A stretch of 64,000 nt of DNA from an uncultured Phycisphaerales bacterium (GCA_937868095.1 CALMLO010000038.1:1-64000); one strand, 5' to 3'; positions 1-64,000 are shown, counted from the stretch's first letter. Program-made: numbers and translations. The notes: generated by a model from the letters alone, not told the origin.

Positions 1-1
1 T

Positions 2-238
2 GTATATATCCGGGACTCCAAGAACCCTGCCGAGGCACGGTTCGGGCTGCGGCGGCACTTTGAGCATTACAACCGACGCCGGCGACATCGGTCGCTGGGC
101 CGGAAAACACCGGCGGCGGTCTATGGTCTTGCAAGAGGAAATGATTTTGATAGGATGAAGACAGATGACGGGCGGTCCGCCGTCGCGACGGCTCTTGGCT
201 CGGTCGCCCTCCGGGCTCCCTCTCCAAGAGCCGGTTAA
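2..238 (+). pseudogene. 3' end of a DDE integrase-type transposase (IS3/IS481-like)
   Basis: An open frame enters from the left window edge and ends at TAA 236-238. Its centre reads HYNRRRRHRSLGRKTPAAVY, the C-terminal signature of rve_3 integrase-core transposases (YN-x2-RxH-x2-L-x4-TP). Only about 78 residues are visible, so it cannot be told whether the upstream part is intact. The last 180 bases are repeated exactly in a second element at 1991-2172. The IS right end lies at about 301-307, immediately before the broken restriction gene, so this insertion probably removed that gene's 5' part. IS family assignment is tentative. Confidence 0.7.
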
Positions 239-307
239 CCGTTAACCCGTGCGAAACAGTTCCACCTTAATTCAAGGGTGATTCTGTCCAGCGCATGGGG
301 ACAACCT
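57..307 (+). repeat. 251-bp direct repeat, copy A (IS 3' end)
   Basis: This stretch, from the transposase C-terminal codons to the outer end GGGGACAACCT, is identical as far as I can read to 1991-2241. The right terminal repeat is in its last ~50 bases. Two identical copies 1.7 kb apart in the same orientation make the intervening restriction/HEPN segment prone to deletion by homologous recombination. Confidence 0.9.
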
Positions 308-313
308 TAAACG

Positions 314-658
314 TTGGGGCCCAATATGTATCTTTTGAGGTATAAAAGAGAACAAGCCACAAGAGAGTTTATGTATTATACAATGTCGGCTGATTACTTT
401 CAGTCAGCACTATCTCTTAAAGCAACCTCAACTACTGCTCAACCCAAACTGAATAAAGATGATGTCAAACTAATGGCTCTGCCTTTGCCTTCTATCAATG
501 AACAAGAACTAATTGTTCACTTCCTTGATAATCAATCGAGTGAAATAGATGGTGCGATTTATAAAGCCGAAAAGCAAATTGAACTTTTACAGGAATACCG
601 AACAGCCCTGATATCGGAAGCGGTAACGGGTAAAATCGATGTGAGGGAAGCAGTCTGA
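314..658 (+). pseudogene. C-terminal fragment of a type I restriction specificity subunit (HsdS)
   Basis: The frame encodes the terminal half-repeat of HsdS: LPLPSINEQELIVHFLDNQ followed by the helical conserved segment EIDGAIYKAEKQIELLQEY and the tail RTALISEAVTGKIDV. In intact HsdS this part follows the second target recognition domain and helps bind HsdM. A full protein is about 400 residues; only ~114 remain. The frame has an in-frame TAA (308-310) right at the IS boundary and only a TTG as a possible start, so it is a relic cut by the IS at the window start. No hsdM or hsdR is visible. The sequence is much more AT-rich than the core genome to the right, consistent with acquired DNA. Confidence 0.85.
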
Positions 659-764
659 AAATAATTATTATTTGAATGTGGCGATGGTATGCTAAAAAAA
701 ATGAACATAATGAGACTTTATGAGATCCATATAGAATATAAAGCGTAATGAAGGTGTATATACT

Positions 765-1466
765 ATGGTTGAAATTATACAGTCAATCGATGCTCTTATT
801 GAAAAATCAAAGATAATTCAATCAAAGCGCAGGCAAGCGAAGGTGAAATTGTATTGCGAAGGATTAAAAGCAAAATTGGAGCAGGTCTCTTTTGCCTTAT
901 CTTCTGTAGATGGTTTTTCTCAACGTTCAGATGAAACAGTATCGACTACTGAAAAAAATGCTCCTTCAATTGCGATACAGGTTGCATTTTATTGTGATGC
1001 TTTTTGGACATTCTTGTATTCGAGCCTTGATGTATTATCTCAAATAGTTAATCAGACAATGGCTCTTGGTTTAAAAGAAAAAGATGTGAGTTTTAATCAA
1101 ATCAAAAATAAGTTAGGCGGTAATGCTTATCTAAATACCGAAATATACAAAAAAATTACTAAATGTTACAAGTCAAGAGCTTTTAAGAACCTTGAAAATT
1201 ACAGGAATTGTTCAATTCACAGAAGACAAATATATATCGAGGAAGTATGCGAAACCAAGAATATTAGGCGAACGGCAGGGTATAATTCAACTGCAACCAC
1301 TAACAATGCTACAATTGTTGTGACGAGAACGTTGTGCGATAACCCTCTAACACAGAAACCTCAAATTAAGCAAAAAAGAATAATTCCAGCATATATGGCA
1401 GAAACTCAAACCAATATTATTAAATCAATTAAAGAGATTGTTAAAGCAATCGAATTTAAGCAATAG
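765..1466 (+). CDS. HEPN-like protein of unknown function
   Basis: A 233-residue protein starting at ATG 765 with AAGGTG eight bases upstream. Residues 75-155 look like an all-helical HEPN/Cthe_2314-type domain: FYCDAFWTFLYSSLDVLSQ, then a VSFNQIKNKL segment, then ENYRNCSIHRRQ. The last contains R147-x4-H152, the RX4-6H motif that forms the active site of HEPN ribonucleases. The N-terminus (10-45) is a basic helix; the tail 160-233 is Thr/Asn-rich then helical. It is followed after 11 bases by a DUF3467 gene with its own RBS, so the two look co-transcribed. Low GC and IS flanks point to horizontal transfer. HEPN assignment is from motif and pattern only; toxin or defence function is inference. 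Confidence 0.55.
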   Translation: MVEIIQSIDALIEKSKIIQSKRRQAKVKLYCEGLKAKLEQVSFALSSVDGFSQRSDETVSTTEKNAPSIAIQVAFYCDAFWTFLYSSLDVLSQIVNQTMALGLKEKDVSFNQIKNKLGGNAYLNTEIYKKITKCYKSRAFKNLENYRNCSIHRRQIYIEEVCETKNIRRTAGYNSTATTNNATIVVTRTLCDNPLTQKPQIKQKRIIPAYMAETQTNIIKSIKEIVKAIEFKQ

Positions 1467-1477
1467 GAGTCTTGATA

Positions 1478-1819
1478 ATGGCAAAAAAAACAATTACACC
1501 CAAAAATCCTACTAATGAAAACACAAAGATGGCGACAATGAAAGACACCGAAAAGAATCCTGTTCAGGGGGATGCTCTCAATAAGGTTTTCCAGTTTTTA
1601 GCAAAAAATAATGAAGTAATGGCAGGAGACTATTGCAATGTAGCAATGATTCATCACTCAGAACGTGAATTTGTTTTGGACTTCATATTTGCTATGGCAA
1701 ATCAGCATTTTTTGGTTTCAAGGGTAATTACCAATCCTCAACATGTGAAGAATTTTTGTGAGGTTCTTGGGGACAACATAAAACAGTATGAAAAAAAGTT
1801 TGGTGAAATCAAAATCTGA
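1478..1819 (+). CDS. DUF3467 family protein
   Basis: A 113-residue protein. ATG 1478 is preferred over upstream TTG 1472 because TAGGAGT lies seven bases before it. Residues ~1-45 are a polar Lys/Thr/Asn-rich lead. Residues 50-111 match DUF3467: DYCNVAMIHHSEREFVLDF, then SRVITNPQHVKNFCEVLGDN and IKQYEKKFGEI at the end, which is the usual C-terminus of the family. The molecular function of DUF3467 is not known to me. It sits 11 bases after the HEPN-like gene, which suggests a two-gene unit; whether it neutralises or partners the HEPN protein is untested. The gene ends 12 bases before the left end of the deleted IS. Confidence 0.7.
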   Translation: MAKKTITPKNPTNENTKMATMKDTEKNPVQGDALNKVFQFLAKNNEVMAGDYCNVAMIHHSEREFVLDFIFAMANQHFLVSRVITNPQHVKNFCEVLGDNIKQYEKKFGEIKI

Positions 1820-1831
1820 TTATGATGAGCG

Positions 1832-2237
1832 TGTCCCCAAAAACTGGACAGGTGTTTAAGGTGGAATTGTTTTCGGGTATACTGGAGCGAAAAGCCCCGG
1901 TAGTGTCAAGAATCTTTCGCACATTTTCTGAGAGTTCTTTTTCTGGTCATGGTTCTTGCCTTACCTGCCACCGCCGGGGGCGGCGGCGGTACTTTGAGCA
2001 TTACAACCGACGCCGGCGACATCGGTCGCTGGGCCGGAAAACACCGGCGGCGGTCTATGGTCTTGCAAGAGGAAATGATTTTGATAGGATGAAGACAGAT
2101 GACGGGCGGTCCGCCGTCGCGACGGCTCTTGGCTCGGTCGCCCTCCGGGCTCCCTCTCCAAGAGCCGGTTAACCGTTAACCCGTGCGAAACAGTTCCACC
2201 TTAATTCAAGGGTGATTCTGTCCAGCGCATGGGGACA
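1832..2237 (+). mobile_element. Internally deleted IS (MITE-like) with both terminal inverted repeats
   Basis: The left end TGTCCCCAAAAACTGGACAG (1832-1851) matches the reverse complement of the right end (TGTCCCCATGCGCTGGACAG, 2218-2237). Further inward both ends share TTAAGGTGGAA-TGTTT. The transposase is reduced to its C-terminal ~60 codons (1991-2172), fused to unrelated upstream sequence, so the element cannot transpose by itself but could be mobilised by a full copy. Bases ~1905-1970 contain TCAAGAATCTTTCGCACATTTT, similar to TATCTTTCGCACATTATT near 2790 before the IS256 relic, suggesting part of a second IS was captured. I see no clear target duplication. Confidence 0.75.
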
Positions 2238-2241
2238 ACCT
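1991..2241 (+). repeat. 251-bp direct repeat, copy B
   Basis: Second copy of the IS 3' end found at 57-307, without mismatch as far as I can read. It includes the transposase C-terminus and the right terminal inverted repeat. Upstream of position 1991 the two copies diverge completely, marking the internal-deletion junction in a GGCGGCGG run. Confidence 0.9.
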
Positions 2242-2348
2242 AATATCGCTGATATTGCTTCACATTTACTGGATTTTATGAAATATAAACGATAACAATG
2301 GGAATCGAGCAGACATTTTCTGTTTGAGTTTTTGCGTACTATAAATTT

Positions 2349-2651
2349 ATGGATATAATGATTGAAGAAGTAGAACTCGACCATTCCCCGATACCTTCTG
2401 GGTGTCGTCGTCGCCTTGATGAAGTTACCATAAGAAGAGATGGTCAAGTTTGGAGAATTTACAAAAACGATTCCGATCCTTTTCCTTCAAATCCTCATGC
2501 ACATAATATTGAATCTGGTCTAAAATTAGACCTTAGTAATGGCAGATTATACTATAGAAATACTGATACTGGAAAATCCATTAGTAAAAGAGACCTTCTT
2601 GCTATACGTGCTCAAATGAAAAACATTGCCCCTCCCCCATTGGTGATTTGA
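2349..2651 (+). CDS. Small conserved-looking protein, function unknown
   Basis: A 100-residue protein from ATG 2349; a second ATG at 2358 could also serve. It has an acidic lead, then RRDGQVWRIYKND, a DPFPSNPHAHNIESGLKLDL segment and a Lys/Arg-rich end with SKRDLLAIRAQM. The strict composition of the PSNPHAHN-x-ESGLKLDL block suggests a real family, which I do not recognise with certainty. No signal peptide or membrane segment. It is AT-rich like the HEPN gene and lies directly downstream of the deleted IS, so it belongs to the same acquired patch. Confidence 0.5.
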   Translation: MDIMIEEVELDHSPIPSGCRRRLDEVTIRRDGQVWRIYKNDSDPFPSNPHAHNIESGLKLDLSNGRLYYRNTDTGKSISKRDLLAIRAQMKNIAPPPLVI

Positions 2652-2717
2652 TAAGGTATAAAACTGTATAACTAAGACCCTCTAACAAAACCTCAATTTT
2701 TGATAGTGGAATAGCCG

Positions 2718-2780
2718 ATGAGACCAGGAGTTGAAAATCCAGGTGAAGTTATTTGTCATGAAGAACAACGTCATGGCTAA
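2718..2780 (+). pseudogene. 21-codon ORF, possible truncated antitoxin-type start
   Basis: ATG 2718 opens MRPGVENPGEVICHEEQRHG and stops at TAA 2778-2780, where the sequence changes character toward the IS256 relic. The pattern M-R-x(4-6)-PGE-x-I resembles the first residues of HigA/VapI-type HTH antitoxins, which begin with an HPGE motif. If so, the IS insertion removed the rest. This rests on a very short similarity and could be chance. Confidence 0.25.
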
Positions 2781-2902
2781 ACCACTCTGATAACGTACAC
2801 TATCTTTCGCACATTATTATTGGGTCCAAAAGAAAAGCCCTCGTTCTGGTCGATGGAAGAGTGAAAACGAACCAAACCATTGGAACAGAGAAAGGGCCTA
2901 TT

Positions 2903-3125
2903 ATGAGCAGCAAAGAAGCATCGGTTGAAGCGGGAAAAAACCTGAATGGCGTGATCAAAATTGACGCAGCCCAGATTCATTCGCATCTGGACTCGATGGT
3001 TCGCAGCACAGTCGAGGAGACGCTCGACTAACTGCTGGATGCGGAGGTCGGACACTGCGAGCGGAGCAAGCAGCGTGTCAACAGCCGGGCCGGTCATACA
3101 TGCGAAGTTTTCACACGAAGGGACC
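2903..3125 (+). pseudogene. N-terminal relic of an IS256-family (Mutator) transposase
   Basis: From ATG 2903 the frame reads about 41 codons, ending VRSTVEETLD, then hits TAA at 3028-3030. After the stop the same frame continues LLDAEVGHCERSKQRVNSRAGH, which is the conserved N-terminal region of IS256 transposases (VEETLN-x-LLDAEA ... ERS-x3-RAGH). It then breaks off near 3125 where it joins a different sequence. The DDE catalytic core is missing. So this is a dead fragment of a ~400-residue transposase; its 5' flank (from ~2770) probably includes the IS left end. Confidence 0.75.
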
Positions 3126-3212
3126 GTTAAAACAAATCTCAAGTACAAGACGGGAATAGTCTTGTATGTTTGCCTTGCCTCTTTAATTTTTGCTTTATTC
3201 TTCAAACCTCTC

Positions 3213-3241
3213 TTGACAAAAACCTTCACCTGTGAGATAAT
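3213..3241 (+). promoter_or_regulatory. Sigma-70-type promoter for a small transcript
   Basis: TTGACA at 3213-3218, a 17-base spacer, and GATAAT at 3236-3241. This is close to the full consensus. The expected start is near 3248, only ~80 bases before a T-run hairpin terminator, with no ORF between. Confidence 0.65.
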
Positions 3242-3247
3242 AAGGAT

Positions 3248-3331
3248 ACTAAAGATGCTCCTTCTGCCGCCTGCGGTTAGCCCTGCCAGGCCTCCCCGGC
3301 CTGGTCCTCCTTCTCCGCAGGCGGTTTTTTT
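3248..3331 (+). ncRNA. Candidate ~85-nt small RNA
   Basis: The transcript predicted from the promoter at 3213-3241 runs straight into an outer stem CCGCCTGCGG (3267-3276) / CCGCAGGCGG (3315-3324) followed by seven Ts. Within the loop lies a second hairpin, CCAGGCC ... GGCCTGG (3286-3303). There is no start codon with RBS and no adjacent gene that needs it as a leader: the next gene starts at 3395, after the terminator. I tried to match it to the small SRP RNA and did not find the GGAA-tetraloop signature. It could also be an attenuator for the DUF1638 gene. Confidence 0.5.
3267..3331 (+). terminator. Rho-independent terminator with nested hairpin
   Basis: A perfect 10-bp GC-rich outer stem (3267-3276 with 3315-3324), an inner 7-bp hairpin, and a T7 run at 3325-3331. 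It would stop the candidate small RNA and insulate the DUF1638 gene from the IS region. Confidence 0.7.
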
Positions 3332-3394
3332 ATCCCCTTTTCCCGTCCGAAATCCTTTCCAAAAATGCAATTTTTCTGTACAATCCCCCACATT

Positions 3395-4108
3395 ATGGCC
3401 CATTACTGTCTGATTGCCTGTAAAGCATTAAAACCTGAAATTGAGTTTCTCCTTGCTGAGCATCCGCCCAAACACATGGTGGAACCCCAGTGGATGCAGC
3501 AGGGGCTCCACAACACCCCCGCAAAACTCCGAAGCCAACTTCAGGACAAACTCGATACACTTTGTTCCTATGACGCTGTCCTCCTTGCCTACGGCTTATG
3601 CGGCGGCGGCCTTGCCGAACTGCGATGCCCTCTTCCGCTGGTCATTCCGCGGGCCCACGACTGCATCAGTCTGCTTTTCGGCTCCCGCCGCGCCCACGAA
3701 CAATTTGTCAACGCCTATCCCGGAACTTACTTTTACAGCGTCGGCTGGGTCCAGGAAGCCAACATGCCCTGCCGGGAATACGACCAGCGGCTGGCCGACG
3801 AATACATCTCCAAATATGGGCCGGACAATGCCGATTATCTTCTCGACATCGAGAACGGCTGGCGAAAAAAATACAAACAGGCCGTCTTTATCGACTGGAA
3901 CCTTCCCGACAGCAGCCGCGGCCGACAATTCACCAGGGAAGCCGCGGCCTACCTCGGCTGGGATTTTGCCGAAGTCAAAGGCAGCCCTGCGTGGCTTTTG
4001 CGACTCCTTCAAGGCGATTGGCGCCCCGATGAATTTCTTGTCCTGAAACCGAACCAGCCGCTGCCCGATGATTTCACCGGCTCCTGTATGATGGACTTTC
4101 AGCCATGA
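3395..4108 (+). CDS. DUF1638 domain protein
   Basis: A 237-residue soluble protein; ATG 3395 (MAHYCLIACKAL) is chosen over an ATG ten codons earlier because family members begin with such an IACKAL strand. Conserved DUF1638 features are the start YCLIACKAL, YDAVLLAYGLCGGG, and PLVIPRAHDCISLLFGS. The Cys/His pattern (C in IACKAL, LCGGG, RAHDC) suggests a metal or corrinoid-linked role, but that is inference; family members are often near methyltransferases in anaerobes. The stop overlaps the next start by four bases (ATGA), so it is translationally coupled to the phosphoesterase. A TACAAT box at 3379-3384 could be a -10 element. Confidence 0.75.
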   Translation: MAHYCLIACKALKPEIEFLLAEHPPKHMVEPQWMQQGLHNTPAKLRSQLQDKLDTLCSYDAVLLAYGLCGGGLAELRCPLPLVIPRAHDCISLLFGSRRAHEQFVNAYPGTYFYSVGWVQEANMPCREYDQRLADEYISKYGPDNADYLLDIENGWRKKYKQAVFIDWNLPDSSRGRQFTREAAAYLGWDFAEVKGSPAWLLRLLQGDWRPDEFLVLKPNQPLPDDFTGSCMMDFQP

Positions 4109-5103
4109 CTATTCAATACTTCCTTGTCTGCTATCTTCCAGCCGCCCTTTTTGCACTCATAGCCGCCTCCATCTTCATTCTGGAGGGCTTCCTGCTGGTC
4201 TGCAAAATCCGCCGGCACCGCCCCCCCAAACTCTTTACTCCCAAACGCATCGCTGTTCTTCATCTTCTTGCGGTTGTCGAACTTGCCTGCCTTGTCTGGG
4301 GATACTTCTTTGAACCTTACCGGCTTCAAATCAGCCGCATCACGATTCCAACCCCCAAACTGACGGCCGTCTCCTTCCGAATCGTTCAGATTTCGGACCT
4401 CCACTGCGACAAAAAAGCCCGGCTGGAACCCCGCCTGCCGGAGGAAATCAACCGTCTCCAGCCCGACCTTATCGTGTTTACCGGTGATGCCCTCAACCAT
4501 CCTTCCGCCCTGCCCCGCCTCCAGCAAACCCTGCGGGCGATGCAGGCAGCCCTCGGCAAATTCGCCGTCCGCGGCAATGTGGACAACCGGCTCGCCAAAG
4601 ACCTCCCTCTTTTTGAAAATACCGGCTTTGTCGAACTGTCTTTGGACAGCGCTGTCATCGAAAAAAACGGCGAATCCATCGGTTTATGCGGGATTGATGA
4701 CGCCTATGGGCCCCGCAGCCGGCAGGCACTTCAATCCCTCCAGCCCGACCGTTTCAATATCCTGCTCTTTCACAAAACCGACCTGGCGGATTATCTCCAG
4801 TCAATCCCTGTCGATTTATACCTTTGCGGCCATACGCACGGCGGCCAGATTGCCCTGCCCTTTTATGGAGCATTGATTACCCAGTCGCGCCATCTGAAAA
4901 AATATGAAGCCGGCCTCTATCGCAAAGACCATTTCCTTATTTATGTCAATCGAGGCATCGGCATGACCGGCGGCTGGGCGCCGCGGGTCCGCTTTTTAGC
5001 CCCGCCGGAAATCGCCGTCTTTGACATTGTCCCGCAAACTCCGGAATCGCCTGATAACACCGAAAAATCTCCACTAACACAAACCCCGGGAGTCCGCAAT
5101 TGA
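4105..5103 (+). CDS. Membrane-anchored calcineurin-like metallophosphoesterase (YkuE type) with altered GNH motif
   Basis: A 332-residue protein with two N-terminal hydrophobic segments (about 5-33 and 49-67), then a metallophosphoesterase domain. Metal-binding motifs are D98-x-H100 (QISDLHCD), G-D at 127-128 (FTGDALN), and CGHTHGGQ. The usual GNHD/E motif reads G157-N-V-D160: the His that normally acts as proton donor is Val. The domain is otherwise typical of YkuE-like enzymes that act at the membrane, possibly on lipid-linked phosphates such as UDP-diacylglucosamine. It overlaps DUF1638 upstream and mntP downstream (TTGA), forming a tight three-gene unit. Activity may be altered by the His loss. 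Confidence 0.85.
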   Translation: MTIQYFLVCYLPAALFALIAASIFILEGFLLVCKIRRHRPPKLFTPKRIAVLHLLAVVELACLVWGYFFEPYRLQISRITIPTPKLTAVSFRIVQISDLHCDKKARLEPRLPEEINRLQPDLIVFTGDALNHPSALPRLQQTLRAMQAALGKFAVRGNVDNRLAKDLPLFENTGFVELSLDSAVIEKNGESIGLCGIDDAYGPRSRQALQSLQPDRFNILLFHKTDLADYLQSIPVDLYLCGHTHGGQIALPFYGALITQSRHLKKYEAGLYRKDHFLIYVNRGIGMTGGWAPRVRFLAPPEIAVFDIVPQTPESPDNTEKSPLTQTPGVRN

Positions 5104-5675
5104 ATTGGCTTGAATGCATCCTCATCAGCGGAATCGGCATCGGCCTTGCGATGGATGCTTTTGCCGTCTCCATCGTCAGCGGCTCCGTCTTCAAACACCT
5201 TCCTATCAGCCGGGGCATCCGAATGGCACTCTTCTTCGGCCTATTTCAGGCCATCATGCCCCTGTTCGGCTCCTGGGCAGGCAAAGGTCTCGAGCCAATC
5301 ATCAAGCCCTTCGACCATTGGCTGGCCTTCGGGCTGCTGCTGCTTATCGGCGGCAAAATGGCCTTAGCGTCTTTCAAAATAAAAAATGTCGAGGACAAAC
5401 CCGCCGACCCCTCCAATTTGCTCACCCTCCTTGCCTTAAGCATCGCCACCAGCATCGATGCCTTGGCTGTCGGCCTCACCTTATACCTGCTTACCCCCCA
5501 CCTTTTTATCGCTGTATTTATGATCGGTACGATTACCTTTCTAATCTCGCTTGCCGGCTGGGAAATCGGCAGCCGAATCGGCCGATTCTTCGAAAGCGGG
5601 CTGGAGCTGGCCGGCGGTCTCATCCTTATCGGCATTGGTTTGAAAATCCTGCTCCAGCATCTTCTTGCCGGTTAG
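5100..5675 (+). CDS. mntP: Putative manganese efflux pump MntP
   Basis: A 191-residue integral membrane protein, the normal length for MntP (about 188). Two homologous three-helix halves carry the family motifs GLAMDAFAVSI near the N-terminus and ATSIDALAVGL in the middle, with the acidic Asp in each transmembrane helix expected to bind Mn2+. The start is TTG 5100, overlapping the previous stop (TTGA). No in-frame ATG precedes the first motif, so TTG is needed. MntP exports Mn2+ to avoid toxicity. In many bacteria mntP is under an Mn-sensing yybP-ykoY riboswitch, but the gene here is internal to an operon and no such leader fits. Confidence 0.9.
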   Translation: MNWLECILISGIGIGLAMDAFAVSIVSGSVFKHLPISRGIRMALFFGLFQAIMPLFGSWAGKGLEPIIKPFDHWLAFGLLLLIGGKMALASFKIKNVEDKPADPSNLLTLLALSIATSIDALAVGLTLYLLTPHLFIAVFMIGTITFLISLAGWEIGSRIGRFFESGLELAGGLILIGIGLKILLQHLLAG

Positions 5676-5739
5676 CGGCCGCACCCGATTTTTCGCTGTT
5701 CTCCCTCCGCCGCCGCCTTTATAATCAGCCCATAGTCCC

Positions 5740-6825
5740 ATGGAAAGAAAAACCTATCGCATTCTGGATGCCAACTTTAACCGGGCCAGAGAAGCCCTCC
5801 GCACGATGGAGGAGTTCTGCCGGTTTGTACTCGATGATGCCGACCTTTCCGCCCGGGCCAAACAAATCCGCCATCATCTCTGCGACCAAATAAAAAATCT
5901 GGATGCAGAACTCCTTCTTGCCGCACGCGATTCAGAATCCGATGTAGGCCGAACCCTTGTTATCCCGCAGCCGCAGCAGCGGCAAACCCTTACCGACTGC
6001 TTTCTGGCCGCCGCCAAACGGGCCTCCGAAGCACTCCGCGTCCTGGCGGAAGTCAGCCGACTGGTCTGCCCCGCCATCGCCGGGCCCCTCGAACAGGAAA
6101 GATTCGAGATATACACCCTCGAAAAAGAAGTGTTCTGCCGACTGCCTGCCGTCCGCTTCCGCCAGGTGCAACTCTATGTTCTGATCCCTGCGGGCGAGAA
6201 TATTCCCGACAGCCGGACATTGGAATTAGCCAAACTCTGCCTGGAAGGCGGCGCCGATGCCCTCCAACTTCGCGCAAAAGAGATTTCTGACATCCGTTTT
6301 TTCCGGCTGGCCGAACAGTTTGCCGCCCTCTGCAAAACATACAACCGGCTGAGCATCATCAATGACCGTGCCGACATTGCGGCCGCCGCCGGAGCCGACG
6401 GAGTTCACCTCGGGCAAGAAGACCTTCCCATCGAAAAGGCCCGAATTCTTTTCTCCAAACCGCCTTTGCTGGGCTTGACAGCCCACAGCGAATCTGAACT
6501 CCGCCGGGCCGCCGCTGCCGGAGCCGACTACGTGAGCATCGGCCCCTGTTTCCCAAGTCCTACCAAACCCAATCTGCCTGCCGCAGGGCTTGATTATGTC
6601 CGAAAAGCACTGGATATTCTCCAGAACACCCAAACCGCCCATGCTGCCATCGGCGGCATCACCTTAGAAAACGCCCCCCTTCTCCTGAACGCCGGCATAC
6701 GCACCCTTGCCCTGTCCTCGGCTGTCTGCAGCAGTCCAGACCCCCTCCAGACCTGCCGCAAATTCAAAGAAATCTTCCCTCCAAAACCCGCTGAAACCTG
6801 CTATCTCGACAAAACCGATACATAA
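5740..6825 (+). CDS. thiE: Thiamine-phosphate synthase with cyanobacterial-type N-terminal domain
   Basis: A 361-residue protein joining two domains. Residues 1-145 match the extra N-terminal domain of cyanobacterial-type ThiE (YRILDANFNRAREALRTMEE; also called ThiD2). Residues ~147-350 are a ThiE TIM barrel that condenses HMP-PP with thiazole phosphate to thiamine phosphate. Visible motifs are QLRAKE (pyrophosphate-binding Arg/Lys), NDRADIA, GVHLGQEDLP, DYVSIGPCFPS-PTKP and AIGGI. An HMP-related role for the N-terminal domain is from family knowledge. ATG 5740 follows a 64-base gap after mntP. No TPP riboswitch is visible in that gap. No other thi gene lies in the window. Confidence 0.9.
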   Translation: MERKTYRILDANFNRAREALRTMEEFCRFVLDDADLSARAKQIRHHLCDQIKNLDAELLLAARDSESDVGRTLVIPQPQQRQTLTDCFLAAAKRASEALRVLAEVSRLVCPAIAGPLEQERFEIYTLEKEVFCRLPAVRFRQVQLYVLIPAGENIPDSRTLELAKLCLEGGADALQLRAKEISDIRFFRLAEQFAALCKTYNRLSIINDRADIAAAAGADGVHLGQEDLPIEKARILFSKPPLLGLTAHSESELRRAAAAGADYVSIGPCFPSPTKPNLPAAGLDYVRKALDILQNTQTAHAAIGGITLENAPLLLNAGIRTLALSSAVCSSPDPLQTCRKFKEIFPPKPAETCYLDKTDT

Positions 6826-6889
6826 ATACTTCTAAAGATTTCCTCCTTTTGAACCGAAACCCTCTCCAACGGGCCCTGCGTCTTTTTGC

Positions 6890-6918
6890 TTGACATCCTT
6901 TGTTTGCGCCGGTTATCT
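6890..6918 (+). promoter_or_regulatory. Promoter upstream of topA
   Basis: TTGACA (6890-6895), 17-base spacer, TTATCT (6913-6918). The start would be near 6925, giving an ~80-base leader before topA at 7005. Confidence 0.55.
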
Positions 6919-7004
6919 ATCGGCCATATCCTGATGAGCAGCCAAGTAACAGCTGACAGCCAAAAGAGATAAGAAAAAACAATTTTCAGAATGAAACGCG
7001 AAGA

Positions 7005-9383
7005 ATGACCAAAACAGCCAAAACAAAAGCACTGGTTATCGTAGAATCGCCTGCCAAGGCCAAAACCATCAATAAATACCTCGGCCCCGATTTTGACGTC
7101 GAAGCATCGATGGGACACGTGCGAGACCTGCCCTCGAAGGGTCTGAATATCGACATTAAAAACAATTTCGAACCGACGTATGAAATCACCCCCGGCAAGA
7201 GAAAAGTCGTCAGTGCCCTCCGCGCCAAGGCCAAAAAGTGTCAAAAGTTCTATCTGGCTACGGATATGGATCGCGAAGGCGAAGCCATCGCCTGGCATCT
7301 CAAAGAAGTGCTCAACCTCAACGACGAAAACACCTACCGCGTCGTTTTCAACGCTATCACCAAAAAAGACATCGAGCGGGCCTTTGCCAACCCGGGCAAG
7401 ATTGACATGGACCGGGTCATGGCCCAGCAGGCCCGGCGGGTGCTCGACCGCATTGTCGGCTATCAAATCAGCCCGCTGCTTTGGAAAAAAGTCGCCCGCG
7501 GCCTCAGTGCCGGACGCGTCCAGTCGGTAGCCGTACGGCTTGTCGTCGAACGCGAACGGCAGATTCGCGCCTTCGTGCCGCAGGAATACTGGCTTATCCC
7601 GGCCGTCTTCGCCCCGGATTCTGCATCGGTCAGCCCCGAAAGCTGGAAGGCATTTCTGGACTCGGCCAAAGACCCCGAAAAAGGCCGCACCCTGGCCGAA
7701 CAGGACCAGTGGCTTGCCAAACACAGCGCCTTTCGGGCGGAGTTAACCACTGTCAACGGCCAAAAATTCGAGGCCGCCAATCAGGAGCAGGCCCAGGCCG
7801 TTTATAACGCACTCAAAAACGCCCGCTTCGTCGTCCGAAGCATCCAGACCAAACGCATCCAGTCCCGCCCCGGCGCCCCTTTCATTACCTCCACCCTTCA
7901 GCAGGCCGCCGCCAATCGCCTTGGTTTTCCCGCCCAGCGGACCATGGCCATCGCCCAGCAGCTGTATGAAGGCATCGACCTGGGCTCGATGGGGGCCCTC
8001 GGCCTGATTACCTACATGCGAACCGACAGTACGCACCTGTCCCAAGAGGCCGTCGAGGAAGTCCGACACTATATTCGTTCCCAACTCGGCCCTGAGTATC
8101 TGCCTGAATCGCCGAATATCTTTGCCGCCCGCAAAGAAGCCCAGCAGGCACACGAGGCCATCCGCCCCACCGACCCTGACCTGACCCCGGATGAACTGGC
8201 CCCCTTCCTGACGGATGAACAGTACAAACTTTACGATTTGATTTGGAGACGATTTGTGGCCTGCCAGATGAGCCAGGCCCAGTGGGATACCACCCGAATT
8301 GAAATCGAAGCCCAGACGCCGGCAGGTCCCTGTATTTACACCGCCTCCGGGCGAGTCCTCGTCTTTGACGGCTTCACACGCATCTGGTCCACCGGTGTGG
8401 AAGAGCCGGCCCTGCCGGCCCTCCAGGAAGGCCAGAGTCTTCAGGTAGTGGACCTAAAACCCGTCCAGCATTTCACCAAGCCCCCGGCCCGATATACCGA
8501 GGCGTCTCTCATCAAAACCCTCGAAAAAGAGGGCATTGGGCGGCCGAGCACCTATGCGGCTATTATCTCCACCATTCAGGAGCGCAAATACGTCGAGAAA
8601 ATCAACAAGGCCTTTTACGCCACCCACGTCGGCGAAATCGTCACCGATAAACTCCTTGAGTATTTCCCCCAGATTATGGACATTGCCTTCACCCGCCACA
8701 TGGAAGAGCAGCTTGACAAAATCGAAGAGCAGCATCTCGATTGGATTCAGGTTCTGCAGGAGTTTTATGAGCCCTTCAAAAAATCGCTCGAAGAAGCGGT
8801 GCAAAAAATGAAACATGCCAAGGCCGAAACCCAGCCCAGCGAATATACCTGCCCCGAATGCAAAGCCCCGCTTGAATACCGCTTCGGCAAAAACGGACGC
8901 TTCCTCAGTTGTTCCCGCTACCCCGACTGCAAATTCGGCTGTCCCTGCGACAAAGACGGACAGATGATTCAGGACGAGCCCACCGACTACAAATGTCCCG
9001 TCTGCGGCAAGCCGCTGGTCAAAAAAAACGGCCGCTACGGCGCCTTTTTCGGGTGCAGCGGCTATCCCGACTGCAAAACCATCCTCAAGGCCGACAAGCA
9101 AGGCAATCCGCTGCCGCCGGCACCCCCGCCGACCCCCACAGGAATCCATTGCCACAAGTGCAAAGAAGGGCTGCTCGTCGTTCGGCAAAGCAAACGCGGC
9201 CCATTTCTGGGCTGCAGCCGGTTCCCGCGATGCCGCACCATCGTCAGCATCAAACTCCTCGACAAACTCAAAGACCTCCAGGAAAAGGGACAGTGGCCCC
9301 CCGCCACTCAGGCCCAGGCCGATGAAATCCTCGGGCGGAAAACCGCTTCGGCCGCCTCGAAAAAAAAGAAGTCCGCCGGCTGA
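7005..9383 (+). CDS. topA: DNA topoisomerase I
   Basis: A 792-residue type IA topoisomerase that relaxes negative supercoils through a 5'-phosphotyrosine. The TOPRIM domain is at the start (ALVIVESPAKAKTINKYLG, then DMDREGEAIAWH with the metal-binding acidic triad). The catalytic Tyr is in LITYMRTDSTHLS (about residue 338). The core continues to GRPSTYAAIISTI and the C-terminus has three four-Cys zinc ribbons: CPECKAPL...CSRYPDC, CPVCGKPL...CSGYPDC and CHKCKEGL...CSRFPRC. The Lys-rich tail is common in the family. ATG 7005 is the only good start; an upstream ATG in another frame stops at once. It has its own promoter. Confidence 0.97.
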   Translation: MTKTAKTKALVIVESPAKAKTINKYLGPDFDVEASMGHVRDLPSKGLNIDIKNNFEPTYEITPGKRKVVSALRAKAKKCQKFYLATDMDREGEAIAWHLKEVLNLNDENTYRVVFNAITKKDIERAFANPGKIDMDRVMAQQARRVLDRIVGYQISPLLWKKVARGLSAGRVQSVAVRLVVERERQIRAFVPQEYWLIPAVFAPDSASVSPESWKAFLDSAKDPEKGRTLAEQDQWLAKHSAFRAELTTVNGQKFEAANQEQAQAVYNALKNARFVVRSIQTKRIQSRPGAPFITSTLQQAAANRLGFPAQRTMAIAQQLYEGIDLGSMGALGLITYMRTDSTHLSQEAVEEVRHYIRSQLGPEYLPESPNIFAARKEAQQAHEAIRPTDPDLTPDELAPFLTDEQYKLYDLIWRRFVACQMSQAQWDTTRIEIEAQTPAGPCIYTASGRVLVFDGFTRIWSTGVEEPALPALQEGQSLQVVDLKPVQHFTKPPARYTEASLIKTLEKEGIGRPSTYAAIISTIQERKYVEKINKAFYATHVGEIVTDKLLEYFPQIMDIAFTRHMEEQLDKIEEQHLDWIQVLQEFYEPFKKSLEEAVQKMKHAKAETQPSEYTCPECKAPLEYRFGKNGRFLSCSRYPDCKFGCPCDKDGQMIQDEPTDYKCPVCGKPLVKKNGRYGAFFGCSGYPDCKTILKADKQGNPLPPAPPPTPTGIHCHKCKEGLLVVRQSKRGPFLGCSRFPRCRTIVSIKLLDKLKDLQEKGQWPPATQAQADEILGRKTASAASKKKKSAG

Positions 9384-9435
9384 GAGTTTTCGGGTATAAT
9401 AAGACCGTACAGAAGCATCAAACAGGACAAAAACC

Positions 9436-9753
9436 ATGAACGGAAAAGATCTCCCTCGGAATGAGTCTTTCGAAACCATCGAGCCCATCGGCAAACGGGT
9501 GCTCATTCGAAAAGATGAGGATAAAAAACAAACCAAAGGCGGCATCCAGCTGCCCGACAACATCGAAATCCCGACCATTACAGGCCGGATCGTATCTGTC
9601 TCCGCAGAAGTGGAAATGTCCCCCGATATTCCCCTTCAGCAGTATGACAAAGTCCTTTTCAATCCCAAAGGAGCCATTCCGGTGGATTTTGAAGGCGACA
9701 ATCGCCTTTTTGTCGTCGATGTCGAAAACATCGTAGCCGTCTTCCGCAAATAA
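9436..9753 (+). CDS. GroES-like (Cpn10) co-chaperonin homologue without adjacent groEL
   Basis: A 105-residue protein with the Cpn10 fold signature: IEPIGKRVLIRKDED, then KGGIQLPDN in the mobile-loop region, GRIVSVSAEVE, YDKVLFNPKGAIPVDFEGDNRLFVVDVENIVAVF. The mobile loop is where GroES docks on GroEL. The usual GIVLP-type tripeptide is replaced by GIQLPDN, which keeps the general pattern. A TATAAT at 9395-9400 suggests its own promoter. No groEL is adjacent, unlike a canonical groESL operon, so it is probably a paralogue or divergent co-chaperonin. It ends right at the terminator of the convergent glucanase gene. Confidence 0.8.
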   Translation: MNGKDLPRNESFETIEPIGKRVLIRKDEDKKQTKGGIQLPDNIEIPTITGRIVSVSAEVEMSPDIPLQQYDKVLFNPKGAIPVDFEGDNRLFVVDVENIVAVFRK

Positions 9754-9780
9754 AAAAGGCGGATGTCAAACACCCGCCTT
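9752..9780 (-). terminator. Terminator of the GH16 gene (minus strand)
   Basis: AAGGCGG (9757-9763) pairs with CCGCCTT (9774-9780), with three further pairs after one mismatch. Read on the minus strand it is followed by TTTTTTA, so it ends transcripts from the convergent glucanase gene. Confidence 0.65.
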
Positions 9781-9806
9781 CTCACCTGTATCCGTTTTAA
9801 TTTCGA

Positions 9807-12800
9807 TCAATAAAGGGACACATCGTCCACAAACAGCGTATTGAGTGCTGCCAATGCTCCGCCTTCCAGTCGGATAGAAATCTGGGCGCTGGCCGTTCCG
9901 GCCGGAGTCGTGTAGGTTCCTCCCTTCTGCTGATAGGTCGTATTGGACAGACCCGCCCACAGGTTGATCAGTCCGGTCCCGCCGACCTGAGTGCCGCCGG
10001 CGTTAAGCCACTTGATTTCCGCCCAGGCCACCCCGCCGGTCCCCAAAAGGCCTTTGACCCAGAGTCCAAAGGTATAGGGGGTGCTTCCGGCAAGGCCGTT
10101 CACCGTTTGCAGAATTTCGGCCTTGACTCCGCTCCCGCCCTGCCAGTTGGTAACAAACTTGGCCGAATAGCCGCCGCTCAGGGGCGATTCGGCAGAACTG
10201 ACCACCGCAGAGCCGGCGCCGAGCAGATTCAGCGTCCAGCCCGTCGTGCCGTCCTCAAAGCCGCCGTTGGCAACTAACACACCCGGTATTACTGCAGGGT
10301 CAATATGAACTGTAACAGGCAAAGAGAACGCCGACAGACCATCATTATCTGTCGCTTTGGCCCTGAAAACATAGGTACCTTCGGGAATACGGCTGTAGGT
10401 ATAGGTATAGGGAGCCGTCGAGTCTTCTCCTAACCACGTGTCCCCTTCATAAAACTCGACTTTGACAACGGCTCCATCGGCATCGCCGGCCTCTGCGGCA
10501 ATCGTCAGATTTTCATCCGGGGCAAAAACAGCACCATCAGTCGGGCTGGTGATGCTGACCATTGGCCCAATGAGAGTCCCGCTGCCGGAAGTGCCTTCCT
10601 TCAGCCAACTGTAAGCCAGGATATGCAGGTCGTAGCTATCTACATCCCCATCGCCGGCTTGGTCAGCGCCCTGGCAGTAATTATTGGATAAATCACAATC
10701 CGTCTGCAGCCAGAACATAGCCAGATGGGCCAGGTCCTCAATATCCACCCGGCCGCTTCGATCGAAATCGCTGGCGACGATCGGAGGACAGTTGCCCACC
10801 TGGAAAATCTGTTTATCATCGACAGTGCTTCGCTGACCGCCTGGCACATTGTAGGTATGATAGAAATAGATAACCTCGCCCGGAGCGGCGCCGGTAATGG
10901 GGAACGGCACGTTGGGCTGTGCCGCATAACCCGGAAACACGCCGGTCGGACTCTTCGAGTAGTAAAAAATCAAAGTGGTGCTGCCGATTCCCGGCTCGGA
11001 GGGAACAAAGGTAACAGTCGGGGCATCAGGTATGCCGCTGGCCTCCCAGGTGTAATCCCCGTTGGACGGTACACCTGTACACAAACCTCCAGCAAAGACC
11101 TCAACCTTGGCCGTATCAGACAGAATTTCCTCCTGGGACTCCACAGCGGTCACCGTATAGGGGCCACCGGGATTAATCGCAGCAAAATACCCTTTTTCGT
11201 CTATCACACCGCCGCCTGAAACAGACCAGCGAAGAGCCGCCGGCAGCGGAAATTCCCGGCCGAACTGGTCAAATCCCCTTCCGACAAACTGCTGAAACAA
11301 TCCTTCCTCAACACTGGCGGTCGAGGGGCTAACACGAATTTCAGCTAATTCCGGAGTGCCTGCATAAATTGTCACCGGCTGAGACATCCGGCTCAAATCA
11401 TTGCTGTCAGTGGCTTTGGCTCTGAAGATGTGGGTACCTTCGGGAATGCTGCTGTAGATATAGGTGTAAGGAGCCGTCAAATCTTCTCCCAGCAGAACGC
11501 TTCCCTCAAAAAACTCGACTTTGACGATGCTTCCATCAGGATCGCCGGCCTCTGCAATAATGGCCACATCTTCGTACGGCGAAAAAAAAGCCCCGTTCGG
11601 CGGGCTGGTAATGCTGACCGAAGGAGGAATAGCGTCGCCAACCAGCGGACTGCCGCCTCCGGTAAAGTATATATCATCAATTTCGATGCCGGAGATCGAA
11701 CCGCTGGTGCCAAGAATTTCAAAAAACTGGGATACTTCGGACAGATCCACCTCGGGCATAAAATCCGACATCGGAATTTCCACAACATGCCACTGCCCGT
11801 CCCGGACAAACCCGTACGGATCGCTGCCTGCCGTGAAGGAAATCCATTTTTGACCGATTCCGTCAATGTTGCCGCTTTTCATCCCAATTCGAAAACTTGC
11901 CGACGAACTGGTTTTCAGAGAAAAACACAGTTTGCTTTCCGGGTATCGGAAGGCCGTCAGATTGTATTTTCGATTCGGCGTAAAGGCGAAGCCAAACCAG
12001 TCCAACCCGGCGGCAGATTTCAGACTGATGCTCTCGGCGCCTTCGTAAGGATTCTCAGTGTCATCCACAAGAGTCTTTTCCCAGATGAAAAACTGGCCAT
12101 CCGCCCCCAGGACAAATTCCCCCGCATCCTTGTGGGAAGCCGTCTCAGTATAGACCCCAAAACTGCCGTCAGCCGGCATTTCTCTCGGCACGCTGGGTTC
12201 CCACCACACATTGTCGATAGACAGGGTTACCGCCGAGGCCGGCGGGTCCCCGGCGATCATCAGCATCTGGTGGACCGTCTGAAAATCGGTGTTGGAAAAT
12301 CGATTCAGAGGAATCTGAACGTGGTGCCAGTCACCATCACGAACCAATCCGAACTGCTCTCCTGCGGCTTCCAAGAAAAGCCAGGACTCGCCGCCGACGG
12401 AACTTTTGATTCCGACCTTGATGGTCTCCGGAGTAGTCGTTGCCATATCCATGTGGAGAATCCCGTCGGAGTAGTTTTTCATATTGCGGAAATTCGGAAC
12501 AAACACCCCCATGCCGTACCAGGTCCCCGCGGCCGCCCGGAAAGACCAGCATTTGCTTCCCTCCGAGGGCGTCGGCGGAGTAACTTCTGTCAGATTGTTC
12601 CATATATACAAAACCGCATCATTTCCGTAATTAAAGTCGGGCCCTTCCTGTCCTTCCTCAATATAGGTCAGAGCACGATTGACCGGCGTAGTCTCCGTAA
12701 AAATTCCGAAATTGCCGTCTTCCTCAATATCCCCCCCAAAGAACAGTTCTGTCTCCGGATGGCCGGTCAGACGAATCCAGTCAACATACATTTTGGCAGG

Positions 12801-13586
12801 CAATGGAGCTGTGATACCGGCCGGATCATAGATTCCCGTGTATCCGGTAGGCCAGCTGCCAACGGCAATATTCAGGATCGGAAAATGGGGCTGATGAAAC
12901 TCCCGAAGATAATCCGATGTGATATCGAATGACCAGTAGGGAACATCGTCCACGTAAGCCGTTACTTCCGTAGGAGTCCATACAAGTTTATAGAGATGGT
13001 AATCGAGATGAAGATCGACGTCCGCATCAACCCATCCCGCGTCAAAATGGTAGGTTCCGTTGTTATCATAATGGATCGCAGCGTTGATTTTCCGGTTCTG
13101 AAGCCCTTGCTGGATCCCTTCTTTGGAGCCGATCTCGAGGATGTCGATCTCGCCGCATTCAGGCCAGGGAATCCCGTCAAAATTATTTCCAAGCAGCCAG
13201 AACGCCGGCCATAACCCATTGGCGACATCCGGTAATTTAATCCGGGCTTCCAGTGTACCATACTTAAAAGCAAATCGCCCCTGCGTAAGCATGCGGGCAG
13301 AGGTAAATTGATTGGTTGTCGCTTCCTGATAGAATTCACGACGCGCCTCAATGACCAGGTTGCCGTTCTCGATATACGAATTTTCCCGGCGGGCCGTGTT
13401 GTATTCAAGCTGGCCGTTGCCCCATCCTCCGCCGCCGACATCATAAGTCCAGATGGAGGAATCAATCGTCTCTCCGTCAAACTCGTCCGACCAGATTACC
13501 TCCGCCCGGCCGACGCTGAAAACTGCAAAGGAAACAAAAAGAACAAGGAAAAATGTCTGAGAAATACGGCGCATTGTCGGCCCCAT
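9807..13586 (-). CDS. Secreted multidomain GH16 endo-beta-glucanase (laminarinase-like)
   Basis: A 1259-residue exported enzyme. Residues 1-28 are a signal peptide. The GH16 domain spans ~30-277 with the catalytic motif GEIDILEIGS (nucleophile E146, acid/base E151), typical of laminarinases cleaving beta-1,3-glucans. Two related carbohydrate-binding-like modules follow (starting near EEDGNFGIFTE and ADGSFGVYTE), then an Ig-like domain (PPSVSITSPPNGAFF), a Big_2-like domain, a dockerin-like pair (DFDRSGRVDIEDLAHLAMFW and GDGDVDSYDLHILAYSW), a second Ig-like domain, and a C-terminal CBM4/9-like module (GGFEDGTTGWTLN...). ATG 13586 has AAAGGGGG upstream. It has no PEP-CTERM tail, unlike the neighbouring gene with the same last module. 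Confidence 0.9.
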   Translation of the reverse strand: MGPTMRRISQTFFLVLFVSFAVFSVGRAEVIWSDEFDGETIDSSIWTYDVGGGGWGNGQLEYNTARRENSYIENGNLVIEARREFYQEATTNQFTSARMLTQGRFAFKYGTLEARIKLPDVANGLWPAFWLLGNNFDGIPWPECGEIDILEIGSKEGIQQGLQNRKINAAIHYDNNGTYHFDAGWVDADVDLHLDYHLYKLVWTPTEVTAYVDDVPYWSFDITSDYLREFHQPHFPILNIAVGSWPTGYTGIYDPAGITAPLPAKMYVDWIRLTGHPETELFFGGDIEEDGNFGIFTETTPVNRALTYIEEGQEGPDFNYGNDAVLYIWNNLTEVTPPTPSEGSKCWSFRAAAGTWYGMGVFVPNFRNMKNYSDGILHMDMATTTPETIKVGIKSSVGGESWLFLEAAGEQFGLVRDGDWHHVQIPLNRFSNTDFQTVHQMLMIAGDPPASAVTLSIDNVWWEPSVPREMPADGSFGVYTETASHKDAGEFVLGADGQFFIWEKTLVDDTENPYEGAESISLKSAAGLDWFGFAFTPNRKYNLTAFRYPESKLCFSLKTSSSASFRIGMKSGNIDGIGQKWISFTAGSDPYGFVRDGQWHVVEIPMSDFMPEVDLSEVSQFFEILGTSGSISGIEIDDIYFTGGGSPLVGDAIPPSVSITSPPNGAFFSPYEDVAIIAEAGDPDGSIVKVEFFEGSVLLGEDLTAPYTYIYSSIPEGTHIFRAKATDSNDLSRMSQPVTIYAGTPELAEIRVSPSTASVEEGLFQQFVGRGFDQFGREFPLPAALRWSVSGGGVIDEKGYFAAINPGGPYTVTAVESQEEILSDTAKVEVFAGGLCTGVPSNGDYTWEASGIPDAPTVTFVPSEPGIGSTTLIFYYSKSPTGVFPGYAAQPNVPFPITGAAPGEVIYFYHTYNVPGGQRSTVDDKQIFQVGNCPPIVASDFDRSGRVDIEDLAHLAMFWLQTDCDLSNNYCQGADQAGDGDVDSYDLHILAYSWLKEGTSGSGTLIGPMVSITSPTDGAVFAPDENLTIAAEAGDADGAVVKVEFYEGDTWLGEDSTAPYTYTYSRIPEGTYVFRAKATDNDGLSAFSLPVTVHIDPAVIPGVLVANGGFEDGTTGWTLNLLGAGSAVVSSAESPLSGGYSAKFVTNWQGGSGVKAEILQTVNGLAGSTPYTFGLWVKGLLGTGGVAWAEIKWLNAGGTQVGGTGLINLWAGLSNTTYQQKGGTYTTPAGTASAQISIRLEGGALAALNTLFVDDVSLY

Positions 13587-13649
13587 AACGGCCCCCTTTC
13601 AAAAATTGGTACCATCTCTATTATGCCCAGACTCGGGCAATCAATCGAA

Positions 13650-13682
13650 ATAGACGGCCCGTAGCCAAACCGGGCCGTCTAT
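13650..13682 (-). terminator. 12-bp perfect inverted repeat between the two carbohydrate genes
   Basis: ATAGACGGCCCG (13650-13661) pairs perfectly with CGGGCCGTCTAT (13671-13682). It lies 14 bases after the stop of the PEP-CTERM gene on the minus strand. Only a weak T tract follows, so it may be a terminator, an mRNA-stabilising hairpin, or both. Confidence 0.6.
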
Positions 13683-13696
13683 ACGAATAAAGCTGT

Positions 13697-14323
13697 TTAT
13701 TTTCTGCAGCGAAGGAAAAACCCGCCCACACCAAGCAGAACCAGCGAAGCCGGCTCCGGAATGCATACATCATCTACATACAGCACATTGTGGGCAGCCA
13801 GCGCCCCGCCTTCGAGACGAATGGAAACCTCGCCGCTGGCCGTGCCGGCCGGCGTAATATAGGTTCCACCCTTTTGCTGATAGGTCGTACTCGAAAGACC
13901 CGCGAAAAGGTTAATCAACCCCGTGCCGCCGACCTGAACGTGGCTGGCGTTAAACCACTTGATTTCAGCCCACGCCACACCGCCAGGGCCCATGGCCCCT
14001 TTAACCCAAAGTTCAAAATCGTAACCAGTACCCCCGGAAAGGCCGGTTACCATCTGCAGGATTTCGGCCTTGACCCCGCCGCCGCCCTGCCAGTCGGTAA
14101 CAAACTTTGCTGAATAATTACCGCTCAGGGGGGATTCAGGAGAACTGACCATGGTGGAACCCGCTCCAAGCATGTTCAGCGTCCAGCCGGTTGTGCCGTT
14201 CTCAAAACCTCCATTGGTGACAGGAAGCAGAACCGCGTTAGCAGAAGAACACAAAAGACTTGCCGCACACAAGAAAATCATCGCTTTTTTCATTGTTCCG
14301 TCCTCCAAAAAAATGATCTCCAT
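13697..14323 (-). CDS. Small secreted PEP-CTERM protein made of one carbohydrate-binding-like module
   Basis: A 208-residue protein: signal peptide ending near SANA (~residue 29), one beta-sandwich module (GGFENGTTGWTLN to LYVDDV), and a sorting tail PEPASLVLLGVGGFFLRCRK, in which the PEP motif precedes a hydrophobic stretch and Arg/Lys end. The module is nearly the same as the last ~150 residues of the glucanase encoded just downstream (shared blocks include TYQQKGGTY, VAWAEIKW and GGTGLINL). So one copy is soluble on the enzyme and one is a stand-alone protein for exosortase-type anchoring. SD GGAGGA lies just before ATG 14323. Likely under carbohydrate control through the operator at 14404-14421. 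Confidence 0.85.
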   Translation of the reverse strand: MEIIFLEDGTMKKAMIFLCAASLLCSSANAVLLPVTNGGFENGTTGWTLNMLGAGSTMVSSPESPLSGNYSAKFVTDWQGGGGVKAEILQMVTGLSGGTGYDFELWVKGAMGPGGVAWAEIKWFNASHVQVGGTGLINLFAGLSSTTYQQKGGTYITPAGTASGEVSIRLEGGALAAHNVLYVDDVCIPEPASLVLLGVGGFFLRCRK

Positions 14324-14403
14324 TTCCTTATATCACCAGCCGCACGGCTGATTCGTTTCCCCCGTACCCCCGCAGGCCGGGGGTGAATGTTTTTATATAT
14401 CTT

Positions 14404-14421
14404 TTAGCAATCGTTTGCTAA
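14404..14421. promoter_or_regulatory. LacI-family-type operator
   Basis: TTAGCAA-TCGT-TTGCTAA: 7-bp perfect arms around a central CG, the typical form of LacI/GalR operators (GCAA-x-CG-x-TTGC). It lies just downstream of the -10 box of the minus-strand promoter, at about +5 to +25, where a repressor would block transcription of the PEP-CTERM gene and possibly the glucanase. No LacI-type gene is in the window. Confidence 0.6.
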
Positions 14422-14427
14422 CTGCAT

Positions 14428-14457
14428 ATACTATAGGAAACGGCCCTCCCCTGTCAA
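14428..14457 (-). promoter_or_regulatory. Promoter of the PEP-CTERM/GH16 genes
   Basis: On the minus strand: TTGACA (14457-14452), 18-base spacer, TAGTAT (14433-14428). It is followed immediately by the LacI-type operator and then a ~100-base leader. Confidence 0.65.
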
Positions 14458-14538
14458 GAAAAATATTTTTGAATTTAAGACAATCCCCGGCCCGTCTTAT
14501 TTTTTATGGGAGCAGTCCTCTCCTCCCGCCGTTTCTTG

Positions 14539-14567
14539 TTGACGGTCCTTCCCCGCCTGTCTATACT
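14539..14567 (+). promoter_or_regulatory. Promoter of metK
   Basis: TTGACG (14539-14544), 17-base spacer, TATACT (14562-14567). Start expected near 14574, giving a leader of ~40 bases, too short for a SAM riboswitch. Confidence 0.65.
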
Positions 14568-14615
14568 GTCTCCCTTTAGAAAAAATCAATTTCCCTTTAG
14601 TCAGGAACCCAAATA

Positions 14616-15824
14616 ATGAGAAAAAGTAAATCGATGTCGAGCGTATCCTCCAGCCAGCGATGTCATTTATTCACCAGCGAATCGGTCACCATGGGCCATC
14701 CGGACAAAATCGCCGACCAAATCTCCGATGCCGTTCTGGATGCCATGCTGGCCCAGGACCCCAACAGCCGCGTCGCCTGCGAAACCCTTGTTTCCACCGG
14801 CATGACGCTCATCGCCGGCGAGATTACCTCCAAGGCCGTCGTCGATATCCCCCAACTCGCACGCGATACCATCCGAAAAATCGGCTACACCGACCCCGCC
14901 ATCGGCTTCGATGCCGACAACTGCGCCATCCTCGTTACCCTCAAACAGCAAAGTCCCGACATTGCCATGGGCGTCGATAGAGGCGGAGCCGGCGACCAGG
15001 GATTGATGTTCGGCTATGCCTGCCGGGAAACCGCCGTCTATATGCCCCTGCCGATCTATCTGGCCCACGAAATCACCAGCCGACTTGCAAAACTGCGCCA
15101 GACCGGCAAAATCAAATGGCTGCGGCCCGACGGCAAAAGCCAGGTCACTGTCGAATACGGCGAAAACAAAAAACCAAAACGCATTCATACCGTCGTCTGC
15201 AGCACCCAGCACGATGCCTCCGTCGTGAACAAAAAAACCGATCAAATGTCCAACCAGGCCCGCAAAGAAATCATTGAAAAAGTCATCCTGCCCGTTCTGC
15301 CCAAAAAACTGGTTGACAACAACACCATCTTTCATATCAACCCGACCGGACGATTTGAAATCGGCGGCCCCAAAGGGGATTGCGGCCTGACCGGCAGAAA
15401 AATCATCGTCGATACCTACGGCGGACGAGGCAGCCACGGCGGCGGCGCCTTCAGCGGAAAAGACCCCTCCAAGGTGGACCGCTCCGCCAGCTATATGGCC
15501 CGCTATATTGCCAAAAATATCGTCGCCGCAGGACTGGCCGACACCTGTGAAATCCAACTGTCTTACGCCATCGGCATCGCCGAACCCGTCAGCATCCTGG
15601 TCAACACTGAACAAACCGCCAAAATCGACGAAAGCCGGCTCGAAGCCCTCGTGCGGAAATTCTTCCCCCTGACCCCCAGAGGCATGATCAGCCACTTGAA
15701 GCTCCTGCGACCCATCTATGCCGAAACGGCACGAAACGGGCATTTCGGACGAAAACACCCCGACTTCACCTGGGAAAAAACAGATATGGCCGCCAAACTC
15801 CGCAACGCGGCCGGCCTAAGGTGA
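14616..15824 (+). CDS. metK: S-adenosylmethionine synthetase
   Basis: A 402-residue enzyme making SAM from methionine and ATP. It has the ATP-binding [23 protein letters not shown] start with the catalytic His and Asp, and the glycine-rich [22 protein letters not shown] loop. Length is slightly above the common ~385 because of a short N-terminal extension ([16 protein letters not shown]). ATG 14616 has AGGAACCC upstream; an alternative ATG at 14634 would remove six residues. It has a simple leader, so the gene seems not to be controlled by a SAM riboswitch. SAM is the cofactor of the radical SAM enzymes at 28515 and 40727. Confidence 0.97.
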
Positions 15825-15987
15825 ACTCTGCAGCCTTGTCAAAAAGGATAATGGCGGCCGCTCATTTCGCCTCTCATCCGACCGCTATGCTGGAGAGCGG
15901 GCGTGTGTTATCCCGCCGCATCGGGGAGAAGTCTGTCAAAAACTCTTCCCAGGAATACCTGATACGCTCTTTTGTCGACCTGTCCGC

Positions 15988-16404
15988 TCAGAACCGAACC
16001 GTTCTCGGCGCACCTGTAAAAGAAAAGAACGTTGCGGTTGCGTTCTTGAGGTACAGAACCTTGGTATTCTCGTCGTGCTCGCTGTAGCCGATATTGCGGA
16101 GAACGGGAATATCGTCCAACACCTTTTTCTTGACTTCAACCCGGTCGTCATCAACAACGACAGCGGCAATCCGTATCCATTTGTCATCCGCGCACGCACA
16201 GATTTCAACCTTGGGGTTTTTCAGCATTTGCTGAAAAACATCCTTCTTCCTGCCGGTCTGAATATAAAGTTTGCCGTCGATCAGATCAATGGCACCGAAC
16301 GGACGCACACGCGGCTGATCACCATCCTGGGTGGCAAGGTAGAATGCTCCTGTTTTCTTTACAACGTCCTGAACAAAAGCATATACTTCCTCAACGGCCT
16401 TCAT
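15988..16404 (-). CDS. Pyridoxamine 5'-phosphate oxidase-like flavoprotein
   Basis: A 138-residue protein; ATG 16404 with GGGAGGATATT just upstream is preferred to the longer frame. The split-barrel fold is seen in AFYLATQDGDQPRVRPFGAIDLIDGKLYI, where the RVRPF strand normally contacts the FMN phosphate, and KNPKVEICACADDKWIRI, typical of the general-stress PNPOx-like/NimA-type subfamily. The specific substrate is unknown; such proteins bind FMN or F420-like cofactors. It has its own promoter at 16462-16490. The 163 bases between its stop and metK hold no gene that I can see. Confidence 0.8.
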   Translation of the reverse strand: MKAVEEVYAFVQDVVKKTGAFYLATQDGDQPRVRPFGAIDLIDGKLYIQTGRKKDVFQQMLKNPKVEICACADDKWIRIAAVVVDDDRVEVKKKVLDDIPVLRNIGYSEHDENTKVLYLKNATATFFSFTGAPRTVRF

Positions 16405-16461
16405 ATAATATCCTCCCATTTTCTGAAAAGATTGCTTTGCTTTTTTGAATTTACCAGATTC

Positions 16462-16490
16462 AGAATACAACGATTCCGATGATTTGTAAA
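16462..16490 (-). promoter_or_regulatory. Promoter of the PNPOx-like gene
   Basis: On the minus strand: TTTACA (16490-16485), 17-base spacer, TATTCT (16467-16462). Start near 16455, ~50 bases before ATG 16404. Confidence 0.5.
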
Positions 16491-16541
16491 GCAGGCACAC
16501 CAAGAAGATTGGGCGGCATGCATCGCAGCCCGGGAACGCCG

Positions 16542-17708
16542 TCAAATCCCTTTCCGAACAAACACACTGCCCGGCAACTGCTTCACAAGGCCCTTTAACT
16601 GCAAGGTAATCACAGCCGAATGAATCTGGGCGGCAGGCAAATCGGCCGCCGCAATGATTTGTTCGATATGACTCGGCTCCTTGCCGAGTACCCGCAAAAT
16701 ACTTTGTTCGCAGTCCGACAGATTCAGCTCAGACATATCAAACAGCGGCATCTCCATTTGCTCCGCACATCGTCGGGCATGGTCGCTCACATGGCCTCGC
16801 AAACTCTTCCCCACCACCCCCAGTGCATCCATAATCTCCTCCACGCTGTCCGCCAGCCGAGCGCCCTGTTTGAGCAGTTCGTGCGTCCCTTTGCTCGTAG
16901 GGCTGTCGATGCGGCCGGGCACGGCCATCACTTCCCGATTGTAGGCAAGAGCCGCCTTGGCGGTAATCAGTGCCCCGCTTCGCGGAGCCGCCTCCACCAC
17001 AAGAACCCCCATCGACAAGCCGGCGATAATCCGATTCCGCCCTGGAAAATTTTCAGACAGCGGCTCATAGCCCATCGGCAGCTCGCTGAGAACCGCCCCC
17101 TGTTCAGAAATCATCTCAAACAATTTTCGGTTTTCCGCAGGAAAGCAGTGGGCCAGCCCGCAGCCCTGCACCGCAATCGTTCGGCCTCTGGCACTGAGTG
17201 CCCCTCGATGGGCGGCACTGTCAATCCCTCTGGCCAGACCGCTGACAATTGTAAGCCCTGCAGAAGCCAGCAGATGAGAAAAACGCTCCGCCTGCTCCAC
17301 ACCGTAATGCGTACAGTGTCGGCTGCCCACCACCGCCAGGGCCAAACTGTCGCTTCGCTGGAGAGTACCTTTGACGTACAAAACCGGCGGCGGATCATCA
17401 ATCGCCTTCAAAGCCGGCGGATAAGACGGATCCTCCCAGTGCAGAATGCAAACCCCGTGCTCCTCCGCCAGCCCAATCTCCCTTTCGGCATCAAACTGAA
17501 GGCGGGTTCGGGCGATGCGCTCGGCCGTGCGGTGCCCAATCCCTTCCACATGACAGAGGTCCGCCGCGGAAGCACCAAAAATGCGGTCAAAACTGCCGAA
17601 ATGCTCAAGAAGACGCCGGAACAAAACCGGCCCCACCCCTTCCGTCCGAATCAGCCGAAGCCAGTGCTCAATCCCTTCTGAATGTGACAGCCGATTGGTT
17701 TCCCTCAT
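16542..17708 (-). CDS. dprA: DNA-processing protein DprA
   Basis: A 388-residue protein that in other bacteria loads RecA on incoming single-stranded DNA. ATG 17708, preceded by AGGAAAGGG, gives the usual start (HWLRLIRTEGVGPVLFRRLLEHFG, an HhH/SAM-like domain at ~10-80). The Rossmann-like core has ALAVVGSRHCTHYG, TIVSGLARGIDSAAHRGAL, CGLAHCFPAENRKLFE, and FPGRNRIIAGLSMGVLVVEA-x-SGALITA. The C-terminus carries a winged-helix (DprA_WH) from about 320 to 388. No other competence gene is next to it. It is followed on the same strand by PNPOx. Confidence 0.93.
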   Translation of the reverse strand: MRETNRLSHSEGIEHWLRLIRTEGVGPVLFRRLLEHFGSFDRIFGASAADLCHVEGIGHRTAERIARTRLQFDAEREIGLAEEHGVCILHWEDPSYPPALKAIDDPPPVLYVKGTLQRSDSLALAVVGSRHCTHYGVEQAERFSHLLASAGLTIVSGLARGIDSAAHRGALSARGRTIAVQGCGLAHCFPAENRKLFEMISEQGAVLSELPMGYEPLSENFPGRNRIIAGLSMGVLVVEAAPRSGALITAKAALAYNREVMAVPGRIDSPTSKGTHELLKQGARLADSVEEIMDALGVVGKSLRGHVSDHARRCAEQMEMPLFDMSELNLSDCEQSILRVLGKEPSHIEQIIAAADLPAAQIHSAVITLQLKGLVKQLPGSVFVRKGI

Positions 17709-17816
17709 CGCCCTTTCCTGTATTTTTCTGTACAGAAACCTTATAGTCCCTGCCGAAAAAAACAAGAAAAAAATAGACGGCCCAAACAATGCGGCGGCTT
17801 CGGAAGCAAATCTTCC

Positions 17817-18572
17817 TCAGATACTGCCAAGCAGCCGGAGCAATCCGTCCAGAATCGTCACAGGATGCGGCGGACAGCCGGGAATATACAAATCAACAGG
17901 AATCACGCTATCCACTCCATGATGAACCGGCGACAGACCGATAAAAGGCCCGCCGGAGACGGCACAGGCACCCGCGGCAATGACAATCCGGGGGTCCGCA
18001 ACGGCTTCATACGTTTTCTGCAGAGCCAGCCGCATATTTTCTGTAACCGGGCCTGTAACCAGCAGGCCGTCGGCATGCCGCGGCGAAGCAGCAAATTGGA
18101 TGCCGAAACGGCCCAGATCGAAAACAACGGTGTTCAGCACATTCGTGTCCGCTTCACACGCATTGCAGCCGCCGGCAGAAACCTGACGCAATTTCAAAGA
18201 GCGTCCAAACAGTTCTTTTGTCTTTTTGTCGAGCGCCTGGGCCAGTTTCATTTCATCTCCGCTCACAAGCAGATCGGATTTGCTGCCGGCGGCAAGGCGA
18301 TATTCCCGACTGAATCGTATGGCCTTCGTCGGGCAGACCTGTTCACACTGCCGGCAGAACAGACAGCGCCCCAAATCAATAGTCAGGGCATTTCCTTCCT
18401 TGCTCACAGCCCCCGTAGGACAAACCTCAAGGCACTCTCGGCACTCCGCAGAACACAGACCCGGATTGATTGCCGGCCGGCCGCAGTATTGCTCCGGAAG
18501 AGCAGGAGCCGTTTTCGGATACGAAATGGTTCTATGTTTCTGCTGGAGTCGGGCCAGGCACGCTCTGATCAT
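17817..18572 (-). CDS. Ferredoxin-small-subunit fusion of a group-4-hydrogenase-like (Ehr) complex
   Basis: A 251-residue protein joining a HycF-like electron-transfer domain to a HycG/NuoB-like small subunit. Residues ~36-95 bind two [4Fe4S] clusters: CSAECRECLEVCP and CLFCRQCEQVCP. The second domain has the proximal-cluster Cys motifs GGCNACEAD, GACAVSGG and PGCPPHP. In canonical complexes this subunit passes electrons from ferredoxin to the NiFe site. It is the last gene of a six-gene operon, 9 bases after the large subunit. Here the NiFe cysteines of the partner are missing, so electrons must go elsewhere or the complex works differently. The fused ferredoxin domain replaces a separate hycF-type gene. 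Confidence 0.85.
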   Translation of the reverse strand: MIRACLARLQQKHRTISYPKTAPALPEQYCGRPAINPGLCSAECRECLEVCPTGAVSKEGNALTIDLGRCLFCRQCEQVCPTKAIRFSREYRLAAGSKSDLLVSGDEMKLAQALDKKTKELFGRSLKLRQVSAGGCNACEADTNVLNTVVFDLGRFGIQFAASPRHADGLLVTGPVTENMRLALQKTYEAVADPRIVIAAGACAVSGGPFIGLSPVHHGVDSVIPVDLYIPGCPPHPVTILDGLLRLLGSI

Positions 18573-18581
18573 AATCGCCTC

Positions 18582-20102
18582 TTACAAATCATGTCCGCAA
18601 TACGACAAATTAAAACTTTTATTGCACAGCGGAAAATCCGATATTTGCTGCTCCCGCAGCGCCATCGCCAGCCCCATCCAGTTATGAAAGGATGGATCGA
18701 CAATCTTATAACGGCGGAAGGAACCATCGGCCGCGGTGATCGCCGCATGACAGATTTCTCCCCGCCAGCCCTCCACAAGACTAACGCAGAACAAATTCGG
18801 CGCAGGCGGCTTCATCTCCGTTCGAATAGGACCCTCAGGAAAAGATGCCAGCAGGCCGAGGATAAAATCTATCGACTTTTGGATTTCCAGCCATCGCACA
18901 TAGGCCCGCCCAAACACATCGCCCTTCTCCCACACGGAAACAGCAATTGGAGAAGTTTGGTAAATCCCCGTCGGAAAATCAGCCCGGCAATCCATTGCAA
19001 TCCCGCATGCCCTGGCCGGAACGCCGACCATCCCCAACTCGCGGCAGATGGAGGACTGCACAACGCCGGTATCTTCAAAACGGGCCAGCACAGACGGCGT
19101 ATTCCACAGCAGATTAACCGCTGTGGATACGTCTTTTTTGGCGGCCGTCAGTCTCTCGGCAAGTGTTTCGGCTGTTTTGGGAGTCAGGTCAAAGCAAACC
19201 CCGCCGGGAACCGCCAGCCCTCTGCCGAATCGATTGCCGCACAGAAGAGCACTCATATTCAGAAAATCCCCCCGAATCCTGCCGCAGAAAGAAGACGTCG
19301 GCAGATACCCGATATCGCCGGCAAGAGCCCCCAAATCTCCGGTGTGATTGGCCAGCCGTTCCAACTCCAGGGCAATGCCGCGAATGGCCTGTGCCTTCGG
19401 AGGCACGCAGCCGCCTGCCAGCGATTCCCGCAGCTGACAGTAAGCCGTCGTATGACCGATGCTCGTATCTCCCGCCACCGTCTGCATAAAAGGCAGGAGC
19501 CGTTTTTCCGGCCCGCGGAGAATCGCCTCTTCGATACCCCGATGCTGATATCCCAGCGAGATTTCAAGATGCAGGACAATTTCGCCATGACACTGAAAGC
19601 GAAAATGCCCGGGCTCAATGATGCCCGCATGGACAGGCCCCACGGCAACCTCGTGAACCTCGTGCCCTTCCACCTGAAAATACTTCATAACCGACGGAAG
19701 AATCTGCTCCCTCGTCCGGCCCCACACATCCCTTCTGCCGTCAAACGGAGCATGAAAACGAACCGGCTTCAGCCACGGATGGCCCTCTGGAACAACTCCC
19801 CATTGCTCCGCAATTTCGCGTTCAAACAAATGGGCCTGCGGGCAGTCCGGCGTCAGCGAAGGGTATCGGTCCTGAACATCGCACGACAGGACCGACAGAG
19901 TACCCTGGCCATCGTCGGCAAGAACCGCATAAAGACGCACTCCAGCCCCATCCGCCGGCACAGCGAAAAACGAGGCGATTCGCCCGCCGCCCCCGACCGC
20001 CGCAATCACGGAATCCCGAAACCGCTCGATCGGAATCACCGGAATCTCGCCAACAGCAAGGGACTGACCATTACGAAAGGAAACGGCATAAGGCGTCTGC
20101 AT
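18582..20102 (-). CDS. NuoC/NuoD-like large subunit without NiFe ligands (Ehr type)
   Basis: A 506-residue protein; ATG 20102 follows the previous stop by one base. Residues 1-~160 are NuoC-like (LFEREIAEQWGVVPEGHP); ~165-500 are NuoD/HycE-like (HLEISLGYQHRGIEEA). The N-terminal C-G-x-C motif that binds Ni is replaced by GDTSIGHTTAYCQ (residues 211-223). The C-terminal DPCxxC is absent too: the protein ends NKSFNLSYCGHDL. So it cannot build a NiFe site. This matches energy-converting-hydrogenase-related (Ehr) complexes. It sits with membrane partners and a ferredoxin-like small subunit, so it may couple redox or conformational change to ion transport. Confidence 0.85.
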   Translation of the reverse strand: MQTPYAVSFRNGQSLAVGEIPVIPIERFRDSVIAAVGGGGRIASFFAVPADGAGVRLYAVLADDGQGTLSVLSCDVQDRYPSLTPDCPQAHLFEREIAEQWGVVPEGHPWLKPVRFHAPFDGRRDVWGRTREQILPSVMKYFQVEGHEVHEVAVGPVHAGIIEPGHFRFQCHGEIVLHLEISLGYQHRGIEEAILRGPEKRLLPFMQTVAGDTSIGHTTAYCQLRESLAGGCVPPKAQAIRGIALELERLANHTGDLGALAGDIGYLPTSSFCGRIRGDFLNMSALLCGNRFGRGLAVPGGVCFDLTPKTAETLAERLTAAKKDVSTAVNLLWNTPSVLARFEDTGVVQSSICRELGMVGVPARACGIAMDCRADFPTGIYQTSPIAVSVWEKGDVFGRAYVRWLEIQKSIDFILGLLASFPEGPIRTEMKPPAPNLFCVSLVEGWRGEICHAAITAADGSFRRYKIVDPSFHNWMGLAMALREQQISDFPLCNKSFNLSYCGHDL

Positions 20103-20103
20103 C

Positions 20104-21588
20104 TCAATTCCCCCCCAGCAGCACAGCCGCCGCATTCAACAATCTCCCCAGCGCCGACGGCACATAAAGACCGAGCATCAGGGCCGCCGCCCCAAGAGCC
20201 ATCGGAGGAAGAATCGCCAGTGCCGGCTCCGGCCCCCTGTCGGCACGAAGTTCTTTATTTTTCTCGCCTTGAGCCATATGAACAAAAGCGCTCGCCATCC
20301 CGATAAAGATAAGGGCAAGAATCCCTAAAAACACAACCCCAAGACCGATTTTCCCTTGTTCAATCATCGACTTGACTATCGTAAACTCACTCAGAAAAAG
20401 ACCAAACGGCGGAACCCCTGTAATCGCAAGGAAGCCCGCTAACCACAAGACGCCCGTCATCGGTATAGACGTCAGAACCCCGCTCACCCTGGCGGTTGTT
20501 TTCGTCTTGTAAAAAGCCAGAATATTGCCCGCCGCCATAAACAGCATCGCCTTCGCAAGGGAGTGATTGACCGCGTGCAGCATCGAGCCGAATACGGCCC
20601 CCGCACCCAGCCCTACCCCCAGCGCCATAATCCCGACGTGTTCTACGCTCGAATAGGCCAGCATCCGTTTATAATCCGGCTGACCAAGGATAAAAACGGC
20701 CGCCCAGCCCATGGAGAGCAGGCCAAACAGCACCAGCAGTTCCTGACAGAATAGAGTCAGTCCGGCCGCCATACACACCTGATAACTCCGAAGAATCCCC
20801 AGAAAAGCACAATTCAAAAGCGCCCCGGACAGCAGCGCGGAAATCACGGAAGGCGCTTCACTGTGGGCATCCGGAAGCCACGTATGCAGAGGAGCCAGGC
20901 CCATTTTAGTCCCGTACCCCACCAGACAAAGCAGAAACGCCGCCTTAAGCCACGGCGGATTGAGATGCTCGGCCTGACGCAGAAGAACGCTTAACACCAT
21001 CGTCTTGTCGTCCGACGGGAAGCCGGCCGCCGCAATGACTATAAAAAAATTGCCCAGCAAAGCCAGAGCAATTCCAACTGAACAAATCAGCAGGTATTTC
21101 CACGCCGCCTCCAGCGAGCGATGATGACGATGAAAATAAATCAGAGGCGCACTGACAAGGGTAGTCGCCTCCATCGCCACCCACAGCAGCCCCAGGTGCT
21201 GGCTGACCGTTACGATAGTCATCGTAGTCAAAAACGCCGGAAGGCACGTACAAAAAACGACCTCCGGCGCATTCGTAAAAAGAAATCCTTCTTCGTTATC
21301 CTGTTTTTCACTGCCGGATTCCCGCCCCAGATAGCCGAACGCATAAACAGAGCAGGCCAAAAACAGAACACTGGTGATCGTTAAAAACAGCAGACCCGGC
21401 TCATCCAGCATCATCCAGCCGTTCAGCAGCGGCCCCGGATTGGTATGCCACGCCAGCAGCGTACCGGCCGTATGGCATCCCGCCGCCGCAATCAGAATCG
21501 TACGCCGGACCAGAGCCCCTCCGACAATCAGCGTCAGAACCGCCGAAGCCGCAGGAACAAACAGCAGCACATAAATGATAGTATTCAT
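20104..21588 (-). CDS. HyfF/NuoN-like antiporter subunit of the Ehr complex
   Basis: A 494-residue polytopic membrane protein of the proton-conducting NuoL/M/N family. Typical segments include KAAFLLCLVGYGTKMGLAPLHTWLPDAHSEAPS (the conserved TM with Lys and the LPDAH motif) and RMLAYSSVEHVGIMALGVG. These subunits carry the ion channels of complex I-like enzymes. Start ATG 21588 overlaps the HyfE-like stop by four bases, and the large subunit starts 1 base after its stop, so translation is coupled. Confidence 0.85.
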   Translation of the reverse strand: MNTIIYVLLFVPAASAVLTLIVGGALVRRTILIAAAGCHTAGTLLAWHTNPGPLLNGWMMLDEPGLLFLTITSVLFLACSVYAFGYLGRESGSEKQDNEEGFLFTNAPEVVFCTCLPAFLTTMTIVTVSQHLGLLWVAMEATTLVSAPLIYFHRHHRSLEAAWKYLLICSVGIALALLGNFFIVIAAAGFPSDDKTMVLSVLLRQAEHLNPPWLKAAFLLCLVGYGTKMGLAPLHTWLPDAHSEAPSVISALLSGALLNCAFLGILRSYQVCMAAGLTLFCQELLVLFGLLSMGWAAVFILGQPDYKRMLAYSSVEHVGIMALGVGLGAGAVFGSMLHAVNHSLAKAMLFMAAGNILAFYKTKTTARVSGVLTSIPMTGVLWLAGFLAITGVPPFGLFLSEFTIVKSMIEQGKIGLGVVFLGILALIFIGMASAFVHMAQGEKNKELRADRGPEPALAILPPMALGAAALMLGLYVPSALGRLLNAAAVLLGGN

Positions 21589-22232
21589 GTCCTCAAACTC
21601 GACAGTTTATCTGCATCAATATGATCAAATTCACGATTGATATGAAAAATAGCAATCCCCATCACAAAAACAGCCATAAAAGCATCCAGCAGAATCCCCA
21701 ACTCAATAAGCAGCGGCTGAGTCTCCACCACCGCCGCCCCAAACGCAGAGATGCCGTTTTCCAGAACCAGATAGCCGATGGCCTGCGTAAGTGCTTTCTT
21801 CCGGCTGACCGTCAGGAACAGCCCTGTTACAATCGTAAAGAAAGCCGCCGGAACAATCAGCGCAGACATCCCGGGCTCAGGCAGAGGAAGCCGATGCCCA
21901 AGCCAGATGCACGAGACAAAGGCCGCCATCCCCAGCGCAATCGAAGTCCCGTAGCCGACAAACGGCTCAATCTCCCGTCGGGTCTTGAGTTCCTTCAGAA
22001 GCCGCAGCAGCACCCACGGAAAAACAATCCCCTTCAGGCCGATCAGAACCGCAGAATAAAGACCAAGGTGCAGCGGAATATCCCCCCTGTTCAGCGCCAG
22101 CGGCAGCATCCCCAGCACAATCCCCTGAACCGCCGCAACACGGATGCACGCCCCCAGCCGGCTTAACCCCAGCAGGGCCAGATTGGTAAGCACCAGAAAA
22201 ATCATTATCATATCGACCGTATTATTCATCAT
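21585..22232 (-). CDS. HyfE-like membrane subunit of the Ehr complex
   Basis: A 215-residue membrane protein, almost exactly the size of E. coli HyfE (216). ATG 22232 is chosen because it comes one base after the previous stop (TGAGATG); the longer frame would overlap that gene. It has about six hydrophobic segments; the second half carries a NuoK-like block (IGYLVLENGISAFGAAV), with the buried Glu typical of NuoK subunits. Expected to form part of the ion-translocating membrane arm. Confidence 0.8.
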   Translation of the reverse strand: MMNNTVDMIMIFLVLTNLALLGLSRLGACIRVAAVQGIVLGMLPLALNRGDIPLHLGLYSAVLIGLKGIVFPWVLLRLLKELKTRREIEPFVGYGTSIALGMAAFVSCIWLGHRLPLPEPGMSALIVPAAFFTIVTGLFLTVSRKKALTQAIGYLVLENGISAFGAAVVETQPLLIELGILLDAFMAVFVMGIAIFHINREFDHIDADKLSSLRT

Positions 22233-22233
22233 C

Positions 22234-23148
22234 TCACCTGTAAACAAGAACCAGGGCCAAAACAGAAAGCGCTGCCGCACCAATCAGAAGCGGAGGAATG
22301 CGCAAAAGCCGGATGCGGGCCATGGAGGATTCGACAATGCCTACGAGTACCGCAAGCAGCCCCATGCAAAGCAAAGTGGCCGCCGTATCCAGACAGAGGA
22401 AGCCGCTGTGGATGGGGACGACAACGCCTACCAGGACCAGCCCCAGCAGCCACATCTTCAGGGCGGCGGCATACTGAAGCATCCCCAAATCAAGCCCGCC
22501 GTGATCCAGCACCATCGCCTCATGAATCATCGTCAATTCAAGATGGGTCGTCGGGTCATCGACAGGTATCCTGCAGTTCTCCGACAGAAACACAATAATC
22601 AGCGCAAATCCGACAAGCACAAAAGCAGGACCTGCCGCCGTCCACAAAGCCGGCTGGAGTGAGGCAGCCATCGGCGTAAGGGAAGCATGGCCTGTGATTT
22701 TGGCGATGGCCGCCAGCCCTATCAGCAGCGCCGGCTCGCAAAGAGCGGAAAACGCCGCCTCCCGACTGGACCCCATGCCTTCAAAACTGGAGCCGGTATC
22801 CAGAGCACTGACAATCATAAAGAACCGAAGAAGTCCCAAAAGATAGACAAACACAAGAAAATCGCCGTCGAAGGCAAACACGGCAGGCAGCCCGCCCATC
22901 GGAAGCAGCAAGGCCGCCGTGAGAGTAACCGCCAGACTCACCAGCGGGCCGGCACGAAAAACCCACGATGTCGAAACACTGTAAACCGTACCCTTCCGCA
23001 GCAGCTTCCAGATATCATAATACGGCTGAAGCAGGGGCTGACCCGTTCGCCCTGCAAACCACGCCTTAACACGAATGATGATGCCCAGCAGCAGCGGCGC
23101 CGCCGTAAGAGTAACAGCAAGGTTCAGGATTTTCAGAAGAATCACCAT
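22234..23148 (-). CDS. HyfC/HycD (NuoH-like) membrane subunit of the Ehr complex
   Basis: A 304-residue membrane protein of the NuoH family that links the soluble arm to the membrane arm. Conserved blocks include the N-terminal RTGQPLLQPYYDIWKLLRK (family FGRxGP-x-LQPY-x-D-x-KL-x-K motif, between first helices), DTGSSFEGMGSSREAAFSA and NCRIPVDDPTTHLELTMIHE, whose Glu/Asp residues line the quinone-like cavity in complex I. ATG 23148 directly abuts the HyfB-like stop (TAGATG). Confidence 0.9.
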   Translation of the reverse strand: MVILLKILNLAVTLTAAPLLLGIIIRVKAWFAGRTGQPLLQPYYDIWKLLRKGTVYSVSTSWVFRAGPLVSLAVTLTAALLLPMGGLPAVFAFDGDFLVFVYLLGLLRFFMIVSALDTGSSFEGMGSSREAAFSALCEPALLIGLAAIAKITGHASLTPMAASLQPALWTAAGPAFVLVGFALIIVFLSENCRIPVDDPTTHLELTMIHEAMVLDHGGLDLGMLQYAAALKMWLLGLVLVGVVVPIHSGFLCLDTAATLLCMGLLAVLVGIVESSMARIRLLRIPPLLIGAAALSVLALVLVYR

Positions 23149-25128
23149 CTACATCAGTTTCCACATCAAAAGCAGCCACAGAGTTAAAGCAATATAGAAT
23201 ATGTATATCTGAACACGGCCGTGCTGAAGCCATTGCAGTTTCCCGAACAAGGCACAAATCCACCGGTACAAAGGCAAATACAGGTATCGTTCACCCAAAT
23301 CGGGCGTTTCCGTCTCGAAGGAGGAACGAACGGGGAAAAGGCCTTCAGGCGGCAGAAACTTCTTCCGCGTTTGCAGAAAAACATTGAACAATGCGGTAAT
23401 GGGCTGGGCAAAGGACGTCGCCGTGTACTGCATCCTCGAATCAGGACGGGCATAGCCGCAGTCCCATGTCACCGATTGTCTGACACAGCGGCTCTTCAGC
23501 AGCCGGCAGCGAACGGCCGTCAAACCGAATAAAACAATGGCAAAAACAAGCGAAACAAAAACAAAACCAAGCAGCACGCTCGAAGCACATCCCAGTTCGG
23601 CCTCGATTTGCCCCATCGGCAAGGGAGCGATGGCCGCAATCACATAGGCCGCAGACCTGACAACCCACGGAGAAAGCAGACCCAAAAGCACGCACAAGCA
23701 AGCCAGCACAGCCATGGACAATTTCATCAAGACCCCTGCCTCATGCGACTCCTGCGCCGCCCCGCTCCGCGGATGCCCCAGGAAGACAATGCCGAACGCC
23801 TTCGTGAAGCAAGCCAGCGCCAACCCCCCAATCAGAGCCAGACTGCCGATCACAATCAACGCAAGAACCAGCATCTCAAGTCCATCTCCGCCGTTATTCT
23901 TGAAAACTCCCAGGTAAAGGAGAAACTCGCTGGCAAACCCGTTCAGCGGCGGCAGACCCGATATCGCCGCTGCCCCCACCAGAAATGCAGATGCCGTCCA
24001 CGGCATCCGTTTAATCAGACCCCCAAGTTTATCCAGACACCCTGTTCCGCTGCTGTGCAGAACCGAACCGGCACACAGAAAAAGAAGCCCCTTAAAAACA
24101 GCGTGATTGAGTACATGAAACAGACCGCCCGCAAATCCGAGCACCGCCAGGATGGGGGAATGCAGATGAACGCCCAACAAACCGACCCCCAGGCCGATGG
24201 TAATGATGCCGATATTCTCAACACTGTGATAGGCCAGAAGACGCTTCAAATCATGCTGGGCCAGCGCAAAAAGAACCCCCAAAATGCCGGAAACCGCCCC
24301 TATCATAATCAGCAGCCAGCCCCACCAGGCAGGAGGAGTCCCCAGCAGCATCGCCGCCCTGACCAGACCGTAAATGCCGGTTTTTATCATTACCCCGCTC
24401 ATCACCGCCGAAACATGACTGGGAGCGGCCGGATGGGCATGGGGAAGCCATACATGCAGCGGCATAAAGCCCGCCTTTGTCCCAAACCCCACAACCGCCA
24501 GCAGGAACAGAAGATTGGCCTTGGCCGCAGGAAACATCGGGATTTTGTCGAAATCCAGAGACCCTGTGCCGCTGCTGAGCAGAATAAAGAAAAGAATAAG
24601 GAACGCTGTGCCGATATGCATCGCGATAAGATAGCTCAGCCCCGCCTGGCGAACCGCGGGCTTTTCATACTCGAAGCTCACCAGAAAGAAAGAGGCAACC
24701 GACATAATTTCCCACGCTATCAGAAACAGCAGACCGTTGCCGGCAGCGACGACCAGCATCATCCCAACCAGAAGCAGCGCGTAAAAAAACCACGGAACGC
24801 CAAGATTTTTTCTGCTTTGGTAGGAAGAAAGATACTCAACCCCGTAAACGGCCGCGATAGAAGACAGCCCCAGGATGGGAATCAGGAAAAAAGCAGACAG
24901 AGGATCAAGCCGCAGACAAAACGAACCAAACGGCACCGCCCATGCTATTTGTACAGACTCAGCAGCGCCGCTGAAAAGGACCTTAAAAGCAGGAATGATG
25001 GCCGCAATACTGCCGGCAGCAGTCCCCAAAACACCGCACAAAGAGGCCAATCCCCCTCTGCGCCCGCAGAAAAGGGAGGCCAAACCGCCAATAAAAATAA
25101 TAGCAAAACCACCAATAAAAAGGGACAT
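23149..25128 (-). CDS. HyfB/NuoL-like antiporter subunit of the Ehr complex
   Basis: A 659-residue polytopic protein, the first gene of the operon. It shows NuoL/HyfB landmarks: LIAWEIMSVASFFLVSFE, VGFGTKAGFMPLHVWLPHAH, LKRLLAYHSVENIGI and NHAVFKGLLFLCAG. It probably forms an H+ or Na+ channel. Length and order (B-C-E-F-G-I) follow the hyf/hyc arrangement. ATG 25128 has GGAAAG upstream at a longish distance. The 169 bases before it (25129-25297) hold a rearranged segment with no gene. Confidence 0.88.
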   Translation of the reverse strand: MSLFIGGFAIIFIGGLASLFCGRRGGLASLCGVLGTAAGSIAAIIPAFKVLFSGAAESVQIAWAVPFGSFCLRLDPLSAFFLIPILGLSSIAAVYGVEYLSSYQSRKNLGVPWFFYALLLVGMMLVVAAGNGLLFLIAWEIMSVASFFLVSFEYEKPAVRQAGLSYLIAMHIGTAFLILFFILLSSGTGSLDFDKIPMFPAAKANLLFLLAVVGFGTKAGFMPLHVWLPHAHPAAPSHVSAVMSGVMIKTGIYGLVRAAMLLGTPPAWWGWLLIMIGAVSGILGVLFALAQHDLKRLLAYHSVENIGIITIGLGVGLLGVHLHSPILAVLGFAGGLFHVLNHAVFKGLLFLCAGSVLHSSGTGCLDKLGGLIKRMPWTASAFLVGAAAISGLPPLNGFASEFLLYLGVFKNNGGDGLEMLVLALIVIGSLALIGGLALACFTKAFGIVFLGHPRSGAAQESHEAGVLMKLSMAVLACLCVLLGLLSPWVVRSAAYVIAAIAPLPMGQIEAELGCASSVLLGFVFVSLVFAIVLFGLTAVRCRLLKSRCVRQSVTWDCGYARPDSRMQYTATSFAQPITALFNVFLQTRKKFLPPEGLFPVRSSFETETPDLGERYLYLPLYRWICALFGKLQWLQHGRVQIYIFYIALTLWLLLMWKLM

Positions 25129-25280
25129 TGAATCTTATACTTTCCATGGGAATAGTTAAAAAATCACGAGTGACTGCTCAAGACCCCCATAACTCTACCC
25201 GCGAATCGATTCCCCGGTCAAGAAAAATTTCCCCACCGCCCTCTTTTCCTCAAAATCACGGCAAAATCTCAACTCCCCTC

Positions 25281-25337
25281 CTCCTCCACATACCGCTTCA
25301 CCGTCCGCCGGTCCACCCCCGCCACCCGCGCCGCCGC
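25281..25337. repeat. ~57-bp duplicate of the sigma-54 activator 3' end, copy A
   Basis: This segment matches 26868-26925 with about one mismatch. Read on the minus strand it encodes the HTH end of the activator (ARVAGVDRRTVKRYVEE). Here it follows the tail of the PEP-CTERM gene in another frame. The join lies in a GCGGCGGCGCGG run, so a microhomology-driven rearrangement is likely. Confidence 0.75.
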
Positions 25338-25906
25338 AGCAGCAATCCCCCAAGGCCGAGCAGAAGCATCGCAGCCGGCTCTGGAACAAGAATAAACTCA
25401 AAATTGCCGTAAACATCATAGCCCGTATCGTGCAGGTAGATAGAAAACGGCTCTCCATTGCCCCAATTGCCGACAAGATAGTTAAAACCGCTGATTGTCT
25501 GAACCGTCGGCAGAGTACCGGAATAATACAGCGCAATATGCGGCTCAGGAACGATTTGGTAACTATAAATGGCTTCGATCAATCCACCTTTAAGAATTGC
25601 CGTAGCATTATGGCTTATATCAATCTCATGAATTTCTCCGCCAAGCATATCTAAGTAGCTATCATTAGCAAGGATAATCTGCCAAATCCCTCCTTCTCCC
25701 TCTTTAAGCGTTGACGTTCCTTTTATAGTTGCAGAGCTATTTATTGTTAGAGTCAGTTTATCCATACCCCCTTCATTAGCAAACAATATGGACTCACTAG
25801 TGTATAAAGTTTTGCTAGAACTATACGTATAAACTTCATACGTATATGCCCACCCCATTGAAGCAAACAAAGAAATAAACAAAATGTACAAATTTGTCTT
25901 TTTCAT
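25298..25906 (-). CDS. PEP-CTERM secreted protein with rearranged C-terminus
   Basis: A 202-residue protein; ATG 25906 follows AAGGACC and starts a signal peptide (MKKTNLYILFISLFASMGWAYT). The mature part is rich in Ser/Thr/Ile/Gly beta structure with short repeats such as ANDSYLDMLGGEI and HNATAILKGGLI. It ends with the sorting tail VPEPAAMLLLGLGGLLLRRR. Unlike normal PEP-CTERM tails it continues with GWRGWTGGR, encoded by the duplicated activator fragment, so the original stop was lost by rearrangement. Sorting may still work, since the PEP-TM-Arg part is intact. Gene is more AT-rich than neighbours. Confidence 0.75.
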   Translation of the reverse strand: MKKTNLYILFISLFASMGWAYTYEVYTYSSSKTLYTSESILFANEGGMDKLTLTINSSATIKGTSTLKEGEGGIWQIILANDSYLDMLGGEIHEIDISHNATAILKGGLIEAIYSYQIVPEPHIALYYSGTLPTVQTISGFNYLVGNWGNGEPFSIYLHDTGYDVYGNFEFILVPEPAAMLLLGLGGLLLRRRGWRGWTGGR

Positions 25907-25946
25907 TTTTTGGTCCTTCCGCAATTCGAGTTGATTACACATTTTT

Positions 25947-26660
25947 TCACCTTTGCAAGTCAACACGGATGTCCTGCATCTGCAATTCAAACAGGCTGTT
26001 ATAAACCGTATCTATAAAATCTTTCCATGCTCCTGGATCAATCGTTTCCTGAATATCCGGTTCTTCCAGCCAGATCTTTTCAAGGAATTTGACGGCCTCT
26101 TCCAAATCTAGAATCTGCTGTGTAATGGATTTTTCTTCTGCCCGTGAAGGTTCGTAAACCGTCTGTACAGACGCGGCCTTCGCACTTTTCATCATCGGCA
26201 TAGACATCATCAGGACCCCTTCACCGCCGCTTCTTCCGCCCCAGACGGCCATATAACTCTCCCGCCATATATCTTGGCAGGATACCTCATTAACGGTTTT
26301 CTTGCTGACCGCATTCTGCTTTATCGCCGCCGCCCCAGCAGCGAAAAATGTTATGATAGGAATTCTGCCAATTAGACATCTCCGAGAGCTCAATCCCCTC
26401 AAATACCCCGCTGGCTAATCCTGCAGGGGTGAATGCAAAAATCGTTTCCTTCATCAGCCCCATCACCCCAGAAACTCCCCATTCACTCGGCAGCCAGCGA
26501 AAACCATCTGAACTGTCGGCCAGCACCGCCATCCCCGTCCCCTGCCCGCCCAAGACATAACCAATGGCTTGTCCCAGAAAGACTTTGGCTTTGGAGGTTC
26601 TCGATAAGGTATTGGCAACATGGAAATCATCTGAAATGCCTTCGATTCCCCATCTTCAAC
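25947..26660 (-). pseudogene. Decayed ORF region of unknown function
   Basis: Two overlapping minus-strand frames look protein-like but neither is a clean gene. The first (open from about 26660 to 26290) has no ATG at its head and reads FLGQAIGYVLGGQGTG ... MKETIFAFTPAGLASGVF. The second (25947-26402) ends with a helical, acidic tail: ITQQILDLEEAVKFLEKIWL and DPGAWKDFIDTVYNSLFELQ. A single frameshift near 26350 would join them into one ~235-residue protein. I do not recognise a family. If the second frame is used by itself it is a 151-residue hypothetical protein. It sits between the rearranged PEP-CTERM gene and the activator. Confidence 0.4.
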
Positions 26661-26853
26661 CTTTCACAGATGAATCCTTCCGCTTTTCTTTTCCCTCTCT
26701 CCCAGAGCCGAGCCAACCAGAAAGGGATACTCCTTACTTCCTGCTCACCGCAGACCCATCCGCCTCCGATAAACCTTTGGCAATTCAGTTATCAGAAATA
26801 TCCTATCCGAAAACCGGCCCTTTGTCAATCAAAAACCCATTCTACCGCCGGTT

Positions 26854-28410
26854 TCACCCCTTCTCCCCCTCCTCCACATAGCGCTTCACCGTCCGCCGGT
26901 CCACCCCCGCCACCCGCGCCGCCGCCCCGTAACTGCCGTACCGCTCATACAGAAATCGGCAGTGCCGGCGAACCACCTCCGCCGCCGACATCTCCATGGC
27001 ACCCCGCGAATCCCACCCCGAAACCCCCGGCTCATAATCCCCATGCAAAATCACCCGCCGTATGCACTGCGCCAGTTCCCGAACATTCCCAGGCCACCCA
27101 TACCCTCGACCCAGCCGGCGACCAATCACCGCCAGCACCCGACCCGACAACTCCTCATCCGACTCCCCCACAATCTGACCCACAAAATGCCGAACCAGCG
27201 ACTCCAGCTCCCCCTCATCCTCCTCAATCCGCTCCTTCAGCGACGGCATCTGAATGCAGTCCGCACAAACCCGATAGTAAAAATCATCCCGAAACCGACC
27301 CCGACGACGCAACTCCTCCACCGGTTGATTCGTCGCCCCTACCACACGTCCCAAAAACACCTGCTGACGATGGCTGCCCACCGGCCGATACCGACGCTCC
27401 TGCAAAACCCGAAGCAGTTTCACCTGAATCGTCGGCCGAATCTCTCCCAACTCATCCAGAAAAATCGTCCCATGCCGGGGACATCGCCCGAACACACCCC
27501 CATAATCCGCGATCGCACCCGTAAACGCCCCCTTCGCATGACCAAACAATTCCGACTCCACCAGCGTCGGCGTAAACTCCGCCACATTCACTTCCACCAG
27601 CTGCTGCGTAAACGAAATCGAAAAACTGTTCTTCTGAACATCAAACGGAATATACCCCGACCGCCCTATCGCCGCCGCCGCAGCACCCTTCCCGCTGCCT
27701 GTCGGACCTTCCAGCAGCGTCGAAAAGTCCTCCATCTTGTCCCACAGATAACGCTCATAACGCCGAAGGTCCTGCGTAAAAACATGATTCCACAAATGCA
27801 TCCGCAGCCGACGCATGCACCGGCTTGGTCCAATCAGCATCCGGTCAATCAGATAAAACGCACGCCGAAGCTGGTAAAACATCGAAAAACACCGCAGCGA
27901 TTCCTCTTTCTCAAACCCCCTTCTGGCAAGCTCACCAAGCACTTCGCCGGCAAAGCCCACCGGCAGACTTCGTTCGTCGGCTGTCTTCTGTCCCTCAATC
28001 AGCATATCAAAAGACTTTGCCCACTGATGATAAATCACAAACAAAAACACATACTTCATCAACTCCCGGTCGGCCCCTTCAAAATCTTCCAGACGAACCC
28101 GACCCGGACGGTCCATATCATGGAGCATCTGACGAGTTAAAAGAGTCTCCCTCTCCAGAACTTCTTCTCTGGATTTTGTAGAATCCATACCCGTAATACG
28201 CTGGTCAACCGACTCTCGATCCGGACTAAATGGATTCGAAAAGGTCGCTTCTGTTACCAGTTTCAGGAATTCTCGCTCCTTATTTAGCAGTTTTCGCATA
28301 TACATTTTATGTATATCATGTATACATTTTTTGTCAAACCCAAAATCGGAATAAATCCGGAACCAGTACCAAAAAATTTCTCTATCCTTTTTGTTGACAA
28401 TAAGTTGCAC
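26854..28410 (-). CDS. Sigma-54-dependent transcriptional activator with novel N-terminal domain
   Basis: A 518-residue enhancer-binding protein. GTG 28410 is the start, with AAGGAG seven bases upstream. Residues 1-~215 are an all-helical domain that I cannot assign; there is no receiver, PAS or GAF signature. The AAA+ domain has Walker A GPTGSGKG (235-242), the sigma-54 contact loop GAFTGA (294-299), Walker B TIFLDELGE and arginine-finger region FRDDFYYRV. The C-terminus is a Fis-type HTH (GSYGAAARVAGVDRRTVKRY). It diverges from the radical SAM operon, whose promoter is a -24/-12 element, so it is the likely dedicated activator. Two ATGTATA palindromes in its own 5' codons may be its binding sites. 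Confidence 0.92.
   Translation of the reverse strand: MQLIVNKKDREIFWYWFRIYSDFGFDKKCIHDIHKMYMRKLLNKEREFLKLVTEATFSNPFSPDRESVDQRITGMDSTKSREEVLERETLLTRQMLHDMDRPGRVRLEDFEGADRELMKYVFLFVIYHQWAKSFDMLIEGQKTADERSLPVGFAGEVLGELARRGFEKEESLRCFSMFYQLRRAFYLIDRMLIGPSRCMRRLRMHLWNHVFTQDLRRYERYLWDKMEDFSTLLEGPTGSGKGAAAAAIGRSGYIPFDVQKNSFSISFTQQLVEVNVAEFTPTLVESELFGHAKGAFTGAIADYGGVFGRCPRHGTIFLDELGEIRPTIQVKLLRVLQERRYRPVGSHRQQVFLGRVVGATNQPVEELRRRGRFRDDFYYRVCADCIQMPSLKERIEEDEGELESLVRHFVGQIVGESDEELSGRVLAVIGRRLGRGYGWPGNVRELAQCIRRVILHGDYEPGVSGWDSRGAMEMSAAEVVRRHCRFLYERYGSYGAAARVAGVDRRTVKRYVEEGEKG
26868..26925. repeat. Activator 3' end segment duplicated at 25281-25337, copy B
   Basis: The original copy, in frame within the activator: codons of its recognition-helix end. 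Identity with copy A breaks off on both sides, so only this short piece was duplicated. Confidence 0.75.
28298..28327. promoter_or_regulatory. Palindrome cluster, candidate enhancer for the sigma-54 activator
   Basis: ATATACAT-TTT-ATGTATAT (28298-28316) and the perfect palindrome ATGTATACAT (28318-28327) sit side by side. They lie 125-155 bases upstream of the expected start of the sigma-54 promoter, the usual enhancer distance. They are inside codons 28-38 of the activator gene, an AT-rich island in GC-richer coding sequence. Confidence 0.5.
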
Positions 28411-28425
28411 CTTTCATCTCCTTCC

Positions 28426-28441
28426 TGGCACAACCGTTGCA
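28426..28441 (+). promoter_or_regulatory. Sigma-54 (-24/-12) promoter
   Basis: TGGCAC (28426-28431), five bases, TTGCA (28437-28441): an exact match to the TGGCAC-N5-TTGC consensus. The start is expected near 28453, giving a ~60-base leader to the radical SAM gene at 28515. The activator gene starts 16 bases away on the other strand. Confidence 0.85.
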
Positions 28442-28514
28442 ACTTCAGAAGGTATCGTCGTCTTAGAACTCATAAGACATTGAAAACAAACAAGATACAT
28501 TAAGGAAGAACCCC

Positions 28515-29879
28515 ATGAAGATTCTATTGATTGCCCCCGCATCCGGGGCTTGGCGGCAGGTCGGCAGAAGGAAACTATTCAACGGCAGAACGTTTCGCTT
28601 CTCCATGCTCTCTCTTCTAACTCTTGCTGAATTAAGCCCTTACGATTCACAAATCCAGATAATTGATGAGCAGGTGGACAACCTTCCTCCAGATACAGAC
28701 TTTGATCTGGTCGGCATCACCTGCATGACGGCCACCGCACCCCGCGCCTTCGAACTTGCCGGCCGTTTTCGCTCCCTCGGCATCCCCGTCGTCCTCGGAG
28801 GATTCTTTCCTAACCTCAATCCAGAACTGGCTTTACAGCATTGCGATTCCGTCGTCGTCGGCCCTGCTTTCGATGCCTGGCCGCGTCTGCTCAACGACCT
28901 CCAGACCGGAAACTTGCAGAAAATCTATTACGGCAACCCCGCCGGCCGTGTCCCCCCAACGCTCCCCAGACACGTCTTAAACAAAAAACATTATTCCACG
29001 ATAAACGCTGCTTATGCAACAATGGGGTGTAGAAATCATTGTAAGTTCTGCTCTATCAGCAGTTTATATAAAGGAAACCAGTACGTTCGCCCCATCGAAG
29101 ATGTCGTCTCAGAAATCGCCTCTTTCCCCTCCCGCTTTTTCATGTTTGTCGATGACAATCTCACCCAAAATCGCGATTACATCCTTAAATTATTGCCCAG
29201 ATTAACTCCTTTGCATAAAAAATGGATTACCCAGGCCTCCATCGAGATTGCCGATGACCCCGAACTGCTCACCCTGCTCCAGCAGGCTGGCTGCGTCGGC
29301 CTGTTCATCGGCTTGGAAACCTTCAATGAATCATCATTAACCCTTACAGAAAAAGGATTTAACGTACCAGGCCGGTACAAGCAGGCCATCGATGCCATTC
29401 ACAGCCGCGGCATTTTTGTCGAGGCCGGCATCATTTTCGGTTTTGACAATGATGATGTTCATATCTTCTCTTCTACACTGGACTTACTCGAAAAAATCGG
29501 AATCGATGCCATCCAGGTCTCCATTTTAACACCCCTGCCCGGCACCCCCCTTTATGAAGAACTCAAACCTCGCCTCATCGATTCAAACTGGGAACATTAC
29601 GACTATCGCCATGTGGTTTTTCAGCCCCTCCGGATGTCTCCCGCCAAATTACAAGCCGGCACCGACTGGGTCATCCAAAAATACTACTCCCCCTGGAGAA
29701 TCCTCAAACGCACCGTCCGCTGGCTGACTGCCCCTGGCGGTCTGAGAAATTTTATCTATCCATTCGTTCTGAACTGGGCTTATTTCGGACGCGTTAAGGT
29801 CTTTAATATAAAGGGGATACAGCCAGACACCCAACCCCAGTCCATTCCAGCGGCCCTTCAGGTTCAGCCGATCTGGTGA
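28515..29879 (+). CDS. B12-binding-type radical SAM enzyme (HpnJ/BchE-like architecture)
   Basis: A 454-residue protein with an N-terminal Rossmann-like B12-binding domain (1-~140; LVGITCMTATAPRAFELAG, VVLGGFFPNLNPE), then a radical SAM barrel with the [4Fe4S] motif C172-x3-C176-x2-C179 (GCRNHCKFCS). The C-terminal part (PLPGTPLYEEL, HVVFQPLRMSP) resembles the DUF4070 region of HpnJ-like enzymes. The cobalamin-ligating DxHxxG motif reads DEQVDN, so cobalamin, if bound, is probably not His-ligated. Such enzymes act on unactivated carbons, often in lipids. As first gene of the sigma-54 operon followed by lipid genes, a lipid substrate is likely. Substrate is not determinable from sequence. Confidence 0.85.
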   Translation: MKILLIAPASGAWRQVGRRKLFNGRTFRFSMLSLLTLAELSPYDSQIQIIDEQVDNLPPDTDFDLVGITCMTATAPRAFELAGRFRSLGIPVVLGGFFPNLNPELALQHCDSVVVGPAFDAWPRLLNDLQTGNLQKIYYGNPAGRVPPTLPRHVLNKKHYSTINAAYATMGCRNHCKFCSISSLYKGNQYVRPIEDVVSEIASFPSRFFMFVDDNLTQNRDYILKLLPRLTPLHKKWITQASIEIADDPELLTLLQQAGCVGLFIGLETFNESSLTLTEKGFNVPGRYKQAIDAIHSRGIFVEAGIIFGFDNDDVHIFSSTLDLLEKIGIDAIQVSILTPLPGTPLYEELKPRLIDSNWEHYDYRHVVFQPLRMSPAKLQAGTDWVIQKYYSPWRILKRTVRWLTAPGGLRNFIYPFVLNWAYFGRVKVFNIKGIQPDTQPQSIPAALQVQPIW

Positions 29880-29926
29880 AATAAAACGTAAGGATAATGC
29901 GGCCGTACCTTACAAAGGAATTACCG

Positions 29927-30904
29927 ATGATGAAACCAAATATGAAACAAACCCTGTTTTCAGCCCAAAAACCGCTCATTCAGCCAATAGAACGCGTCGA
30001 GTCCCGCTCGTATCCTCCAGAAACCGAAGCATACTTTACCCACTACGGCCTTGCCTGCAGCCCGGATATTCTGCACTGGTTCGGTTCGTTTTCCTCCGGT
30101 TCTTATCAGTTGGCCGCCCATCTTTACCAGCCCCCTCACCCCAAAGCAGCCGTTATTCTGCTGCATGGCTACTTGAATCACACAGGTCAATTCCGGCACA
30201 TCCTCGCTTATCTTCTCGAAAACGGCTATGCGGCGGCGGTTTTTGATTTGCCCGGCCATGGCCTTTCCACAGGCCAAATGTCCAGGATAGACCATGTTGA
30301 GGAGTACACCCATGCCCTCTTGGATTTCCTGACAATTCTCCCATCTCGACTGAATGGCCCCTATCACGCCATCGGCTTCAGTTTGGGAGCGGCCATCCTC
30401 GCCGATGCCCTGCTGACCGGCCAGGCCGACTCCTTCGACCGCGTTGTCTTAGCCGCTCCCCTGATCCGTTGGAACGGCTACCACCCCTCCAAAAATACGT
30501 ACAAAATCTACAGACGCTTCACCGACCGCATCCGAAGGGTCCCCCAGAGGAACTCTTCCGATCAAAAATATCTTCTATTTAACAGAACCCAAGACTACCT
30601 TCATGCTTCTTCGGTTTCCCTTTGCTGGGTCAAGGCCCTTTTTGACTGGAATGACAAAATAGAGAAACTGCCGCCAACTGATAAAGAAATCTTTATTCTG
30701 CAAGGAGACCGTGACCGAACAGTGGACTGGCGATACAACCTTACCCTATTAACCCAGAAGTTCCCATCCTCCCAACTTCAAATCATCCCCGGCGCTCGCC
30801 ATGAATTATTTAATGAAGCGCCGCTGTATCGAGAACCAGTTCTCCATGCCGTCAGAAATTATCTGCAAAAAGGAGCCCCCTCTTTTTCAGCCCAAAATCC
30901 ATAA
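29927..30904 (+). CDS. Alpha/beta hydrolase (lysophospholipase/monoglyceride lipase-like)
   Basis: A 325-residue hydrolase. ATG 29927 has AAAGGA upstream and is preferred to the longer frame from 29897. The oxyanion region is LLHGYLNHTGQF (H80-G81), the nucleophile elbow G150-F-S152-L-G154, the acid likely in LQGDRDRTVDW, and the His in PGARHELFNE. This pattern is that of PldB/monoacylglycerol lipase-type serine hydrolases. No signal peptide is visible, so it is cytoplasmic or membrane-associated. It sits between the radical SAM enzyme and a phospholipid acyltransferase fusion, which supports an acyl-ester or lysolipid substrate. Confidence 0.82.
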   Translation: MMKPNMKQTLFSAQKPLIQPIERVESRSYPPETEAYFTHYGLACSPDILHWFGSFSSGSYQLAAHLYQPPHPKAAVILLHGYLNHTGQFRHILAYLLENGYAAAVFDLPGHGLSTGQMSRIDHVEEYTHALLDFLTILPSRLNGPYHAIGFSLGAAILADALLTGQADSFDRVVLAAPLIRWNGYHPSKNTYKIYRRFTDRIRRVPQRNSSDQKYLLFNRTQDYLHASSVSLCWVKALFDWNDKIEKLPPTDKEIFILQGDRDRTVDWRYNLTLLTQKFPSSQLQIIPGARHELFNEAPLYREPVLHAVRNYLQKGAPSFSAQNP

Positions 30905-30907
30905 AAA

Positions 30908-33900
30908 ATGCTGGATAGAAAGACAAAAGAAATCGACAATACGCGGAAGATGAAAACACGATCCTTAAATCCGAATGCAAATAACCGTCTGAGCCGGTCA
31001 TTCCTGTGGCACAATGCAACCCAGTTTCTCGGAGCACTGAATGACAACCTTTACCGGTGGCTGATGGTTTTGTTTCTGATCGGGCTGCTCGGGCCGGACA
31101 AAGCCGCCCAGATCAGCGCCTGGGCGGCAGGGATTTTTGTGCTTCCCTTTCTGCTGTTTACGCCTTATGCAGGCATTCTAGCCGATCGCTTCAGCAAACG
31201 GGATATCATTGTGCTGGCAAAAATAGCCGAACTGGCCATCATGCTCCTCGGTCTTTTGATGTTTCTGGTGCAAAGTGTCTGGGGATTGTACTTTGTCTTG
31301 TTCCTAATGTGTACCCAAAGCGCCTTTTTCGGTCCGTCTAAATACGGGATCATTCCCGAATTGGTACATCCGGAACAATTATCCAAAGCCAACGGTTTTC
31401 TGGAGGGGCTGACCTATCTGGCCATCGTTTTGGGTACAGCCGCAGCTCCGATTTTGGCTATCGCGACAAACCGTAATTATCCGCTTGCTGCCGCATCCTG
31501 TACAGTGGTCGCTGCCATCGGGGTAATAACAAGTCTTCAAATTGAAAAAACACCTGCCAGCGGCAAATCCATGCGTGCTTCCCTAATCATTTTCAACGAT
31601 GTGCGGCGTACCCTGCAAATCATCCGCGAAGACAGGGCTCTTCTGACGGCGATGGCGGCGGCGGCTTATTTTTTATTTCTGGGCGCTTTTGCCCAAATCA
31701 ACCTGATCCCTTACGGACAGGAAATCTGCAAAGCCGGCGAAGACCTCAGTGCCTTGCTTTTTGTAACGGCCGCACTGGCAATCGGCATCGGCTCCTACCT
31801 GGCTGGGAAGGTGTCCGGCCGCTCTATTGATCTGGGAATTGTGCCTTTGGGTACCCTTGGAATGGCCATTGCGGCGATCGCTCTCGGCTTAGTTTCGCCC
31901 AACACGGCTTCGCCGAGCAACTGGAAAGAAATGCTCGCCCAAAACCCCGGCGTTTTCTCACTCAGTTTTCTATTCGGACTCAGCGCCGGCCTGTTTATAG
32001 TTCCCATCTATGCCTTCATTCAACTGAGAGCTCCAGCGGCAATCCGCGGCCAGGTTCTGGCTGCCTCCAGTGTCCTCGGCTGGCTCGGTGTTCTGGCCGC
32101 CACCCTGCTGGTTTTCCTCTGCAGTACTTTTCTCCACATCAGTTCCGGCTGGATGTTCCTCTTATTTGGCTTTCTGACCTTGATTTTGGCCATCGGAGCC
32201 GTCATCCGGCTGCCTTACCATCTGCTTCGGCTTTTTATCATCCTTCTAACCCGACTGTTTTATCGAATCCGGATTTTCGGAGCCGAACATGTTCCTGCGG
32301 ACGGTCCTGCTCTTCTGGTATCCAACCACGTCTCCTGGGCTGATGCCGTGCTTCTGCTGGCCGCCCAGCGGCGTCCGATCTGCTTTTTAATGGACAAAAC
32401 CATTTACCAAAACAAATGGTTCAACTGGCTTTTCCGCCTGGCTAAAGTCATTCCCATTAGTCCTGCTGATTCGCCGGCAGAAATAATGAGCGCTATTGAA
32501 CAGGCCCGCGCCGCCCTGCGGGAGAACATGCTGGTCTGTATCTTTGCAGAAGGCACAATCACCCGTACGGGTCAGCTCAATCGCTTCAAGTCCGGCTTTA
32601 CAAAAATCACAGAAGGGACAAATGTTCCTGTGATTCCGACCTATCTTGGGGGTGTCTGGGGCAGTATATGGAGCCACTTCTATGGCTTGGTTCTTTCCGT
32701 GCGGCCCCAAAAAATTCCTTACCCCGTCCAGATTCATTTCGGCTCACCCCTGCCGGGCAGCGCCACCGCCCGGGAGGTTCAGGACGCCATCATCGAACTT
32801 TCCTGCGAATACTTTGAATCCCAAAAAACAAAACGGCTCAGTTTAGGCGAAACATTTATCCGGTCAGCCCGCAAACACTGGTACCAGCCCTTTCTCAGCG
32901 ACACCTCCGGCAAACGGATGACCTGGGGTCAAGGGTTAATTGCCGCCGCAGCCCTGAGCAAAAAACTCCAGCGCCGCACCGCCGGTCAAAAACACATCGG
33001 CATCTTCCTGCCCCCGTCGGCAGGCGGAGCCCTGGCCAATCTGGCCGCTGCGCTGCTGAACAAACCGGCGGTCAATCTTTCCTATGCGGCTTCTCAAACA
33101 GAGCGGCAGGCCATGATTGAGCAGGCCCAAATCCAAACCATCCTCACCAGCCGGGACTTTCTCGAAAAACTGAATCTGACACCTGAAGCCCTGCCGGGGG
33201 CGGTCTTTCTGGAAGAGCTTTTTGCCGAGCTGACCTTTGCCGATAAATGCCGTGCCTGGCTGAAAGCCCGCTGGATGCCGCGACGCCGGCTGGCCCATGC
33301 GAAGAACTTCTGCGCGGATGAGCCGGCAGTCATTCTGTTTACGTCGGGCAGCTCGGGGCAGCCCAAAGGAGTCCTTTTGAGCCATCACAATATTCTGTCC
33401 AACCTCGAAGGGGCTCTGATGGTTTTCCGCTTCTATCCCACTGACAAACTTTGCGCCATTCTTCCTTTTTTCCACTCGTTCGGCCTCACGTGCACGCTGT
33501 GGCTTCCGGTTGCCGCCGGCGTGCCGGTGTGCTTTGTTTCCAATCCGCTCGATGCCAAGGCTGTCGGCAAGGCTGTTTGCAGCGAAAAAGCCACCCTTTT
33601 GTTCGCAACCCCTACCTTCCTGCTTCATTATTTCAGGCGATGTGAGCCGGAGGATTTCAAAACACTTCGTTTTATCATCACCGGAGCAGAAAAACTCAAA
33701 CGGGAACTAATAGATGAATTTGAGAAAAAATTCGGCATTCGTCCCCGCGAGGGGTATGGGACAACCGAATGCGCTCCGCTGATCGCCATCAATGTGCCGG
33801 ATGTGGAAATCGCCGGCGTCCGCCAGATAGGCACCAAAGAAGGCACAGCCGGCCGGCCGCTCCCCGGCATTGCTGTCAAAGTCCTCCACCCGGATACCGG

Positions 33901-34429
33901 TCAAGCCGTCCCTGTCGGTTCCCCCGGCCTGCTCTGGGTCAAAGGCCCCAATGTAATGAAGGGTTATCTGAATCTGCCGGAAAAAACCGCCGAGGTGCTT
34001 CAAAACGGCTGGTACAACACCGGCGACATTGTCACCATTGATGCAGACGGCTTTATCACCATTACCGACCGGCTCAGCCGATTCAGCAAAATCGGCGGAG
34101 AAATGGTTTCTCATCTGCTGATTGAAGAAACCTGTATGAAACAAATGAATCTGAAAGAACCGGCGGTGGCTGTCATCGGACTTCCTGATGAAAAAAAAGG
34201 AGAACAGCTCATTCTCTTTTATGTGAAAGACAAAGTGAATCCCGAAGAACTCTATAAAAAACTGGCCGAAAGCGGTTTGCCCAAACTGTATCTGCCCAAA
34301 CGCGAAAACATGCTCGGCATCGATGAAATTCCTTATTTGGGTTCGGGCAAAGCGGATATTCTCAAACTGCGCCGGCTTGTTCAAGAATACAAGGACAAGG
34401 ATTCTGCGTCCGAGAAAACTTCTGAATAA
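30908..34429 (+). CDS. Fusion of LplT-like transporter, PlsC-type acyltransferase and AMP-dependent acyl ligase (Aas-like)
   Basis: A 1173-residue three-part protein. Residues ~25-430 are a 12-helix MFS transporter (TQFLGALNDNLYRWLMVLF is typical of LplT-like lysophospholipid flippases). Residues ~440-640 are a PlsC domain with NHVSWAD (N473-H474...D479, the HX4D catalytic motif) and FAEGTITRTG. Residues ~660-1165 are an acyl-CoA/ACP synthetase: FTSGSSGQPKG (~811), EGYGTTECAP, NTGDIVTIDADGFITITDR. E. coli keeps lplT and aas apart; here all three steps, flip, activate and reacylate lysophospholipid, are in one chain. Start ATG 30908 lacks a good RBS; ATG 30950 is an alternative. Operon position supports lipid repair. 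Confidence 0.92.
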   Translation: MLDRKTKEIDNTRKMKTRSLNPNANNRLSRSFLWHNATQFLGALNDNLYRWLMVLFLIGLLGPDKAAQISAWAAGIFVLPFLLFTPYAGILADRFSKRDIIVLAKIAELAIMLLGLLMFLVQSVWGLYFVLFLMCTQSAFFGPSKYGIIPELVHPEQLSKANGFLEGLTYLAIVLGTAAAPILAIATNRNYPLAAASCTVVAAIGVITSLQIEKTPASGKSMRASLIIFNDVRRTLQIIREDRALLTAMAAAAYFLFLGAFAQINLIPYGQEICKAGEDLSALLFVTAALAIGIGSYLAGKVSGRSIDLGIVPLGTLGMAIAAIALGLVSPNTASPSNWKEMLAQNPGVFSLSFLFGLSAGLFIVPIYAFIQLRAPAAIRGQVLAASSVLGWLGVLAATLLVFLCSTFLHISSGWMFLLFGFLTLILAIGAVIRLPYHLLRLFIILLTRLFYRIRIFGAEHVPADGPALLVSNHVSWADAVLLLAAQRRPICFLMDKTIYQNKWFNWLFRLAKVIPISPADSPAEIMSAIEQARAALRENMLVCIFAEGTITRTGQLNRFKSGFTKITEGTNVPVIPTYLGGVWGSIWSHFYGLVLSVRPQKIPYPVQIHFGSPLPGSATAREVQDAIIELSCEYFESQKTKRLSLGETFIRSARKHWYQPFLSDTSGKRMTWGQGLIAAAALSKKLQRRTAGQKHIGIFLPPSAGGALANLAAALLNKPAVNLSYAASQTERQAMIEQAQIQTILTSRDFLEKLNLTPEALPGAVFLEELFAELTFADKCRAWLKARWMPRRRLAHAKNFCADEPAVILFTSGSSGQPKGVLLSHHNILSNLEGALMVFRFYPTDKLCAILPFFHSFGLTCTLWLPVAAGVPVCFVSNPLDAKAVGKAVCSEKATLLFATPTFLLHYFRRCEPEDFKTLRFIITGAEKLKRELIDEFEKKFGIRPREGYGTTECAPLIAINVPDVEIAGVRQIGTKEGTAGRPLPGIAVKVLHPDTGQAVPVGSPGLLWVKGPNVMKGYLNLPEKTAEVLQNGWYNTGDIVTIDADGFITITDRLSRFSKIGGEMVSHLLIEETCMKQMNLKEPAVAVIGLPDEKKGEQLILFYVKDKVNPEELYKKLAESGLPKLYLPKRENMLGIDEIPYLGSGKADILKLRRLVQEYKDKDSASEKTSE

Positions 34430-34440
34430 GGAGTCTGGCA

Positions 34441-36780
34441 ATGAACTCGGTTTTTCTGTCTGCCCTTGCCTTTCTTTTGTTCCTCTTCGGTCCTCTGGCT
34501 TTTATCCTGGTTCTGATTGCCTTTCACAAAATCCATTGCCTCCAGCAGCAGTTTCAATACAGGGGGCTGCCCCCTCAGGAACAGCCCCTGCCTTCTTCTT
34601 TCCGCCCTTCTGCAGCACCGAAATATCCGCCGATGGAGCCGGCCGCCAAGGAAATCCCGATGCCTTTTCCGTCAGCAAAGCCGGTTTCATCCCCCCTGCC
34701 TCCTATCAGCCGTACAGAAAAATCCGGGCTTAAAGCGGAAACCTTTCTGCCCTGGCAGGAACCGCTCGAAGAGCGAATCGGTACCCGATGGATTCTCATT
34801 GCCGGCATTATCACTATCCTGTTCGGGGTCAGCTTCTTTTTAAAATACGCCTATGACCATAACTGGCTGGCTCCCTGGCTGCGGGTAGGGCTGATTGCCG
34901 CCGGAGCGGCAGTATCGCTGATTGTCGGCGAGTTAACCCGCCGACAGGGATATGAGACAGCCGCCAAAGGCACAACGGCCCTTGGATTTGCGCTCTTCTA
35001 TGCCGCCATTTTTGCGGCCTTCCGCCTTTATGGTTTAATCGGAACCGCTCCGGCCTATGCGCTGGCCGTAATCATTACCGCTGCCGCGATGACCTATGCC
35101 GTCATTCTTGATGAAGTTCTGATTGCATTCCTGTCACTTTTCGGCGGCTATCTGACTCCGATTCTGCTTTCCACCGGACAAAACCTGCCCAATCCGCTCT
35201 TTTCCTATGTGCTCATTCTCGGCCTGGGTGCCATGGGCTGTGCATTTCTGCGGAATTGGCGGGCTGTTTCTATTGCCGCATTCATCGGAACTTATCTGCT
35301 CTACACGGCCTGGTTTGAAAAGTTTTACGTGCCGGCGGCTGTGCTTCATGGAACCCTGCACCCTCACTTGTTTACTGCTATCGGCTGGCTGAGCGTATTC
35401 TTCCTGCTGTACCTGCTGATGCCGCTGACCAACGGTCTGCTTCGGAAAACCCTCACTCACCCGGAAGAGGTGTGGATCACATCTGTCAACGGCCTGATTG
35501 GTGTCTATTTTCTCGCCCGGATTCTTCATCCGTCTTTCCGAACAGCAATGGCGTGCGGCTGTGCAGCCATCAGCGGCATTTATTTCATTCTGATGCTTCT
35601 GGTCCGCCTGCGATGCCCGCAGGACCAGCCGGTACAAAGGTCGCTGCTTCTTCTGTCGCTGGCCTTTCTGACAGCGGCCTTCCCTTTCTATTTCCAGATG
35701 CGGGCACTCACAGCAGCATGGGCCATTGAAGGAACTGTTTTGGCCGGCGCCGGAATCTTCTATCGAAGCCGCTGGACGCAAGCAGTCGGCCTGGCTGCCT
35801 CCGCCCTCAGCATCGTCCTGCTCTTTCACCAACTGCCTATGCACACAGGCACTTTTCGCCTGGCCTTCAATCCGGACTTCGGCATCTGGATTTTTGTCTG
35901 CATGGCTCTTCTGGGCCAGCATTTGCTGTACCGATTAAGCCCTCAGCAGTCATCGCCTGCCCAACCCCTTATCAGCAGTATTCTGTACTGCGTTCTCCTG
36001 ACGGTTTTCTACCTTGGTTTGCTGCTGGAATGGCATGCTCATTGCCGCTGGAATCTGGCCGAAGACCCCAACGGCGGTCCTTTGTTTGTCCAGGCAATCA
36101 TCCTTCTGACCGCCCTGCTGATGATTCTGCTTCTGCTGCGTCCGCTTTGTCCAAACAGCTCTCTATGCAGGCTGTATGCGTTCCTCATTTCCTCCGCCGG
36201 AACTATCTATACCGCCGCAAGCATGGGGCACCTGTACAATCAGGCATTCCGAATCTTTTTCAACAGCGGCTTCGGAATCTGCTGTCTGTTTACCGCGGCC
36301 TTGTTCGCCGGTGCAGCCCTCCTTAAAGCACACAATCGGCATTCCCTCGAAACAGAACTCCCGGCCGCTCTTTATGCCGTCGCAGGCGTGATTCTCTTCT
36401 GGCTGCTTCTGAGCAAACAAATTTACTTATACTGGGACTTCCAAAATCGCTTCGCAGGCCCTGTGCCCCACTGGAAACTGAAAGCAAGCATGTATATATC
36501 CCTTCTCTGGGCAATTTATGGGGCGGTTCTGCTGGGCATCGGCTTCTGGAAGAAATGGGCCGTGCTTCGCTACCTGGCGCTGGCATTATTGGGTCTGCTG
36601 CTGGCCAAAATCTTTATCTGGGACTTAAGCACCCTCAAAATCGAATATCGCATCGCCGTCTATCTGGGTTCCGGAGCGGTCTTTATAGCCATTTCCTATC
36701 TGTATCAGTTCGCCAAGAAAAAAAACTTTTTCCGAATGTTTGAAACAGAGGCACCTTTGACTTCAGAGCATACAAAATGA
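34441..36780 (+). CDS. DUF2339 polytopic membrane protein
   Basis: A 779-residue protein with a first TM helix, a Pro-rich cytoplasmic linker (~45-110), then about 20 hydrophobic segments. DUF2339 hallmark: EERIGTRWILIAGIITILFGVSFFLKYAYD followed by RRQGYETAAKGTTALGFALFYAAIFAAFRLYGL (given as separate motifs around 115-150 and 165-200). Function is unknown in the literature I know; members are large envelope proteins. ATG 34441 has AAGGAG eight bases upstream and follows the fusion gene by 11 bases, so it belongs to the same transcript. It might provide a membrane platform or transport route for the lipid products. Confidence 0.85.
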   Translation: MNSVFLSALAFLLFLFGPLAFILVLIAFHKIHCLQQQFQYRGLPPQEQPLPSSFRPSAAPKYPPMEPAAKEIPMPFPSAKPVSSPLPPISRTEKSGLKAETFLPWQEPLEERIGTRWILIAGIITILFGVSFFLKYAYDHNWLAPWLRVGLIAAGAAVSLIVGELTRRQGYETAAKGTTALGFALFYAAIFAAFRLYGLIGTAPAYALAVIITAAAMTYAVILDEVLIAFLSLFGGYLTPILLSTGQNLPNPLFSYVLILGLGAMGCAFLRNWRAVSIAAFIGTYLLYTAWFEKFYVPAAVLHGTLHPHLFTAIGWLSVFFLLYLLMPLTNGLLRKTLTHPEEVWITSVNGLIGVYFLARILHPSFRTAMACGCAAISGIYFILMLLVRLRCPQDQPVQRSLLLLSLAFLTAAFPFYFQMRALTAAWAIEGTVLAGAGIFYRSRWTQAVGLAASALSIVLLFHQLPMHTGTFRLAFNPDFGIWIFVCMALLGQHLLYRLSPQQSSPAQPLISSILYCVLLTVFYLGLLLEWHAHCRWNLAEDPNGGPLFVQAIILLTALLMILLLLRPLCPNSSLCRLYAFLISSAGTIYTAASMGHLYNQAFRIFFNSGFGICCLFTAALFAGAALLKAHNRHSLETELPAALYAVAGVILFWLLLSKQIYLYWDFQNRFAGPVPHWKLKASMYISLLWAIYGAVLLGIGFWKKWAVLRYLALALLGLLLAKIFIWDLSTLKIEYRIAVYLGSGAVFIAISYLYQFAKKKNFFRMFETEAPLTSEHTK

Positions 36781-36817
36781 AAAAACAGGGGTAAGCCCTC
36801 AAACCCAATCCAAAAAC

Positions 36818-37672
36818 TCAGCTCATAAATCCATTTGCGGAGTCGGGTTTGCCGTCGTCGCTGTCATAGATCATCTCGTCCGCCATCTCTTCACGGATCT
36901 GGATTCGCTCAATCGATTCTGCCCGCTTGGTATGGCTGTCCACGGAAACAAGAATCGCGCTGAGCCGCACATCGCCAGCGGCCAGTTCAAAGGGATAAGG
37001 CATTTGGGTTCGAAACGCCCGAATCACACACTCGCTTTTACGGCCCAGCACTGAGTCGTGAGCACCGGTCATCCCAATATCCGTAATATAGGCCGTTCCT
37101 TGCGGCAAAATCCGCTCATCCGCCGTCACCACATGGGTATGAGTGCCGAATACACAGCTCACCTTGCCGTCCAGATAATATCCCATCGCCGCCTTCTCGC
37201 TGGTGGCTTCTGCGTGCATCTCCACAAAAATTATCTCGGCCTGCTGCTGAAGACGAGGCAGCAGGGAGTCAATTTTGGCATAGGGACAGTCCGCCGGCTT
37301 CATAAAAATCCGTCCAATCAGCGCGGCAATTCCTATCCGCACTCCTTTGGAGGTCTGATAGACGGCAAAATCTTTTCCCGCCGCCGCCGGCGACAGATTG
37401 GCTGGACGGACAATATTGCCCCCGCTTTCCAGAATCGGCACAATTTCTTTTTTCCGATAGCAGTGATCACCCAGCGTAATCAGATGGACTCCATACCGCC
37501 CGAGTTTTTCATAAATCTGAGGGGTTAGACCTGAGCCGCCCGCGGCATTCTCTGCATTGGCAATAACCGCATCAATCTGATGCTGACGAACCAGAACAGG
37601 CAGCTGAGAGGACAAAATACGCCGACCGGGACGACCCACAATATCGCCGATACAAAGAACCCTGATCTTCAC
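36818..37672 (-). CDS. TIGR00282/YmdB-type metallophosphoesterase
   Basis: A 284-residue protein; GTG 37672 is preferred because AAGGAAGGGA lies upstream and the family starts with a VKIRVLCIGDIVGRPGR strand. Metal sites: GDIVG (D), NAENAAGG (E, N), TLGDHCY, EMHAEATSEK, and GTHTHVVTAD. The GNH motif of the family reads GDH here. YmdB-type enzymes hydrolyse cyclic nucleotides (2',3'-cAMP) in Bacillus. It is directly downstream of rny on the same strand, the same neighbour pair as in Firmicutes. Confidence 0.9.
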   Translation of the reverse strand: MKIRVLCIGDIVGRPGRRILSSQLPVLVRQHQIDAVIANAENAAGGSGLTPQIYEKLGRYGVHLITLGDHCYRKKEIVPILESGGNIVRPANLSPAAAGKDFAVYQTSKGVRIGIAALIGRIFMKPADCPYAKIDSLLPRLQQQAEIIFVEMHAEATSEKAAMGYYLDGKVSCVFGTHTHVVTADERILPQGTAYITDIGMTGAHDSVLGRKSECVIRAFRTQMPYPFELAAGDVRLSAILVSVDSHTKRAESIERIQIREEMADEMIYDSDDGKPDSANGFMS

Positions 37673-37729
37673 AGCACATTCCCTTCCTTTAAGCCGCTTC
37701 CGCAAAGGCGGTTTTGTTGTCCGCCCTGC

Positions 37730-39310
37730 TCAGCGGGCATACTCAATGCACCGCACTTCCCGCAGCAGCGTTACTTTGATTTCGCCGGGATACGTCATCT
37801 CTTCTTCGATTTTCTTGGCAATATCCCGGGCGGTCTTCAGCGCCGCCTCATCGCTCACCTGATTGGCATCGACAATCACCCGAACTTCACGGCCGGCCTG
37901 AATCGCATAACAACCTTCCACGCCTTCAAAGCTGCGTGCAATTTCTTCGAGTTTTTCCAGCCGTTTGATATAGCGCTCCAGGGTCTCCCGGCGTGCCCCC
38001 GGGCGAGAGGCACTGATGGCATCCGCCGCTGCAATCAGCGGAGTATAAGGATTGTCCGCCGGCACATCGCCATGATGGGCCTCGACAGCATTGAGGACAA
38101 TGGAGGATTCCTTAAACCGCCGCAGGTAGTTGGCCCCAATGGCCGGATGGCCGCCTTCAATCTCGCGGTCCATCGCCTTGCCGATGTCATGCAAAAGCCC
38201 CGCACGTTTAGCCAGCGAACCATCCAGACCCAGCTCGTCTGCCATCACCTGTGCCAGAAAGGCCACTTCGACACTATGGCGAAGCACATTCTGGCCATAG
38301 CTGGTTCGGTAATGGAGGGCGCCGAGCATTCCAATAATTTTATTATTCAGACCCCTTACATCCACTTCTTCGGCGGCCTCCTTGCCGAGCTGAATCACAC
38401 GCTGATGCACATCCTTCTTGGTCTGGGCCACAATTTCTTCGATTCGGGTGGGGTGAATCCGTCCATCCTGAATCAGCCGTTCCATGCTCAGACGGGCCAC
38501 TTCGCGGCGAATAGGATTAAAACCGCTGACCACAATTACCCCTGGGGTATCATCCACAATTACATCTACACCAGTGGCTTTCTCAAAAGCCCGGATATTT
38601 CGACCTTCCCGTCCAATAATCCGACCTTTCATCTCATCATTCGGAATATCCACCATCGACACGCTTACCTCGCAGGTCTGCTCGGCTGCGTATCGCTGAA
38701 TGGCCAGATTGATAATCTCTTTGGCTTTTTCTTCGGCCTGCTCTTCCGCCTGAGCCACTTTCCGTCCAATCAGCTCGCTCATCTCTTTTTCACACTCCTC
38801 TTCGAGCTGCTCGAGCAGGAGTGCCTTCGCCTCTTCTACACCGATGCCAGCGATTTTGAGCAACTGATTTTTCCTCTGAACAATCAGGGCAGACAGTTCT
38901 CGATTTTTGGTATCCACTGTCTCGATTTTCCGCTGCAACTCCTGCTCCAGATTTTTCAGTTGTTCATCCCGCTTTTCGATCTGCTCCTGCTGGCGCTCGA
39001 GCGTATCTTTTATTTTTTCCAGCTGAAGTTCCTGTTTCTGGATTTGAGCTTCTTTGGCTGCAACTTCATTGGAAAACTCCTCTTTTTTTCGGATAATTTC
39101 GCTTGCAGCATCCAGGCGGGCTTCTTTGATGATGGTTTCGGCTTCCCGTTTGGCGGTTTCAAGCCGAATTTGAATATCCTTTTGGGCTTCTTTGAGCCGG
39201 ATTTTGGCGATGGTCAATCCAATGGCCAAAGAGATTCCAAGACCAATTGCTCCCCCAATCAAAATGCCGATCACCCAAGAGGCAGCATTGATGTTCATTA
39301 ACAATTCCAT
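37730..39310 (-). CDS. rny: Ribonuclease Y
   Basis: A 526-residue membrane-anchored endoribonuclease that starts mRNA decay. An N-terminal TM helix (~10-32; [20 protein letters not shown]) is followed by a long coiled coil (~40-195, many EAE/KKEE/QLEK heptads), a KH RNA-binding domain ([15 protein letters not shown]) and an HD domain ([18 protein letters not shown]) that binds the catalytic metals. The C-terminus CIEYAR matches the family. ATG 39310 precedes a second ATG at 39298; the first has AAAGG upstream. It is preceded by an unusually long leader with a promoter near 39800. Length is normal (~520). Confidence 0.96.
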
Positions 39311-39772
39311 AGTTCTTGCCTTTCAAGGTTACCAATTTATCTTCTATTTTGGCGCACTCTCAAAGCGGCACCTTGAAAAGGGAGAACTTCAGAAGGTACA
39401 AAATAGGAAAGCAGTGGATATTAAACAGCCAAAAAGTTCGTCAGACAATCCCTCTTTCTCCGCTTAGAACAACCCAAGCGGTTAAAGTCAGTCCAAACAA
39501 TCTTTTTTCTGTCCAGATTCTCATCGTTGGCCGGCATCCTGCCTGCCTTGTTCCTTTTCGTTTTGTCTATCCACAAATTCCAAATTCGTCCCATTCACCG
39601 CTTCAGCCGGATTTTGGACTTGGCGAACCTAAAATTGCGTGGCGCCTTTCGCCCTACCAGCGGATGACGGTGTTCATGAAGCTCTACAAACCTCTCATCA
39701 AGCTGCCAATTTCGACTGTGCCTATCTTTATTCAGGCATATTTTAGGTACTTCACTGCAAAAACTCTCTTCC
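39311..39772 (-). other. Long leader (or ncRNA) region upstream of rny
   Basis: About 460 bases between the predicted start point near 39772 and the rny start. I see no convincing ORF, no tRNA and no match to RNase P, tmRNA or 6S signatures that I could verify. It may be a 5' UTR used for RNase Y feedback control, or an independent small RNA. Confidence 0.4.
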
Positions 39773-39778
39773 ACTTAA

Positions 39779-39808
39779 ATCATAGTCTATATCGTTCTTG
39801 TCGGTCAA
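39779..39808 (-). promoter_or_regulatory. Promoter directed toward rny
   Basis: Minus strand: TTGACC (39808-39803), 18-base spacer, TATGAT (39784-39779). Confidence 0.55.
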
Positions 39809-39909
39809 GGAAAAACCTTCTCTTTAACCGGTAAAAGTTTAGTCCCTCGTCTTTTATAAACTGATACGAGAAAACTTGGGGCAGGGTCAAAAAACGATTT
39901 CACTTTTAA

Positions 39910-39931
39910 CGATAAAAAAACGGATTTATCG
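39910..39931. promoter_or_regulatory. Inverted repeat upstream of the HTH/pseudo-receiver gene
   Basis: CGATAAA (39910-39916) and TTTATCG (39925-39931), perfect 7-bp arms with an 8-base spacer, in the AT-rich stretch 39830-40000. Could be an operator for the gene at 40106. No other gene-like content in 39832-40105. Confidence 0.35.
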
Positions 39932-40105
39932 GACCTGTCATTTTTTACATTACCCAAAAAGCCGTTGAAATGGAAAAAAATCAGGTTTTTAAGAGAAGAA
40001 CGTTAAACCGCTGCTCCTTTCGTCCGATGTACCAATGACTGGAAACCGCTGTCCAGCCGTATCTGAATATTTACGGCCTTCGGGCTGACAACAGGATCAC
40101 AAACG

Positions 40106-40681
40106 ATGAAGAAAAAAGATGTCCTGACTACAGGGGAAGTAGCCAAATTGTGTAATGTCGCCCCGCGCACTGTCACGAAATGGTTTGATTCCGGCCAGTT
40201 AAAGGGATACCGGATACCTGGGTCTCGCGACCGCCGCATTCCGACCAGCGAGCTGATTCGCTTTATGAAAGCCAATAATATGCCCACTGACGCCCTTGAA
40301 AAAGGGCAAATGAGGGTCTTGATTATCGACTCCTGCCCGGAAAAAAGCCGGCAATTTGCCGAAGCACTCCAAATGAAGGGGAGTTTCGAGGTCTGCTGTG
40401 CCCATAATAGTTTTGATGCCGGCCTGCTTGCCGAAAAATTCAAACCGCAAGTCATCTTAATTAATCTGATGTCTAATGCCGTGAATGCTCAGCAGTTGTG
40501 CACTTATGTCACCCAGCACCAGGACCTTCAATATACCAAACTGATTGCCATCGCATCAGGGCTGAATGAAAACGAGGTTGCCGCCCTCCGGAAAAAAGGA
40601 TTTGATGCCGTCCTCACCGACCCAACGGATGTTGAGCGGGCTGTCAAACTCATTCAGGACTGCTGCTCCGTGGTCTATTGA
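40106..40681 (+). CDS. MerR/excisionase-type HTH fused to a degenerate response-regulator receiver
   Basis: A 191-residue protein. Residues ~6-55 are an HTH_17/BldC-like DNA-binding domain (LTTGEVAKLCNVAPRTVTKWFDSGQLKGYRIPGSRDRRI split as helix-turn-helix plus wing). Residues ~68-188 have receiver-domain layout: RVLIIDSCPEK, KPQVILINLMS, YTKLIAIASG, FDAVLTDPTD. The phosphoacceptor Asp is Asn (ILIN), the acidic pair is reduced to one Asp, and the Lys is Asp (TDP for KP). So it cannot be phosphorylated in the normal way. ATG 40106 has AGGA upstream. It stands alone between rny and bioB (divergent from one, convergent with the other). Confidence 0.8.
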   Translation: MKKKDVLTTGEVAKLCNVAPRTVTKWFDSGQLKGYRIPGSRDRRIPTSELIRFMKANNMPTDALEKGQMRVLIIDSCPEKSRQFAEALQMKGSFEVCCAHNSFDAGLLAEKFKPQVILINLMSNAVNAQQLCTYVTQHQDLQYTKLIAIASGLNENEVAALRKKGFDAVLTDPTDVERAVKLIQDCCSVVY

Positions 40682-40726
40682 AAGCAGCCGAACAAACCAA
40701 ATCCTGTCGTCAGATTCAGGACCAGT

Positions 40727-41707
40727 TCAGTCCGCAATTCTTAACCCCAAGTCGGCGAGCGTCTGCTTATCCTCCGGCACGGAACGACCTGTCGTGGCTA
40801 GATAATTTCCGCTGATAATACTGGAGCAGCCGGCTCGAAAAATCCAGCTTTGCATATCCCGGAGATTGAAAACCCGGCCGCCGGCAACCTTCAAATCCGC
40901 CTCAGGCAGCAAAAAACGATAGAGGGCAATAATCCGGAGAATTTCCTTAGGCGGCAGAGGAGGACTGCTTCCCAGCGGGGTGCCTGGAATCGGATGGAGA
41001 AAATTCATCGGCACCGTATCCACCCCCAGCGTCCGCAGTTCCAAGGCCAACTCCACCCGGTCTTCGTCCGTTTCGCCCAGCCCGAATATTCCCCCGCCGC
41101 ACACCTTCAGCCCGGCTTTCAAGGCGGCCTGAATTGTCTTCACACGCTCCTGATAATGATGAGTTTTGACAATGTTCGGGAAATACCGACGTGAAGTTTC
41201 GAGATTGTGATTGTAGCGTACTACTCCCGCAGAGGCCAGCTGCCGCATCTGGGCTTCCTCCAAAATTCCCAGTGCGGCACAGACTGGAATGCCTATGCTC
41301 CGGCGAATTTGCTCAACAAGCCCCAGCAAATGCTCGAACTCTGCGGGCGCAGGGGAACGGCCGCTGTAAACAATCCCGAAAGAAGAGACTCCGCTGGACC
41401 TGGCTTCCGCAGCGGCCGACAAAATCTTCTCATCGCTCAAGAGGCGAGGGGTTTTATCTACGGATGTATTATAGTAAAGCGACTGGGCACAAAAAGCACA
41501 GTCTTGACCGCACCCTCCCAGCCGGCCGGGGACGATTGAACACAATCGCACACTGTCGCCAAAGAAATGACGCCGAATCCGGTCAGCCCAGTACAGCATA
41601 TCTTCAAAGTCTTCCTTAGCCGCTGCCGCCAGAGCCAGTCCCTGCCGGCGGCTCAGCCGAGTACCCGACAGAACACTATCCGCGCACGATTCAATCACCT
41701 GATTCAT
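40727..41707 (-). CDS. bioB: Biotin synthase
   Basis: A 326-residue radical SAM enzyme converting dethiobiotin to biotin. The [4Fe4S] motif is CGQDCAFCAQS (CxxxCxxC); the family block YNHNLETSRRYFPNI, CGGGIFGLGET, PMNFLHPIPGTPL and a C-terminal AGCSSIISGNYLATTGR are all present. Its start overlaps the upstream HYExAFE gene by 17 bases, so the two are co-transcribed. No other bio gene is in the window. Confidence 0.95.
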   Translation of the reverse strand: MNQVIESCADSVLSGTRLSRRQGLALAAAAKEDFEDMLYWADRIRRHFFGDSVRLCSIVPGRLGGCGQDCAFCAQSLYYNTSVDKTPRLLSDEKILSAAAEARSSGVSSFGIVYSGRSPAPAEFEHLLGLVEQIRRSIGIPVCAALGILEEAQMRQLASAGVVRYNHNLETSRRYFPNIVKTHHYQERVKTIQAALKAGLKVCGGGIFGLGETDEDRVELALELRTLGVDTVPMNFLHPIPGTPLGSSPPLPPKEILRIIALYRFLLPEADLKVAGGRVFNLRDMQSWIFRAGCSSIISGNYLATTGRSVPEDKQTLADLGLRIAD

Positions 41708-42257
41708 TCCAAACTCTCTCCAAATATTCTTCGAGAGGCACGGCCCATCGTCGGAAGTCTTCCGCCGACAACGTCATTGTACCCCACTTCGGACTTCGAC
41801 GCTTGCAGCACCGGCGATACAAATCCGCTTCAACAGCAAAAAAGACATACTTCCTGCCGTCCAGCCAAAAAACTTCCAGACCATCGCTATCGACATCCGC
41901 CTGTTTCAGACGAAAAACAAATACAAAAACAGCCCTGCAGGGCGAATAGTGTCTGGCAAACATTTTCTGCCATTGCTCCAACGCCTGCAAATCCAGCGAT
42001 GTTGTCCAGCCGTCGAGCCCCCGTCGTCCGGCCAGGGAAAATCCGCCGAAGGTGCGGCCTTTCACCTCCGCCAAAATCGCCTGGGCACGATCCAGCCCAA
42101 GCAAATAATCAAATCGCTTCAACGGCGATTCCGAATGACAGCGCTGCCCCTGCCGAATCGGACGATATGCTATCCTTCGTTCGGACAGCCACGCCTCAAA
42201 AGCCGCCTCATAGGCGTTCGGGCCTTCCGGCTGAAGTTTTGCCCCGTTCATACTCAT
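41691..42257 (-). CDS. HYExAFE-family protein, PD-(D/E)XK nuclease-like
   Basis: A 188-residue protein; ATG 42257 follows AGAGGGA. The name-giving motif near the N-terminus reads AYEAAFEAWL. A nuclease-like core is suggested by FDYLLGLDRAQAILAEVKGR (D...E-x-K). I know this family from planctomycete annotations as uncharacterised; a nuclease role is inference from the motif. It is upstream of and overlaps bioB, which does not explain its job. Confidence 0.7.
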   Translation of the reverse strand: MSMNGAKLQPEGPNAYEAAFEAWLSERRIAYRPIRQGQRCHSESPLKRFDYLLGLDRAQAILAEVKGRTFGGFSLAGRRGLDGWTTSLDLQALEQWQKMFARHYSPCRAVFVFVFRLKQADVDSDGLEVFWLDGRKYVFFAVEADLYRRCCKRRSPKWGTMTLSAEDFRRWAVPLEEYLERVWNESGD

Positions 42258-42303
42258 TATCCCTCTGCGAGCCAAACATACTCCATCTGCCGGAAAAATA
42301 CAA

Positions 42304-42334
42304 TTGACAAACAAACCTCTTTTTTCGATATAAT
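42304..42334 (+). promoter_or_regulatory. Promoter of the DMT-family gene
   Basis: TTGACA (42304-42309) and TATAAT (42329-42334), both perfect, but with a 19-base spacer. GATATA at 42327-42332 would give 17. Confidence 0.55.
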
Positions 42335-42382
42335 TCGTTCACTTCTAAGACAAAGAAAAACTCTAAAATCAGGGACCCTGCT

Positions 42383-42712
42383 ATGAAAACCATTTTACTG
42401 CTGACTATCTCCAATATCTTTATGACCTTTGCATGGTACGGCCATCTGAAATTCAAAGACAAACCGATGTTTCTTGTGATTCTTTGCAGCTGGCTGATTG
42501 CGTTTCTGGAGTACTGTTTTCAGGTGCCGGCCAACCGAATCGGGCATGGGACCTTCACCGCCGCCCAGCTGAAAACCATTCAGGAAGTTATTACATTGGT
42601 AGTGTTTTGCGTCTTTTCCGTCCTGTATCTGAAAGAGCCGCTCAAATGGAACTATCTGATAGGGTTCGGTCTGATTATCGCTGCGGTTTTTTTCGTATTC
42701 AAAAAATGGTAG
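42383..42712 (+). CDS. DMT-family small membrane protein (DUF486)
   Basis: A 109-residue protein with four TM helices. It matches the DUF486 pattern: ISNIFMTFAWYGHLKF, then FQVPANRIGHGTFTAAQLKTIQEVITL and FSVLYLKEPLKWNYLIGFGLI. The family resembles half of a DMT transporter and probably dimerises; substrate unknown. It has a strong own promoter and a terminator directly after the stop. Confidence 0.88.
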   Translation: MKTILLLTISNIFMTFAWYGHLKFKDKPMFLVILCSWLIAFLEYCFQVPANRIGHGTFTAAQLKTIQEVITLVVFCVFSVLYLKEPLKWNYLIGFGLIIAAVFFVFKKW

Positions 42713-42719
42713 CGGCCCG

Positions 42720-42743
42720 GCCGTGAGCAAAACTGCTCACGGC
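42720..42743. terminator. Bidirectional hairpin terminator overlapping the hisS stop
   Basis: GCCGTGAGCA (42720-42729) and TGCTCACGGC (42734-42743), a perfect 10-bp stem with AAAC loop, then TTT on the plus side. It serves the DMT gene, and its right arm includes the stop codon of hisS. Confidence 0.65.
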
Positions 42744-44029
42744 TTTAGAGAAGCGGAAAACTCCTGCCGGTCAAGTATCTGCTGGCGGCCGGTTTTCATC
42801 TCTTTTACAATCAGTTTACCGCTTGCGTATTCCTCGCCGAGAATGACGGCTTTGGCCGCACCGGCCTGGTCGGCCTGTTTCAGCTGCCTGCCCAGCGTTC
42901 CTCCTTTATAGCTGAAATCGCAGCTGAAGCCGGCCAGCCGTATCTGAGCCGTCAGCCGGATCGCCTCCTCCGCCAGCTCAGCCGCAGCAAAAACAACATA
43001 ATAATCCAGTTTTCGAGTCGGCAAATCCTCCTCTTTCAAAAGACCTTTCTCGCGAAGAAGAATCTCCAGCACACAATCTCCCATGCCCATGCCGGTCGCC
43101 GTCAGCGGCGGCCCGCCAAAATCCCTGAGCAGATTGTCATATCGCCCCCCGCCGCACAGGGCACGCAGGGAAGCACCTCGGTCATAGATTTCAAATACGA
43201 CTCCTGTATAGTAAGCCAGCCCCCGCACAACCCCTATATCAAACTGGGCAAATTCGCCGATGCTCATCACCTCCAGCAGCGAAAAAAGCCGCCGCAACTC
43301 CTCCAGGGTCTCTCGGCTCTCGCCCGTTAGAGCTGCTTTGGATTCCACTTCCTCCAGCGAACGGCAATTCATCAGATGAAGAACCCTGTCGCGGACCTTC
43401 TCATCAGGCAGGATTTCCTTCAACATGGCCTCATAGGTCTCCTGGGGCACCTTGGCCTTCTTATCCAGCACTGCATAGACCGAGGGCAACTGCTCTGCTG
43501 CAACCCCCGCTTCCTCCAGCAAGGCCCCCAGCATTCGGCGGCTGGAAATTCGGACTGCAATATCATTGGCCGTCAGCCCAACTGAGCGAAGATAATCTAT
43601 GGCGCAGAAAATTACTTCTGCATCCGCCAGCACATCTTCCGCCCCGATAATATCCAGATTCCACTGAAAAAACTCGCGCAGGCGGCCTTTCTGAGGGCGC
43701 TCCGCCCGGCACAGCCGGGGAACGGAAAACCACTTAATCGGACGCGGAAGGGAATGAATCTGCTGATTGACCATTCGGGCAAGGGTGGGAGTCATCTCCG
43801 GACGAATCGCCAGCTGACGGCCGCCGCGATCGGTGAGGGAAAACAACTGTTCCGCTATTTCCTGCCCGCTTTTGAGTTCGTACATCATCAGGTGTTCAAA
43901 AATCGGCCCGTCATACTCCTCAAACCCGCTCCGGCGGGAAGCGGCCTTCCAGCCATCAATGATGAAATTGCGAACCGCCATCTGCGGCGGATAAAAATCC
44001 CGGGTTCCTTTGACAGCAGGAATCTTCAC
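42737..44029 (-). CDS. hisS: Histidyl-tRNA synthetase
   Basis: A 430-residue class II aminoacyl-tRNA synthetase. Motif 1 region VKGTRDFYPPQMAVRN; motif 2 FSVPRLCRAERPQKGRLREFFQWNLDIIG; the His-specific blocks RGLAYYTGVVFEIYD and LCGGGRYDNLLRDFGG; motif 3 TGMGMGDCVLE (usually GFAFGLERL, here divergent at the Arg). The anticodon-binding domain is at ~330-425. Its ATG overlaps the YkgJ-like stop by four bases. The class II motif 3 Arg seems to be replaced: GMGMGDCVLEIL; this is a feature of the short, divergent HisS group. Confidence 0.93.
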   Translation of the reverse strand: MKIPAVKGTRDFYPPQMAVRNFIIDGWKAASRRSGFEEYDGPIFEHLMMYELKSGQEIAEQLFSLTDRGGRQLAIRPEMTPTLARMVNQQIHSLPRPIKWFSVPRLCRAERPQKGRLREFFQWNLDIIGAEDVLADAEVIFCAIDYLRSVGLTANDIAVRISSRRMLGALLEEAGVAAEQLPSVYAVLDKKAKVPQETYEAMLKEILPDEKVRDRVLHLMNCRSLEEVESKAALTGESRETLEELRRLFSLLEVMSIGEFAQFDIGVVRGLAYYTGVVFEIYDRGASLRALCGGGRYDNLLRDFGGPPLTATGMGMGDCVLEILLREKGLLKEEDLPTRKLDYYVVFAAAELAEEAIRLTAQIRLAGFSCDFSYKGGTLGRQLKQADQAGAAKAVILGEEYASGKLIVKEMKTGRQQILDRQEFSASLKP

Positions 44030-44490
44030 GAACGGCCCTTTCGACGAACGGCTTTTGACTTTCGTTTCTTCTCCAGACGCTCAAACACACGCTCCCCAAA
44101 CCGCTCCTTCATATAGTCGGCCATCTGCTTATCATTGAGGAAATGCAGCTCATAGCCGTATTCATCACTGGTTTTCTCACAGTCTTTGGTATGATAGGTT
44201 CGGCAAATCTTCGGACGAAGTTCATAATTGCGGCAGCGATATTCTTTATCTAAATACCGGCATCGGCTGTTCATCTGAAGATACCAGTCTCCCTTTTCCA
44301 CAAAAACAGACACTCCCTTATGGCTGAGGTACCAGCGAATATCATCATAATCATCCCAATCTTTGGGGGTATCAATCTGCAAAGCCAAATATCGGCAGCA
44401 TAAGCCGCTGCACTCCTCGCATAAGGCAGCAGAGCCGCTTTTTTCCCTTGTTTTCTGAATCGGCACCGGCAACTCCTGCAGAAAAACCAT
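44026..44490 (-). CDS. YkgJ-family cysteine-cluster protein
   Basis: A 154-residue soluble protein with the CxxCxxxCC zinc/iron-chelator motif CEECSGLCCRY near residues 24-34, and later CRYLDKEYRCRNYELRPKIC and DC. This is the YkgJ/UPF0153 family, thought to bind Fe-S or Zn; function unknown. The C-terminus is Lys/Arg-rich (KKRKSKAVRRKGRS). It is the first gene of a unit with hisS, behind a promoter with a perfect TATAAT. Confidence 0.85.
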   Translation of the reverse strand: MVFLQELPVPIQKTREKSGSAALCEECSGLCCRYLALQIDTPKDWDDYDDIRWYLSHKGVSVFVEKGDWYLQMNSRCRYLDKEYRCRNYELRPKICRTYHTKDCEKTSDEYGYELHFLNDKQMADYMKERFGERVFERLEKKRKSKAVRRKGRS

Positions 44491-44507
44491 CTTATTTGAA
44501 AAGGGTG

Positions 44508-44535
44508 ATTATACCACCGCCCTTCGACCCGTCAA
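44508..44535 (-). promoter_or_regulatory. Promoter of the YkgJ-like-hisS unit
   Basis: Minus strand: TTGACG (44535-44530), 16-base spacer, TATAAT (44513-44508). Confidence 0.6.
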
Positions 44536-44559
44536 GAACACCGCCTATGCCAAATGCTC

Positions 44560-44588
44560 TTGACGGACAATTCGGGGCAGATTATCCT
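44560..44588 (+). promoter_or_regulatory. Promoter of the AI-2E-type permease gene
   Basis: TTGACG (44560-44565), 17-base spacer, TATCCT (44583-44588). It lies within the 5' part of the long open frame, which supports the internal start at 44632. Confidence 0.5.
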
Positions 44589-44631
44589 CAACAGGAAAAA
44601 TCGCAAACATTTGCATAAAGGAATCCTGTTT

Positions 44632-45792
44632 ATGACAGCCCAAAGTTCTTCTCATCCCCTGCCTCCCGTCCCCTCGAGGACTTCCACTGTCTCGCAGTTT
44701 CTCATTCCGCTGGCGGCTTTTATGATTGTTGCAGCCGGCCTGCGGGCTGCTGTTTCGATTCTTGTACCTTTCCTGATGGCCGTTTTTCTGGCGATCATCG
44801 CCACCCCCGCTCTCTTTTGGCTTCAGAAAAAAAGAATCCCCACCGCTCTGGCCATCACCATCATCTCTGCGGTATTGCTTATCGGAGGCATCCTCCTGGG
44901 AGCACTGCTGGCCGCCACCATCGCCAATTTCACACGGGACCTGCCTGAGTTTGAAAAAAATCTTCACAGTACCATTCTCCGCTGGTCTGAGCATCTCTCT
45001 TGCGCCCAGCCCGCGCAGATTGAGGGAGGGCAAGACTCTGCCGAATCCCTCAGCCAACACGCAGAAGAAAAAGTCAATCAGATTCTCCAGATTGTGCGAG
45101 AATCATTCCAGAAGTATATCCACCCCGAACAAATCATCCAGCTGCTCAGAGACATGCTCACCCAGCTCGGCAGCATTCTGGCCAACGGTTTTCTTATCTA
45201 TCTGACGATGATTTTTATCTTGATGGAGGCGTCCATTCTGCCCGCCAAAATCCGAGCAGCAACCCTGCAATCGCCGGAAATCTTTGAAAATCTGAGCAAA
45301 GTTGCCAACGATGTCAAACGATACCTGGCCATTAAAACAGTAATCAGTCTTCTAACCGGACTTTTCATTACCTTCCTGCTGCTGATTCTGAAGGTGAATT
45401 ATGCCGTTCTTTGGGGGCTCCTTGCGTTTCTGCTTAATTTTGTACCAACCATCGGTTCGCTGATAGCCGCAGTGCCTGCCGTTCTGCTGGCCCTGCTGCA
45501 AGCCGGTCCCGGCACCGCCCTGCTGACGGCAGCGGGGTACCTAGCTGTCAATGTGGTGCTGGGCAATTTCATCGAGCCAAAGGTCATGGGCGAGCGGCTG
45601 GGGCTTTCGGTCCTTGTCGTGTTCTTGTCTTTAATCTTCTGGGGATGGATTCTCGGACCCTTCGGAATGCTTCTGGCGGTTCCGCTGACTATGCTGTTCA
45701 AAATTATCCTGCAAAGCCGCGAAGATACCCGCTGGCTGGCCACCCTGCTCGATTCCGAAAAACCGCCGCTGCCGAAGGAACTCCAAAAGTAA
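44632..45792 (+). CDS. AI-2E family transporter (PerM/UPF0118)
   Basis: A 386-residue membrane protein. ATG 44632 with AAAGGA nine bases upstream is preferred over ATG 44554, which lies in the promoter. Eight hydrophobic segments: three at the N-terminus (LIPLAAFMIVAAGLR...), a soluble central part (~95-190), and the conserved C-terminal block LLAFLLNFVPTIGSLIAAVPAVLLALLQ and NFIEPKVMGERLGLSVLVVFLSLIFWGWILG (family motif PK-x-MG...LSLxFWGxxxG). Members export AI-2 or act as Na+/H+ antiporters; the substrate here is unknown. It converges with gcvPB, only 12 bases apart. Confidence 0.9.
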   Translation: MTAQSSSHPLPPVPSRTSTVSQFLIPLAAFMIVAAGLRAAVSILVPFLMAVFLAIIATPALFWLQKKRIPTALAITIISAVLLIGGILLGALLAATIANFTRDLPEFEKNLHSTILRWSEHLSCAQPAQIEGGQDSAESLSQHAEEKVNQILQIVRESFQKYIHPEQIIQLLRDMLTQLGSILANGFLIYLTMIFILMEASILPAKIRAATLQSPEIFENLSKVANDVKRYLAIKTVISLLTGLFITFLLLILKVNYAVLWGLLAFLLNFVPTIGSLIAAVPAVLLALLQAGPGTALLTAAGYLAVNVVLGNFIEPKVMGERLGLSVLVVFLSLIFWGWILGPFGMLLAVPLTMLFKIILQSREDTRWLATLLDSEKPPLPKELQK

Positions 45793-45804
45793 AACCGGGT
45801 TCCC

Positions 45805-47253
45805 TTATAAACAGGCAATATTCAGCTGGCGGGCGGCTTTGGTTTCGTCCAGACGTCCGACCGGCGTTGTCAGCGGCGCCGCCTTCAGCGTCTGCGGCTC
45901 CTGTTTGGCTTTTTCAGCAATATCAATCATTGCCTCAATAAACGCATCAAGGGTTTCCCGGCTTTCGCATTCCGTCGGCTCAATCATCAGCGCCTCTTTC
46001 ACGATAGTCGGGAAATACATTGTCGGCGGATGAAAACCGGCATCGATAAGGGCTTTCGCGATATCCAGCGCGTGAATGCCGCTTTCATGCAGCTGGCTGA
46101 CGGCACTAATTACACACTCATGCTTGCAGAGGCCGGGATACGGCACCTCATAATAAGGTTTCAATTTTTCCTTGATATAATTGGCATTGAGCACGGCGTT
46201 TTCGGCAATACGCTCCAGACCTTCACGCCCGACCATCAGCAGATACACATAGGCCCGCAGGATTACGCCGAAATTGCCATAAAAAGGCGATACACACCCG
46301 ATGGATTTGGGATGGTCATATTCCAGCGCATACGTGCCGTCCTCTTGCCGGACCACAAGGGGAACCGGCAGATAGCCAGCGAGCCGTTCAACCACACCGA
46401 CCGGCCCGGCGCCGGGGCCGCCCCCGCCATGCGGTGTCGCAAAGGTTTTATGAAGGTTTACATGAACCATATCAAAGCCCGCATCAGCCGGCCGCACCTT
46501 TCCGACAATTGCATTCAGATTGGCTCCATCACAATAGGCCAGCCCATCTACGCTGTGAACCAGTTCACAAACCTCCTTGATGTGCGGATTAAACAGCCCC
46601 AGCGTATTCGGACAGGTAAGCATTATGCCGGCTGTTTGTTCGGTGAGCATTTCCTTCAAGGCCGCAATGGACATACAGCCGCTCTCATCGCTGGGAACAG
46701 TTTTGACTGTATAGCCCGCCGCCGCGGCACTGGCCGGATTGGTTCCGTGAGCACTGTCAGGAATCAGCACAGTCGTTTTGCGGTTTCCGCGGTCGCGATG
46801 ATAGGCCGCCATCATCATGATTCCTGTCAGTTCGCCGTGAGCACCGGCCATCGGCTGCATCGTAAAAGCCGCCATGCCGCAGATTTCCCGCAGCATCCGG
46901 TCGGTCTCATAGAGCACCCTCAGCGCCCCTTGGGTGAACGCTCCGCCGCTGTGCAGCTGCGGCAGCAGCGGATGCAAATACAGAAAGCCCGGCAGCGACG
47001 AGAGCCGCTCGCAGACCTTCGGATTGTATTTCATCGTGCACGAGCCCAGCGGATAAAAATTATTATCCACACCGAAGTTGCGCCGGGAAAGCCCCGTAAA
47101 ATGCCGCACCACATCCAGTTCCGACAATTCCGGCAGCCCGGCCGGCCGTTCCCGCAGATATTCTTTCTTCAGACGATTGCCGGCCGGCACATCACGTTCA
47201 GGAATTCGCAGCCCCTGCCGACATGGGACACTCTTTTCAAACACCAATTTCAT
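45805..47253 (-). CDS. gcvPB: Glycine dehydrogenase (decarboxylating) subunit 2
   Basis: A 482-residue PLP enzyme half. Motifs: NFYPLGSCTMKYNPK, LPDSAHGTNPASAAAAGY, CDGANLNAIVG and the PLP lysine in HVNLHKTFATPHGGGGPG. With GcvPA it decarboxylates glycine and passes aminomethyl to lipoyl-GcvH. It overlaps gcvPA by four bases. Last gene of the gcvT-H-PA-PB operon. Confidence 0.96.
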   Translation of the reverse strand: MKLVFEKSVPCRQGLRIPERDVPAGNRLKKEYLRERPAGLPELSELDVVRHFTGLSRRNFGVDNNFYPLGSCTMKYNPKVCERLSSLPGFLYLHPLLPQLHSGGAFTQGALRVLYETDRMLREICGMAAFTMQPMAGAHGELTGIMMMAAYHRDRGNRKTTVLIPDSAHGTNPASAAAAGYTVKTVPSDESGCMSIAALKEMLTEQTAGIMLTCPNTLGLFNPHIKEVCELVHSVDGLAYCDGANLNAIVGKVRPADAGFDMVHVNLHKTFATPHGGGGPGAGPVGVVERLAGYLPVPLVVRQEDGTYALEYDHPKSIGCVSPFYGNFGVILRAYVYLLMVGREGLERIAENAVLNANYIKEKLKPYYEVPYPGLCKHECVISAVSQLHESGIHALDIAKALIDAGFHPPTMYFPTIVKEALMIEPTECESRETLDAFIEAMIDIAEKAKQEPQTLKAAPLTTPVGRLDETKAARQLNIACL

Positions 47254-48611
47254 CGAATATCACTCCGAAGACTCTCTACAATTGCTCCTATTTCCTCGGC
47301 CAGCATTTCAATTTCCTCTCGGGTGCGTTTTTCCGTGACGGCAATCAGGAGCGAACGATTCATCCCTTTGTAATAGCGGCCGAGAGGAAATCCGGCTGCA
47401 TACCCTCTTTCCAACAGGCGGGCTGTCACTTCCGCCGCTTCACAAGGCAAATCGAGCACCATCTCATTAAACCAGCATTGTGCCGGAAAGTGCGGCCGCA
47501 CTCCCGGAATCGCCGTCAGCCGCTCATAGGCATAACCGGCCTTGTCTGCACACAACTGGGCCGTCTGTTGAAGTCCTTCCTTGCCGAGGAGACACAAATA
47601 CACCAAAGCGGTCAGGGCACAAAGGGCCTCGTTGGAGCAGATATTGGAGGTCGCCTTCTCCCGCCGGATATGCTGCTCTCGGGCCTGGAGCGTGAGTACA
47701 TATCCCCGACGTCCCTTTGCATCAGTAGTCTGTCCTACAATCCGGCCGGGCATCTGCCGCACATACTCGCTGCGAGTCGCCATAAAGCCAAGATACGGCC
47801 CCCCAAACGACAACGGAAGTCCCAAACTTTGCCCTTCGCCGGTAACAATATCGGCTCCCATCGCCCCGGGCGTCTTTAAAAGCCCCAGCGAAATCGGATA
47901 ACAGGACACGATCAGCAGTGTCCCTTTTGAATGAACGGCAGCCGCCAGGTCGCTGAAATCATCTATACAGCCGAAAAAATTCGGATTCTGCACAATCACC
48001 GCCGCCGTCTGCTCATCAAGGGCCTCCAGAATCGCGCTGCGGTTGGCAAGCCCCTGAGCATTTTCCGTCTCCGCCAGTTCTACATCTACATTCCGATTCC
48101 GCAGGTAAGAACGAATCATCGTCCGATAAATCGGATTGACCGAATCATCTACAATCACTTTGCTGCGGTGCGTCAGACGCAGGGCCATCATCGCCGCCTC
48201 GTACAGAGCCGTCCCGCCGTCATAAAGCGACGCATTCGATGCTTCCATCTCCGTCAGCCGGCAAATCATCGACTGAAACTCATAAATCGCCTGGAGCATC
48301 CCCTGGGAAATCTCCGGCTGATAAGGGGTGTACGCCGTATAAAACTCACTTCGACCGGTCAGGGCAAACACAGCCGACGGAATAAAATGATCATAGAAGC
48401 CGCCGCCCAGAAAGCACCTCAGAGAAGCGGAATTCTGTGAAGCAATCGCCTCCAGCCGGCTGCAAACCTCCTGCTCGCTGAGCCCTTCAGGCAGATTCAG
48501 CCCCCCGCATCGAAGCTCCGGCGGCACATCGGAAAACAAATCCTCCGGCTTGAGTCCGATCTCCGCCAGCATCGCCGCCCGCTGCTGGTCTGTATTGGAA
48601 ATGTAAGGCAT
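47250..48611 (-). CDS. gcvPA: Glycine dehydrogenase (decarboxylating) subunit 1
   Basis: A 453-residue subunit with MPYISNTDQQRAAMLAEIG at the start, FYDHFIPSAVFALTGRSEFYTAYTPYQPEISQG typical of the family (two motifs), and QNPNFFGCIDDFSDL. It lacks the PLP lysine, which is on GcvPB; together they equal the single-chain GcvP. The split form is common in thermophiles, Firmicutes and planctomycetes. Starts 47 bases after gcvH. Confidence 0.96.
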   Translation of the reverse strand: MPYISNTDQQRAAMLAEIGLKPEDLFSDVPPELRCGGLNLPEGLSEQEVCSRLEAIASQNSASLRCFLGGGFYDHFIPSAVFALTGRSEFYTAYTPYQPEISQGMLQAIYEFQSMICRLTEMEASNASLYDGGTALYEAAMMALRLTHRSKVIVDDSVNPIYRTMIRSYLRNRNVDVELAETENAQGLANRSAILEALDEQTAAVIVQNPNFFGCIDDFSDLAAAVHSKGTLLIVSCYPISLGLLKTPGAMGADIVTGEGQSLGLPLSFGGPYLGFMATRSEYVRQMPGRIVGQTTDAKGRRGYVLTLQAREQHIRREKATSNICSNEALCALTALVYLCLLGKEGLQQTAQLCADKAGYAYERLTAIPGVRPHFPAQCWFNEMVLDLPCEAAEVTARLLERGYAAGFPLGRYYKGMNRSLLIAVTEKRTREEIEMLAEEIGAIVESLRSDIR

Positions 48612-48658
48612 CGTATCCTCAAGAAAAGTTAAAAAAGAAAGAAGAAACCATCCGAGGT

Positions 48659-49048
48659 CTATTCCGCTTCCGTCTCAAGAAAATGCTTATACTCCTTGGC
48701 ATCCATCAAATCCTCAAACTCCGAAGGGTTAGAGGCCTTGATTTTAATCAGCCAGCCCTCTTCGTAGGGGTCCTCTTTGAGCAAATCCGGATTCTCCACG
48801 ACTACCTGATTGACCTCGAGAACTTCCCCACCCAGCGGAGCATACAAATCTGATGCCGCTTTGACCGACTCCACAACACCAAACGTCCCGCTCTGTTCGA
48901 GGGTATCTCCTGGCTGCGGCAACTCCATATAAACAATATCTCCCAACTGCTCGACGGCATAACTGCTCAACCCAACCGAGAAAATCCCCCCGCCTTCTTT
49001 CTTAGCCCATTCATGAGTTCTCAAATACCTGGCTTCCGGGTCAATCAT
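48659..49048 (-). CDS. gcvH: Glycine cleavage system H protein
   Basis: A 129-residue lipoyl carrier. The lipoylated lysine is in GVVESVKAASDLYAP; flanking YVELPQPG-type strand reads YMELPQPGDTLEQSGTF. The rest (EVLEVNQVVVENPDLLKEDPY, GWLIKIKAS) is normal. It shuttles the aminomethyl group between GcvPAB, GcvT and the lipoamide dehydrogenase, which is not in this window. Confidence 0.97.
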   Translation of the reverse strand: MIDPEARYLRTHEWAKKEGGGIFSVGLSSYAVEQLGDIVYMELPQPGDTLEQSGTFGVVESVKAASDLYAPLGGEVLEVNQVVVENPDLLKEDPYEEGWLIKIKASNPSEFEDLMDAKEYKHFLETEAE

Positions 49049-49088
49049 CCTGCAACTCTCCCTATCAAAAAAGGTTTTTTCCTATTTT

Positions 49089-50294
49089 TTACAACACCGC
49101 AAACGTAATCGGGCCGCCGTAATTGTCAAGATTTCTTTTTACCACCACCGCCTCGATTCGTCGCCCTCTCAAATCAATTTCCACCATCGCCCCCGCTCCC
49201 AGCGGCCCATCCACCAAAGCCAGACCGATAGGACGCTGTCCCGTCCGGCCGGAAAAATGCGCCTCCCATCCGGAACCATGCCCGCAGTGAAGCGGACAGG
49301 TCACTTCGCGGGGCACCCAATAGGGAACCACTGTACCGCTGGTAACACGGCCGATTTCCCGCGTTCCCTGAAAAACGGCAGCACCAGCTCGCGCAATCCC
49401 TTTCCCAATAACTCGAAAGGCACAAATCCCCCTTTTTAGACCTTTTTTCTGCTCTTCCAAGGCATCACGTCCAATAAAACGACGTTCTGGGTCTTTTAGG
49501 TCAACTCCAAAGCGAGCCGCCGGACAAGCCAATATCGGAATCGGACGACCAAAAATATCCTGTCCATATTCATGACCGTACAGGGGCAGAGACGCTTCCA
49601 GCCGCAAGGTATCCCTCGCCCCCAGCCCCACCGGACAAGCCCCTTTCTCGAGGAGGAGAGACCAAATCTTTTCAGCCGACCGGGCCGGCACAAACAGCTC
49701 AAAACAAATCGGCTCGCCGGTATAACCCGTCCGCCCAACAAGAACTTCACAGCCGGCAATCCGAACCGCCCCCAGTGCATTTCGTTTCGGTTCAGGCAGT
49801 GAACCTCTTTCCAGCAACCCTATGAGGATCTGCTCAGACTGCGGGCCTTGCAGGGCCATCATTGCCAGTTCCGCTGAAAGATTCTTCATCTGAACACCGC
49901 CCATTTCCTCTGCTTTTCGCTGCAAGTATTCCCAGTCCTTATAAGCGTTGGAAGCATTCACAACCAAAAGCCATTCTTCCGGAGAAAATCGATACAGATA
50001 TGCGTCGTCGATGGCTCCTCCTGCCTCGTCGGCCAGCAAGGTGTAATGGGACCAGCCCGGTAAAAGACTGCCCGCATCATTGGTCAAAACCCATCTTAAA
50101 AACTCCAGCGCTCGTCGGCCGGCAATTTCAAAGCGTCCCATGTGAGAAACATCAAACAAGCCCGCTGAACGGCGGGTCTCAAGATGTTCCTGAAGAATCC
50201 CCCGCTGGTACTGGACAGGCATATGCCAGCCGGCAAAATCTACCAGCCGCCCTCCCGATTCAAGATGACAATCATACAAAACCGTTCGTTTCAT
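49089..50294 (-). CDS. gcvT: Aminomethyltransferase (glycine cleavage T protein)
   Basis: A 401-residue folate enzyme that takes the aminomethyl group from GcvH to make methylene-THF and ammonia. ATG 50294 (MKRTVLYDCHLESGGRLVDF) with GGAG just upstream is preferred to the longer frame. Typical parts: FAGWHMPVQY, GLFDVSHMGRFEI, ALQGPQSEQIL, VGRTGYTGEPICFELF, LGARDTLRLEASLPLYGHE. It is the first gene of the operon. The leader 50295-50420 shows no glycine-riboswitch core that I could recognise. Confidence 0.95.
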   Translation of the reverse strand: MKRTVLYDCHLESGGRLVDFAGWHMPVQYQRGILQEHLETRRSAGLFDVSHMGRFEIAGRRALEFLRWVLTNDAGSLLPGWSHYTLLADEAGGAIDDAYLYRFSPEEWLLVVNASNAYKDWEYLQRKAEEMGGVQMKNLSAELAMMALQGPQSEQILIGLLERGSLPEPKRNALGAVRIAGCEVLVGRTGYTGEPICFELFVPARSAEKIWSLLLEKGACPVGLGARDTLRLEASLPLYGHEYGQDIFGRPIPILACPAARFGVDLKDPERRFIGRDALEEQKKGLKRGICAFRVIGKGIARAGAAVFQGTREIGRVTSGTVVPYWVPREVTCPLHCGHGSGWEAHFSGRTGQRPIGLALVDGPLGAGAMVEIDLRGRRIEAVVVKRNLDNYGGPITFAVL

Positions 50295-50422
50295 AACTCC
50301 GTCCTGCCTTTCGAGTTTCTGCAAGCCGCTCCGTTCAAAAAACATGTTTCGGATATTCTATACAGATTTTTACCTCCGGCCAACCTAAAAAACCAAACCT
50401 TTTTCCCATCGTCGGCCGATTG

Positions 50423-50451
50423 TTTACAAAGAGAGGGCAATGTGATAAATT
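50423..50451 (+). promoter_or_regulatory. Promoter of the aminotransferase gene
   Basis: TTTACA (50423-50428), 17-base spacer, TAAATT (50446-50451); divergent to gcvT. Confidence 0.4.
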
Positions 50452-50490
50452 ATTTGAAAAAGAAAACCTTACTTATGGAAGAAAATCAAG

Positions 50491-51720
50491 ATGGAAAACT
50501 TTAATATAGAACCTTCTTCCCGGATTAAACGGCTGCCTCCATATCTGTTCGCACGGCTGAATGCCCTCAAACTCGAAAAGAGGCGTCAGGAAATCGATCT
50601 TATTGACTTAGGGATGGGCAATCCGATGGATGGGGCTCCGGACTTGGTGATTGAAAAACTCTGCGAAGCTGCACGGGATCCGCGAAACCACCGCTATAGT
50701 GCTTCCAAAGGCATTTTCAATCTCCGGCGGGAGATGGCTCTCAAATACGAACGAAAGTGGAACGTTTCGCTCGATCCGGAAACGGAAGTGCTGGCCTGCA
50801 TCGGCTCCAAAGAAGGGTTCAGTCATTTGTGTCTGGCGATGCTCGGCCCGGGCGATACGGCTATCGTAGCCGATCCGGCTTTTCCTATTCATATTTATGC
50901 AGTCGCTTTGGCCGGCGGTAATGTAATCACAGTGCCTCTCGGCAACGACCAGAAGTTTCTCGATACCATCGCTATGGTCTGCGAGCGATTGCTGCCGCGT
51001 CCAAAGCTGCTGATTCTGAACTACCCTCACAATCCGACGACCATGACCGTCGAGCCGGGCTTTTTTGAAACCGTCGTTGACTTGGCCAAACGTTTTCAAA
51101 TCGCCGTTATCCACGATTTCGCCTATGGAGAAACCTGCTTTGACGGCTATCAGGCCCCCAGTTTTTTATCGGTCCCAGGGGCTAAAGACGTTGGAGTTGA
51201 GTTTACCACGCTTAGTAAGCCGTACGGGATGGCGGGCTTTCGGATGGGGTTTGCTGCCGGGAATCGCCAGATGCTCAACGCCCTGGCTACCATTAAAGGA
51301 TATTACGATTACGGCATCTTTCAGCCCATTCAGATTGCCAGCATCATCGCCATGCGTCACTGCGATGAGCATATCAAAATCCAAAACGCCAAATATCAGG
51401 CGCGACGTGATATTGTCTGTGAAGGACTGCGGAGAATCGGCTGGGAGGTCGAAGTGCCCAAGGCCTCCATGTTTGTCTGGACCAAGTTTCCGCTTGAACA
51501 TTCCAAAGGAAAAGGAAGTCTTGACTTCGCCATGGAGCTGGTCGATAACGCCTATGTGGCCATGTCGCCCGGCCGTGCATTTGGGGAAAACGGGGAATAC
51601 CACATGCGAATTGCTCTGGTGGAAAATGAGCAGCGGCTTCGCCAGGCCATGCGAAATATTGCACGCTATCTACAGGGCAAGCCCGTACCTGGAAAACGAA
51701 GGAAACGGGCAGCTATGTAA
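50491..51720 (+). CDS. Class I/II PLP aminotransferase (AlaC/LL-DAP aminotransferase-like)
   Basis: A 409-residue fold-type I aminotransferase. Motifs: IDLGMGNPMDGAP, HRYSASKGIFNLRREMA, NYPHNPTTMTVE (the Asn that binds PLP), HDFAYGE, and the PLP lysine in TTLSKPYGMAGFRMGF; the substrate Arg is in YHMRIALVEN. The pattern fits AlaC/YfdZ, which makes alanine or glutamate from 2-oxoacids. Divergent from the glycine cleavage operon, so a link to glycine/alanine balance is possible but unproven. Confidence 0.9.
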   Translation: MENFNIEPSSRIKRLPPYLFARLNALKLEKRRQEIDLIDLGMGNPMDGAPDLVIEKLCEAARDPRNHRYSASKGIFNLRREMALKYERKWNVSLDPETEVLACIGSKEGFSHLCLAMLGPGDTAIVADPAFPIHIYAVALAGGNVITVPLGNDQKFLDTIAMVCERLLPRPKLLILNYPHNPTTMTVEPGFFETVVDLAKRFQIAVIHDFAYGETCFDGYQAPSFLSVPGAKDVGVEFTTLSKPYGMAGFRMGFAAGNRQMLNALATIKGYYDYGIFQPIQIASIIAMRHCDEHIKIQNAKYQARRDIVCEGLRRIGWEVEVPKASMFVWTKFPLEHSKGKGSLDFAMELVDNAYVAMSPGRAFGENGEYHMRIALVENEQRLRQAMRNIARYLQGKPVPGKRRKRAAM

Positions 51721-51853
51721 GAGGCAGCCCGTATCTCCTTCTAAAAAAGGAGGTTCCGACAACCTATTGCAGAAAACATCGCTGGATTCAGGTCCGAAAA
51801 AAACGCGGAAAAAAGGTGAAAGAAAACCTTTCTGAAAATTCTAAATTTTTCTC

Positions 51854-51882
51854 TTGACATCCAAACGGCAATTTGGTTAAAT
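51854..51882 (+). promoter_or_regulatory. Promoter of the PEP-CTERM cluster
   Basis: TTGACA (51854-51859), 17-base spacer, TTAAAT (51877-51882). Start near 51889, giving a ~400-base leader. Confidence 0.6.
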
Positions 51883-51888
51883 TACAGT

Positions 51889-52291
51889 ACCATCTATATG
51901 GGGAGGTTCGAGGAAAGAGTGCAGCAGAGATAGAAGTGCCGAACGTGTTTTGACGCTGCAGTTTTTCGACAGGGGTTTCTGTCTGCGGATGTAAGGACAC
52001 ATCTTACCGTTCGAGTTGGGGAGGAATTGGACGCTTTTCTGAGGAAGAGGATACACGACGCAGGGAGATTCTGCGCTTGCATAGGCATCGCAAAATCATC
52101 CCCGCCTGAAACCGTGTACAACTCGGATTTGGGACGTAAGGATTGGTTTGAAACGTTCCGGATTTGAGTGCGAGATAGTATCGTGTGCGTGTGTGGTGTG
52201 TGTGTGGTACGTGTATGTGTTTCAGGTAGTAAAGTAGTGTAGTACAGTAGTTTTTGTAGCAGTTCGTGTAAACTCTTTTTAAGGGGAGACT
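51889..52291 (+). other. Long untranslated leader of the PEP-CTERM gene cluster
   Basis: About 400 bases with no ORF of coding character on the plus strand. It contains several purine-rich GGGGAGG stretches (51900, 52018), local inverted repeats around 51965-51995, and a GT-rich tract at its 3' part. Could hold a regulatory RNA structure; I cannot name a known riboswitch. The part 51721-51853 before it shows nothing notable. Confidence 0.4.
52183..52220 (+). repeat. GT-rich simple sequence tract
   Basis: About 38 bases of almost pure G/T, mainly (GTGTG) units, followed by AGTAGT-like repeats (52227-52255). It lies 70-110 bases before the first PEP-CTERM start, where slippage could change leader length or folding. 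Confidence 0.75.
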
Positions 52292-52873
52292 ATGAAACCG
52301 AACCTATGGCAATGCCGGATTTTTTTTCTGGCGTTGCTGGTTTCACCCATCTGTTGGGCAGGCATTGGAGATGAGGGAACATTAGCAGATTCTCTTGTCT
52401 TCACCTTTCTCCCGGGTTCCGGCACAGGTTCTGCGATCGTCACCAGCAAAGTCTATCAAGCCGGTGAGGAAAGCAACTACCGGGGCTTCTACATCTATAC
52501 CTATCTAATCTCCGACGCAACGGTCAATCTCAGTACTTTTTCTGCTGAGATTCTTCCGAATGCGGTGATTGGGGCGTATGGATGGGACGCTGACGGGAAA
52601 GCCCCTCTAATCTGGGAACCGGTGAATGACCCTGTGGAAAGTATTGATGCCTTTTTCAACAGCTCCATCAAACCGGGTGAAACCTCTGCAACGCTGTGGT
52701 TCATCAGTCCCCAAGGCCCCACTCAAGAAGACGGCGCACTGGCCGGTATTACGGGGGGAAGCTACAACTTCCTCGTCGGTAAAATCCTCACACCGATCCC
52801 GGAGCCGACCACTTGTTTGCTGCTGGCTGCTGGGGGCCTGCTGAGCCGTTTTTCTCGAAAGAGAAAACTCTGA
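52292..52873 (+). CDS. PEP-CTERM secreted protein 1
   Basis: A 193-residue protein: signal peptide to about A23 (LALLVSPICWAG), a beta-rich domain (FYIYTYLISDATVNLSTFSAEIL, then WEPVNDPVESIDAFFNSSIKPGE), and the tail IPEPTTCLLLAAGGLLSRFSRKRKL with PEP, hydrophobic helix and basic end. AAGGGGAGA precedes ATG 52292. The same layout (FYIYTY..., FF-S/A-x(3)-PGE) is seen in the next gene, so the two are related paralogues. Confidence 0.85.
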   Translation: MKPNLWQCRIFFLALLVSPICWAGIGDEGTLADSLVFTFLPGSGTGSAIVTSKVYQAGEESNYRGFYIYTYLISDATVNLSTFSAEILPNAVIGAYGWDADGKAPLIWEPVNDPVESIDAFFNSSIKPGETSATLWFISPQGPTQEDGALAGITGGSYNFLVGKILTPIPEPTTCLLLAAGGLLSRFSRKRKL

Positions 52874-52938
52874 AGGATGTAAGTGTACTGCAACTCTGAC
52901 GGAACAGCCAAACTTTAAGCATGAGGAGGTCATTGAGT

Positions 52939-53589
52939 ATGACCCGAATGATTGAAAAGAAGTATCACCTGTGGTTGATGATTGTCGCGGTGCTTGCTGC
53001 CATCCCGGCGGCGCAAGCAGCCCTCACCTACCTGCCGGAAAGTTCCTATTATTACGGTCAGACCCATTACACTATTGACCTCGGAAACGGCCAGATTCTT
53101 AGCGGACACATCGAATTTGCCGTGTATGACACGCAGGCCTATCCGGGTGAGTTTACGGGGACAGCCCCCGGCTCTGGACGGTACATCTACGCCTACCAGA
53201 TTTTCCAAAACTCCGGGGCTTCCAATATTGCTCTGACCACTTTTGTTGTTGATGGTATCGGTGAAGGAGCAATCCCAGCCGATAACCCCAACAGCTATAT
53301 CGGCACGGATAACAGTGTCCCCGGTGTGGATGCTTCCCTGGCCTTTTTCAACGCGAGCCGCACACAAGGCGAATGGGATTTTCAGAATCCAAGCATTCAG
53401 GCCGGAGAAAACTCCGTTTTCCTGCTTATCCGGAGCAACAACTCCATTAAAGCCGGCACCTATGAGCTCTTCCCGCCGGAGGACAGCGAAATCCCTGTCC
53501 CTGGCGATGAAGACGGCACCATTCCTGAACCAGCAACTGTGATGATTCTTTCCCTGGGAACGGCTTTAGCAATCCGTAGCAGACGTTAA
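52939..53589 (+). CDS. PEP-CTERM secreted protein 2
   Basis: A 216-residue paralogue of the preceding gene. ATG 52939 has AGGAGGT eight bases before it. Signal peptide to about AQA; the domain contains IYAYQIFQNSGASNIALTTF and ASLAFFNASRTQGEWDF-x-QAGENSVFLLI, matching the order in protein 1. Tail TIPEPATVMILSLGTALAIRSRR is a standard PEP-CTERM signal. It would be exported by Sec and probably anchored or cleaved by an exosortase. Confidence 0.85.
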   Translation: MTRMIEKKYHLWLMIVAVLAAIPAAQAALTYLPESSYYYGQTHYTIDLGNGQILSGHIEFAVYDTQAYPGEFTGTAPGSGRYIYAYQIFQNSGASNIALTTFVVDGIGEGAIPADNPNSYIGTDNSVPGVDASLAFFNASRTQGEWDFQNPSIQAGENSVFLLIRSNNSIKAGTYELFPPEDSEIPVPGDEDGTIPEPATVMILSLGTALAIRSRR

Positions 53590-53636
53590 CCAAAAATGCC
53601 AACGAATGTCTAATATTATCGGCTTGGGAGACCCAA

Positions 53637-54281
53637 ATGTCCGAGACAAACCGAACCAAGGTTTCAAAAAGGATGAAGGGACTCTGGCTGGCTGTTCTCC
53701 TGCTGGGGGCGGCAGGAGCAGCCTTTGCCGACACGGATGAAAACGGTTATGCCGTGCTGATAGAGCAAAGTCCGATTCATGCAGGAACAATTAACCCTGG
53801 CTTGGGCGTCCACAAGATACCTGTCGGCGCAACTATTACGCTGGCGGCGATGCCCAAGCCGGGTTATCGTTTCCTTTACTGGGTCGGCGATGTAAGCAAT
53901 CCCGCCAGTATGGCCACCGATGTGCGAGTTGATGCGCCCAAAATCGTCATTGCTGTCTATGAACACGATGAATTTGAAGTCCCCCTCGAAGTCAGCCGTC
54001 AAATGCCGGCTGGATATCCTCAGGGGGGAGCTGTGTCCTCCCCAACTTCGATCGGAGGCAGCACAGCAATGATGGAGTTCTACCCCGAACAAGAGTACAA
54101 GTACGCCTCTTACACATGGCCGGACTGGCCGGATGAAGAGACAAATGATCCTTTCCCTGTACCGGGTGATTCTACCGACGACATTCCGGTACCGGACGAT
54201 AATCCGATTCCAGAACCAACAACAGTGTGTCTATTATGCGCCGGGGCTGTTCTGCTTCGATTCAAACACGTTTCAGGATAG
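53637..54281 (+). CDS. PEP-CTERM-type secreted protein with InlB B-repeat-like domain
   Basis: A 214-residue protein; a basic lead (MSETNRTKVSKRMKG) then a signal helix LWLAVLLLGAAGAAFA. Residues ~55-105 resemble the divergent InlB B-repeat: GATITLAAMPKPGYRFLYWVGDVSN ... VIAVYEHD. An acidic Pro/Asp stretch (VPGDSTDDIPVPDDN) leads to IPEPTTVCLLCAGAVLLRFK. ATG 53637 lies 47 bases after gene 2; upstream GGGAGA is the RBS. B-repeats serve as extracellular structural units. A strong terminator follows. Confidence 0.8.
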   Translation: MSETNRTKVSKRMKGLWLAVLLLGAAGAAFADTDENGYAVLIEQSPIHAGTINPGLGVHKIPVGATITLAAMPKPGYRFLYWVGDVSNPASMATDVRVDAPKIVIAVYEHDEFEVPLEVSRQMPAGYPQGGAVSSPTSIGGSTAMMEFYPEQEYKYASYTWPDWPDEETNDPFPVPGDSTDDIPVPDDNPIPEPTTVCLLCAGAVLLRFKHVSG

Positions 54282-54371
54282 ACCTGCCAACTTGGCCGAA
54301 CTCATGATACGTTCTACACTGGAGCGTTAGGGAAAAGACACACGTTCGTTGGCACTGGAGGAGGTGTTGTG

Positions 54372-54416
54372 AATATGGCCGAGTGTCCCCGGATACTCGG
54401 CTATATTCGTTTTTTC
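54372..54416 (+). terminator. Rho-independent terminator of the PEP-CTERM cluster
   Basis: AATATGGCCGAGT pairs with ACTCGGCTATATT (stem ~12 bp, one bulge) with a GTCCCCGGAT loop, followed by CGTTTTTT. It separates the three surface-protein genes from the secretion operon. Confidence 0.85.
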
Positions 54417-54536
54417 AGCTCCCATCTTATAAGCCCATTCCTATAAATCATTTAGACCTATTCTGCTCAGGAATTCACAAAAAAAATACATTTGCGAAAC
54501 AAACTCCTTTCCTCAGACGTCTTAATACCAAAGAAA

Positions 54537-54550
54537 AGTCTAAATAGACT
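54537..54550. promoter_or_regulatory. 14-bp palindrome just before gspE
   Basis: AGTCTA-AA-TAGACT sits directly before the TTG start at 54553 and could be an operator or an RBS-blocking hairpin. No clear promoter was found in 54417-54536. Confidence 0.3.
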
Positions 54551-54552
54551 CC

Positions 54553-56367
54553 TTGTTTATTCTGAAGAAATGGTCTAAACTGAAAACATTAAACCCCCAA
54601 AACTTGGAGAATCAAAAGACGCAGGTGCGAAAAAAAATTGGACAACTGCTTTGTGAACAGGGACTTATAAACGACTCGCAACTGACAGGCGCTCTTGAGT
54701 CCCAAAAACGCACAGGGAAAAAACTCGGCCAGATTCTGCTCGAATCCGGCTCTCTGACCAGCCGACAGCTCATTGAAGCATTGGTGGAGCAGATAGGACT
54801 GGAAAAGAGGAATTTAGACGATATTTCCATAAAACCGGAGGTTCTTCAGGAAGTTCCTCCGGAATTGGTTACGCAGTACAATGTTCTCCCCTTGGAACAG
54901 CACGATGGTCAGCTGACTGTCGCAATGGCTGACCCCTTTAATACAGAGGCCCTTCAGAATCTTCGTCTGGTTACCGGCTGCAGAATCCGGCGATGCTACA
55001 GCAGTCCGGCCGAACTGGAAAAAGCGATCCTGAAATATTACGGCAGCAATGTCGCCCGAATGCTCAAAGACCTCGTGCCGGCTGAGAAAAATGCTGATGC
55101 GGAGATGGAGACCAACGGGGAGCTGACTCCGGCCAAACTTCATGAACTGGCCCGTGAGCCCTCCCTGGTAAATCTGGTCAATCTGATTCTGCTGGAAGCT
55201 GTCGAAGCCCGTGCCAGCGATGTCCATATTGAGCCCTTTGAAAACTGCGTCAAAATCAAATACCGCATTGACGGAATGCTGATCGAAAAATCTACTTCTC
55301 CCAAACGGCTTCAGGCGGCCATTCTTTCCCGTATTAAAATTATGGCCAACATGAATATCGCTGAGCGATTCATTCCTCAAGACGGTCATATTGAATTTCC
55401 AACTGCCCGCGGAAAGATCGATATCCGCGTTTCCACGGTACCGAGCATCTTCGGGGAATCCGTGGTCATGCGGCTGCTGGACCGTAATACCGCCTTCATT
55501 CCCCTCGAAGAACTTGGAATGAATAAAAACACGCTGAAGGGCTTCGGCCATTGCCTGAGCAAAGCTCACGGTATTGTACTCGTTACCGGCCCGACCGGCA
55601 GCGGCAAAACCACTACCCTTTACGCCGCTCTCCACAAGATTTATAATCCAAGTTTGAAGATTATTACCATTGAAGACCCTGTTGAATATCAGCTCGACGG
55701 CATTATTCAAATGCCGGTCAATCCGCGACGAGGTCTGACGTTCAGCCGAGGGTTAAGGCATATTCTTCGCCAGGACCCCAATATTATCATGGTTGGTGAA
55801 ATCCGCGACCGTGAAACCGCCGACATTGCCATCCGTGCGGCCCTGACGGGGCATTTGGTTTTCTCAACCCTGCATACCAACGATGCCGCCGGTGCCGTTA
55901 CAAGATTGATTGATATGGGCGTTGAACCTTTCCTGCTGGCAAGTTCGCTCGAAGGCGTCCTCGCCCAGCGTCTGGTCCGCCAAATCTGCCCCTTCTGCAA
56001 GGAACGCTACTTTCCTGACCCGCATCTTCTTGAAAGTCTGACCAACTCCATCTCGTTCGGTCCGGATGCTGTTTTCTACCATGGACGCGGCTGTGAAGAA
56101 TGCAGCCAGACAGGAATGAAGGGACGTATCGGAATCTTTGAACTTTTGCGCATCACCGAACCCGTACGCAAACTCATCGCCCAGCGGCCCACAACCGACC
56201 AGATTCTTCAGGCCGCCCCCGAAGACCATACCTCCATGCGGCATGACGGAATCGAAAAAATCCTCAAAGGCATTACAACTCCCGAGGAGGTCCTCCGTGT
56301 CACCCAGGGAATGGAGGAAGACGAGCGGACTGAAGTTAACGGAAGAACAGCCGCAGGAACCTCGTGA
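54553..56367 (+). CDS. gspE: Type II secretion ATPase GspE
   Basis: A 604-residue secretion/pilus assembly ATPase. Residues ~26-85 are an MshEN/GspE_N domain (RKKIGQLLCEQGLI, KLGQILLESGSLTSRQLIEAL). The ATPase core has Walker A GPTGSGKTT (~346), the Asp box TIEDPVEYQ, Walker B LRQDPNIIMVGEIRD and His box FSTLHTNDA. A tetracysteine zinc site, CPFCKERYF and GCEECSQTG, is typical of GspE. The start is uncertain: TTG 54553 has no RBS and GTG 54625 would start directly at RKKIG. First gene of the E-F-G-H-I-J-K-L-M operon. Confidence 0.93.
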   Translation: MFILKKWSKLKTLNPQNLENQKTQVRKKIGQLLCEQGLINDSQLTGALESQKRTGKKLGQILLESGSLTSRQLIEALVEQIGLEKRNLDDISIKPEVLQEVPPELVTQYNVLPLEQHDGQLTVAMADPFNTEALQNLRLVTGCRIRRCYSSPAELEKAILKYYGSNVARMLKDLVPAEKNADAEMETNGELTPAKLHELAREPSLVNLVNLILLEAVEARASDVHIEPFENCVKIKYRIDGMLIEKSTSPKRLQAAILSRIKIMANMNIAERFIPQDGHIEFPTARGKIDIRVSTVPSIFGESVVMRLLDRNTAFIPLEELGMNKNTLKGFGHCLSKAHGIVLVTGPTGSGKTTTLYAALHKIYNPSLKIITIEDPVEYQLDGIIQMPVNPRRGLTFSRGLRHILRQDPNIIMVGEIRDRETADIAIRAALTGHLVFSTLHTNDAAGAVTRLIDMGVEPFLLASSLEGVLAQRLVRQICPFCKERYFPDPHLLESLTNSISFGPDAVFYHGRGCEECSQTGMKGRIGIFELLRITEPVRKLIAQRPTTDQILQAAPEDHTSMRHDGIEKILKGITTPEEVLRVTQGMEEDERTEVNGRTAAGTS

Positions 56368-56388
56368 GAAGGAGCATGAATTTTTCGA

Positions 56389-57624
56389 ATGATTCGATTT
56401 TCATACAAAGCAGTCTCCAAAGAGGGCAAGCCCGCTGCCGGTATTATTGAAGCGGTGGACAGAAAAAGCGCTATCGCTCTGCTGGCCCAGCGGGGACAGT
56501 TTGCCCTCGAACTTGAAGAGACCTCCGCAGCCGCTCCCGCCGCAGCGGCCGTCCAGGAAAGTCGGCCCTTGTTTGTCTCCGGCCGCATTGCCAGCCGCGA
56601 CATTCTGATGGTCACCGAACAAATCACCACCGCGCTGAGAGCCGGACTGCCGGTTCTTCAGGCCCTTGAAATCGTCGCCCAGCAGCAGAATAAACCGCCG
56701 GTACGCCGAATCTTAGAAGAATTAGCCCAGGCCGTCCGGTCCGGACACTCCCTTTCGGAAGCCATGGCTGAATACCCCACTGTGTTTCCAACTCTCTATC
56801 GGTCGATGGTCGAGGTTGGAGAAACGGGCGGTATTCTCGAAGAAACCATGCAGCAGCTCGTACGGCTGCTTTCCCGAGAACATAAGGTCCAGTCCAGTTT
56901 TCGAAACGCCTCCGCCTATCCTGTCTTTGTGCTTACAGTGGGCCTGATTTCCATCACCGTTATTCTGGTTTGGATTCTGCCCCAGTTAATTGAAGCCCTC
57001 GGCACAGACCTGACCGCCCTGCCTCTTCCCACGCGCATGCTGATGGGAATGAGCCATTTTCTTCTTTACTACGGCTGGCTGCTGGCAGCGGCTGTTGCCG
57101 CCGCTGTCTATTTCTTCCTTCGATGGAAGCGTACGAACAGCGGACTTCTCCAATGGGATACTTTCAAACTGAAAGTACCGCTGCTGGGGTCGGTTCTCCG
57201 CACCCTGTCTGTAGGCCGTTTTGCCCGGACACTCGGCTCGCTTACCAAATGCGGCATTCCGATTCTCGAAGCCCTTCAGGTTGTTCGCGACACCCTCGGC
57301 AACGAGGTGCTGGCCCGTCAGATCGACCATGTTTGCGAAGAAGTCAAGGCCGGCAGTGACCTGGCACGTCCGCTCGGCCAATCCGGTTTATTCGATCCGC
57401 TGCTGGTCCAAATCGTCTCCATCGGAGAACAGACCGGCAAGCTGGACGAAATGCTTCTGCAGGCCGCCGATACCTTTGACGAACAGGCGGACTCGGTCCT
57501 GCAGCGATATATGTCGCTGGTGCCGGCTATATTGATTCTGCTACTGGCTGCCATCATTTTCTTTCTGATTGCTGCCACTCTGCTGCCGGTAATTGGAATG
57601 GATTTGAGCGTATTCAGCGGTTGA
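56389..57624 (+). CDS. gspF: Type II secretion inner-membrane protein GspF
   Basis: A 411-residue platform protein. MIRFSYKAVSKEGKPAAGIIEA is the usual N-terminal block; two T2SSF domains follow (EQITTALRAGLPVLQALEI and FARTLGSLTKCGIPILEALQ), each with GETGG/GEQTGKLDEML. Three TM helices: ~168-190, ~220-240 and the C-terminal LLAAIIFFLIAATLLPVIGM. It binds GspE and GspL in the inner membrane. Starts 21 bases after gspE. Confidence 0.95.
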   Translation: MIRFSYKAVSKEGKPAAGIIEAVDRKSAIALLAQRGQFALELEETSAAAPAAAAVQESRPLFVSGRIASRDILMVTEQITTALRAGLPVLQALEIVAQQQNKPPVRRILEELAQAVRSGHSLSEAMAEYPTVFPTLYRSMVEVGETGGILEETMQQLVRLLSREHKVQSSFRNASAYPVFVLTVGLISITVILVWILPQLIEALGTDLTALPLPTRMLMGMSHFLLYYGWLLAAAVAAAVYFFLRWKRTNSGLLQWDTFKLKVPLLGSVLRTLSVGRFARTLGSLTKCGIPILEALQVVRDTLGNEVLARQIDHVCEEVKAGSDLARPLGQSGLFDPLLVQIVSIGEQTGKLDEMLLQAADTFDEQADSVLQRYMSLVPAILILLLAAIIFFLIAATLLPVIGMDLSVFSG

Positions 57625-57651
57625 GATAGAAACAGCGGAAAGGAAACATCT

Positions 57652-58071
57652 ATGAAACGAAAACAAAAAGCATTTACTATTATTGAGCTGCTGGCCGTGG
57701 CGATGATTATTGCTTTGCTGGCAGTCTTTGTTGTTCCGCGGGCATTTCGTGGACTCGGCAAAGCCAAACATGATATCGCCAAGGGGAAAATGGCTATCAT
57801 CGAACAGGCCATTGCCCAGTTCCAGTACGACTGCGGGCGTCTGCCGACCGGCAGCGAAGGACTGGAGGCGCTGCTGACAGCACCGTCAGATGTTGAGGAC
57901 AAATGGGCCGGCCCCTATCTTAAACCTTCCGAAATACTCGACCCGTGGGGTCGGCCGTATGTGTATGTGGAACCAGGCGTCGTCAATATTGGAAGTTATG
58001 ACCTGATCTCCCTTGGAGCCGATGGTGCAGAAGGCGGTGAAGGTGAAAACGCGGATATTATCAATGACTGA
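57652..58071 (+). CDS. gspG: Major pseudopilin GspG
   Basis: A 139-residue pseudopilin: short basic leader KRKQKA then FTIIELLAVAMIIALLAVFVVPR. The residue before the cleavage site is Ala instead of the usual Gly; Glu+5 is conserved. GspG hallmarks: DCGRLPTGSEGLEALL and DPWGRPYVYVEPG. The pseudopilus formed by GspG pushes substrates through the outer membrane channel. Ends with overlap into gspH. Confidence 0.93.
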   Translation: MKRKQKAFTIIELLAVAMIIALLAVFVVPRAFRGLGKAKHDIAKGKMAIIEQAIAQFQYDCGRLPTGSEGLEALLTAPSDVEDKWAGPYLKPSEILDPWGRPYVYVEPGVVNIGSYDLISLGADGAEGGEGENADIIND

Positions 58072-58624
58072 AATCAAGGGCCGCTGCTTCTGCCGGGGCG
58101 GCTTTACGCTGATTGAGCTGCTGACCGTGGCGGCGGTGATCGCGGCTTCGGTAATTGCAAGCGCTGCCTTGATGCTGCGCAACCAGTCGAAAACCAAGGT
58201 CATCCAGACCGCTCAGCAGCTGACTCTGGCCGCCAGAGCCGCCAGAGTCCGTGCCGTCGAGTCCGGCCAAAGCTGCCGGCTCGTCCTCGATCCGCAAAAC
58301 CGCTGTTTCTTTATCCGCACTTCTTCGTCTGATGAGCCGCAAGCCGTCTTGTCCGGTCCCTACAGCAAACCTGTTCAGCTGCCGGAATCTATCCGGCTGG
58401 AACAAGTCCTGCTCCTCGACAGTGAACAGACTGATATTTTTGAAATCGAATTTAAGCCCAACGGCTCTGCCCAAACCGCTGTTATCCAGCTCTCAGACGG
58501 AGGCAAAAATCAAGCCACTGTCACCATTCACCAGATCAGCGGACGGGTCAAAATGACCCGCGGTGCATTGACAACCCTACTGGTCGACCGGATAGATTTA
58601 GATGAGGAGCAAACCGCTATCTAA
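58064..58624 (+). CDS. gspH: Minor pseudopilin GspH
   Basis: A 186-residue protein; ATG 58064 overlaps the gspG stop by eight bases. Leader MTEIKGRCFCRGG then FTLIELLTVAAVIAASVIASAALML, a standard prepilin peptidase site (G|F). Long beta-rich C-terminus, typical of GspH/FimT. It belongs to the pseudopilus tip complex with I, J and K. Confidence 0.88.
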   Translation: MTEIKGRCFCRGGFTLIELLTVAAVIAASVIASAALMLRNQSKTKVIQTAQQLTLAARAARVRAVESGQSCRLVLDPQNRCFFIRTSSSDEPQAVLSGPYSKPVQLPESIRLEQVLLLDSEQTDIFEIEFKPNGSAQTAVIQLSDGGKNQATVTIHQISGRVKMTRGALTTLLVDRIDLDEEQTAI

Positions 58625-59079
58625 TGAACCAAAGAACCGTCCCATTCCGTTCCGGCTTCAACCTTCTCGAAACGATTCTGGCCTCTTCGCTTCTGGCCGG
58701 AGCCGCCATGACCATCGGCGCCCTCAGCAGCCGAAGCATCCAGGCCGTTCGACTGGACCAGCAAACCGAAAGGGCATGGGAACTGGCAGATATGCAGCTC
58801 AAACTTATCGATGCTTACGGCGTCTCCGGTTTTCAAAAACTTGGTCAATATACCGGACAGTTTCAGCAGGACGACGATTATTCCTGGCAGCTGAATATTA
58901 AGGAATTGGAAATCCCGTATCTTTTTTCCGTAGAAATTACTGTGTCCTGGCAATCCGGCCCGAAAGTTCATTCCATCCGCTGCCAAACCCGCTTTTGCGA
59001 GCCGCCTGAACCAGAAGAATCTCAAATCCAGGAGACAGAAACCTCCTCCGGCCAAGCCGCCGCAGCAAGCCCCTTATGA
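58624..59079 (+). CDS. gspI: Minor pseudopilin GspI
   Basis: A 151-residue protein, ATG overlapping the gspH stop (TAATG). Prepilin site SG|FNLLETILASSLLAGAAM, then ERAWELADMQLKLID and a short beta domain. The C-terminus is Glu/Gln-rich. Slightly longer than typical GspI (~125). Confidence 0.85.
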   Translation: MNQRTVPFRSGFNLLETILASSLLAGAAMTIGALSSRSIQAVRLDQQTERAWELADMQLKLIDAYGVSGFQKLGQYTGQFQQDDDYSWQLNIKELEIPYLFSVEITVSWQSGPKVHSIRCQTRFCEPPEPEESQIQETETSSGQAAAASPL

Positions 59080-59798
59080 ACAATCGCGGATTTACATTAC
59101 TGGAAGTGATTTTAGCAGCCACACTAACGGCTTTTGTGGCCCTGGTTGCCATAGCAGGTCTGCGTTCGGTGAGTATGACGCGAACCACCATCAGCCAGGC
59201 ATCGGATGCTGCCGATTCTCTGCGGTACGCTGCTGAAATCCTTGAGCGGGATTTGGCCAGCGTCGTGCGCGGACAAGGGGTCATCTTTGAAGGCATTGCA
59301 GCGGATTCAGCCATTGGAATGCCTCCTTCGCTCCGGATGCGAGTCTATCAAACCGAACTCGCTCGGCCGCAATCGCCGGAATCCGACCTCTATGAAGTTG
59401 AATATTCGCTTCTGCAGTCTGAGGATAAAATGCTTTTTGTCCGCAGAGTCTGTCCGCTGGTTGGTGTCGAAGTCGATCGTGAAGAAACCTCCGGCGGCAT
59501 TCTTACTGTTCTTAGTGAATCTATCATTGATTTCCAAGCCCAGTATTATGACAACGGCCAATGGCTGGACAACTGGCTGACGGAGACAGAACTGCCCCAG
59601 CTGGTCCTTGTCACACTGGCGGCTTCGGATACATCTGATATTCAAAATACCTCAGAAACCGACCGCCGCAAACCCCGGATCCTTCAGCGAACCATTTGGA
59701 TGCATTTTCCGGGTCAGCCGCATCTCGGGCAAACTCTCTCCGATGTCTCTGAAACAGAAGGAACCGAATCAGAAGGAACCCAAACCATTGTTCAGTAA
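59076..59798 (+). CDS. gspJ: Minor pseudopilin GspJ
   Basis: A 240-residue protein with a very short leader MNNRG then FTLLEVILAATLTAFVALVAIAGL. Further blocks RYAAEILERDLASVVRG and an acidic/Ser tail. Overlaps gspI by four bases (ATGA). GspJ sits in the I-J-K tip complex that starts pseudopilus assembly. Confidence 0.88.
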   Translation: MNNRGFTLLEVILAATLTAFVALVAIAGLRSVSMTRTTISQASDAADSLRYAAEILERDLASVVRGQGVIFEGIAADSAIGMPPSLRMRVYQTELARPQSPESDLYEVEYSLLQSEDKMLFVRRVCPLVGVEVDREETSGGILTVLSESIIDFQAQYYDNGQWLDNWLTETELPQLVLVTLAASDTSDIQNTSETDRRKPRILQRTIWMHFPGQPHLGQTLSDVSETEGTESEGTQTIVQ

Positions 59799-61314
59799 AC
59801 GGCGTACAACTCGAAAAACCGGCTCAGCACTGGTCATCGTCCTGTGGTTTGTGATGCTGATGACCACTGTCGCCGTGGTTACAGCCAAGATGGCAATTCT
59901 CGAAAGCCGCATCAGCCAGATTGCTTCCGAGCGCATCCGCTGCCGATGGGCTGCGCGGGCCGGCGTCGAAACGGCCTGGGCGCTGCTCCTGGCCGATGAT
60001 CGGGCCTCCGATACCAAACTGGATAACTGGTCTCAAAACGATGCTGAACTGGTTGATGTGCCGCTCTACGGCTGCCAATTCACCGTGAAAGTTACGGATG
60101 AATCCTCCAAACTCAACATCAATACCGTCACCGAAACTCAACTGGCCTATCTGCCGGATATGACCGAGGATATCCTCAATAGTATCCTCGATTGGCGGGA
60201 TACAGACGATGAAACCCGCCCCAACGGCGCTGAAGCCGGCTATTACCTGACCCTTCCCAACAGCTATTATTGCCGAAACGGCTCGCTGGTCACCATCCGC
60301 GAACTGCTTCGCGTCAAAGGGGTTACCGTCGACTTCTTTTACGGGCCCTCGACGCCCGAAGAGGCCTGGAGCGAAAACGAGGGCTGGGTTCATTACTTCA
60401 CCTGCCATTCAGCCCAGCCGAACATTGACAGCCAGCAAAATCCCAAAGTGAATATCAACCAGGCCCAGCAGGATGAATTAATCAATACTTTATCGTTCAG
60501 CCGCAGCGAGGCCCAGTGGATTTTAAGCAATCGTCCCTTCCAGACCCTTGTCTCGCTGACAGAAGGCACTGCTGCCTCCTCTGCTTCCGCTTCCTCTTCT
60601 GCCTCTGCCCAAACATCCACTACCAGAACAACCACGACTTCCGCAAGCCGCAGCGGCTCAACGGGTTCTTCCGGCAGTTCTTCCGCCGGTCAAAGCAGAT
60701 CTGCCAGCCAAAGCGGGGCTTCCCGCTCTACCCAGACTCAAGGCGTCTCCGGAGGTACATCCTCTTCGTCAAACCGCCAAACCGGCAGTGCCGCCGGCAG
60801 CGGTTCTCAAACTCAAGGTTCCGCCGGGCAATCCGCTGCTGCAGGTACCTCCCGCAGCAGCAGCCAAAGCAGCACAACCACCACCGGACAAACCCGTTCT
60901 TCAAGCCAGCAGGCCGGAACCCCGCCCTCCTGGCAGAGTGTTCTGTCCAAAGCCGACCAAATCGCCTTCAGCAGTGAGACAGTCCTGCCAGGAAAGGTCA
61001 ATGTCAACACCGCTCCGCTTATGGTGCTCTATGCCCTGCTGGAAGGACAGCGGCAGCTGGCAGAAAATATCCTTGCCCATCGCGAAGGGCGATCCGTCGG
61101 TTTTGCGACACTCGAAGACCTTAGTCAGGTTGAAGGAATGACGGAAACTATCTTAAAGCAAATCATCGATCAGGTGGATGTCCGTTCGAGTGTCTTTTCC
61201 ATTTCGAGCAAAGCTGTCTCTGACGCCACAGGCCAAACCTACACGCTCGAAGCTATTCTTAATCGGGATGAACAGAACGGACGATTTTTATATTGGAGAG
61301 AACAGCAACCTTGA
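59743..61314 (+). CDS. gspK: Minor pseudopilin GspK with Ser/Thr-rich insertion
   Basis: A 523-residue protein, far longer than typical GspK (~320). ATG 59743 overlaps gspJ by 56 bases. N-terminal helix TGSALVIVLWFVMLMTTVAVVTAKM lacks the usual Glu+5, as is normal for GspK. First SAM-like part: LNINTVTETQLAYLPDM, SILDWRDTDD. After NRPFQTLVSLTEG a ~120-residue stretch (about 60570-60930) is almost only Ser, Thr, Gly, Gln and Ala. Then the second HhH-like part VNVNTAPLMVLYALLEG...LSQVEGMTETIL. GspK caps the pseudopilus tip. Confidence 0.9.
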   Translation: MSLKQKEPNQKEPKPLFSKRRTTRKTGSALVIVLWFVMLMTTVAVVTAKMAILESRISQIASERIRCRWAARAGVETAWALLLADDRASDTKLDNWSQNDAELVDVPLYGCQFTVKVTDESSKLNINTVTETQLAYLPDMTEDILNSILDWRDTDDETRPNGAEAGYYLTLPNSYYCRNGSLVTIRELLRVKGVTVDFFYGPSTPEEAWSENEGWVHYFTCHSAQPNIDSQQNPKVNINQAQQDELINTLSFSRSEAQWILSNRPFQTLVSLTEGTAASSASASSSASAQTSTTRTTTTSASRSGSTGSSGSSSAGQSRSASQSGASRSTQTQGVSGGTSSSSNRQTGSAAGSGSQTQGSAGQSAAAGTSRSSSQSSTTTTGQTRSSSQQAGTPPSWQSVLSKADQIAFSSETVLPGKVNVNTAPLMVLYALLEGQRQLAENILAHREGRSVGFATLEDLSQVEGMTETILKQIIDQVDVRSSVFSISSKAVSDATGQTYTLEAILNRDEQNGRFLYWREQQP

Positions 61315-61332
61315 CAATCGGGAGATTCAGGA

Positions 61333-62736
61333 TTGGCAGCCGAACCAACAAAAAACAAAATGTTTGAAGCATCCGTCGGCCTGCAGTGGTCGCCGGCCGA
61401 GAAGCAATTTCAGGCAGTCCTGCTCCGTCGCCGTCCTGAGGGAATCGAATTTGAGGGCCCCAAAACTATTTCGGCCAACTCATCTCTTCTGGAGTCACTG
61501 CGGCAGCAGTTTCGGCTGCCTTCTGACGATGCCAGCCCAGTTGCTCTGTCTGTCGGCATTGATTCCTCCCATGTTGGGTTCTACCGTTTTGAGGTACCCG
61601 CCGTTCCTGACCCCCAGCTGGTGAGCATCATCCGCACGCAGGCGGAAGGATACCTGCCGCTGCCGGCTTCTTCCATGCGGCTGGCTTGGCGGGTTGATGC
61701 CAGACCCTCTGAAAATTGCTGTGTACTGGCCGCCATCCGAAATGAACTGTATGAACAGCTCATCGGCTGCTGGCCCGACTCTCAACCCCTCTCCGCTGTT
61801 CCCGACATCGTCGGTTTAACAGCCTGTTGGCAGGCCTTTTGTCCGTCCAGCCATCAGGAATCTGTCCTGCTCAAACTCACCCGGACTCAGGCCGCGGCCA
61901 TCCTTGTCGAGGAGGGACGTATCCTCAATGCGGCACGACTCGATGTGGACTTGGACGGGCCTTTCGAACTGCTCAAGACCGACGTAATTCAATTGCTGGA
62001 ATCCATAAGTCCGCAAATCCGTTCTAAGCCGATCTTCTTATGGGAAAACCAGGAAAATCCTTTCCCCGATCTGTCGGAAGAACTGAAAAGCGAAGGATTT
62101 CAGATTCAGCATTGCAGTCCCCTTCCCGAAAAAATCCGCCGCTTCCGGAACCTTACCGTCCAAACCGCCGCTTCCTATCCCGAAGCTCTCGGTCTGGCCT
62201 TGCTCGCTCTGGACGGTGCGTCCATAGATTTCGACTTCACAATTGAATTAACGGAACCTGCACCCACCTTGCGCCAACAGATTTTTTCCGCCCCTGTCCG
62301 GCGAACCGCCCTTTCGCTGCTGCTGGCGGCTGTTGTCTGCACGGTCGGTCTGTACTGGAAAGACAAAACAGAACTGCGGCTCCTTCAAAAGCAGCTCACG
62401 GCCGCAGAAAAGGGTCAAAGTGCCCAGCAGATGCTTCAGATGATGGAGTTTCGCAAGCAAGTCGCCGCGGCTCGTCCGGATATCATCGAGCTGCTCGAAA
62501 TTCTCCGTCAAAGCCAGCCGGAAGGGTTGATTCTTGACCAATTCCTTTTTGAACGAGGCAAACCAGTTGAATTGCGGGGAACGGCCGGCAGCTATGAACA
62601 GGCCTATGAATTTCTCAAAAACCTTCAGAAACGAAACGAACTCCGGCAGGCCCAGCTTCTTGAACCTACTCTGGATGAAAAAACCAAAAAAGTCACTTTT
62701 CGCATTCGTTTCCTGTATCGAAATTTCAGCGGATAA
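61333..62736 (+). CDS. gspL: GspL/PilM-like secretion platform protein
   Basis: A 467-residue protein from TTG 61333 (GGGAG upstream); ATG 61360 is an alternative. Residues ~10-300 form an actin-like (ASKHA) fold as in GspL cytoplasmic domains: SVGIDSSHVGFYRFEVP, IRTQAEGYLPLP. One TM helix TALSLLLAAVVCTVGLYW (~325-342) is followed by a coiled coil and a ferredoxin-like PilN/GspL_C domain. It links GspE to the periplasmic parts. Confidence 0.8.
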   Translation: MAAEPTKNKMFEASVGLQWSPAEKQFQAVLLRRRPEGIEFEGPKTISANSSLLESLRQQFRLPSDDASPVALSVGIDSSHVGFYRFEVPAVPDPQLVSIIRTQAEGYLPLPASSMRLAWRVDARPSENCCVLAAIRNELYEQLIGCWPDSQPLSAVPDIVGLTACWQAFCPSSHQESVLLKLTRTQAAAILVEEGRILNAARLDVDLDGPFELLKTDVIQLLESISPQIRSKPIFLWENQENPFPDLSEELKSEGFQIQHCSPLPEKIRRFRNLTVQTAASYPEALGLALLALDGASIDFDFTIELTEPAPTLRQQIFSAPVRRTALSLLLAAVVCTVGLYWKDKTELRLLQKQLTAAEKGQSAQQMLQMMEFRKQVAAARPDIIELLEILRQSQPEGLILDQFLFERGKPVELRGTAGSYEQAYEFLKNLQKRNELRQAQLLEPTLDEKTKKVTFRIRFLYRNFSG

Positions 62737-62744
62737 GCAACTCT

Positions 62745-63290
62745 ATGCTCGAAAAACTAAATCCAAAAGAAAGAAGAACCGTTCTGACAAGTTTGAGTGT
62801 GTGTGCGGTTATCCTCGTTTACTTTTTACTCATTGAACCGCTCACTCAAAATTGGGGAACTGTCCGTCAGCATCTTCGGGCGGCACGGGAAAAAGCCGCC
62901 CTGCTCCAGCTGGACCCGAAAAGCCCCCAAACCCAGCAGCAAAAGCGTCTGATGGAATTGGTCCCGGTTCTCGAAATGCCCCAACCCTCTGACCGGCAGG
63001 GACCGTTTCTTCAGGAGACTTTTACCAGCCAGCTGCGAAAGGTCGGCCTTGTCTCTCGACGGATGCAGCTGGTACGCGGGAGACCCCTTCGCAATGACCC
63101 CGCGGGCTATGTTGTGCTCAACCTCACTGCCCAGGGAAGCGGCACTTATGAGCAAATTCTGAAGCTCCTGGCAGACTTGCCCCAGAATCCCTACTATGTC
63201 GGCGTTCAGAAATGCCTGCTCAAGCCCGACCAAAAAGAACGGCAGAAACTGGAATGGGAAATTACCGTATTCACGTACGCCAGCCGGTAA
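62745..63290 (+). CDS. gspM: GspM/PilO-like protein
   Basis: A 181-residue bitopic protein. N-terminus LNPKERRTVLTSLSVCAVILVYFLLIEPL has a short cytoplasmic lead and one TM helix, the GspM pattern, followed by a coiled coil (~40-70) and a ferredoxin-like fold (YVVLNLTAQGSGTYEQILKLL). Starts 8 bases after gspL. Confidence 0.82.
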   Translation: MLEKLNPKERRTVLTSLSVCAVILVYFLLIEPLTQNWGTVRQHLRAAREKAALLQLDPKSPQTQQQKRLMELVPVLEMPQPSDRQGPFLQETFTSQLRKVGLVSRRMQLVRGRPLRNDPAGYVVLNLTAQGSGTYEQILKLLADLPQNPYYVGVQKCLLKPDQKERQKLEWEITVFTYASR

Positions 63291-63303
63291 TAGGAGATAA
63301 CCG

Positions 63304-64000
63304 ATGAAATCCAAAGACAATAAACTGGCCCTTCGAATGCAGCAGCTGCGGCGGCTCATCTGGGCTTTTGCGGGCTTGATTCTGCTGGTCAGCTGGGTCA
63401 GAGCCGCTGGTGAAATCCTCCTCAACCCGGGCCGAATGGAGACTGCCGCTGAACGCTATGAATCACTTCAGAAAGAAGCCCTTTCGGCAGCACCCGATTT
63501 GAGCAAACGGCTCAAACCCCTGCAGGAACGAAATCTTTTTGTCCCTAAAATCATCCCTCAACCCCCTCAGGCCAGCCAAATTCTCGGTGACGCCGCCTTT
63601 TTTCAAGACCGCTGGGTCCGCATCGGAGAAGAAATCGGCGGTGCTAAGGTCGTAGCCATTGACAGTACTTCTGTCACGCTTCTGTGGGAAGGAAAAGAAA
63701 TCAAGCAATATCCGTTCGATTACAAACCGCAGGGACAAAATCAAAAGCCGATAGGACCCGATAACGGCCAGCAGAACCGCTCTCGAATCGACAGCGGACG
63801 TGCTTCCAGCCGTCCTTCACCGGAAGGATTCACCGGTTTCGGCGGACGAGCACCGTGGGCAATGTCTCCTGAAGAACGAGATCAGCTTCGGCAGCGGTTT
63901 GAACAGATGACCCCCGAAGAGCGGCAGGCCCTCCGCAGCGAGATGCGCCGGCGGTTTGAGGAAGGCGGCTTCGGCAGAGGCCGACGCGGCGGCGGACCCG
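63304..64000 (+). CDS. GspC-like protein, cut by the window end
   Basis: The frame opens at ATG 63304 (TAGGAGAT upstream), 13 bases after gspM, and is still open at 64000, giving ~232 residues. It has one TM helix (RRLIWAFAGLILLVSW), a short linker, then RNLFVPKIIPQPPQ and a small beta domain GEEIGGAKVVAIDSTSVTLLWEGKEIKQYP, like the HR domain of GspC/PilP. The part after ~160 is Gly/Arg/Gln-rich with the repeated motif MSPEERDQLRQRFEQM / MTPEERQALRSEM. A GspD secretin would be expected downstream. In most operons gspC comes first, so the position is unusual. Confidence 0.65.
   Translation, partial: MKSKDNKLALRMQQLRRLIWAFAGLILLVSWVRAAGEILLNPGRMETAAERYESLQKEALSAAPDLSKRLKPLQERNLFVPKIIPQPPQASQILGDAAFFQDRWVRIGEEIGGAKVVAIDSTSVTLLWEGKEIKQYPFDYKPQGQNQKPIGPDNGQQNRSRIDSGRASSRPSPEGFTGFGGRAPWAMSPEERDQLRQRFEQMTPEERQALRSEMRRRFEEGGFGRGRRGGGP

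Follow-up and report, generated by a model that had tools for sequence, protein, structure and literature searches.

What does a complex built like a membrane-bound hydrogenase do when the ligands of its nickel have been replaced? The question is raised by an operon in a 64,000-nucleotide stretch of DNA (the window) from an uncultured Phycisphaerales bacterium (CALMLO010000038.1:1-64000). The source genome measures 3.04 Mb in 69 contigs and is 99.6% complete.

ORF calling finds six consecutive intact open reading frames at 17817-25128 on the minus strand, in the order ehrA, B, C, D, L, S. Pfam and NCBIfam matches identify these, in transcription order, as HyfB-, HyfC-, HyfE-, HyfF- and HyfG-like proteins, followed by a fusion of a 2x[4Fe-4S] domain and a NuoB domain. 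The operon therefore contains the group-4-type subunit set with its antiporter-like subunits. Intergenic gaps run from -4 to +9 bases. An initial annotation had described six hyf/hyc-like subunits, ordered and tightly coupled, and the reading frames and domain matches agree with it on both place and strand. The features are listed in Table 1. The start of ehrL is probably at 20102, one base past the ehrD stop.

Table 1 The ehr genes and the two altered ligand motifs, in window coordinates.
Feature	Description	Position	Strand	Basis or remark
ehrA	HyfB/NuoL-like antiporter subunit, 659 aa	23149..25128	-	domain matches, channel residues
ehrB	HyfC/NuoH-like membrane anchor, 304 aa	22234..23148	-	PF00146
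ehrC	HyfE-like membrane subunit	21585..22232	-	ORF open from 22283, likely ATG about 22232
ehrD	HyfF/NuoM-like antiporter subunit, 494 aa	20104..21588	-	domain matches, channel residues
ehrL	large subunit, NuoC+NuoD (30 kDa + 49 kDa) domains	18582..20102	-	ORF open from 20135
ehrS	two-cluster [4Fe-4S] ferredoxin domain + NuoB-like proximal-cluster domain, 251 aa	17817..18572	-	
A221-G-D-T224	replaces CGxC Ni ligands of EhrL	19464..19475	-	alignment
SFNLSYCGHDL	C-terminal tail of EhrL, replaces DPCxxC	18585..18617	-	alignment

The nickel site was read from an alignment of EhrL to full-length E. coli HycE and HyfG, with EhrL residues counted from the ORF opening at 20135. The HycE stretches C-G-I-C and D-P-C-Y-S-C align to A221-G-D-T224 and N509-L-S511-Y-C513-G514. 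The four cysteine positions that bind nickel are occupied by A221, T224, S511 and G514, with a cysteine at none of them, and the CxxC and DPCxxC ligand motifs of group 4 [NiFe] hydrogenases are absent. It had been stated earlier that GDTSIGH stands in place of CGxC. In substance this is correct; read exactly, the replacement is AGDT. The other half of that statement, which put the SFNLSYCGHDL tail in place of DPCxxC, is confirmed by the alignment.

EhrL also comes without the C-terminal extension that most group 4 members carry for proteolytic maturation. It terminates at HDL, which aligns with the TDR of HycE immediately before the HycE extension. We take it as established for HycE that it is cleaved after this TDR during maturation. 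EhrL already ends at the hydrogenase processing site, and no protease step is needed.

In the pocket around the lost site, the His and Tyr with which complex I (NuoD) holds the quinone headgroup are not in EhrL, which has I173 and G222 there. The glutamate that transfers protons in hydrogenases is retained, as E174, equivalent to MbhL E21. Over 39 sequences from many phyla, E174, H177, C182, D223, H228, Y512, C513 and D516 of EhrL are invariant. An AlphaFold model of EhrL, which informs on fold only, has a mean pLDDT of 82.7. Its best fold match is HycE of FHL (Z 39.5, rmsd 2.7, 479 residues), and against NuoCD of complex I the Z is about 34. The tail (502-517) stays under pLDDT 50 when EhrL is folded alone.

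All 12 Fe-S cysteines of EhrS are kept, in three sets of four, as had been claimed, with altered spacing in the first ferredoxin motif. This motif reads C-x3-C-x2-C-x3-C, so Cx3C rather than Cx2C. The same spacing is found in 61 of 66 readable relatives, which makes it a mark of the Ehr family. The proximal cluster of EhrS has its full ligand set in the hydrogenase-spaced form CxxC...C...C. At the positions of NuoM E144, K234, K265 and E407, EhrA carries E, K, K and E. EhrD keeps E, K and E, and has N at the K265 position, like HyfF. The initial annotation summarised the complex as one where the hydrogen site is gone and the electron-transfer and ion-pumping parts stay. This stands: the ligands are replaced, while the Fe-S cysteines and most antiporter residues are kept.

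Confirmed relatives number at least 543 in one genome scan, and 80 of their loci were fetched for comparison. These come from Planctomycetota, Verrucomicrobiota, Kiritimatiellota, Lentisphaerota, Thermodesulfobacteriota (including Geobacteraceae), Myxococcota, Acidobacteriota, Elusimicrobiota and Spirochaetota, among others. Of these 80 independent loci, 73 carry exactly the tail NKSFNLSYCGHDL, and 69 match an AGDT-like pattern. Nine relatives, at 40-68% identity, have the same ligand replacements. A few relatives retain the cysteine at the first position (CGDT in L114 and L131). An assembly error around the motif codons was considered and rejected, because many genomes, independent of one another and spread across many phyla, show the replacement in the same letters.

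A NuoD-rooted tree built from 60 large subunits, with Mbx not included, places all ligand-less large subunits, including EhrL of the window, in one clade (support 100/99). This shows a single origin for the clade. Together with four Planctomycetota sequences (family f52) it is supported at 100/100. This larger group joins E. coli HycE/HyfG at 99/98, apart from the other hydrogenases, where deep placements should be read with care given the long branches of L011, L072 and NuoD. Whether EhrL might cluster within true hydrogenases had been raised as a check. It lies outside them, in the Ehr clade (100/99) that adjoins HycE/HyfG. The clade, and a gene set as in Geobacter EhrA-EhrS (PMC7894505), bear out the earlier label of an Ehr-type complex. 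The window operon is almost certainly an Ehr complex without a NiFe site. It is ordinary for its family, another member of a known, uncharacterised and widespread group.

The four f52 sequences (L203-L206) are of use in reading how the site was lost. They keep RICGVC, end in SFELCYSCTDL, have no C-terminal extension, and lie in a six-gene operon with an Ehr-type fused small subunit. A further sequence (f80, L207) has SGDS and ends in NLSYAGNDL, and its small subunit is without the ferredoxin domain. Read on the tree, this suggests an order that may have run from a hydrogenase with extension, to four cysteines without extension, to no cysteines. The four-cysteine relatives would then be an intermediate between hydrogenase and NiFe-less pump, and are part of what may be new here. 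HypD is found in most genomes with such relatives. A HypD match is absent in two that have one, G126 (one contig, 99% complete) and G108 (99% complete); the four cysteines were read directly in G126, and not in G108. If the absence in G126 holds, its four cysteines bind something other than a Hyp-made cofactor.

EhrL of the window is sister to a Phycisphaerales bacterium sequence (96/90). The wider group around it is small (100/98) and takes in Sedimentisphaerales as well as the congeners of the source bacterium, and the congeners' copies are not its nearest relatives. The flanks differ too, with a DprA-like gene (by eye) in the window versus glycoside hydrolase family 2 in the congeners. An ehr match is absent from two of the five congeners searched. 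This is consistent with ehr having been lost, and having moved laterally, within the class.

That the catalytic role of Ehr is not settled was said at the outset, and the literature consulted agrees. The main reading offered here is that Ehr is a membrane-bound, ion-pumping oxidoreductase, derived from group 4 hydrogenases and fed by ferredoxin. With the acceptor left aside, this whole statement is given a probability of roughly 0.75. That Ehr would be a redox-driven ion pump seems just as probable in itself, because EhrA and EhrD keep antiporter-channel residues. Electrons, most likely those of reduced ferredoxin, would enter the two ferredoxin clusters of EhrS and travel via the proximal [4Fe-4S] cluster to the former NiFe pocket of EhrL, where an acceptor other than protons would receive them. 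EhrB would relay this redox event to EhrC, EhrA and EhrD, and H+ or Na+ would be moved out. We infer the donor, the direction of flow and the pumping, ferredoxin being chosen because of the ferredoxin-type clusters and an operon without a flavin subunit.

Could the complex simply be a leftover? A 2026 paper on evolved Geobacter strains terms Ehr already nonfunctional (PMC13194489), but a non-functional relic under relaxed selection is extremely unlikely in view of six intact genes and a tail conserved across phyla. In addition, dN/dS between two species of the window's genus is 0.114 for EhrA, 0.083 for EhrD, 0.090 for EhrL and 0.055 for EhrS, comparable to the 0.096 of a neighbouring glycosidase. 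This shows purifying selection on ehr in close relatives and speaks against the relic view, at least here. With two congeners lacking it, ehr is dispensable but not decaying where kept. That Ehr is still a hydrogenase, with unusual ligands, is barely credible. It would suit the descent from the Hyc/Hyf type, and the genome has HypD and HypF together, plus HypB. The large subunit however has no cysteine at the four ligand positions, and the hyp genes are explained by two other NiFe hydrogenases, one of an NAD(P)-linked group-3b type and one NiFeSe-like. The search for hyp genes, proposed as a check, was run and did find them; for this reason it is no test for Ehr in this genome, and works only across genomes. 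There, a HypD match is missing in five of seven Ehr genomes from other classes of the phylum (90-92% complete). Ehr thus seems able to do without the pathway that makes the NiFe cofactor, and these several genomes speak against a Hyp-dependent cofactor. On the basis of fdhA and nuoEF-like genes, a short respiratory chain in which formate dehydrogenase feeds Ehr has been proposed in Riflemargulisbacteria and Saganbacteria (PMC6349859), and Ehr subunits are more abundant in formate-grown Geobacter (PMC7894505). It is nevertheless very unlikely. Molybdopterin oxidoreductase PF00384 is matched in 11 of 14 control genomes, but neither in 11 relatives nor, unless it lies in an assembly gap, in this genome. 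Such a chain therefore cannot be general, and formate dehydrogenase is ruled out by this genome as a partner that Ehr must have. Among the neighbours in 80 named loci, only an HTH-EIIA regulator recurs.

This leaves the acceptor of the ferredoxin-fed pump. EhrL is the sole complex-I-type large subunit in the genome, which also has an [FeFe] hydrogenase and a complete-looking Rnf set. A guess, held at somewhat less than even odds, is that the acceptor may be menaquinone, bound unlike in complex I, making Ehr a ferredoxin:menaquinone pump. It is favoured because the genome makes menaquinone (menA adjoins menG) and no soluble partner is encoded nearby. Also, more ion movement would be paid for if the acceptor lies above the proton couple. 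Most Ehr genomes in the phylum's other classes gave no match to classic MenA, but may use another prenyltransferase. On the other side, the neighbourhoods of 80 relatives show no recurrent enzyme that would donate or accept electrons. Counting against menaquinone too, the quinone His and Tyr are absent (I173, G222) and the hydrogenase glutamate E174 is kept. Those same residues lend support to a different idea, in which a rebuilt EhrL pocket would hold another cofactor or would reduce a small or soluble acceptor with proton coupling. The invariant set of pocket residues goes beyond what an empty pocket needs. This idea is possible, if doubtful, as it has no candidate substrate and the EhrL tail is poorly modelled. 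Acting as a sulfane or polysulfide reductase at the proximal cluster, like MBS, is unlikely. MBS does resemble Ehr in being an antiporter-bearing complex that has lost NiFe, and it reduces polysulfide at its proximal cluster (PMC7684303). That cluster is incompletely ligated, however, and the P. furiosus MBS large subunit (PDB) is a far weaker match to EhrL than HycE is (9.4e-18 versus 5.9e-46).

The neighbourhood of ehr holds one consistent clue. A gene of about 238 aa, fusing HTH_17 to PTS EIIA type 2, lies directly upstream of ehrA in 54 of the 61 named loci with readable sequence there. Every other neighbour family is limited to at most two loci. In the EIIA part of this gene, the phospho-His motif GIAIPH is conserved. 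Of 294 phylum genomes, 20 have both EhrL and the regulator, six have EhrL only and five the regulator only, by a manual tally from tables with author-chosen cut-offs for strong matches (600 bits for EhrL, 240 for the regulator). The Fisher p is about 2e-21, uncorrected for relatedness. The two share one contig in 16 of the 20 genomes. The conserved regulator points to PTS/PEP control of Ehr.

Upstream of the regulator gene, the exact direct repeat TGTC-N6-TGTC is present in 17 of 56 loci versus 0.5% of control windows, an effect size that is somewhat flattered because the repeat was discovered by enrichment on an overlapping set of loci. In many relatives TGTCC direct repeats precede the gene, in the form TGTCC-N5-TGTCC. 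With their ten-base spacing, such repeats would make a plausible candidate site for a MerR/excisionase-like HTH. The window has its ehr without these elements. There is no close regulator match in its genome, no remnant near ehrA (a weak HTH-only match at 40112-40294 is all that is seen), and no TGTC direct repeat within 400 bases before ehrA. In the open-licence literature no report of an HTH-EIIA regulator beside hydrogenase-like genes was found, and regulator and candidate operator may be new findings. A wider proposition, tentative at best, is that Ehr is a fourth functional class next to hydrogenase, MBS and complex I, that its pocket, with the retained glutamate and a new invariant set (D223, H228, C513, D516), does a proton-coupled reduction novel among its relatives, and that in most lineages the operon is regulated by a dedicated HTH-EIIA, responsive to PTS phosphorylation and acting on TGTCC direct repeats. 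If true, such regulation would link the Ehr pump to the cell's PEP/PTS state.

Among known systems, the Ehr (Ech hydrogenase-related) complex of Geobacter sulfurreducens, GSU0739-0745, shares EhrA, B, C, D, L and S and the lack of NiFe (PMC7894505, PMC13194489). Two Geobacteraceae loci (L123, L144) belong to the window's clade, and their tails are almost identical to that of the window. In Geobacter ehrA is present twice, in the window once, and both Geobacteraceae loci have the HTH-EIIA gene upstream that the window does not.

The closest proteins of known function are those of E. coli formate hydrogenlyase and hydrogenase 4 (Hyc, Hyf). These share with Ehr the subunit types, the CxxC proximal cluster and the proton glutamate. 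Unlike them, Ehr has no nickel ligands and no C-terminal extension, has HyfH fused to HyfI, and its operon has no HyfA, HyfD, HyfJ, HyfR or formate dehydrogenase gene.

MBS (and Mbx) of Pyrococcus is likewise a NiFe-less, antiporter-bearing ferredoxin oxidoreductase. It keeps two of the four cysteines, where Ehr keeps none. The MBS proximal cluster has three cysteine ligands, as against the full set in Ehr, and MBS is without the proton glutamate and the quinone His and Tyr (PMC7684303). Neither the shortened proximal-cluster motif of MBS nor its loss of the glutamate is seen in Ehr.

Complex I has the same fold and membrane modules, and is also without NiFe ligands. In complex I the proximal-cluster cysteines are adjacent (PMC7684303). 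Unlike complex I, Ehr has CxxC rather than CC, no NADH module and no quinone His or Tyr.

Judged by its residues, Ehr matches none of the three characterised types (hydrogenase, MBS, complex I) in full, because the glutamate is kept, the quinone His and Tyr are absent and CxxC is hydrogenase-spaced. With 543 or more matching loci in one scan, Ehr is a widespread relative of complex I, and these pocket residues set it apart from both complex I and MBS.

The gene immediately 5' of ehrA is in most ehr loci a regulator gene, in which an HTH_17 domain is fused to a PTS EIIA type 2 domain. This holds for 54 of the 61 named loci whose upstream side is readable, spanning phyla, and the phospho-histidine of the fusion is conserved. 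Some 30-95 bases ahead of this gene there are TGTCC-type direct repeats, spaced ten bases (for example in loci L117, L115 and L089), which are a candidate operator. The window's genome has no such fusion gene, and no TGTCC-type repeats were found ahead of the window's ehrA.

In two Kiritimatiellota loci from which the regulator is absent (L102 and L105), a small membrane protein gene abuts ehrA on the upstream side, and an AtpZ-like gene lies at a distance of a few kilobases. By eye, the small protein looks like ATP synthase subunit I.

Four Planctomycetota loci (L203, L204, L205 and L206) have Ehr-architecture operons in which the large subunit carries all four Ni-ligand cysteines yet lacks the C-terminal extension. 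No HypD match was found in the single-contig genome (G126) that holds one such operon.

Locus L207 has a ligand-less large subunit (SGDS, NLSYAGNDL), and the adjoining small subunit has no ferredoxin domain, so electrons would need another entry route. Separately, L051 has a cluster that is possibly an additional redox complex: a NuoE-NuoF-like fusion and a glutamate-synthase-small-subunit-like Fe-S protein, together with two proteins assigned by eye, one a Tat-type ferredoxin, the other a membrane Fe-S protein.

Coordinates of features in the compared loci
Feature	Locus	Positions
HTH_17-PTS_EIIA_2 fusion, example	L054	16376-17092
Four-cysteine large subunit, Ehr-architecture operon	L203	9341-10933
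Ligand-less large subunit, adjoining small subunit	L207	4698-6836
NuoE-NuoF-like fusion clustered with glutamate-synthase-small-subunit-like Fe-S protein	L051 (genome G000, contig C57)	5396-12933
Tandem ehrA pair, example	L131	2956-7000
Tandem ehrA pair, example	L058	6034-10077

The window has one ehrA, whereas the ehr loci of many lineages have two copies in tandem.
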